The position numbers were made by a program, and so were the translations under genes. Of a stretch of 28,607 bases of DNA, positions 1 through 28,607 are shown piece after piece. The stretch is from a virus. Each line of letters starts with the position of its first letter. Position 1 is the first letter of the stretch. The DNA lies in IMG/VR virus record IMGVR_UViG_3300030060_006069, positions 1 to 28,607 of that record, one strand, 5' to 3'. The notes beneath the pieces are model-generated. The model made no database searches and was not told where the DNA came from. It saw only the letters and a list, made by a program, of their open reading frames with translations.

Positions 1-63
1 CTGTCGACACCGCGACTTTTTTTACTTACGTACAAATTTTTTCAAAAAAAACAGGGAATTGAC
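1..63. other. Left genome end: terminal repeat and terS leader (candidate cos)
   Basis: The first ten bases, CTGTCGACAC, recur at 28597-28606 near the other end of the window. The core TGTCGACA is a perfect 8-bp palindrome, and three CpG occur in the first 16 bases of a genome that otherwise avoids CpG. The small terminase gene starts 54 bases further on, the usual position of cos in lambda-like phages. A filled-in 5' cohesive overhang would give such a repeat. An assembly overlap of a circular molecule is the alternative. The rest of the leader is T- and A-rich and ends in the ribosome binding site GGGAA before ATG 64. Confidence 0.5.
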
Positions 64-705
64 ATGCTAGACAAACAAAAACGTGAGACGTTTTGTGAGG
101 CCATCAGAAAAGGTTGCACATACAAAGCAGCAGCATCTGCTGTTGGTGTATGTGAAAAAACAATTTATAACTGGTTCAGAAAAGGCAGAGAGGCAACACG
201 AAAAAACGATAAATACAAACAATTTTTACAGTGTGTAAAAAGAGCAGAACATGAAAGACAGCAATTTTTGTTGGAGAGAGTTATCAATGCCAGTGAGAAA
301 GATTGGAAGGCAGCAGCTTGGATTTTGGAGAGACGCGATAATTTTCGCAAAGATGCAGTGTTTGATGAGATACCAGAGAGAGAGAATGATGCTGATGATG
401 TACCTGCTACTCATATTGAGTTATTTGAGGCACAGGCCAAAGATTTGAGACTGGCAATGTCACAGGCAATGGCATCACAAAGTTGGCAAGCATATGCAGC
501 ACTACAAAGACAATATCAAAGTGTTGTAGATCAAATCAGAGCCATCAAGGCAGAGCAGGCAGAGACTGATGCACTTGATGCAGCATCTGATGAGCATTTG
601 AGACAAGAGGCAGTTATGGCAATCATATCTTTGCCACCAGTGTTGAGGCAGGAAATAATTGATGAGTTGGCAAGATACAACAATGTACTGCCTTTCAAAA
701 AGTAA
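64..705 (+). CDS. terS: Terminase small subunit
   Basis: 213 aa. The likely role is to recognise the packaging site and load the large subunit onto phage DNA. Residues 10-45 form a helix-turn-helix (GCTYKAAASAVGVCEKTIYNW, minus a residue either side, is the recognisable stretch), as in small terminases. Residues about 80-95 contain WKAAAWILERR, a sequence very typical of this family after the DNA-binding domain. The C-terminal half is helical and Ala/Gln-rich, consistent with oligomerisation. ATG 64 follows GGGAATTGAC, close to the start context used by several genes here. TerL lies about 1 kb downstream, separated by a methyltransferase and a small ORF, an unusual interruption of the terS-terL pair. 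The assignment rests on motif and position. Confidence 0.82.
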   Translation: MLDKQKRETFCEAIRKGCTYKAAASAVGVCEKTIYNWFRKGREATRKNDKYKQFLQCVKRAEHERQQFLLERVINASEKDWKAAAWILERRDNFRKDAVFDEIPERENDADDVPATHIELFEAQAKDLRLAMSQAMASQSWQAYAALQRQYQSVVDQIRAIKAEQAETDALDAASDEHLRQEAVMAIISLPPVLRQEIIDELARYNNVLPFKK

Positions 706-722
706 TACCAGGATAAACTGAC

Positions 723-1463
723 ATGATAACACTGCACAACAAAGACTGTCTCAATGCAATGCAAGATATTGATAACAATAGTATTGATTTGATTTTGTGT
801 GATTTGCCATATGGCACCACAGCATGCAAATGGGACACAGTAATTGATTTTGATTTGCTTTGGCAACAATACAAACGTATCATCAAAGAGAGAGCAGCAA
901 TTGTTTTGTTTGGCTCTCAGCCATTTACATCAAGATTGGTGTGTAGCAATATCAAATGGTTTAGATATGAGTGGATATGGCAAAAAGACAAAGGTGCTAA
1001 TATTGGTGTACTCAAATATCAACCAATGAAATATCATGAGAATATTGTTGTTTTCTCAAAAAAAGCACACAAATATCATCCACAAATGGAGAGGCGTCTT
1101 GAGAAAAACAAGAGAAATAATAAACCTAGAAAGGGGTTTTGTGGTGTGCAAAATCAAGAGATATATATTGAAAAATCAAGAGGCAATTTAGACTATAAAT
1201 ATCCATCATCAATACAAAAATGTAATATGGTTAGACGTGGTATGCATCCAACTCAAAAACCCGTAAAATTGCTTGAGTATTTGATCAATACATACACAGA
1301 TGAAAATGATTTGGTGCTTGATAATTGCATGGGTAGTGGTTCAACTGGAATTGCAGCAATGAACACAAAACGCAATTTTATAGGAATAGAGAAAGACACA
1401 AATATATTTAACATAGCAAAGCAAAGACTTGATGACCATCAACAACAACTCAAACTGTTTTAG
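723..1463 (+). CDS. DNA adenine-type methyltransferase 1 (beta-class order)
   Basis: 246 aa, predicted S-adenosylmethionine-dependent DNA amino-methyltransferase. Motif IV is DLPYG at residues 27-31 (Leu replaces the first Pro of DPPY). The target-recognition region follows, then HPTQKP at 175-180, and the SAM-binding motif I DNCMGSGSTG at 200-209. This order (IV, TRD, I) is that of the beta class, and the D-PY form points to N6-adenine. No restriction endonuclease is adjacent, so protection against host restriction or regulation is more likely than a full R-M system. Its first 13 codons and its C-terminal QLKLF match methyltransferase 2 at 22972, while the middles differ. AGGAT about 10 bases upstream is a plausible ribosome binding site. 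Confidence 0.85.
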   Translation: MITLHNKDCLNAMQDIDNNSIDLILCDLPYGTTACKWDTVIDFDLLWQQYKRIIKERAAIVLFGSQPFTSRLVCSNIKWFRYEWIWQKDKGANIGVLKYQPMKYHENIVVFSKKAHKYHPQMERRLEKNKRNNKPRKGFCGVQNQEIYIEKSRGNLDYKYPSSIQKCNMVRRGMHPTQKPVKLLEYLINTYTDENDLVLDNCMGSGSTGIAAMNTKRNFIGIEKDTNIFNIAKQRLDDHQQQLKLF

Positions 1464-1495
1464 TTTGATATACCTTGCACAAATCAACAAATACT

Positions 1496-1516
1496 TGATT
1501 TGTATGATATATTATA
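1496..1516 (+). repeat. 21-bp element, copy 1 (promoter-like)
   Basis: This 21-bp stretch (TGATTTG followed by TATGATATATTATA) is identical to 27534-27554. Both copies lie 20-50 bases upstream of a small plus-strand ORF with a GGAGATAT ribosome binding site. It contains TATGAT and TATTATA, which resemble a sigma70 -10 box. In this copy the nearest -35-like hexamer (TTGCAC, 1475-1480) is 22 bases from TATGAT, too far for a standard promoter, so a regulatory or phage-specific promoter element is as likely. Confidence 0.5.
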
Positions 1517-1540
1517 AACAAATTTATCTATGGAGATATT

Positions 1541-1735
1541 ATGAGAATTAAAATACCTTGGTGGAATGTCACCAGTATAATCATTGACCAACTCAAAAAA
1601 GCAGTGCAAGATATGCAAGATGCAAAGAAGGATGATGACAAGATCACAAAAGATGAGTGGAAAAATCTGCTCGCTGAGAATATGATTGAGTTGATTCCAC
1701 AGTTGGCAGAGATATTGCACAGTGCAAATAAGTAA
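1541..1735 (+). CDS. Small phage protein, unknown function
   Basis: 64 aa; I do not recognise the family with confidence. GGAGATATT places a strong ribosome binding site before ATG 1541. The protein has a short hydrophobic N-terminal stretch (IPWWNVTSIII), then an amphipathic helix, then DDDKITKDEW, which recalls a degenerate EF-hand-like loop (the first acidic ligand is missing), then another helix. The TerL reading frame starts inside its 3' end, suggesting translational coupling. It is preceded by one copy of the 21-bp promoter-like repeat, so it may head the terL-portal transcript. Confidence 0.6.
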   Translation: MRIKIPWWNVTSIIIDQLKKAVQDMQDAKKDDDKITKDEWKNLLAENMIELIPQLAEILHSANK

Positions 1736-3161
1736 CAAAAGAGACATCTCCTTTGTTAAGAGGATATTGCAGCTTAAACACAGAAGTCAGCAAGATCCTC
1801 TGAGATTCTTTTGTGCAACACCACCACAGGAGGCATATATCAATGATGCATCTCCAGTCAAACTCTTGCTTGGTGGCAATCAAGTTGGCAAGACATTTGC
1901 AACTTGTGCTCTGTTGTTATATCACTGTCTCAATAGACATCCATTGCTCAAGACCGATCCTCCACCAATCGAGGCATGGCTTGTCACACATAGTCATGAG
2001 CAATCAAGAACAATACAAGCAAAGTTATGGAATATGTGCCCAAAAGACGAATTGCATGAGGATGTTGAGTTTGTGCCTGGTAAAGGTTTTAGAGGTTTGG
2101 CACCTGTTGTCAGGTTCAAAAATGGCAGCATCATAAGAATCAAGACAGCAAATCAAGGGCTTGGTTTGGCATCAGCAACAGCAAACATTGTTGCTATAGA
2201 TGAGCCTGTTGATGCTCTGACATTCAATGAGTTGCTTGCACGTACTCTCAGAGGGGGTGCAGGTGGCAAGTCAGGCACATTGGCCATCTCAATGACACCA
2301 GTTGGCAGTGTTGATGTTTCATACATCAGAGATATGATTGAGCAAGATAGAATCTCAGTGCATAGAGCACCTTTGACTGTTGAGGAGACAACACCAAAAG
2401 GCTGCAAACCAATACTCTCACAGCATCAGATTGACACCATTACAGCAAACTATTTGCCAATAGACCGAGAGGCCAGAATAACAGGCTCACTGGATGTCAC
2501 ACCACAGGGCATCATCTTTGATACGTTTGACCCACAAACAATGGTGTCATCACAGCCAGTGCCTGCTGGTGGAGATTACAAATTTGCAGTTGGCATTGAT
2601 CATGGTAGTCAGCCAAACACACAAGTTGCAATACTTTGTTGCATTGATATGAGAGACATACAAGCACCAACAATCTATGTGCTTGATGAGCGTGTTGGTG
2701 GTGCTGCAGCACCTGAGCACCATGCACAGGCAATATTGGAGATGTGCAAAAACAATGGTGTAGATCCAGCAATTTGCACTTGGACTGGAGACAACACACA
2801 TTCAGGCTCAAGAGATAAGAGAGTCAAAAAGATGAGCAATTTGGTGCTGATGAGAGCATTTGAGAGGATTTTACATTTGCCTCCAAAAGGTTTGCCATAC
2901 ACCATCAAGACTGCAATCAAGTACAGGCACAGTGTGTATTTTGGTGCATCAATGTTACATGCAATAATGTCACGAAAACAATTTTATATCAGACCAGAGG
3001 CAAAAAGAACACTGGCAAGCATTATGAATTGGACTATGAAAAGAACACAATCACAAAGGTCACGTGATGAGTATGGCCATTGCATTGATGCCCTCAGGTA
3101 CGCAATTATGCCCGTCATAGACTACAGATATGTACCTCCAACAAGAGTGAGAATAACATGA
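1722..3161 (+). CDS. terL: Terminase large subunit
   Basis: 479 aa, the packaging motor ATPase and headful/cos nuclease. Walker A is GGNQVGKT at residues 51-58, Walker B IVAIDE at 156-161, and the coupling motif SMTPVG lies near 190-195. The C-terminal RNase-H-like nuclease shows acidic residues in GIDHG (D293), WTGDNTHSG (D357) and HCIDALRYA (D456). Length is normal for the family. The start chosen is GTG 1722, overlapping the previous gene by 14 bases; a weak GGCAGAG lies upstream. A TTG at 1767 would remove 15 residues but still keep Walker A. The stop overlaps the portal start (ATGA). Confidence 0.93.
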   Translation: MQISNKRDISFVKRILQLKHRSQQDPLRFFCATPPQEAYINDASPVKLLLGGNQVGKTFATCALLLYHCLNRHPLLKTDPPPIEAWLVTHSHEQSRTIQAKLWNMCPKDELHEDVEFVPGKGFRGLAPVVRFKNGSIIRIKTANQGLGLASATANIVAIDEPVDALTFNELLARTLRGGAGGKSGTLAISMTPVGSVDVSYIRDMIEQDRISVHRAPLTVEETTPKGCKPILSQHQIDTITANYLPIDREARITGSLDVTPQGIIFDTFDPQTMVSSQPVPAGGDYKFAVGIDHGSQPNTQVAILCCIDMRDIQAPTIYVLDERVGGAAAPEHHAQAILEMCKNNGVDPAICTWTGDNTHSGSRDKRVKKMSNLVLMRAFERILHLPPKGLPYTIKTAIKYRHSVYFGASMLHAIMSRKQFYIRPEAKRTLASIMNWTMKRTQSQRSRDEYGHCIDALRYAIMPVIDYRYVPPTRVRIT

Positions 3162-4603
3162 TGATACCACAGAAACCATTAGCACCAACTCAAGCAGATG
3201 AGTCAAGATGGCAACACACTGCTCTGAGGAGACGTATGTTGCAAGGCACTTGGGAACAAGATTTGGAAGATGAATTATACAGACATTTGCCATCTGACAG
3301 ACGTGAGGCATGGGGGCCAAGTGATCTCTCATCAAATGTCTTTGAGCAGGTGACAAGACAGTTGGCAGTGCTGTACACAGAGAAACCAATCATAACAAAT
3401 GCAACTGGAGATATTGAGCCTTTGACTGGTCATGATGGTTATCTCTACAATGCTGGTCTTTGGCCTCTGATGCAACGTATGCAACAGTATACACTTGGAT
3501 TGAGAGAATGTATCATGAGGATTGATGTATCTCCACATGCTCACAACTCTAGTGCATCTTATCCAGGAATACAATACAGAATAGTAACACCTGACTATGT
3601 GATTTGTCATGCATCACCTGACGTGCCTGATGAGCCAACATATTTTGCTGAGATGAGAATCAGGCAAATCAATGATAAACATGTGTATGTATATGATGTT
3701 TTGGATATCAGAGACAAAGCAAATCCAAAGTTTGGCATGTACATTGCAAATCAAGATGGCAGCATTGGTGATGATGTATCAAAAGAGGTTATGGGTCATC
3801 CTGCTCATGAGGGTGCAAACTATCCATATTTTGACAGCAAAGGTGAGCCATTTTTGCCAATCGTTATGTATCATGCAGAGAAAACTGGTTATCTTTGGGA
3901 TACATACGCACAATCACAATTGGTCTATGGCTCATTACAAAGTGCAGTATTCTACTGTTTTTATAGTCATTTATTAAAAGATTGCAGTTGGCCTCAAAAG
4001 TACGCCATAGGCGTGACTTTGCAAGGATTGACACAACTTGATCAAGACAGTGTTGCAAGACGTGCAGGCATCTCCACAGATCCAAGCACAATATTGATGT
4101 TCCAACCAACTGAGGATACTCAGCCAGTTTTGGGACAGTTTGCACCAGGTGCAGATGTTGCATCATTTTTGGAATCGATTGCAAAGTATGAGTATAGAGT
4201 TGCAACAAGTGCAGGAATCTCACCAAGTGAGTTGCAACGCACATCAGGTGACCCGAGATCAGGATATGCTTTGGCTGTCAGTCGTACAGGACAAAGAGAG
4301 GCACAAAAAAAATATGCCTCTGTATTTCGCATGGCTGATGAGCAGTTGATGCAAAAATCTGCAATATTGGCAAATAGGTTTTTGGGTGAGTCTTTGCCTG
4401 AGGATGGTTATAGAGTCAGTTATCAGGCTTTGCCATTGTCACCAGATGAGATAAGAGCACAAAGAGAGGATATCATTCAAAAACTCAATGCTGGTCTTAT
4501 ATCACCAATCACAGCAATGCAAATGATGTATCCTGATCTTGATGAGCAAGGTGCAATCACAATGCTTGATAAGATAAGAAAAGAGAGAGCACAATATATA
4601 TAG
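3158..4603 (+). CDS. Portal protein
   Basis: 481 aa, predicted dodecameric portal at the capsid vertex through which DNA is packaged and to which the tail joins. The evidence is position directly after terL with a 4-base ATGA overlap, length typical of portals, and a portal-like arrangement: an N-terminal alpha/beta region, a long helical segment with SAGISPSELQR (about residues 353-363) followed by a serine/glycine stretch and RTGQREAQKKYAS, and a helical C-terminal crown (SPDEIRAQREDIIQKL). No protease or minor-head domain is fused. A second ATG one codon later (3161) is possible. Confidence 0.85.
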   Translation: MMIPQKPLAPTQADESRWQHTALRRRMLQGTWEQDLEDELYRHLPSDRREAWGPSDLSSNVFEQVTRQLAVLYTEKPIITNATGDIEPLTGHDGYLYNAGLWPLMQRMQQYTLGLRECIMRIDVSPHAHNSSASYPGIQYRIVTPDYVICHASPDVPDEPTYFAEMRIRQINDKHVYVYDVLDIRDKANPKFGMYIANQDGSIGDDVSKEVMGHPAHEGANYPYFDSKGEPFLPIVMYHAEKTGYLWDTYAQSQLVYGSLQSAVFYCFYSHLLKDCSWPQKYAIGVTLQGLTQLDQDSVARRAGISTDPSTILMFQPTEDTQPVLGQFAPGADVASFLESIAKYEYRVATSAGISPSELQRTSGDPRSGYALAVSRTGQREAQKKYASVFRMADEQLMQKSAILANRFLGESLPEDGYRVSYQALPLSPDEIRAQREDIIQKLNAGLISPITAMQMMYPDLDEQGAITMLDKIRKERAQYI

Positions 4604-4700
4604 TTTATTATACAAATCTTTGATATTGGAGATTGATGCATCATTTTGCATTTGAAATATACAATATAATACTTTAACTACAACAAAAGGATATACCGAC
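4604..4700 (+). promoter_or_regulatory. Leader upstream of the head-assembly genes
   Basis: This 97-base gap contains a perfect 10-bp palindrome TGATGCATCA (4634-4643) followed by TATAAT at 4665-4670, which matches the sigma70 -10 consensus. The best -35 match with acceptable spacing is poor (ATTTTG, 4643-4648). AAAGGATATACCGACATG then forms the start site of the scaffold gene. I read it as a possible promoter with an operator-like palindrome where the -35 box would be. This is tentative. Confidence 0.35.
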
Positions 4701-5384
4701 ATGAAAACAATTACTGGTGATGATGGTGAAACCTATGTCTTGAAAACAGACATGGAGACTGTTATCAAAGAGAGAATATCAAAAGTCAGTGCAAGAGCAC
4801 AACAAGCAGAGGAGAAATTGCGCACATTGCAAACAGATTTGGATGCAGCCAAACAGAGTGCAGGCACATCAGATGTGTTGGCACAACAGTTGGATGAGTA
4901 CAGAGAGCAGCTGCAACAAGCAAACAACAGATTTGACAGATACAAAGCCATCTCCAAACATGGCCTTGTTGATGATGATATGATTGAGGCAATTGAATGG
5001 ACATATGAAAAATCACAAAGCAAACTATCAAACAAAGAGAGAGTGCCATTGACTGATTGGCTTGAGTCTGCTGTTGCAAATCCAGACTCAGCACCAACAG
5101 TGTTGAGACCACATTTGATGCAGTTGCAACAACAACAACCTGATGCACCAACAGAACAGCCAACAACAGAGCAAGCAGAGGCAGCACCAACAAAGCAAGC
5201 ACCTGATTGGCAAAGACAAGCAAGTCAATTATTGGCAGGGCCAAAACCACCAAATGTCAATGCTGGTGCAATGCCTCCACAGGAATCACCTGACATTATC
5301 TCAAGAGGCCTCAGTGATAGTGACTTTTATCAAAATAATCGAGATGCCATCATGAAACAATGGCGTTCAAAGTATGGAGGATGA
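4701..5384 (+). CDS. Capsid scaffolding protein (predicted)
   Basis: 227 aa. Predicted internal scaffold that guides capsid assembly and then leaves the head. Residues about 20-80 form a charged coiled coil (ISKVSARAQQAEEKLRTL and following). A Gln/Pro/Ala-rich, probably disordered linker covers about 140-190, and a basic C-terminus (YQNNRDAIMKQWRSKYGG) could bind the capsid protein. Its position after the portal and before the major capsid protein fits a scaffold. No protease active site is visible here or in neighbours, so maturation may not use a phage protease. A 517-base run (4823-5339) inside this gene contains no CpG at all. Confidence 0.65.
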   Translation: MKTITGDDGETYVLKTDMETVIKERISKVSARAQQAEEKLRTLQTDLDAAKQSAGTSDVLAQQLDEYREQLQQANNRFDRYKAISKHGLVDDDMIEAIEWTYEKSQSKLSNKERVPLTDWLESAVANPDSAPTVLRPHLMQLQQQQPDAPTEQPTTEQAEAAPTKQAPDWQRQASQLLAGPKPPNVNAGAMPPQESPDIISRGLSDSDFYQNNRDAIMKQWRSKYGG

Positions 5385-5386
5385 TC

Positions 5387-5698
5387 ATGCCTTTAGATGT
5401 AACAGACCAAAAAACATTTCCACATTATGAAGTTATCACAGTCTCAACCAATGCCACAGAGATCATTTTGCCATCTCAATGCAATATGGTGCAAATAGGG
5501 TGTCCACAAAAACAATTGTTTGTTGGCCAAAATGGTTGCACAGATGGTCAAACGATACCAGAGGACAAAAGATTTTTTGTACCAGCAAACAATGCTTATG
5601 AGGCCCCGATTGGTAGAGGTCAATCAAGAGCCAAATCAATATTTGTGGCATCATCAGAAGGCAATGCAACAGTGTATGTTGCATTGATTGAGAAGTAG
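5387..5698 (+). CDS. Small head-region protein, beta-rich (decoration-like)
   Basis: 103 aa. I chose ATG 5387 because GGAGG (5376-5380) lies at ideal distance; ATG 5360 and 5381 in the same frame have no or too-close ribosome binding sites. The sequence alternates hydrophobic and polar residues (TEIILPSQCNMVQIG, VYVALIEK), suggesting a small beta-sandwich. Position between scaffold and capsid protein suggests a capsid decoration or stabilising protein. It resembles in layout the 110-aa protein at 10381, which may be a related fold. The function is inferred from position only. Confidence 0.6.
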   Translation: MPLDVTDQKTFPHYEVITVSTNATEIILPSQCNMVQIGCPQKQLFVGQNGCTDGQTIPEDKRFFVPANNAYEAPIGRGQSRAKSIFVASSEGNATVYVALIEK

Positions 5699-5742
5699 AC
5701 ATGGGATTTATTTATAACAATATAAGCACTGGAGGATCTACA

Positions 5743-5955
5743 ATGAAATATGCAGATCTCAATAGTCAAGTTGATGGCTCAAATGTTGTTTTTTCAGTAC
5801 CTGAGACCTATGAATCAGGTAAACTCTTTGTGTGGTTTAATGGTGTCATGCAGACACGTGGTGATACCTACACAGAAACAACATCTACAACATTTACTCT
5901 AACATTCACACCTGTTGCAGGTGAAAATGTCATTATTCTTTACTCACCTACATAA
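5743..5955 (+). CDS. Small beta-domain structural protein
   Basis: 70 aa from ATG 5743, selected because GGAGGATCTACA directly precedes it. An in-frame ATG at 5701 would add 14 residues but has only a weak site. The pattern LFVWFNGVMQ...GDTYTE...FTLTFTPVAGENVIILYSP is that of small phage fibre-end or adaptor domains. The last ~60 residues of the next protein (to 7792) show the same layout (NG, then a short acidic turn, then GDDVLITYM). The pair may assemble together on the capsid surface. Confidence 0.6.
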   Translation: MKYADLNSQVDGSNVVFSVPETYESGKLFVWFNGVMQTRGDTYTETTSTTFTLTFTPVAGENVIILYSPT

Positions 5956-5980
5956 CATAATATAACATAGGAGAATTATT

Positions 5981-7792
5981 ATGAGCGTACAAATTCGAGG
6001 AGGTCAGATACAAAATGCCTCTATTTCTTCAACCCAACTTGCCAATGATAGTGTTGGTCAATCTCAAATTGCAGACAATGCAGTTGGATCAGACCAAATT
6101 GCATCCAGTGCAATTACCTCTGCCAAACTTGCTGCTGGTGTCATCAACTCATCATCATTGCTTGGCAATAGTGTTGTCACTGCTGCAAAAGTAGATTTGA
6201 CTGGCACTTGGAATTTTGGATCAGCAACATTGCAAGCAGCAAACCCAACAAATGCATCTGATGTTGCTATCAAGAGTTATGTTGATGGTTTGGTTGGTGC
6301 AGGTGTATTTTGGAAAGAGCCAGCACGTGTTGCATCAACTGCAAATATCAATTTATCCAATCCTGGTGGCACATCTTTTGATGGCATTACATTATCAGGT
6401 GGAGACAGAATACTTGTCAAGAATCAAACAACAGCATCTGAGAATGGTGTATATGATTTCAATGGTGCAGCCTCTGCAATGACAAGATCAGCAGATGCCA
6501 ACAGTGCTGATGAGTTAAACGGTCTTGCTATCTTTATCAAAGAAGGTTCTGACAATGCTGATCAAGGATATTATCAAAGTGCTGAGATATCATCACTAGG
6601 CTCTGACTCAGTGACATTTGTGCAGTTTACTGGACTTGGGCAAATTACTGCTGGTAATGGATTGACCAAAACAGGCAATCGTTTGGATATTGCAACAGGT
6701 GTTGGTATCAACATAAGCAGTGATGCTGTTGTTTTTCGTGCTGGTGCAGGTCTTGATTTTGCAGGCAATGATGTTGATATACAAGTTGATGATTCATCTC
6801 TTGAGATAAATGGATCAGGAAATTTGCAAGTTAAAGCAAATGGAATTACAACCAGCATGATTGGTACAAATCAAGTCACAGGCAACGAGATTGCAGCATT
6901 GGCTGTTGCAACTGCCAACTTGGCTGATTCTAGTGTTTCTACTGTCAAATTAGGTGGCTCAGTTGTCACTGAGGCAAAACTTGCAAGTCTCAGCGTTTCT
7001 GAGGCAAAAATACAATCAAGTGCAATTACTGCAAGCAAAATTGCAGCTGCTGTTGCTGGTGATGGTCTCTCACATGACTCATCAACTGGCTTGGCGGTTA
7101 ATGTTGATGATTCTACCATTGAGACCAACTCTGATGCATTGCGATTGAAAGATTTAGGTATCACATCAAGCAAGTTGCAAAACAACTCAGTCATCACCAG
7201 CAAAATTGCTGATGCAAATATCACTGAGGCAAAACTATCATCATCTGTTGCTGGCAATGGTTTGCTTGGTGGTGCTGGCTCTGCTCTCTCTGTCAACACA
7301 GGGCCTGGTATTCAGATTGATGCTGATGCTGTGAAATTCAGACCAGGTGCAGGTCTTGATTTCAATGTGAATGATGTTGATATCAAAGTTGATGATTCAT
7401 CTATTGAGATTGATCCTGGTGGAAACAATTTGAGAGTTAAGGCTCTTGGGATTGGTACAGGCAAAGTGCAAGACAGTTGTATTACATCAGCCAAATTGGC
7501 AGATGACAGTGTCACTGCAAGCAAAGTTGGATTTTTGGCATACCAAGAATTATCAACAATCTCAGGAGGATCAACTCTACACATTGATCTTGCAAGACAA
7601 GTTGATGCAGCATTTGCAAATGGTATCATGGCATACAAAAATGGTTTGGCTATGCTCAATCAAACAGCACTTGGTGGCTCTGCATCCAATAATGATGATT
7701 TCACATTGTCAGTTGTTGGAGGTGTGACACGTCTGAGTTTTGGTGCAGCATTGACAGATGGAGATGATGTTTTAATCACTTACATGACATAA
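5981..7792 (+). CDS. Repeat-rich fibre protein in the head module (possible head fibre)
   Basis: 603 aa. The N-terminus carries short repeats of the type SxxIxxxAVGSDQIASSAITSAKLA, which are characteristic of trimeric phage fibres. Three larger internal modules start near residues 225, 360 and 425 (GNGLTKTG, GDGLSHDS, GNGLLGGA); the first and third share a DAVxFRxGAGLDF block followed by an NDVDIxVDDSS block, also at DNA level. The C-terminus ends in a small beta domain (GDDVLITYMT). Sequence type says fibre, but the location between scaffold and major capsid protein says head, so a capsid-attached fibre is plausible. A tail fibre displaced into the head module is the alternative. RBS TAGGAGAATTATT. 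Confidence 0.7.
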   Translation: MSVQIRGGQIQNASISSTQLANDSVGQSQIADNAVGSDQIASSAITSAKLAAGVINSSSLLGNSVVTAAKVDLTGTWNFGSATLQAANPTNASDVAIKSYVDGLVGAGVFWKEPARVASTANINLSNPGGTSFDGITLSGGDRILVKNQTTASENGVYDFNGAASAMTRSADANSADELNGLAIFIKEGSDNADQGYYQSAEISSLGSDSVTFVQFTGLGQITAGNGLTKTGNRLDIATGVGINISSDAVVFRAGAGLDFAGNDVDIQVDDSSLEINGSGNLQVKANGITTSMIGTNQVTGNEIAALAVATANLADSSVSTVKLGGSVVTEAKLASLSVSEAKIQSSAITASKIAAAVAGDGLSHDSSTGLAVNVDDSTIETNSDALRLKDLGITSSKLQNNSVITSKIADANITEAKLSSSVAGNGLLGGAGSALSVNTGPGIQIDADAVKFRPGAGLDFNVNDVDIKVDDSSIEIDPGGNNLRVKALGIGTGKVQDSCITSAKLADDSVTASKVGFLAYQELSTISGGSTLHIDLARQVDAAFANGIMAYKNGLAMLNQTALGGSASNNDDFTLSVVGGVTRLSFGAALTDGDDVLITYMT

Positions 7793-7825
7793 TCAGTCAA
7801 ATGTATTTGACCAGATAGGACAAAC

Positions 7826-7855
7826 AAAAGCCATCTCTTTGCAGATGGCTTTTTT
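7826..7855 (+). terminator. Rho-independent terminator
   Basis: AAAAGCCATCT (7826-7836) pairs with AGATGGCTTTT (7843-7853) around a six-base loop, followed by a T run. The 11-bp perfect stem shortly after the fibre gene stop is a convincing terminator for the plus-strand head transcript. Confidence 0.85.
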
Positions 7856-7905
7856 CATCTACAATATTTTTGAGATGGCCAAAAACAAACACATCAAAAA
7901 CATCC

Positions 7906-7938
7906 AAAAAAATGCTTGGCTCATAAGAGCATTTTTTT
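7906..7938. terminator. Bidirectional terminator between converging genes
   Basis: AAAAAAATGCT (7906-7916) pairs with AGCATTTTTTT (7928-7938). Each strand has a stem followed by a T run, so it can end transcription from both sides. It touches the stop codon of the minus-strand gene at 7938. Confidence 0.75.
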
Positions 7939-8240
7939 TATTGCTCATCATCTGTGATTGGTTTGCCAATCCAAGTCTCAGCATTTACATCATCAGTGAT
8001 AATCTCAAAGGCTGCATCATCTCCAACTGCTTTGAGCATCTCATTCCAAGTCTCCTCAATTATTTTTTTGTAATCAGCAGATGTGATTTGGTGATTCATG
8101 GCAAAACAGGTTGCAACAAATATGCACATTCTTGTAATACATTCAGGATCAACACCTGACTCTTCAAGTGTATATGATAATCTCAACAGATGCTTTGCTT
8201 GCTCAATATCCTGCTCAGAAAACTCTTTTTTATTGCTCAT
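7938..8240 (-). CDS. Reversed small helical protein, unknown function (moron-like)
   Basis: 100 aa on the minus strand. The start at 8240 (MSNKKEFSEQ) is chosen because GAGG lies at good distance on that strand; an upstream in-frame start at 8255 has none. The protein is soluble, helical and acidic at its C-terminus, without a motif I recognise. It sits reversed in the middle of the head genes, with its own leader on one side and a bidirectional terminator on the other, the arrangement of independently expressed cargo genes in phages. Base composition matches the rest of the genome, so transfer is not recent or came from a similar phage. Confidence 0.7.
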   Translation of the reverse strand: MSNKKEFSEQDIEQAKHLLRLSYTLEESGVDPECITRMCIFVATCFAMNHQITSADYKKIIEETWNEMLKAVGDDAAFEIITDDVNAETWIGKPITDDEQ

Positions 8241-8420
8241 GATACAAAACCTCAAATAATATGATATAAAGACTTATAGCATACTTTTTGCTTATACATT
8301 TTGTGTGTCAACACTTATTTTGTTTATGGTCGCACCAGTCAACAGCAGAGAAAACAAAAAAAAGATGATACAAACGATAAACATATATATAAACTTTTTT
8401 ATCTTTAGAGGATAATCACA
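8241..8420. promoter_or_regulatory. Divergent regulatory region before the capsid gene
   Basis: 180 bases, very A/T-rich, without an ORF. It must hold the promoter of the reversed gene on one side and probably one for the capsid gene on the other. CAACACTTAT at 8309-8318 resembles CAATACTTAT upstream of the early operon (21824-21833) and AAACACTTAT upstream of 10381 (10317-10326). The capsid leader ends in AGAGGATAATCACA before ATG 8421. No unambiguous -35/-10 pair could be fixed by eye. Confidence 0.4.
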
Positions 8421-9377
8421 ATGGCAAAAACAATAACATTTGGCCAATCAGATGCATCACATGCAGGCCTTGAGGGTGATCTAAGACTATCAGCAATGAT
8501 CAGCCAAGAAATCAATCTTTTATTGCGAGACATCACCAATCTCAGAAACTCACCATATATCTCATATGCTGGCTCAGTCAATGGACTTGGATCAGATACA
8601 ATCAGAGTACGAAAGGCAGGTCTTGACGGGTTTGATATTTTTGAGACACCTACAAATGAGGCAGATGCTGCAACTACTCAAGATTTCACAGATGCCAAAG
8701 TTGACATAGCTGTTGCTAGATTGGCTTTGATGTACAAAATAACTGACATGGCATCAATGACTGGATTTGGCGGATCTGATATAGATCCTTTCCGATTGGC
8801 ACAATCAATGGCAGGATCTTATGAGGCAACATTTGCATCAAAGACTGCTGATGCAATTGATGATTTTACAAACATTGTTGGTGCTGCTGGAACTCAAATG
8901 TCAGTAGATGACTTTTTCAATGCAATTTTTCAACTTGAGAAGGCTGCAAGCAACAAAGGTGCAATTGCACCATTTGCAAGTATTTTGCATCCAGTTGCTT
9001 TGACTGAGTTGCAAGACAGTTTGAGAAATGAGACAGGAAATGCAATCTCATACATGTCTGCTACACAAGATATGTTGCAAGCAAAAGGGCCTGGTTATGT
9101 TGGCAACTTGCTTGGTGTAGATGTTTACAAATCATCTTATATCAACAATGCTGGTGGTGCTCATTTATCTGCCATGTTTGGTGTTGGTGCTTTGGCTTAT
9201 GCTGATGGTGTCCCTGCATCTTTGCCTGGTGCTGCTCAATCATTGTCTCTTGGCAAAGTACTTGTTGAGATGGAGAGAGATGGTGCAAAGGCAATCACAT
9301 CAATTATTGGACATGCTTATCTTGGGCTTTCTGTTGTTGATGATGACAGAGGGGTTGTGATCAAGTCAACCACATAA
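8421..9377 (+). CDS. Major capsid protein (HK97 fold, predicted)
   Basis: 318 aa. The protein is Ala/Ser/Gly-rich with the expected length and position for an HK97-fold coat protein: it lies after scaffold and before the connector genes and has its own leader with AGAGGAT. The N-terminal arm (about 1-45) leads into a strand-rich stretch (SDTIRVRKAGLDGFDIFE), then a spine-helix-like region (SMAGSYEATFASKTADAIDDF, about 135-155) and a C-terminal A-domain-like region ending in SLGKVLVEMERDG. No N-terminal delta domain with protease site is visible, consistent with the separate scaffold. The call rests on layout and general character, not on a diagnostic motif. Confidence 0.82.
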   Translation: MAKTITFGQSDASHAGLEGDLRLSAMISQEINLLLRDITNLRNSPYISYAGSVNGLGSDTIRVRKAGLDGFDIFETPTNEADAATTQDFTDAKVDIAVARLALMYKITDMASMTGFGGSDIDPFRLAQSMAGSYEATFASKTADAIDDFTNIVGAAGTQMSVDDFFNAIFQLEKAASNKGAIAPFASILHPVALTELQDSLRNETGNAISYMSATQDMLQAKGPGYVGNLLGVDVYKSSYINNAGGAHLSAMFGVGALAYADGVPASLPGAAQSLSLGKVLVEMERDGAKAITSIIGHAYLGLSVVDDDRGVVIKSTT

Positions 9378-9515
9378 TCACACCACATTTGCAATTCAAA
9401 AAAAAGATTTACTTCTTTCTGTACTGGGGATTGGCTTTTTTCATGTCGGTTCCTGGTCATCCCTAGAACAGTTTTTATCTAGGAATCGACATACATATTT
9501 CAACTAGGAATCAAC
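9378..9515 (+). promoter_or_regulatory. Post-capsid spacer with hairpin and doubled ribosome binding site
   Basis: No ORF. CCTAGA (9462-9467) pairs with TCTAGG (9478-9483) to form a 6-bp hairpin. CTAGGAATCGACAT (9479-9492) is repeated with one mismatch as CTAGGAATCAACAT (9504-9517), 25 bases later; only the second ends in ATG. The first therefore looks like a decoy or relic translation start whose Shine-Dalgarno is partly sequestered in the hairpin. I see no clear terminator after the capsid gene. Confidence 0.4.
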
Positions 9516-10163
9516 ATGAAATTTGAACAATTAGCACAACCTTGGCAACAACAACAACAAGCATCAATTGTCATACCAACAAGATCAAACAATCGGTTTT
9601 TTTTCAAACATCACCCCAAAAATTGGGAATTACACTATTTTGATGTAGTCAATCCAAAAACAAAAAAGACATCTCAAAAACCTGTTTGGCTACCTGATCT
9701 ACAAACACATCATGAGACACCTGGTGTCAATGGCTCAAGAGGTTACAAAAACAATCCAGACTCAGGCATGGCAAGAGTGAGATTGGCTGACAAAGGTATC
9801 AAAGTGCTGCACCCAAGTGAGCATGATTATTTGCGCTCTTATCCTGCAAGAGGTGGCCAATATTGGGCAACAAAGTTTGCACACATTGAGTCTCTTGGTG
9901 GTGAGTTGGTTGTAACATTTGACAGAGATGCATTTGCAATGTGGAGATTGGAATTGATGCAACAAGCTGCTTTGCAGATACCACACAAGCAGTTTTTGCA
10001 AAGAAAGATGGCAGAGATACAAAGACGAATTGAGAGACATACAAGGTCTCAACATATACCAGAGATTGCTGCAAAGTTGAAAGGCCTCAAAGAGTTATTG
10101 ACAGATATGCAAACAGCATGTGATGACATTATCAAAAATGGGAAAAATCATTATGAGTTATGA
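9516..10163 (+). CDS. Head-tail region protein, unknown function
   Basis: 215 aa; not recognised. It starts with a glutamine-rich segment (QPWQQQQQ), continues with a basic, aromatic region (NNRFFFKHHPKNWELHYFDV) and a Pro/Gly-rich part that looks beta-structured, then a C-terminal helical region (about 150-205) rich in Lys, Arg and Gln. ATG 9516 follows AGGAATCAAC. It sits between the capsid gene and the connectors and overlaps the next ORF by 11 bases, so a virion or head-completion role is likely but not shown. Confidence 0.6.
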   Translation: MKFEQLAQPWQQQQQASIVIPTRSNNRFFFKHHPKNWELHYFDVVNPKTKKTSQKPVWLPDLQTHHETPGVNGSRGYKNNPDSGMARVRLADKGIKVLHPSEHDYLRSYPARGGQYWATKFAHIESLGGELVVTFDRDAFAMWRLELMQQAALQIPHKQFLQRKMAEIQRRIERHTRSQHIPEIAAKLKGLKELLTDMQTACDDIIKNGKNHYEL

Positions 10164-10302
10164 AAACGACAAAAAAGCATTTGACAGAACAGCAAAGAGA
10201 TTGATGGAATCATCCAAAAAATCAGGCAAAGATATCTCATTCCGAGATGCACAAAGCCAAGTGAGAAAACACATACAAAAATCAAATGCAAAGAAAAAAT
10301 AA
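10153..10302 (+). CDS. Small basic protein, unknown function
   Basis: 49 aa from ATG 10153, preceded by GGGAAAA and overlapping the upstream gene's end. The protein is highly charged and lysine-rich, ending in KSNAKKK, and would be mostly helical. Upstream in-frame ATGs (10120, 10138) lie inside the previous gene and have poorer sites. It could bind DNA or be a minor head component; the sequence does not decide. Confidence 0.55.
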   Translation: MSYENDKKAFDRTAKRLMESSKKSGKDISFRDAQSQVRKHIQKSNAKKK

Positions 10303-10380
10303 TTATCTTTACACAAAAACACTTATATCTTAACAAAAGCCATATATTTTAATATATCAAAATAAACTTTGGAGGTTAGC
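10303..10380 (+). promoter_or_regulatory. Candidate promoter and leader
   Basis: TTAACA (10330-10335), a 17-base spacer and TATATC (10353-10358) form a plausible sigma70 promoter in an A/T-rich gap. AAACACTTAT (10317-10326) matches a motif found in two other leaders. A strong GGAGG (10371-10375) precedes ATG 10381. By-eye call. Confidence 0.4.
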
Positions 10381-10713
10381 ATGGCATATAATTCGACACA
10401 AGCATTTAAGATTGGCAGACGCTTACAGCACAAAAATGGTGTTGATACTCGCACAATCAACTCATCAACATACACTGCAACGTATAAAGATGGATCATAT
10501 CAAATTGTTGATTGTACAGGTGTAAGTGCATCCTCTTTGGTTTTGCCATCTCCAAAAGATGGCTCATCATTTTGGATATCCAATATTGCAACATCTGCAC
10601 AATCTCTCAATGTAAATGATCACAATGGTGCAACAAAGAGCACATTGGCAGTTGGTGAGTCATGTCTTGCAGTTTGTGATGATAGTGCATGGTACATCAT
10701 AATCAAGGCATAA
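10381..10713 (+). CDS. Small beta-rich virion protein (decoration-like)
   Basis: 110 aa. ATG 10381 has GGAGG at five bases distance. Sequence such as SYQIVDCTGVSASSLVLPSP followed by SSFWISNIATSAQSLNVND and a C-terminal SAWYIIIKA suggests a compact beta domain, with a tryptophan-containing last strand, as in small phage surface and fibre-end domains. It has its own candidate promoter and very strong ribosome binding site, so it is probably made in quantity. This fits a capsid decoration protein but the role is inferred. Confidence 0.6.
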   Translation: MAYNSTQAFKIGRRLQHKNGVDTRTINSSTYTATYKDGSYQIVDCTGVSASSLVLPSPKDGSSFWISNIATSAQSLNVNDHNGATKSTLAVGESCLAVCDDSAWYIIIKA

Positions 10714-10716
10714 TAA

Positions 10717-11487
10717 ATGGCTACAGATACACCATACACAGCACGTGTGAGAGTTACTGAGTTACTGGAGAGAGGCAAAGCACAAAACACTGTGCTTGAA
10801 ATCTATCACAATGGTGCTCAAGTGATTCCTACATCAGCAACATACACTTTGCTCAAGCCAAGTGGTGGCATGGTCATCCAAGATGGTGCTTGCACTATTC
10901 TTGCAGATGGCTCTGTGCAATATGCTCACACATCAACACAGTTGGCAACAACATTGGTCTTGGGTGAGGGTTATGTGCAAGAGTACAATGTCACCATTGG
11001 TGGCACTGTGTTTTTGTTCAGACGTATGGCAGCAATTGTTTTGAGGCGTTTGTATCCTGTTATCACTGATGCTGATTTGGAGGAGGTATACACTGATCTT
11101 GCAAATCTGAGACCATCAACAATCACATCATATCAGCAATATCTTGATAGTGCTTGGTATACGATTTTGAGAAGGCTCAGGAATCAGGGCATGGGGTATG
11201 AGTATTTGGTAACATCACCAGAGTCATTTGCAGAGAGTCACAGACATCTGACATTGTATTTGATATTTCGTGATTTTCATAGTGGTATGTCACAAGGTGC
11301 TGGCTCTCGATATCTCGAATTGGCACAAGAGCACTACCGTTTGTATCAAGATGAGTATTCAATGATCAATTTCACTTATGATGAAGGTCATGAGGGTAAG
11401 CCTGATGATGCTGACAAACGCACTGGAGGCCAACCAGCAATCTATTTGAATAGACCAGGCCCGTATATGTATAGAAGGCGACGATAA
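10717..11487 (+). CDS. Head-tail connector / adaptor-like protein
   Basis: 256 aa. The N-terminal ~105 residues are beta-rich (TVLEIYHNGAQVIPTSATYT, EYNVTIGGTVFLFRRM). The middle, from ITDADLEEVYTDLANLRPST (about 115-135), looks like the helical adaptor region found in head-completion proteins. The C-terminus is basic and ends in four arginines. It lies between the capsid and tail-terminator genes and overlaps the next start by one base (ATAATGA), which fits the gp6-like adaptor position. The ribosome binding site is weak, so coupling to 10713 is likely. Confidence 0.6.
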   Translation: MATDTPYTARVRVTELLERGKAQNTVLEIYHNGAQVIPTSATYTLLKPSGGMVIQDGACTILADGSVQYAHTSTQLATTLVLGEGYVQEYNVTIGGTVFLFRRMAAIVLRRLYPVITDADLEEVYTDLANLRPSTITSYQQYLDSAWYTILRRLRNQGMGYEYLVTSPESFAESHRHLTLYLIFRDFHSGMSQGAGSRYLELAQEHYRLYQDEYSMINFTYDEGHEGKPDDADKRTGGQPAIYLNRPGPYMYRRRR

Positions 11488-11915
11488 TGAGTCAAACATT
11501 TGCTCAAGTACGGTCTTTGATATCTGCCAAAGTTGATGCACTGGCTGGCTTTAACTTGGTCAAAATGCCTCCTCAGTATTTTGGCAGAGTTGCAAACACA
11601 CTTGCACACAAAGGCTTTACTGTTGATGTACGTACCTCACAAGACTCAGGAGAGAGACAAAAAAGAACAGGCCCATATATGCAAAGCCTTGTGACAGTCT
11701 CATTCTCATATCGTTTGAGGCCAAAAGATATGTATCCAACAGATTATGATGCAGCACTTGATGCTGAGGGTGATATAATAAGGGCATGTTTAACTTCATA
11801 CAATACCGATATACAAGTGCGATATGTACGCTCAACTAGAGTAGTACAACAGAGCCTTGAATATGCAATACACAATATAGATTTTAATGTATTTCACACA
11901 CTACCAACAACTTAG
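11487..11915 (+). CDS. Neck / tail terminator-like protein
   Basis: 142 aa. It has the size and position (directly before the major tail protein) of the protein that caps the tail and joins it to the head. The sequence mixes an N-terminal helix (FAQVRSLISAKVDAL) with strands such as SLVTVSFSYRLRP and a C-terminal strand (YAIHNIDFNVFHTLP), a layout like tail terminators of the lambda gpU / gp17 type. No diagnostic motif is visible. Confidence 0.55.
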   Translation: MSQTFAQVRSLISAKVDALAGFNLVKMPPQYFGRVANTLAHKGFTVDVRTSQDSGERQKRTGPYMQSLVTVSFSYRLRPKDMYPTDYDAALDAEGDIIRACLTSYNTDIQVRYVRSTRVVQQSLEYAIHNIDFNVFHTLPTT

Positions 11916-11924
11916 GAGGCCAAC

Positions 11925-12419
11925 ATGGCATACTCAACAGCACCAAAAGTCAGACGTGATGGCGTTATCAAATTACGTGATGGCACTACACCAACACCAA
12001 TCTCATTAACTGTCGACTATGAGGAGGGCAATTTTTCCTTTGAGCAAACAAAATCAGATAGAACAATCATAAGAGACAGAGGCACAATCAAGTCTGTCAG
12101 ACGTGGTGACGATCAGCCAATTACAGGCTCATTCACAATCTATATGAGACAGTTTACATCATCAAGTGCTGGCTCTGTACTGGATTTCATCAACAAAACT
12201 GGCTCATATGCTGCAAATGTATCATCATCAAGTGCAGTCTCAACAGATGAGTATGCAATCAACATCATCTTTGAGGTTGATGGTGATGCTGTTGGTGATA
12301 GTGATGGAGACACATTGGCAACATTTGACACCTGTATCTGTACAGCATCATTCTCAGAAGGTGACCCAAACACAATCACAGTATCATTTGAGTGTTTTAA
12401 TGGTGTAGTATACTCATAA
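11925..12419 (+). CDS. Major tail protein
   Basis: 164 aa, predicted tail tube subunit. It starts at ATG 11925 after TTAGGAGGCCAAC, one of the strongest ribosome binding sites here, as expected for an abundant protein. Repeated beta segments (DYEEGNFSFEQ, DQPITGSFTIYMRQF, NTITVSFECFNGVVYS) and a final strand are typical of siphovirus tube proteins. It lies immediately before the frameshifted chaperone pair and the tape measure, the conserved order of the tail module. Confidence 0.75.
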   Translation: MAYSTAPKVRRDGVIKLRDGTTPTPISLTVDYEEGNFSFEQTKSDRTIIRDRGTIKSVRRGDDQPITGSFTIYMRQFTSSSAGSVLDFINKTGSYAANVSSSSAVSTDEYAINIIFEVDGDAVGDSDGDTLATFDTCICTASFSEGDPNTITVSFECFNGVVYS

Positions 12420-12443
12420 TCAATAACAAATTTAGGAATCGAC

Positions 12444-12791
12444 ATGACTATAAATGAGCAAAAACCACAACAGCCAAGATCATTGGCAATCTGTATGCAA
12501 TTTACTGCACTGTGGGCAGGTGATTTGGATCGTGCTGCACTGGTGCAGTTGTGTGCAGGTGCAATTGGTGTCTGTTATAACAATGAAAAACTACCACATT
12601 ACAGACCATCACAAGGCAAGCCTCTTGATTATGGTTTTGCATGTCTTGAGACATTGCTTGCCAATCATTGGCCACCATCATTGATATATAACAAAGGCAC
12701 AGAATGTTTGAGCGTGTTGGCCAGTGCTTTGCCAAGTGAGCAAGATGTTGAGAGTGCTGCAAATTTTTCCAAACCTCAAAAGGAGGATTAG
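12444..12791 (+). CDS. Tail assembly chaperone, short form
   Basis: 115 aa, equivalent by position to lambda gpG. The region is helical (DLDRAALVQLCAGAIGVCY). The gene contains the slippery heptamer A AAT TTT at 12761-12767 in the correct frame near its 3' end, and stops at TAG 12789-12791. ATG 12444 follows TTAGGAATCGAC. Such chaperones coat the tape measure during tail assembly and are not found in the virion. Confidence 0.75.
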   Translation: MTINEQKPQQPRSLAICMQFTALWAGDLDRAALVQLCAGAIGVCYNNEKLPHYRPSQGKPLDYGFACLETLLANHWPPSLIYNKGTECLSVLASALPSEQDVESAANFSKPQKED

Positions 12792-13021
12792 AATATCTAG
12801 GCATCAAAATCTCTCATTATTGGAATCAAACACCATTTTGGTTTGCATCATTAGACACACACACACAAGCATTGTTGATTGCTCACTGGAGATTGGAACA
12901 TAACACACCAAAGCAAAACAAAGACTTGAGAGCAAAGGCCCAAACCAAACAACTCAAACAGATGCAAGATGATATGATGATGAGAGAGGCATACTATGAC
13001 ACAAACAAAAATCAAAGTTAG
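12444..13021 (+). CDS. Tail assembly chaperone, -1 frameshift fusion (G-T type)
   Basis: The minus-one frame is open from the slippery site to TAG 13019-13021 and has no good start codon of its own. A -1 shift at A AAT TTT (12761-12767) gives the short form's first ~108 residues followed by about 84 more, beginning FQTSKGGLEYLGIKISHYW. The sequence 'EYLG...HYWNQTP' followed by a charged C-terminal helix is the normal look of the downstream chaperone domain. It overlaps the next gene's start (12996). The fusion product is thus about 191 aa. Confidence 0.8.
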
Positions 13022-13577
13022 ATCAGGCAATGCAACAGTTGAGATGGATGCAGCTGCAACAAAGATATTTACAGAAATTATCAAACATGCAGCACCACAG
13101 ACAATCAGAGTTTTGACAGATGTTGTTGAAGAGATTTATGATGATGCTCACAGAGTTTGGCCAGTTAGACAACCAAAGAGTGTCAAAGACCTGACAGAAG
13201 AGGGCAAAGTCAGAGTAACAGCCAACAACATTGCAAAGACAGATGGAGACTACAACAGAAAGAGAGCATTTGCAGCAGCATACCACATGCAAGATTTGGG
13301 TATTCTCAAAGTGCCTGAGTACAAAGTAACATCCAAAGGCTCAAAAAATAAGTTGTACACAGAATTAACAATTCAAGGTGATGATATTTTTGCCAAAGTT
13401 GGTAACTCTGCACCATATGCATGGGCAATCAAAGTTGGTGAAAATACAGATTTGCCATATGCACTGGGTGCAAGAGTCAGCAATGAGTTGCTTTGGAAAC
13501 CTGCAAAGAGAAAGACAGACAGAGTTGTTGAGATTTTGGCTGATGAGTTGGCTGATGATATAAAGAGGGCAAAATAA
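12996..13577 (+). CDS. HK97 gp10-like tail/neck component
   Basis: 193 aa. The pattern of an N-terminal helix, a central VWPVRQPKSVKDLTEEGKV segment, YAWAIKVGENTDLPYALG and a basic C-terminal helix (VVEILADELADDIKRAK) resembles the HK97-gp10-type proteins, which are associated with head-tail joining and tail completion. Unusually it lies between the chaperones and the tape measure. Start ATG 12996 overlaps the frameshifted chaperone by 26 bases. The stop overlaps the tape measure start by one base. Confidence 0.55.
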   Translation: MTQTKIKVRSGNATVEMDAAATKIFTEIIKHAAPQTIRVLTDVVEEIYDDAHRVWPVRQPKSVKDLTEEGKVRVTANNIAKTDGDYNRKRAFAAAYHMQDLGILKVPEYKVTSKGSKNKLYTELTIQGDDIFAKVGNSAPYAWAIKVGENTDLPYALGARVSNELLWKPAKRKTDRVVEILADELADDIKRAK

Positions 13578-15553
13578 TGGCAGATGTAAACAAGAGTATT
13601 GAAATATCATACAAAGCGGATCTCAAGCAGTTGCTTGCAAATCTCAAACAGATGCCTGGCATGACTGAGAAACAAGCAAAAGAGATGGTGTCAGGTCTAC
13701 AAAAACAACTGAGACAAGCAGAGAAGGCTGCAAAAAATGCAGGAAAAACAACAGAGAAATCAATGCAAAGGATTGCACACAGTGCAGCGAGAGCAGAGGA
13801 TTCTCTTGATGAGTTGCATGGCTCAGCAGGTGATGTTGGCTCAGTGATGAGTGCCATTGCAGGTGCTGTTGGTTTGGTCAATCCTGAGTTAGAAGATATG
13901 GCAACAGCTGCTGCTGATAGTGTTGGAGGTTTGGAGAGCCTGGTTGGTGTTGGTAAATTTCTCAACCCAGCATTTGCAGCATTTGCAGTGTTGGCAGCAG
14001 GTGCAGCATTTGCTGTCTCATCATATGTTGCAGAGCAAGAGAAGGCAGCACAAGCGGCTGAGGATTTGGCAAAAGAGCAAGAGAAATTAAACAAGCAATT
14101 AGAAGAATATAAGAAGGTGCAAGCCGATTCCATCTCTACACTTGGCCAATTCACTGCTGAGTTAAACATGGCACAGGCTGAGGTTTTGATGCTATCAGGT
14201 GAAATATCCAAAGCAGACTTTGAGAGTATGCAAAGAGATATTGAGGCCAACAAGATTGCTGAGAGATTGAAAAAAACAGCACAAGACAGAGTTGATGCAT
14301 TGAGAGGAGAGCAACAAATCAAGGCTCGAAATCTTCAAATGAGCAAAGATGAGTTGAGAGATATGATTGAGAATAGAGCAGGCTCAGAGGGTTTGACAGC
14401 AGAGATGGCAAAGAGGGCTGCAAAGAGAAAAGAAATTGCACAACTCGAATCAGAGTTAGAGCAGTTTGCTGGTAAACGAAAAATATTAGAGGATGAGATC
14501 AATATTGATTATGATGAGCAGGCATCAAAGTTGTTGGCATTGAGACAGCAAAGCAAAGACTTGCAAGCACAACAATCAGAGAGCAAAAAAACATTGACCA
14601 GCATCAATGATGGTGAAAAGCAAAGACTTGATTTGCTGAAACAACAAGAGGCTGTTTTTGATTCCATCAATGCTGCTCTCAAGCAAAGCCAAAACAACCA
14701 GGACAAAGCAAAAACTGAGTTGCTTGATTTGATAGCACAACAAGACAGCAAAGAGGCAGAAATACAAAGGAAGTTTGAGAAACAAAATGAGTCTATTGAT
14801 GCACAAATCAGAGCAGCAAAAAACAGATTGATGATTGCAGAATTGCAAGCAGAGACAGATGAGCAAATTGTTGCAAGTCAGGAATTGGCCAAAGCAACTA
14901 TTGCTGAGATTGAGACATTGGAATTTTTGAGACATGAGAAACGTGTGCAAATGGAGACTGATCTTGCAGCATTGAAAGAGACCAATGCACAGAAAGAGGC
15001 AGAGACCAAAAAGAAATTGCACCAGGATGAATTGAGAGATGTGCAATCAATTATGAATTCTCAAATGGATTTGACCAACACACTTGCAGAGTTGAATGAC
15101 AAAAAGGGCATGGCAGCACGTGCACAAGCACACAGATTGTTTAGAGTCAATCAAGCAGCTGCATTGGCCAACATTGGCTTTGCCATTGCAGAGGGTTTGG
15201 CAGAGGCTGCTGGTCAGCCAATCAGAACAGCAGCAGTGATTGCAGCAGGTGTTGCATCAACTGCCAAAGTGCTTGCTCAAAAGCCTCCAACTGCTGACAT
15301 GGGTATGATTGGAAACAATGACCCATTGAGACCTGATGAGACAACAACAAGAGTGTTGAGGGGTGAGGCAGTGATTGACAGAGCAACTGTTAACAGGCTT
15401 GGTGGTGCACCAGGTGTCAGAGCATTGCAAGAGGGTGGCAATGCTGGTGGTGGTGTTGTAGTTGTGCAGCCTTTCAAACATTTTGACAGATTCATAAAGC
15501 AAGCACAGCAATCAGGTGCTATATTTAGACAAACAAAACCAGTGAGTTATTGA
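13577..15553 (+). CDS. Tape measure protein
   Basis: 658 aa. The protein sets tail length and is probably ejected during infection; at roughly 0.15 nm per residue this would give a tail near 100 nm. Evidence: position after the chaperones, long Lys/Glu/Gln-rich coiled coil (about 155-520), a hydrophobic segment at 131-149 (PAFAAFAVLAAGAAFAVSS), a second apolar region near 535-575 and the C-terminal TRVLRGEAVIDRATVNRLGG, commonly seen at the end of siphovirus tape measures. No peptidase or lysozyme domain is visible. Stop overlaps next start (TGATG). Confidence 0.9.
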   Translation: MADVNKSIEISYKADLKQLLANLKQMPGMTEKQAKEMVSGLQKQLRQAEKAAKNAGKTTEKSMQRIAHSAARAEDSLDELHGSAGDVGSVMSAIAGAVGLVNPELEDMATAAADSVGGLESLVGVGKFLNPAFAAFAVLAAGAAFAVSSYVAEQEKAAQAAEDLAKEQEKLNKQLEEYKKVQADSISTLGQFTAELNMAQAEVLMLSGEISKADFESMQRDIEANKIAERLKKTAQDRVDALRGEQQIKARNLQMSKDELRDMIENRAGSEGLTAEMAKRAAKRKEIAQLESELEQFAGKRKILEDEINIDYDEQASKLLALRQQSKDLQAQQSESKKTLTSINDGEKQRLDLLKQQEAVFDSINAALKQSQNNQDKAKTELLDLIAQQDSKEAEIQRKFEKQNESIDAQIRAAKNRLMIAELQAETDEQIVASQELAKATIAEIETLEFLRHEKRVQMETDLAALKETNAQKEAETKKKLHQDELRDVQSIMNSQMDLTNTLAELNDKKGMAARAQAHRLFRVNQAAALANIGFAIAEGLAEAAGQPIRTAAVIAAGVASTAKVLAQKPPTADMGMIGNNDPLRPDETTTRVLRGEAVIDRATVNRLGGAPGVRALQEGGNAGGGVVVVQPFKHFDRFIKQAQQSGAIFRQTKPVSY

Positions 15554-18500
15554 TGAGCACAGAAAACACACCAAACAATATCAGAGGTTTTGTCATACCG
15601 CATGACATTGATCAAACAAATATCAATATGACTGACTCAACATTCACACAGTCAGGCAATCGAGCAGGTGACCCAATACCACAACAGGCATCAGCATTGG
15701 TGTTGAGAGCAACTGGAGAGCAAACAGCAGGCAGTGATTTGCAAATCAGAACAAACAAATCAGGTCATGCAGGTGCAAAAGGTGAGTTTGTTTGGATTGA
15801 CAATACAGTATCATCAGAGCCTTTTGGCAGAGACATACCAGCACATATCACAGGTTATGATGTTGCTGATTTTGGCACAAGTACATCATCTTATAAGTAT
15901 CCAAACTCTATTGCATTGGATGATGGCACTTTGTATGTTGTTGTATATGCCAAAGAGGCTGCATGGCTCACACCAAGAATCTATGCTTATCATAGGTCAG
16001 AGGATACTGACACATACACAGCAATCAATATATATGCATATCCAACAACACCATCTCAGACAATGAGAGCAACAACTTGCAAACTGCCAAATGGCAATCT
16101 GTTATTGATGTTTACTGTGGATGACAATCAGATTGGTTTGGCTGACCCAAGACTTAATTTGAGAAGTTATATTAGCAAAGATGATGGTGCAACGTGGTCA
16201 TTGTTGAGTGATCGTGTCATTGATACCAGCATCACACTTGGCACAACTGGTGCAACATATCAAGTCAAAGGCATCAAGGTTGCAGCAGTTGCTGGGCAGG
16301 TGATGTTGTTGGTTGAGACATTTTACAACACATCTGGTGGCTCTACCTTCCAAAATCGACTTTGGCAATTTGCATCAGTTGATGGAGGGGCAACATTCAC
16401 GAGAGTCACAACAAGCAATGATTTTGCAAATGGTTTTTATCGTGTCAGTTTGGCAGTACGCAAAAATAGTTTTGTAGTCTCCTACATAGCAACAGTCAAT
16501 GAGTCTCACTATATTGAAATACCTCATGCATTTTATTCCATACAAAGTGCAAGAACATCCAGTTTGTTTGTAGATCAAACGCTCACATCAAATGTTGCAT
16601 CAGGCACAGCAAATGCATTGGCAGATGGTGAGATGACCATGTGCATAGATGACAATGACAATATATTTGTGTATTACAAATTATATGGTGCATCCAATCC
16701 AACAATGGTGGCAAGATACAGCACAGATGGTCTCACATTCAATTTTTTTGGCAACAATATTGCTCAATCATATTGGTATGCAATCAATGACACATCAGGC
16801 ACTGTTGAGATGCCAAAAGAGATCAATGCAATTGCTGTCACTGGACGTGTTGCAATTGCTCACAACTATCACACTGCTCTCACATCAGATGAGACACTTG
16901 CAGTCATCTTTTTGGGCGGTTATAGCACACTGACAATGCCATATTTGGACTCATCACCAAACACATACAAAAAAGCAAAATGGTCATCAACATATGTGCC
17001 TTACAATGAGCCAAGCACTATGTCAGCATTTTCCATTGATGGCACTGGCTCAGATAGCATCTCAACTGGCAGATTGTATGTAAACACAACAGCAGCAACA
17101 TACAGATTGTATAAGCAATCATTCACAACAGATATGAGTGAGGGTGTAATAATCAGATTCAGATTTGATGTGAGTTTTGGAGGCACAACCACAGGAGATG
17201 GCAGAATTGTTGACATTATTTTAGGTGATGGTGCTCAGGAATACCATGCACGTTTGAGAATTGGCACAGCATCAATGCAACTCTATGATGTACATGGCAC
17301 AAGCAACATTGGCAGCACAATGGCAATCTCAGGTGTGACAGAAGTGATCATGGCTGTTGCCAATAATGATGTGCAGGTTTGGTTTTTTAATGCTGCAACA
17401 GTATTCAACAGACGATACACACCAGGTGCATCATCAACAACATTAACAAATGGAGGTGCAGGCATCACAGGTGCTGATATCATCTTTGGGCATGGCAATG
17501 TTGGTGCAACAGTCAGAACATATTGGCATGAGTTTCATGTTGGTGTAGATGTGCAAACAGGTGAGCAGATGGCATTGGCTGCACCTGATTTGAGTGCTAT
17601 GTTGTATCCTCCATCAGGTCAATATATATATGTTGCTGATGGTGTGAGAATCACCACAGCAGATGGGCCAGCCATCATCAATGATGAGTACAACATAAAG
17701 ACAAGATACACATTTGGCATTGATAAAGTGTTTTATTCCAATCATCCAAGCACAAAAACTGGATGGAGATCAGCCAGTGTTGCATCTGGTGCAATACCTG
17801 CTCAGGAGATTGTATTTGATACTCTCAAAGATATGCAAGGCTCACCATTTGCAAACTATGCAGGCATTGCAATACATATGCAAGGTCTCAATGCTGGTCA
17901 ATTCAAGATATACAGCAAAGAGGGTGCAGGTGCATACACATTGAGAGCAACTGTTGATACTCGGATACAATTCTTTTACAATGCACAATCAAATGCTTTG
18001 ATTGTCTCAGAGTTCACACAAAATGGCACATACATCAATTTTAATGAGTGTGCAGGTTGGTCAATCGAGATCAAAGATGATGCAGCACCAGCAACAACAT
18101 ACACAAAAGTAGTCACAAACACAGAAGGTGCATTAACTAGAGATGGCACAAGGATACCAAAAACACCTGTATTCTATGTTGAGGATACATTCAGTAATAC
18201 AGACCCAGACACATCTGACCAGTTTGCAAGATTGATACCTCCAAACATCACCATTGTCATTAATATGACTGGTGCACCAACATACGACAAAATCAAGATT
18301 GAGTTTGTGAGTGCAGAGAATAAAGATAAATACTTTTCATGTAGTCATCTCAGCATTGGGCCTGTTGTTATTCCTGGTCAGCAATATGGCAGAGGCAGAA
18401 CAATATCAAGAGACTCAGGCACAGTGAGTGAGGAATTGTTGAGCGGTGCAATATACAGCAGGAATCTCAGAGATTCCAAACGTACTCTCAGAGTGAGTTG

Positions 18501-18846
18501 GTCAGATCCTATTGATATACGTACATTGTCAGGCTCAAGTGTTGCACCTGATTATATCAAACTCAACAGCAATGCAGTCTCAATGCCTGTGGCAAGTGTG
18601 TTTGATGTACCTGGCATGATGCTTGGTCTGATTACAAGATTGCGTGGTCAAATGAGGCCTTTGGTATATCTGCCAAATATAGACACATCCAGCACAGCAG
18701 TCACCCCATATGCAGTGACATACAAAAGAGTAGATGAGCATATGCTTGCAGTGTTGCAAGGTGACATATCAGTTGAGTCTGTCATTGGTGATGAGTTGAT
18801 TGATGAGGCATTGAGAGTCAGCACAATAGTTTTGAGAGAGGTTTGA
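15553..18846 (+). CDS. Large tail protein with sialidase-like Asp-box propeller
   Basis: 1097 aa from ATG 15553 (a TTG one codon upstream is less likely). Asp-box-type motifs SKDDGATW (about residue 208), SVDGGATF (about 275) and YSTDGLTF (about 389) mark blades of a sialidase-like beta-propeller in the N-terminal third. A lectin-like beta-sandwich may follow (about 500-680; TTDMSEGVIIRFRFDVSF and DVQVWFFN). The C-terminal part (YKRVDEHMLAVLQG, last ~60 residues) resembles parts of distal tail proteins. Propellers of this type bind or cut glycans, so this is the best candidate for surface recognition. I cannot confirm catalytic residues. Confidence 0.65.
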   Translation: MSTENTPNNIRGFVIPHDIDQTNINMTDSTFTQSGNRAGDPIPQQASALVLRATGEQTAGSDLQIRTNKSGHAGAKGEFVWIDNTVSSEPFGRDIPAHITGYDVADFGTSTSSYKYPNSIALDDGTLYVVVYAKEAAWLTPRIYAYHRSEDTDTYTAINIYAYPTTPSQTMRATTCKLPNGNLLLMFTVDDNQIGLADPRLNLRSYISKDDGATWSLLSDRVIDTSITLGTTGATYQVKGIKVAAVAGQVMLLVETFYNTSGGSTFQNRLWQFASVDGGATFTRVTTSNDFANGFYRVSLAVRKNSFVVSYIATVNESHYIEIPHAFYSIQSARTSSLFVDQTLTSNVASGTANALADGEMTMCIDDNDNIFVYYKLYGASNPTMVARYSTDGLTFNFFGNNIAQSYWYAINDTSGTVEMPKEINAIAVTGRVAIAHNYHTALTSDETLAVIFLGGYSTLTMPYLDSSPNTYKKAKWSSTYVPYNEPSTMSAFSIDGTGSDSISTGRLYVNTTAATYRLYKQSFTTDMSEGVIIRFRFDVSFGGTTTGDGRIVDIILGDGAQEYHARLRIGTASMQLYDVHGTSNIGSTMAISGVTEVIMAVANNDVQVWFFNAATVFNRRYTPGASSTTLTNGGAGITGADIIFGHGNVGATVRTYWHEFHVGVDVQTGEQMALAAPDLSAMLYPPSGQYIYVADGVRITTADGPAIINDEYNIKTRYTFGIDKVFYSNHPSTKTGWRSASVASGAIPAQEIVFDTLKDMQGSPFANYAGIAIHMQGLNAGQFKIYSKEGAGAYTLRATVDTRIQFFYNAQSNALIVSEFTQNGTYINFNECAGWSIEIKDDAAPATTYTKVVTNTEGALTRDGTRIPKTPVFYVEDTFSNTDPDTSDQFARLIPPNITIVINMTGAPTYDKIKIEFVSAENKDKYFSCSHLSIGPVVIPGQQYGRGRTISRDSGTVSEELLSGAIYSRNLRDSKRTLRVSWSDPIDIRTLSGSSVAPDYIKLNSNAVSMPVASVFDVPGMMLGLITRLRGQMRPLVYLPNIDTSSTAVTPYAVTYKRVDEHMLAVLQGDISVESVIGDELIDEALRVSTIVLREV

Positions 18847-18847
18847 T

Positions 18848-20560
18848 ATGTCTGAGTATCGTGACAGATGGATTGGCAAACAGCCAATTTTTTTGTTGAG
18901 TGTTGCATGGGGTGGTTACACATATAGATTTGCAACAAAGCCTGTGGTTTTGGTTGCATCAGGTGCAAGCTACAATTATGATAGTCATTTGGATGATCCA
19001 GAATACATACAAAAAAGTCGTGTTTTGGGTGCAGATTATGAAGCACTGAGTGTGCCATTTGCATTGTTTTTTGATGGTGTCAATATTGCTGATGAGTACA
19101 AAAAGGGCAATGTGCTTGACAATGCAGTCTGTGAGTTGGCATATGTGTTGGATGGTGAGACTGATTATGAGCAGAGAGTTGTTTTGGCCATAGGTAAAGC
19201 CAGTCAGCCTGTGTTTGGATATCCTGAGAGGTCAGTATCATATGTTGAGTTTGCACTTGAGTCAGATAGTTTTGTAATTACCAGGACATTGCTTGATGGT
19301 GTCAACAAGACTCATATTATTGATGAGGCTTTGCTTGGATTTACTGAGGCAGGATTTGCATCACTTGACCAGCGCAATTTTGGTAAGACAATACCTGTGA
19401 TTTTTGGCAGGTTGAAAACAGTTGATAGTGTTGATGTGCATCCAGTCCCTTTGTACTACATTGGACTTGATGCAGATTTAACTGATTTCAATTTCACATT
19501 GGCATGTCACAAGGTGATGAGTACAACAGCAGAGTGCAAAGATGGCAACACAAATGTTGATGATGGTGCTGTTTTGGATGCAGAGAATTTGTATTCTGAC
19601 TTTTTGGAATCAGGATTTTTGCAAAAAATAAATGAGCGTAATACAAGTTATTTGGCAGTGCCAAGCACATTTTCAGGTTCTAGTGTGATTACATCACCAT
19701 TGACAGATGACCAGTTGCAATATTGGGCTCAGGTTGAGAAGGGTATACAATCACCATTCTCAGATGATGTGTTGGAGGGTGGAGGAGATGTATGCATGTG
19801 GGCCTTGACAACAAGCAATGCAAACATTGACTATGCAGCATGGTACAATCTGAGGCAATATCTCAATCAATACAAATTTGCTGGTGTCATCAATGATGAG
19901 CAAATCACAGGTTTGGAATGGTTACAAGAGCACATTTTGCCATATTTGCCAGTTGAGATCATATTGTCAAAAGATGGATTGGCACCAAGATTGAATATGC
20001 TTGCATTGGGTGTTGATGTGCCTGTTGCAGATGTGATTGAGTCAAGTGCAGTGTTTTACAGACTAGGTGCAATGATTCCAATGTCAGAGCCTAGTGATAT
20101 TATCAATGAGGTCACAGTGAGATTTGCATGGGATGGTGCAAGACAATCATATATCTCAAAGGCCAAAGTGCAGGCAACAATGCCTGAGTACTCATCATCA
20201 TTTGGCTTTTTAGGCACACCAATTGCAATCACTGCATCTCAGTATGCAGTTGTATCACAACAGATATATGGTGCAAAAACAGCAACATTTGAGTTGGCAT
20301 ATGTGTATGACAGAGTAACAGCATTTAAGATTGCTCTTGATATGGTTAGATTCAAGTCAATGCCTCAGTACATTGCACAATATGCTGCATCTCCTGAATA
20401 TGGATTTTTGCAGCTTGGTGATGTGATTGAGTTGACTGATCTTGGCATCTCGATTGACAGACAAAAGGTGCAAGTCATCTCAAAAAAATGGAATATGACA
20501 CACTGGATTTTTGATTTAAGGATAGAACATAACCACATAGCAAACGTCAAACAGTTATAA
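18848..20560 (+). CDS. Tail hub / tip protein
   Basis: 570 aa. It is placed after the large tail protein, where the central tip hub of siphoviruses is expected. Sequence features fit: beta-rich N-terminus (RWIGKQPIFLLSVAWGGYTY), repeated short strands, and a C-terminal stretch with FLQLGDVIELTDLGISIDRQ followed by VQVISKKWNMTHWIFDLRIEH, which is common in the 'phage tail' hub domain that carries a late beta-barrel. No lysozyme domain is attached. ATG 18848 lies two bases after the previous stop. The call is moderate because no motif is unique to hubs. Confidence 0.6.
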   Translation: MSEYRDRWIGKQPIFLLSVAWGGYTYRFATKPVVLVASGASYNYDSHLDDPEYIQKSRVLGADYEALSVPFALFFDGVNIADEYKKGNVLDNAVCELAYVLDGETDYEQRVVLAIGKASQPVFGYPERSVSYVEFALESDSFVITRTLLDGVNKTHIIDEALLGFTEAGFASLDQRNFGKTIPVIFGRLKTVDSVDVHPVPLYYIGLDADLTDFNFTLACHKVMSTTAECKDGNTNVDDGAVLDAENLYSDFLESGFLQKINERNTSYLAVPSTFSGSSVITSPLTDDQLQYWAQVEKGIQSPFSDDVLEGGGDVCMWALTTSNANIDYAAWYNLRQYLNQYKFAGVINDEQITGLEWLQEHILPYLPVEIILSKDGLAPRLNMLALGVDVPVADVIESSAVFYRLGAMIPMSEPSDIINEVTVRFAWDGARQSYISKAKVQATMPEYSSSFGFLGTPIAITASQYAVVSQQIYGAKTATFELAYVYDRVTAFKIALDMVRFKSMPQYIAQYAASPEYGFLQLGDVIELTDLGISIDRQKVQVISKKWNMTHWIFDLRIEHNHIANVKQL

Positions 20561-20570
20561 GAGTGTTATC

Positions 20571-21164
20571 ATGATGTCAAAAGAGGTGATTATGCTGCCA
20601 CACATTTTGCAACGAGTCAAAAATCTTGGTCACAAGGTCTTTGAGGGTTCAAATTTTGATCTCAACATCATTGGTGAGAGATGCAGAGTTGACACCAATG
20701 CATTTGATGATGTTTTGCATGTGGTGTATCAAGTCTCAGGCCTTTGGCAGCATGAGCAATTTAAATGTACAACAGATCCTGGCTACTATTATTTACAAAA
20801 TCCTAGCAGAGTAAATGGCACAGCAATATTGATGGCAGGTCAGTACAGGTCATCTCATACAATTGGACTGCACAAAGGCAAATACAAAGCACTTGTGCAA
20901 AGGTCTCCAGTCAAAGTGTGGAGAGATCCAAACAGAGACAACCAGCATGATATTGATGCAAGCACAGTTGAGGAGGGTATATTTGGAATCAATATACATA
21001 AAGCAGGCACAGACAGTACAAGAGTTGATAAATGGTCAGCAGGCTGCACAGTAATTGCAAACTCAGCACATTATGAGAGGTTTATCAACTTATGTGAGGC
21101 ACAAGTTGCTGTAAATGGTTGGAGAGAGTTCACATATACTCTCATAGAGAGTCACAATGTATGA
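20571..21164 (+). CDS. L,D-transpeptidase-like lysin candidate
   Basis: 197 aa. The C-terminal part contains GINIHKAG (H143) and, 16 residues on, WSAGC (C159), the His...Ser-x-Gly-Cys layout of YkuD-type L,D-transpeptidases and of related phage wall proteins. It lacks the usual N-terminal signal sequence. Next to a holin-like gene, the likely role is cutting or remodelling peptidoglycan at lysis, though classic YkuD enzymes make bonds rather than break them. ATG 20571 has only GAG upstream; ATG 20592 has GAGG at five bases and could be the real start (190 aa). The stop overlaps the next gene by 8 bases. Confidence 0.6.
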   Translation: MMSKEVIMLPHILQRVKNLGHKVFEGSNFDLNIIGERCRVDTNAFDDVLHVVYQVSGLWQHEQFKCTTDPGYYYLQNPSRVNGTAILMAGQYRSSHTIGLHKGKYKALVQRSPVKVWRDPNRDNQHDIDASTVEEGIFGINIHKAGTDSTRVDKWSAGCTVIANSAHYERFINLCEAQVAVNGWREFTYTLIESHNV

Positions 21165-21624
21165 GATGATTACAGAGGTTTTGCTTAACGCTGGGCCAAT
21201 TGGTGCATTGGCTTTGTACATGATGTATCTCAACAACAAGCAAGAGAATAAGCATGACAATCAACAAATGATGTATCTGCAAAAAATTGAGAGTATGAGA
21301 TCAAATGATGAGTCATCCAGAGAGCAGCTGCAAACCAAATATGAGCAAAGAGAGGATGCATTGAGAGACAAATATGATAGTGTCATCTCAAAAATAGATA
21401 CTGAGAGACGTGACCAAGAGAAAGATATTGCAAATCAGATGGCCAAAGCCATTGAGAAAATAGACCAAATGAGCACACGTGTTGATACTTTGAATACCAG
21501 GTTTGATGACATTAACTCAAAAATAATGAACACCAACCAAAGGCTCATACAACTTGAGACACAAGTGCAACGTTTGGATGGTGTTCTTGATGGAATCAAG
21601 ACAGGCCTGTCTAGTCGTCAATAA
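21157..21624 (+). CDS. Holin-like membrane-anchored coiled-coil protein
   Basis: 155 aa. One N-terminal membrane segment (about residues 5-25: ITEVLLNAGPIGALALYMMY) is followed by a long charged coiled coil (30-150) with heptad-type Lys/Glu/Asp/Gln spacing. One N-terminal helix plus a charged cytoplasmic tail is the layout of BhlA/UviB-type holin-like proteins, but this tail is much longer. Overlap with the lysin gene supports a lysis cassette. Alternatives are a tail or membrane-anchoring protein. RBS GAGAG. Confidence 0.5.
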   Translation: MYEMITEVLLNAGPIGALALYMMYLNNKQENKHDNQQMMYLQKIESMRSNDESSREQLQTKYEQREDALRDKYDSVISKIDTERRDQEKDIANQMAKAIEKIDQMSTRVDTLNTRFDDINSKIMNTNQRLIQLETQVQRLDGVLDGIKTGLSSRQ

Positions 21625-21727
21625 AGACAGATGCCAATGAGACCATAAAGAGCAGCAACAAAAATGCAGCAAATATGTGGCTGTTGGCAATATCGTGCAT
21701 CATGTATGCAAAATCAAGAAAGGTCAT
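21611..21727 (-). CDS. Hidden 38-aa membrane protein
   Basis: Minus-strand ORF of 38 codons, ATG at 21727 to TAG at 21611. On that strand AGGAGATTCCC stands directly before the ATG, as good as any ribosome binding site in the window. The peptide starts MTFLDFAYMMHDIANSH and continues with one hydrophobic segment (IFAAFLLLLFMVSLASVFI) that should span the membrane. A sigma70-like promoter (TTGATA at 21777-21772, 18 bases, AATAAT at 21753-21748) lies upstream. It overlaps the 3' end of the holin-like gene on the other strand. Possible roles: antiholin, pinholin, or superinfection factor. Its function is not shown by sequence. Confidence 0.55.
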   Translation of the reverse strand: MTFLDFAYMMHDIANSHIFAAFLLLLFMVSLASVFIDD

Positions 21728-21852
21728 GGGAATCTCCTATTTTTTGTATTATTTATTTGACTATAGATAAATATCAATATATTATTGACTTACGTATATA
21801 ATAATGTAATATTATTTACACGTCAATACTTATATTCAAAAAAGGAGATAAT
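21728..21852. promoter_or_regulatory. Divergent early promoter region
   Basis: Very A/T-rich. Plus strand: TTGACT (21757-21762), 17 bases, TATTAT (21780-21785) is a good sigma70 promoter. A second TTGACT (21785-21790) lies 19 bases before TATTAT (21810-21815) and may be a tandem start. Minus strand: TTGATA (21777-21772), 18 bases, AATAAT (21753-21748) drives the 38-aa gene. The divergent elements overlap physically, so transcription in the two directions may compete. AAAAAGGAGATAAT before ATG 21853 is the ribosome binding site. Confidence 0.6.
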
Positions 21853-22257
21853 ATGGTATTTTTACAAATTCAATGTGTTGCTGGTGGCACATATACAATC
21901 AACTCAGGTGCAATCACATTGCTGATGCATGGCACAGATGGTGATTTTTGGGTGCTTATGAACAAACAAAGCATACAAATATCACAGTCAACATATAATG
22001 ATATGCAGGACTTCATTGATAAGATTGTAATCTATAGCAAGCCGATTGTAACAAAGACAGACAAAGTTGAGGATTTGCAATTTACTGTAAGAACAGCAAA
22101 TTGTTTGTCAAATGCTGATGTTGTGTATGTGCATCAGTTGTTGGAGATGACTCAAACTGATTTGCTCAAAATGAAAAACATGGGCAGAAAGTCATTGAAT
22201 GAAATTAGAGAAAAACTTGCAGACAAATATGATGCAAAACTCAAAGGAGACCAATAA
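21853..22257 (+). CDS. RNA polymerase alpha C-terminal-domain-like protein
   Basis: 134 aa. Residues 72-126 are clearly homologous to the bacterial RNA polymerase alpha subunit C-terminal domain: VEDLQFTVRTANCL aligns with VDDLELTVRSANCL of E. coli, and LLKMKNMGRKSLNEI with LLKTPNLGKKSLTEI. Residues matching the E. coli UP-element contacts are all present: R80 (R265), N83 (N268), C84 (C269), G111 (G296), K113 (K298), S114 (S299), E117 (E302). The alpha N-terminal assembly domain is absent; instead there is an unrelated ~60-aa, beta-looking domain. It is the first gene after the early promoter and overlaps the next, an HTH gene. Likely role: redirecting or blocking host polymerase at selected promoters. 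Confidence 0.88.
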   Translation: MVFLQIQCVAGGTYTINSGAITLLMHGTDGDFWVLMNKQSIQISQSTYNDMQDFIDKIVIYSKPIVTKTDKVEDLQFTVRTANCLSNADVVYVHQLLEMTQTDLLKMKNMGRKSLNEIREKLADKYDAKLKGDQ

Positions 22258-22556
22258 TGACAACCGAGAACAAAACAACCATGAGATATAAGTGCTTTTA
22301 TATGTGGTTCACAAAGCATTTTTTTGAACACAATAAGACTGAGATTGCAAACAAGATTGGTGTGACAAAACAAGTCATATCTCTGTGGGCAAAAGGCAGA
22401 CAAAAACCATCATTGGAATCACTGCACAATCTGTGTTTTGAGTCAGGTGTATTTGCTGACAAAGAAGATGCACAACGTGCATTTGATGATGCAGTCAAGG
22501 CATACATTAATGATATCAAATTAGCCAAGCACAAACTCACTGGAGATATATCATAA
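22257..22556 (+). CDS. Cro/XRE-like HTH protein, paralog A
   Basis: 99 aa. A canonical helix-turn-helix lies at about 26-48 (KTEIANKIGVTKQVISLWAK), then GRQKPSLESLHNLC, as in XRE/Cro family repressors. The C-terminal part is helical. Start overlaps the alpha-CTD gene (TAATG), so the two are co-translated. It is the clearest member of a five-protein family in this window sharing an HTH, a K/R-x-x-P turn and an 'I C' helix. Confidence 0.8.
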   Translation: MTTENKTTMRYKCFYMWFTKHFFEHNKTEIANKIGVTKQVISLWAKGRQKPSLESLHNLCFESGVFADKEDAQRAFDDAVKAYINDIKLAKHKLTGDIS

Positions 22557-22975
22557 TGAACAGCATCAACATCATCATTGATGGTCATCCAGTTGCTATG
22601 CCTAGACCGAGATTCTCTCGAACAGGTAGAACATACTACCCAAAAGAGATAACAACACACAAAGAGAATATCATTGCAGCAATCAAAAAGAGTATTGCTG
22701 CACATGGCTGGCAAAAACTTGCAAACAGAGTGCCAGTCAGTGTGACAATGCAGTTTGTGCATCCAAGAATCAAGCGTAATAAGTCAGAGCAAAGAGAATA
22801 TAAGACAACCAGGCCTGATGTGGATAACATTGCAAAGATGTATTTGGATTGCTGCACAAAGGCAGAGATTTGGCATGATGATAGTCAGGTTGTATTTTTG
22901 CAACTCTCAGACCATTATGCTGGTGTATATGAGCAAGCACATACAACAATCATCATCAAGGAGATAGAACAGTGA
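22556..22975 (+). CDS. rusA: RusA-type Holliday junction resolvase
   Basis: 139 aa, predicted to cut four-way junctions from phage recombination or branched replication DNA. The family signature is RPDVDNIAK (about 87-94) with D88 and D90, followed by KAEIWHDDSQV (D108/D109), matching the acidic catalytic residues of RusA. An N-terminal PRPRFSRTGRTYYPK segment also fits. ATG 22556 directly follows the HTH gene stop (TAATGA). The 3' end overlaps the GTG start of the next gene. Confidence 0.9.
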   Translation: MNSINIIIDGHPVAMPRPRFSRTGRTYYPKEITTHKENIIAAIKKSIAAHGWQKLANRVPVSVTMQFVHPRIKRNKSEQREYKTTRPDVDNIAKMYLDCCTKAEIWHDDSQVVFLQLSDHYAGVYEQAHTTIIIKEIEQ

Positions 22976-23592
22976 TACAACTACACAACAAAGACTGTCT
23001 TAATGCAATGCTTGAGATGGCAGACAATCAATTTGATCTTGCCATTGTAGATCCACCATATGGCATAGGTAGAGATGGCCATAAAGGTGATAAAAAACAT
23101 CACTGGAAAGCATACAAAAAAAAAGATTGGGACAACAGCATACCTTGTAAGGATTATTTTATACAACTAAAAAGAGTAAGTAAAAATCAAGTGATATGGG
23201 GTGGTAACTATTTTGTAATGTATTTATGTCCTTCTAAGGGCTGGTTATATTGGAATAAAGGACAGCCAGGGCTAACCATGTCAGATGGTGAATTAGCATA
23301 TACATCTTTCAATAGAGCATTACGAGAAGTAATAATAAACAGATGCCATATAAAAAAATATGGTGGCTCAATCCATCCAACACAAAAGCCAGTTGCTCTC
23401 TATAAATGGATTTTGCAAAACTATGCCAAATCAGGTGACACCATACTTGACACACATCTTGGCTCAGGCAGCATTGCCATTGCCTGTCATGACATGGGCT
23501 TTGATTTGGCAGCATATGAGATTGATGCAGAGTATTTTGCAGCAGCATCAAACAGACTCAAACAACATCAAAGACAACTCAAATTATTTTAG
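22972..23592 (+). CDS. DNA adenine methyltransferase 2
   Basis: 206 aa, start GTG 22972 with AAGGAGAT eight bases upstream. Motif IV DPPYG at 27-31, HPTQKP at 135-140 and SAM motif DTHLGSGS at 160-167 give a beta-class N6-adenine methyltransferase. The first 13 codons match methyltransferase 1 in 34 of 39 bases and the C-terminus ends in the same QLKLF, while the central part differs. Bases about 23090-23345 are more A/T-rich and use codons such as CTA and TTA that are rare in the neighbours, suggesting an acquired target-recognition segment. Confidence 0.9.
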   Translation: MIQLHNKDCLNAMLEMADNQFDLAIVDPPYGIGRDGHKGDKKHHWKAYKKKDWDNSIPCKDYFIQLKRVSKNQVIWGGNYFVMYLCPSKGWLYWNKGQPGLTMSDGELAYTSFNRALREVIINRCHIKKYGGSIHPTQKPVALYKWILQNYAKSGDTILDTHLGSGSIAIACHDMGFDLAAYEIDAEYFAAASNRLKQHQRQLKLF

Positions 23593-23603
23593 GAGGTATA
23601 AAG

Positions 23604-23852
23604 ATGAAACACACACACATCAAATATTGGTTTATAGCCAATGCACGTGGCATCACACAACAGCAGATTTGTGACCATGCTAATATTAACAATGGCATGA
23701 TGAGTCATTGGTTGACTGGCAAATCCAGACCAAATGCCAAAAACTGCATCATATTTTGCAAGGCCATATCAGAGATGACCAATGAGCCATTTGACAAATT
23801 GATAGTAACTCTCATGTATGCAATTGCTTGTGACATTGGCATTGAGTTATGA
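23604..23852 (+). CDS. Small HTH protein, paralog B
   Basis: 82 aa. AGGAGGTATAAAG before ATG 23604 is a strong start. HTH-like region about 14-38 (GITQQQICDHANINNGMMSHW), then LTGKSRPNAKNCIIFCKAI and a C-terminal helix. It matches the other paralogs in order and spacing. The stop overlaps the initiator gene start (ATGA). It may regulate the replication genes that follow, but no operator could be assigned. Confidence 0.7.
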   Translation: MKHTHIKYWFIANARGITQQQICDHANINNGMMSHWLTGKSRPNAKNCIIFCKAISEMTNEPFDKLIVTLMYAIACDIGIEL

Positions 23853-24412
23853 ACATGAGAAAGAAACACACTGAGCAGTTTGCTGCTACATATTTGGAGG
23901 ATTTTGCATACAAACAGAAAATGAGTGCAACAACATCATTGGTGTTTGATGCTCTCTTATTTCACTGCAAAATCATCCAACTGGATGCATCATACAGAGT
24001 GAGACAAACAAAATTTGTGAGTCAGCAAAAGATAGCTGCAATGATTGGCAAATCTGAAAGAACAGTTAGCAAAGCAATCAATGCTCTCAAAAAGATTCCA
24101 TCAGGATATATGCATCAAGATCAGTCAATATCTTTGTTGCAGGTCAAAAAAAATCAATATGGAAATGCTACATATACAATAGTAACCAACAAGCAAAATG
24201 TGCCTGATACTTCTTGTACGGATACAAAAAATGACGTGTTGGAACAAGAAGGTTTTGTACTTCCTACAAGAACACATGAGTTCGGGTATGAACAAGAACA
24301 CATGAGTTCGGGTATATATAAACAAAATAATAACAAAAATAACAAAATATTAACAAAGCAAAAAAATATAAAATTATCAATTCTGAATGAGTCAGATATT
24401 CCAAACTTCTAG
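23849..24412 (+). CDS. Replication initiator (lambda-O-like arrangement)
   Basis: 187 aa. A winged-helix DNA-binding domain is suggested by SQQKIAAMIGKSERTVSKAI (about 52-72) followed by a wing-like stretch. The rest is polar and Asn/Lys-rich, likely disordered, ending in a short C-terminal segment. The gene contains two 24-bp direct repeats read in different frames, so they are DNA sites rather than protein repeats. An initiator gene that contains its own iteron origin is the lambda O design. The following gene may be the helicase-loader counterpart. Function is inferred from this design. Confidence 0.7.
   Translation: MNMRKKHTEQFAATYLEDFAYKQKMSATTSLVFDALLFHCKIIQLDASYRVRQTKFVSQQKIAAMIGKSERTVSKAINALKKIPSGYMHQDQSISLLQVKKNQYGNATYTIVTNKQNVPDTSCTDTKNDVLEQEGFVLPTRTHEFGYEQEHMSSGIYKQNNNKNNKILTKQKNIKLSILNESDIPNF
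24266..24315 (+). repeat. Iterons: candidate replication origin
   Basis: Two identical 24-bp repeats, 24266-24289 and 24292-24315, are separated by two bases (period 26). Each contains the dyad GAAC-ACATGA-GTTC (24270-24283 and 24296-24309). Because 26 is not a multiple of three, the copies are read in different frames (RTHEFGY versus EHMSSGI), so identity is kept for the DNA. An A/T-rich stretch (24316-24380) follows directly and is a good unwinding element candidate. Confidence 0.7.
24316..24380. other. A/T-rich stretch next to iterons (candidate unwinding element)
   Basis: About 65 bases consisting almost only of A and T with scattered C and very few G (for example AACAAAATAATAACAAAAAT), within the initiator gene. 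It encodes the Asn/Lys-rich linker. In lambda-type origins such a segment next to the iterons melts first. Confidence 0.55.
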
Positions 24413-24422
24413 GAGATTCCAA

Positions 24423-25379
24423 ATGTACCAAAAACCAAACAAGCAAAAAAACATCAGACCAATGACACGCAATGAGGCAATCATTGATATTGTTGGCAAA
24501 TTCACAGTAAACTGGCCAAGATTTGACAATGCCACATGGCCACCACAGATGCAAAAACTATTATTAGGCACATTCAAGACAACTCATCCTGATACAATCA
24601 TCAAGGCTGGCTGGCATGTATTACAAAAAGTAGATGGTGATTATCCACCAAGCATGGGCAAAATAGTCAAGTCAATGGAGGCTTACATTGGTTCAGGTGC
24701 TGCAAGGTCTCCAAAGGCTGAGCAGTGTGAGAAATGCAATACTGGCTTTATATTGGTATCATTTTGGATGATACTTGATGATACATCATACAAACAAGAT
24801 GTGCAGTGTGCCTGTGATTGTGCATATGGCAAAAAGAGACAAGCAAGCATTAAAGCAATACCATTTCGAGACTTTATTGCGCTCAATACTCAACATCCAA
24901 AGAGATACATTGCAAACAGATTTGAGACTTGGCAAAAAGATTTGGGTTTATGGGTGCAGGGTGAGACATACCAGATTGATGAGATACCAACACATGATGA
25001 GCATACAGTGCGTAATAATAGCAAAGATTTGCCTCCAGTTGCATACTATGAGTATGGTTTGGATGATGCCACCAAAAAGAGGAGAGCACATTTGAGACAG
25101 TCATTGGCAGAGACAGATGAGCAAAAAACAGAGAGATTGCACAACATTGGCATTGAGATGCAAAAGGCAATCAAGCAGTTGGCAAAAAAGATGAGCATAC
25201 CTGTGCCAAATGACTTTGAGCAACTTGAGCATCAAGATGATGATAATGATGATGACTCAATCTCAGATGACAGCACTGAGGACATGCCAAAGACAGATTT
25301 TGACCAACCAAATCAAACACAAAATGATATACAAGACAAATCATTTGATGATGAGATTGACTGGCATTGGCACACATAG
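24423..25379 (+). CDS. Zinc-binding replication protein (helicase-loader-like, predicted)
   Basis: 318 aa from ATG 24423, selected for its TAGGAGATTCCAA site; an in-frame ATG at 24387 lies inside the previous gene. An N-terminal helical region (1-90, with WPRFDNATWPPQMQKLLLG and PPSMGKIVKSM) recalls the N-terminus of phage replication P-type proteins. CEKC at about 102-105 and CACDC at about 128-132 form a probable zinc site. The C-terminal 60 residues are strongly acidic and probably disordered (HQDDDNDDDSISDDSTED). Following the initiator directly, it is the best candidate for loading host helicase at the phage origin. This is an inference. Confidence 0.6.
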   Translation: MYQKPNKQKNIRPMTRNEAIIDIVGKFTVNWPRFDNATWPPQMQKLLLGTFKTTHPDTIIKAGWHVLQKVDGDYPPSMGKIVKSMEAYIGSGAARSPKAEQCEKCNTGFILVSFWMILDDTSYKQDVQCACDCAYGKKRQASIKAIPFRDFIALNTQHPKRYIANRFETWQKDLGLWVQGETYQIDEIPTHDEHTVRNNSKDLPPVAYYEYGLDDATKKRRAHLRQSLAETDEQKTERLHNIGIEMQKAIKQLAKKMSIPVPNDFEQLEHQDDDNDDDSISDDSTEDMPKTDFDQPNQTQNDIQDKSFDDEIDWHWHT

Positions 25380-25389
25380 AGGTTTGAGT

Positions 25390-25944
25390 ATGAAATATGC
25401 ATTTATCGACACAGAGACAACTGGACTCAGAGCAAACTGGCATGAGATGATTGAGTTGGCCATCATTATTGAGATAAATGGGCAAATCATTGAGCAACAT
25501 CATTGGAGACTGAAACCACAACACCTGGATAGAGCAGATGAGATTGCTCTCAAAATCAATGGTTACTCTCATGCCAAGTGGAGAGATGCAGTTGAGTTTG
25601 CCAGCATTGCAAATGAGGTCAAAGATATCATATCAAAATGCATCATCATTGGTCACAATCCAATGTTTGACATTGAGTTTTTGAATGAGGCATTTTTTGT
25701 TGCTGGTGTACCTGGTATTCATGCAAAAAGTATTGATACTAGAGTTTTGGTGCATGAGCATCTGCATTGGCTCAACAGTACCTCACTTGATACTGTACGC
25801 AAATTCTTTGGATGGCCAACAGACAAAGCACACACTGCTCTGTTTGATACCCAGCAAACTAGGAATTTGTACCATAAATTGTGCAGATGTACTGTAATTC
25901 ACAGAATACTGTGGTATTGTAAGTACATCATGAGGCACAGTTGA
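25390..25944 (+). CDS. DnaQ-like 3'-5' exonuclease (DEDDh)
   Basis: 184 aa from ATG 25390 (GAGG upstream); the upstream 60-codon in-frame extension lies inside the previous gene. Exonuclease motifs are in order: FIDTETTGL (D7, E9), IGHNPMFDIEFL (D94) and AHTALFD (H148, D153), giving the DEDDh set of proofreading/RNase T-type nucleases. No polymerase is encoded nearby, so it may trim nucleic acid ends or act in recombination or RNA decay. The last 20 residues are basic and aromatic. Stop overlaps the HNH start (TGATG). Confidence 0.9.
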   Translation: MKYAFIDTETTGLRANWHEMIELAIIIEINGQIIEQHHWRLKPQHLDRADEIALKINGYSHAKWRDAVEFASIANEVKDIISKCIIIGHNPMFDIEFLNEAFFVAGVPGIHAKSIDTRVLVHEHLHWLNSTSLDTVRKFFGWPTDKAHTALFDTQQTRNLYHKLCRCTVIHRILWYCKYIMRHS

Positions 25945-26297
25945 TGACAACAACTACAATATTTGAGATGGCATTGAGATATGCAGAGGGTGATGGTCTT
26001 GCAGACCTGTACAAAAAGACGTTTCCAACCAGATCACATGAGCCATCAAAAGAGCAAAGAGCACTATGGAATCAAGCAAAAAAAATGTATCTCCAATCTC
26101 AGAACTGGAAACGATTGAGACAACTCAAACTGATTGATGCACAAGGCAAATGCCAAGCCCAAATGAAAGACTGCAATATATATGCCTCTGAAATACATCA
26201 CATCTCTTATTGGCATATTGGTGATGAGTGCCTTTGGGATTTGAGAGCAGTGTGCAGGTCATGCCATGCAAAGGTCTCCAAATTTGGTGGTAAATGA
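25944..26297 (+). CDS. HNH endonuclease
   Basis: 117 aa. C-terminal HNH-type zinc and catalytic region: GKCQAQMKDC, SEIHHISYW, then CLWDLRAVCRSCHAKV. Two CxxC-like pairs and the HH pair fit HNH proteins. ATG 25944 overlaps the previous stop; a TTG one codon upstream is also in frame. It might be a free-standing homing-type or packaging-associated HNH nuclease; at this position, in the early operon and far from terL, a role in DNA processing or recombination is more likely. The usual N of the motif is not clear. Confidence 0.8.
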   Translation: MTTTTIFEMALRYAEGDGLADLYKKTFPTRSHEPSKEQRALWNQAKKMYLQSQNWKRLRQLKLIDAQGKCQAQMKDCNIYASEIHHISYWHIGDECLWDLRAVCRSCHAKVSKFGGK

Positions 26298-26298
26298 G

Positions 26299-26568
26299 AT
26301 GGCAAAGAGATACAGGTTGACACACTTTGCAAGATGGATCTCCAAAGAGATTGGAGATTTGGGCATAACCAAACAGCATTTTTGTGACCAGTCAGGCATT
26401 GCAATGGGTATGCTATTTCGTTATTACACAGGTCAGCAACTGCCAAAGATAAAGACTTATATCAAGATATGCATCACACTTGCACAGTACAATCAAACAT
26501 CTCCTGAGAGATATATTGTTGCAGGAATCACAAAGATAATGATTGACATATCTGCACAAACTAAGTAA
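26299..26568 (+). CDS. Small HTH protein, paralog C
   Basis: 89 aa from ATG 26299, one base after the HNH stop (an in-frame ATG 26266 lies inside HNH). HTH-like GITKQHFCDQSGIAMGMLFRY at about 23-43, then TGQQLPKIKTYIKICITLAQ and a C-terminal helix. Pattern and length match paralogs A, B, D and E. The ribosome binding site is weak, GGTGG, so coupling is likely. It is the last gene of the early operon, followed by a terminator. Confidence 0.65.
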   Translation: MAKRYRLTHFARWISKEIGDLGITKQHFCDQSGIAMGMLFRYYTGQQLPKIKTYIKICITLAQYNQTSPERYIVAGITKIMIDISAQTK

Positions 26569-26730
26569 TCTATCATTACATATTTTTTTATGTTGTTTTT
26601 TTTTTGGTTAATACTCCTTATATTAATATTGACTCGGTGTGACTGTCTTTTTTGAGATGGTCACATTTTTTTTGCATAATTAAACGAATCAGATACGTTT
26701 ATATATACAAAAAAACAACAGGAGACCAAC
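26569..26730 (+). promoter_or_regulatory. Spacer with terminator and downstream leader
   Basis: 162 bases without an ORF. It holds T runs, a terminator at 26638-26673 and an A/T-rich leader ending in AACAGGAGACCAAC before ATG 26731. TTGCAT (26672-26677) is -35-like but no well-spaced -10 follows (TATATA at 26700 is 22 bases away). A promoter for the next gene must lie here or be supplied by read-through. Confidence 0.4.
26638..26673 (+). terminator. Rho-independent terminator of the early operon
   Basis: TGTGAC (26638-26643) pairs with GTCACA (26660-26665) over a 16-base loop, and eight T follow. The stem is short, but the T run and position after the last early gene make termination likely. 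Confidence 0.65.
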
Positions 26731-27036
26731 ATGATAAACTTCAAATATGATTTCACTGAGACTGGCATAACCATCCAAACAACAGACCAGAGCCATCACT
26801 TTGAGTGTGCAAGAGCAGCAGCAGATGCTGCATATGCATTGATGCAAGGTGATGATCTTGATGAGAGTCTTGACAATCAAGAGCATGTCATCATCTATGA
26901 TTGGCATGGTGACCAAGATGATTTGCTTTACATTGTGCAAAATTATGCTGAGAGCAAAGATGATGCAGATGCACTGTTTGCATCTGTATTTTTTGAAGAG
27001 GTTATGCTCAAACATCTCATCAATGGCAAAATATAA
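26731..27036 (+). CDS. Strongly acidic small protein, unknown function
   Basis: 101 aa. I count 21 Asp/Glu against five Lys/Arg, net about -16. A beta-like N-terminal third (TETGITIQTTDQSHHFEC) precedes helical segments. No family recognised. The site AGGAGACCAAC before ATG is strong. Separate transcription unit between two terminators. Acidic small phage proteins sometimes mimic DNA to block host nucleases or polymerase; charge alone is the evidence here, so this stays a suggestion. Confidence 0.7.
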   Translation: MINFKYDFTETGITIQTTDQSHHFECARAAADAAYALMQGDDLDESLDNQEHVIIYDWHGDQDDLLYIVQNYAESKDDADALFASVFFEEVMLKHLINGKI

Positions 27037-27082
27037 TTTGCAAATATATCCTGATTGATTATAGATATATCACAGACATATT

Positions 27083-27121
27083 TGATGCTTGTTACTTCTC
27101 GGTTCAGGCATCATTTTTTTT
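27083..27121 (+). terminator. Rho-independent terminator
   Basis: TGATGCTTG (27083-27091) pairs with CAGGCATCA (27105-27113, one T-G wobble) around a 13-base loop and is followed by eight T. It separates the plus-strand acidic gene from the converging minus-strand gene. TGTTACTTCTC occurs twice (27090 and 27121). Confidence 0.75.
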
Positions 27122-27122
27122 G

Positions 27123-27485
27123 TTACTTCTCTGCTCTCTTTCGTTTTCTCTCAATATCTCTGAGCATACCATTGACCCATGCTCTAGTCTTTGAGCCACC
27201 CCAAAGAGACCAAGCAATTGCTGCTTTGCTGGTCTTATCTTTTCGTGCCTCCTTCTCTTTCTCTGACTCACCATGCCGAGCAAACCATGCTCTCATCAAT
27301 ATCAACTGTTTCTCATCAACAGAGCCTGATGCCAAACGTCTTGCAGTTCTCATGCCTGTTCCTGGTACTCTCTTATTGTTTTCATCTTTGTATGCTGCTC
27401 TCTTTGATCTTGGCAGACTGAGATTGTAATCTATTGCTTTTTGTGCTATTGCTCTCAACTCTCTTGGCACAGTGTATTTTGGCAT
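27123..27485 (-). CDS. Small phage protein of the 'FARH...LWGG' family
   Basis: 120 aa on the minus strand; AGGAGATATCAA precedes the ATG. The sequence shows features of a common phage/prophage protein family: an N-terminal PRELRAIAQKAIDYNLSLPRSKRA, then RTARRLASGSVDEKQL, ARHGES, and SKAAIAWSLWGGSKTRAWVNGML at the C-terminus. It is highly basic (ending KRKRAEK), suggesting nucleic acid binding. The molecular role is unknown to me. Its own leader lies in the divergent gap 27486-27575. Confidence 0.7.
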   Translation of the reverse strand: MPKYTVPRELRAIAQKAIDYNLSLPRSKRAAYKDENNKRVPGTGMRTARRLASGSVDEKQLILMRAWFARHGESEKEKEARKDKTSKAAIAWSLWGGSKTRAWVNGMLRDIERKRKRAEK

Positions 27486-27575
27486 TTGATATCTCCTATT
27501 GGATGATGATTAATATATTACACAAACAATCTCTGATTTGTATGATATATTATACACTATCATTGGAGATATCTC
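27486..27575. promoter_or_regulatory. Divergent promoter region with 21-bp element, copy 2
   Basis: The 21-bp repeat at 27534-27554 is identical to 1496-1516. Plus strand: TTACAC (27518-27523), a 17-base spacer and TATGAT (27541-27546) make a convincing sigma70 promoter; TATGAT is inside the repeat. TTGGAGATATCTC before ATG 27576 is the ribosome binding site. The minus-strand gene starts at the other end of the gap. Confidence 0.55.
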
Positions 27576-27653
27576 ATGCCATATAAACCAAAGCCAAAGC
27601 CAAAACCAAAGCCAAAACCAAAGCCTAGACAAATATATTGGTATTTCATTTGA
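27576..27653 (+). CDS. Lysine-proline repeat mini-protein
   Basis: 25-aa ORF: MPY, then six or seven KP dipeptides (MPYKPKPKPKPKPKPKP), then RQIYWYFI. It begins after TTGGAGATATCTC, an excellent ribosome binding site under the 21-bp promoter-like element. The C-terminal aromatic tail (IYWYF) could insert in or bind the membrane. No family recognised. It could be a secreted or membrane-active peptide, a leader peptide affecting downstream genes, or an accident of a slippage-prone repeat. The strong start argues for real translation. Confidence 0.5.
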   Translation: MPYKPKPKPKPKPKPKPRQIYWYFI

Positions 27654-27659
27654 GCAGTT

Positions 27660-27880
27660 ATGATTGAGTTCATCAATGCAAATTGCCATGACTCAGATAT
27701 CTCTGAGATGTTGACTGGTGCAAAGATCAGCATGGTAACTTATAAGAGATGGAAAAAAAAAAATCTACACCAAACATATGCAGCTGCATCCAGATATGTA
27801 GATCACTATCACAGATGTATGCCAGGCCATATGAGTTGCTTATCTTTGAGTGTATCAAGTCTGTTGTGACATACACATGA
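27660..27880 (+). CDS. Small HTH protein, paralog D (frameshift at A11)
   Basis: In one frame (27660-27869) the protein turns into unlike sequence after WKKKN. If one base is regained at the 11-A run 27753-27763 (that is, a -1 shift), the frame stays open to TGA 27878-27880, giving 73 aa: after WKKKK the sequence STPNICSCIQICRSLSQ aligns with GKSRPNAKNCIIFCKAISE of paralog B, and LLIFECIKSVV with its C-terminal helix. The shifted frame's stop overlaps the next ATG (ATGA), as in neighbouring genes. So either a base is lost in sequence/assembly, or the run is a site of slippage. Confidence 0.65.
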
Positions 27881-28101
27881 AACAATTTATCAAAGAATAC
27901 ATTGATGCTCATCCGGGATTGATGGCACACATATATGATGCAGGAATCTCAAGAGATAAGATTGTTGACTATAGGAATCAAAGACAAAAGCCAACACCAT
28001 CTGATTTGTGGTTGATATGCTTTGTCATAGCACAACAAACAAATGATCCAATCTATGATATACTAGTGTCAGCACTACTGTACATTGAGAGAGATTGTTG
28101 A
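27877..28101 (+). CDS. Small HTH protein, paralog E
   Basis: 74 aa from ATG 27877, overlapping the stop of paralog D's full frame; an upstream in-frame ATG (27850) lies within D. HTH-like section LMAHIYDAGISRDKIVDYRN (about 15-34), then RQKPTPSDLWLICFVIAQQT and a C-terminal helix. The KPxPxxxxxxIC arrangement is shared with the other paralogs. D and E are adjacent, so a tandem duplication is plausible. Confidence 0.65.
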   Translation: MKQFIKEYIDAHPGLMAHIYDAGISRDKIVDYRNQRQKPTPSDLWLICFVIAQQTNDPIYDILVSALLYIERDC

Positions 28102-28102
28102 T

Positions 28103-28345
28103 ATGCCAAGATCAGAGAATGAGAATTTTGCTATAAGACAAAAGACAGAGGAGATGATTGCTCAAGGGTATCCAACCAAGCAAGCACAGGCTATTGCTTT
28201 CAGAATGTACAGAGATGGTGAGTTGTTGATTCCTGATGCCAAGCTTGATAAGAAGGCACAGAAGGCCAAAGACCAAATCAGAGCATCAAGAGCATCCAAT
28301 GCAATCTTTTTGTTGTACCAACTTGCAAAGGCAATGAGCAAATGA
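28103..28345 (+). CDS. Small basic helical protein, unknown function
   Basis: 80 aa from ATG 28103, with GAGAGAG upstream; the longer TTG start at 28085 overlaps paralog E. The segment EEMIAQGYPTKQAQAIAFRM resembles the 'KQAxAIA' small proteins common in phages and some bacteria. The C-terminal part is Lys/Ala-rich and helical. The function is unknown. Stop overlaps next ATG (ATGA). Confidence 0.6.
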   Translation: MPRSENENFAIRQKTEEMIAQGYPTKQAQAIAFRMYRDGELLIPDAKLDKKAQKAKDQIRASRASNAIFLLYQLAKAMSK

Positions 28346-28563
28346 GCAAACCTGTACTCATCAAACGTCAAACAAACAAGTCACGTATCTTCATCAAACT
28401 TGATGATGAATACTTTTGTGTTTATGAACATGATACATTCAGAACAATCTATGCTTGTGATAATAAGTTGAGAATATTCAAAGACATACACTGGCGTACT
28501 AGATATACCTTTGAGCAGTTGTGCTCATCAAAAAAAGCAATTAGAGCAGCAATATGCAGATAG
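28342..28563 (+). CDS. Small basic protein, unknown function
   Basis: 73 aa. A beta-rich N-terminal half (KSRIFIKLDDEYFCVYEHD) and a basic helical C-terminus (SSKKAIRAAICR). It overlaps the previous gene by four bases and is the last gene before the right end. No family recognised. Confidence 0.6.
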   Translation: MSKPVLIKRQTNKSRIFIKLDDEYFCVYEHDTFRTIYACDNKLRIFKDIHWRTRYTFEQLCSSKKAIRAAICR

Positions 28564-28607
28564 ATACCTATGTGCCCAAAATGCATGGGGGGGGTACTGT
28601 CGACACA
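28564..28607. other. Right genome end with G8 tract and terminal repeat
   Basis: After the last stop the sequence has ATGCAT, eight G (28587-28594) and then CTGTCGACAC (28597-28606), identical to bases 1-10, plus one final A. A G8 tract in such an AT-rich genome, next to the putative cos, may be part of the recognition site. The extra A does not match base 11. Confidence 0.5.

Follow-up and report, generated by a model that had tools for sequence, protein, structure and literature searches.

The stretch from 24186 to 24400 of an IMG/VR contig of an uncultivated phage is, to judge from its sequence, likely to be a theta-type replication origin lying within the reading frame of its own initiator, on the plan seen at lambda O/ori and at SPP1 gene 38/oriL. 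Here the window means the whole contig, which comprises 28,607 bp. The initiator-like gene was found in only two other contigs, L002/G004 (73% amino acid identity) and L004/G003 (63%), hereafter the relatives. No relatives were obtained from INPHARED (by tblastn) or from GTDB genomes, and none of five of the phage's proteins searched (0/5) matched cultivated phage records. The features of the region are as follows.

From 22556, plus strand: RusA-like resolvase, upstream neighbor
From 22972, plus strand: DNA methylase, upstream neighbor
22257-22556, 23604-23852, and 26266-26568: small HTH-type genes near the array; that at 23604-23852 (plus strand) encodes a small HTH protein and lies directly upstream of the initiator-like gene
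23849-24412, plus strand: probable replication initiator gene, 187 aa (PHROG matches and AlphaFold)
24189-24195, plus strand: possible outlying core copy, degenerate (ACAAGCA) and weak, present in the window and L002 only
24197-24353, plus strand: near-frozen synonymous sites, codons 117 to 166 (codon identity, genome scan, substitution positions)
24211-24217, minus strand: core copy a, ACAAGAA inverted, intact in all three phages
24244-24250, plus strand: core copy b, ACAAGAA (ACAAGAC in L004)
24266-24289, plus strand: copy c, 24-bp repeat beginning with 14 nt (ACAAGAACACATGA) that do not vary among the three phages
24292-24315, plus strand: copy d, 24-bp repeat, identical to copy c in the window, core changed in both relatives
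24270-24309, no strand assigned: larger inverted repeat formed from copies c and d (GAAC-CATG-inner stem-CATG-GTTC)
24313-24384, no strand assigned: G-poor A/T-rich stretch, 72 nt with 1 G, candidate DNA unwinding element
24417-25379, plus strand: downstream gene encoding about 320 aa, including a cysteine cluster; a positional candidate for the helicase loader
From 25390, plus strand: DnaQ-type exonuclease, downstream neighbor
From 25941, plus strand: HNH nuclease, downstream neighbor

The initiator is predicted to consist of a winged helix (about residues 15 to 120) followed by a disordered tail (121 to 187); in the AlphaFold model, which has the order of helices and strands of a winged helix, pLDDT was about 75 to 90 over residues 21 to 110 and below 50 from residue 121 on. 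Family matches were weak throughout: PHROG profiles for a replication initiation protein (1.9e-5), a DnaD-like loader (6e-5), and O-like proteins (0.0018 and 9e-5) were hit, the best initiator family match reached 24.9 bits, and HTH_36 (0.00064) stayed under its curated cutoff. The model of the O N-terminal domain, TIGR01610, gave 11.1 bits against a cutoff of 45.5, hhalign of the protein with lambda O returned a probability of 0.1%, and Foldseek found nothing below an E value of 0.001 in the PDB and viral models, the best viral matches (E values of 0.003 to 0.015) being mostly phage proteins with HTH domains. The protein is thus not detectably of the lambda O family at the level of sequence comparison. 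A C-terminal P-binding domain of the O type was not found, as about 30 codons follow the array and the tail is predicted to be disordered. The C-terminal tip of the protein (24389 to 24409) reads ESDIPNF, and DNETPDF and DDETTPDF in the relatives; it resembles the acidic tail of SSB, which is DDDIPF.

All genes around the initiator lie on the plus strand, and a homologue of the next gene adjoins the initiator in both relatives. The product of this gene (24417 to 25379) matched nothing in Pfam or PHROG, its structure model (pLDDT of 33.8) was too poor for fold comparison with loader families, and profile comparison of the proteins with lambda O and P gave nothing significant; it is a candidate helicase loader, from gene order alone, and not detectably one of the lambda P family. 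The subset of contig genes compared with family models yielded no replicative polymerase, primase, or helicase, as would fit a phage relying on recruitment of the host replisome.

The two 24-bp direct repeats are exact (24/24 identities) and start 26 bp apart; since 26 mod 3 is 2, they are read in different frames, as the first-pass annotation had stated. This pair is the longest close repeat of the window. Close repeats did not exceed 15 bp in third-order Markov simulations of the contig (n = 100) or 18 bp in synonymous redraws of the initiator gene (n = 5,000). The internal dyads claimed for the repeats are present as well, each copy containing GAAC-a-CATG-a-GTTC (GAACaCATGaGTTC) with 12 of 14 positions paired as read off the sequence. 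Both copies begin with the heptamer ACAAGAA, which occurs five times in the contig (both strands) and four times within 90 bp (24211 to 24298), once inverted (24211) and three times direct (24244, 24266, and 24292). The array, with its two exact and two core copies, spans initiator codons 121 to 156, in the predicted disordered tail. An element of 24266 to 24380 had been proposed earlier; the repeats do lie there, but with two more cores upstream the element is larger and runs from about 24186 to 24400. The core motif is provisional because only three phages are known, and it was defined after inspection; the core of copy c is intact in both relatives. With spacings of 22 and 26 bp, the cores do not all fall on the same face of the helix, which counts against an origin.

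Directly adjoining the repeats is the easily melted A/T-rich stretch that had been reported to follow them. Of all 60-bp and 100-bp stretches of the contig, the second least stable lie within it, the corresponding stretch of both relatives ranks first to third least stable of the genome, and GTATATATAAACAAAATAATAA within it is identical across all three phages. The hexapeptide TITKEK, encoded by the A/T-rich stretch in both lambda and L004, was set aside as too short to weigh. Other A/T-rich intergenic stretches of the window (21600 to 21900 and 1440 to 1760) are without repeats. GC skew, which had no inflection at the repeats, was uninformative here.

Dyad sites under an HTH protein would look alike if they formed an operator, through which the winged-helix protein or a nearby small HTH protein controlled transcription into the downstream genes, and three small HTH-type genes do lie nearby. 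We consider it unlikely that the array is such an operator rather than an origin: the sites lie deep within a gene and adjoin a stretch that is among the least stable of the genome, and an initiator-like gene with several spaced copies next to an A/T-rich tract follows the plan of an origin.

Conservation at the level of DNA was assessed in the three phages. Over the repeats both relatives align colinearly and gap-free with the window; a newly inserted second copy, which would have caused a frameshift, is thereby excluded. Among degenerate amino acids agreeing in all three proteins, identical codons were used at 27 of 29 positions in residues 117 to 166, a boundary set after inspection, compared with 33 of 66 in the upstream residues (Fisher P = 5e-5). 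In a genome-wide scan of silent sites, with expectations set by amino acid, the stretch had a z of about 4.1 and ranked first or second for windows of 25 to 33 codons (the best window's score was matched in 3 to 8 of 400 permutations). Substitutions at codon positions 1, 2, and 3 were distributed 10:5:10, 6:3:8, and 8:4:7 in the conserved block for the three pairs of phages, and 15:14:32, 16:8:25, and 17:11:35 in the winged-helix part, where the usual third-position excess was found; the block, being without third-position bias, evolves like a DNA site and not like coding sequence. Silent sites thus vary freely in the folded part upstream and are frozen where a disordered tail is predicted, and selection on the protein would be expected to produce the opposite pattern. 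A second peak of silent-site conservation was seen at 26800 to 26971, in an ORF of 101 aa (26731 to 27036), and may hide a DNA or RNA element.

That 26800 to 26971, in another gene, is equally conserved could be taken to mean that the region at 24186 to 24400 has no function in cis, its copies having been homogenized by slippage or gene conversion and its silent sites conserved by chance, through recent exchange, or by an antisense gene. The exact repeat is indeed phage specific, with conversion-like changes, and all three phages share one minus-strand frame that is open over 24197 to 24352. An overlapping antisense gene was nevertheless rejected as the source of the conservation, since the amino acid identity of this frame (0.73, 0.86, and 0.78) does not exceed that of frames interrupted by stops. 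The conservation moreover extends beyond the repeats and ends at the winged-helix part of the initiator gene, and exact blocks of 21 to 23 nt are common to phages whose proteins are only 63 to 73% identical, which makes a region devoid of cis function distinctly unlikely.

The element as a whole is thus conserved as DNA, as the first-pass annotation had proposed in holding that DNA rather than protein identity is selected; the exact 24-bp identity is not part of what is conserved. Copies c and d are identical at 24 of 24 positions in the window, 19 of 24 in L002, and 15 of 24 in L004, and neither the exact repeat nor the dyad of copy c is conserved in the relatives. The dyad of copy d reads GCA...TGC in L004 and GAA...TTC in the other two phages, a matched change on both sides. 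At five bases of the copies the window differs from both relatives, and all five raise the likeness of c and d, replacing DDV by EFG and H by Q in the protein. By this comparison the perfect identity appears to have arisen on the branch of the window phage and to be peculiar to it, and gene conversion could explain the homogenization as well as selection for equal sites. We consider it possible, though doubtful, that this is a case of concerted evolution across reading frames, in which one site was overwritten by its out-of-frame neighbor at the cost of four amino acids, in a minimal initiator whose acidic ...DIPNF/TPDF tip imitates the SSB tail and recruits host replication proteins. If so, the DNA site would override the protein sequence of the tail.

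The inverted repeat formed by copies c and d takes a similar fold in all three phages, with an inner stem made of different bases. The strong single-strand fold of the stretch (z of -5.4, -2.9, and -2.8 in the three phages) might point to a structured mRNA element controlling how the downstream gene is translated. In the same test, however, the lambda origin, with its protein-binding dyad iterons, folded even more strongly (z of -7.7), which indicates that a row of dyad sites yields a strong fold without implying an RNA element, and after this control the RNA reading was put low. For the upstream half, different structures are predicted in the phages, no Rfam match was obtained, and the stretch lies outside the six top folds of the window scan, so that a regulatory mRNA structure is very improbable. 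On either strand, no part of the window was predicted to fold more strongly as a single strand than 27461 to 27600, which includes an inverted repeat (27480 to 27499 and 27562 to 27581) beside short CCAAAG tandem repeats.

An intergenic tandem array of G003 (27424 to 27584; L016:7424-7584) holds ten perfect DnaA boxes (TTATCCACA) in about 160 bp at alternating spacings of 20 and 12 bp, and the reverse complement of G004 carries two, 20 bp apart (24638 to 24667), at the very end of the contig, where the assembly may have broken inside such an array. The array may serve to titrate DnaA or as a second origin that depends on DnaA. That the main origin lies elsewhere, for instance in these boxes at the right ends of G003 and G004, with the in-gene sites auxiliary, is scarcely credible, as the window is without an array (one perfect DnaA box, within another gene) and all three phages retain the element inside the initiator gene.

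An origin inside the initiator gene was compared with known systems. The lambda origin lies within gene O (PMC5043065, PMC7466680), and in our lambda control the annotated iterons were at O codons 117 to 145, spaced by 20, 24, and 23 bp and followed directly by the least stable part of gene O. Four spaced dyad sites thus begin at codon 117 in lambda and at codon 121 here, with an A/T-rich stretch directly after the sites in both; the next gene is the loader gene P in lambda and a candidate loader by position here. The design of lambda O/ori, invoked in the first-pass annotation, is in this way supported by the winged-helix initiator-like gene, the dyads in the linker, the A/T-rich stretch, the compact replication region, and the constraint on DNA. 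The two differ in that the site sequences are unrelated (ATCCCTCAAAACGAGGGA versus ACAAGAACACATGAGTTCGGGTAT), one core copy is inverted here, the initiator has 187 aa and almost no C-terminal part compared with the 299 aa of O, and the proteins of the initiator-like gene and its downstream neighbor have no detectable homology to O or P. In Bacillus phage SPP1, direct repeats of oriL lie in gene 38, which encodes the origin-binding protein, and adjoin an A/T-rich unwinding element, and the phage provides its own loader (PMC6316719). By this published description the likeness extends to repeats and an A/T-rich element in the initiator gene, whereas the DnaB-type helicase and second origin (oriR) of SPP1 were not seen in the contig. 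Iterons of plasmids usually lie outside the rep gene. Like the contig, iteron plasmids carry tandem initiator sites adjoining an A/T-rich stretch; those of the contig lie within the gene and contain dyads. Initiators bind to plasmid iterons as monomers (PMC5043065).

On such a plan, the core sites would be the targets of the winged-helix protein, which would probably bind as a dimer, and the resulting nucleoprotein complex would strain and open the A/T-rich stretch (24313 to 24384). A helicase loader, of which the next gene is the probable source, would then take over the open strands and recruit the host helicase and replisome.

On each feature that sequence can test, the contig matches the in-gene origins of lambda and SPP1, from which this plan is already known, and it is most likely a fresh example. 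The region provides a concrete candidate origin for an uncultivated phage lineage, in which the lambda/SPP1 plan would recur with an initiator and a neighbor that standard family models barely recognize or miss. Homogenization across frames, if it took place, would illustrate in nature how the function of DNA can prevail over the sequence of a protein.
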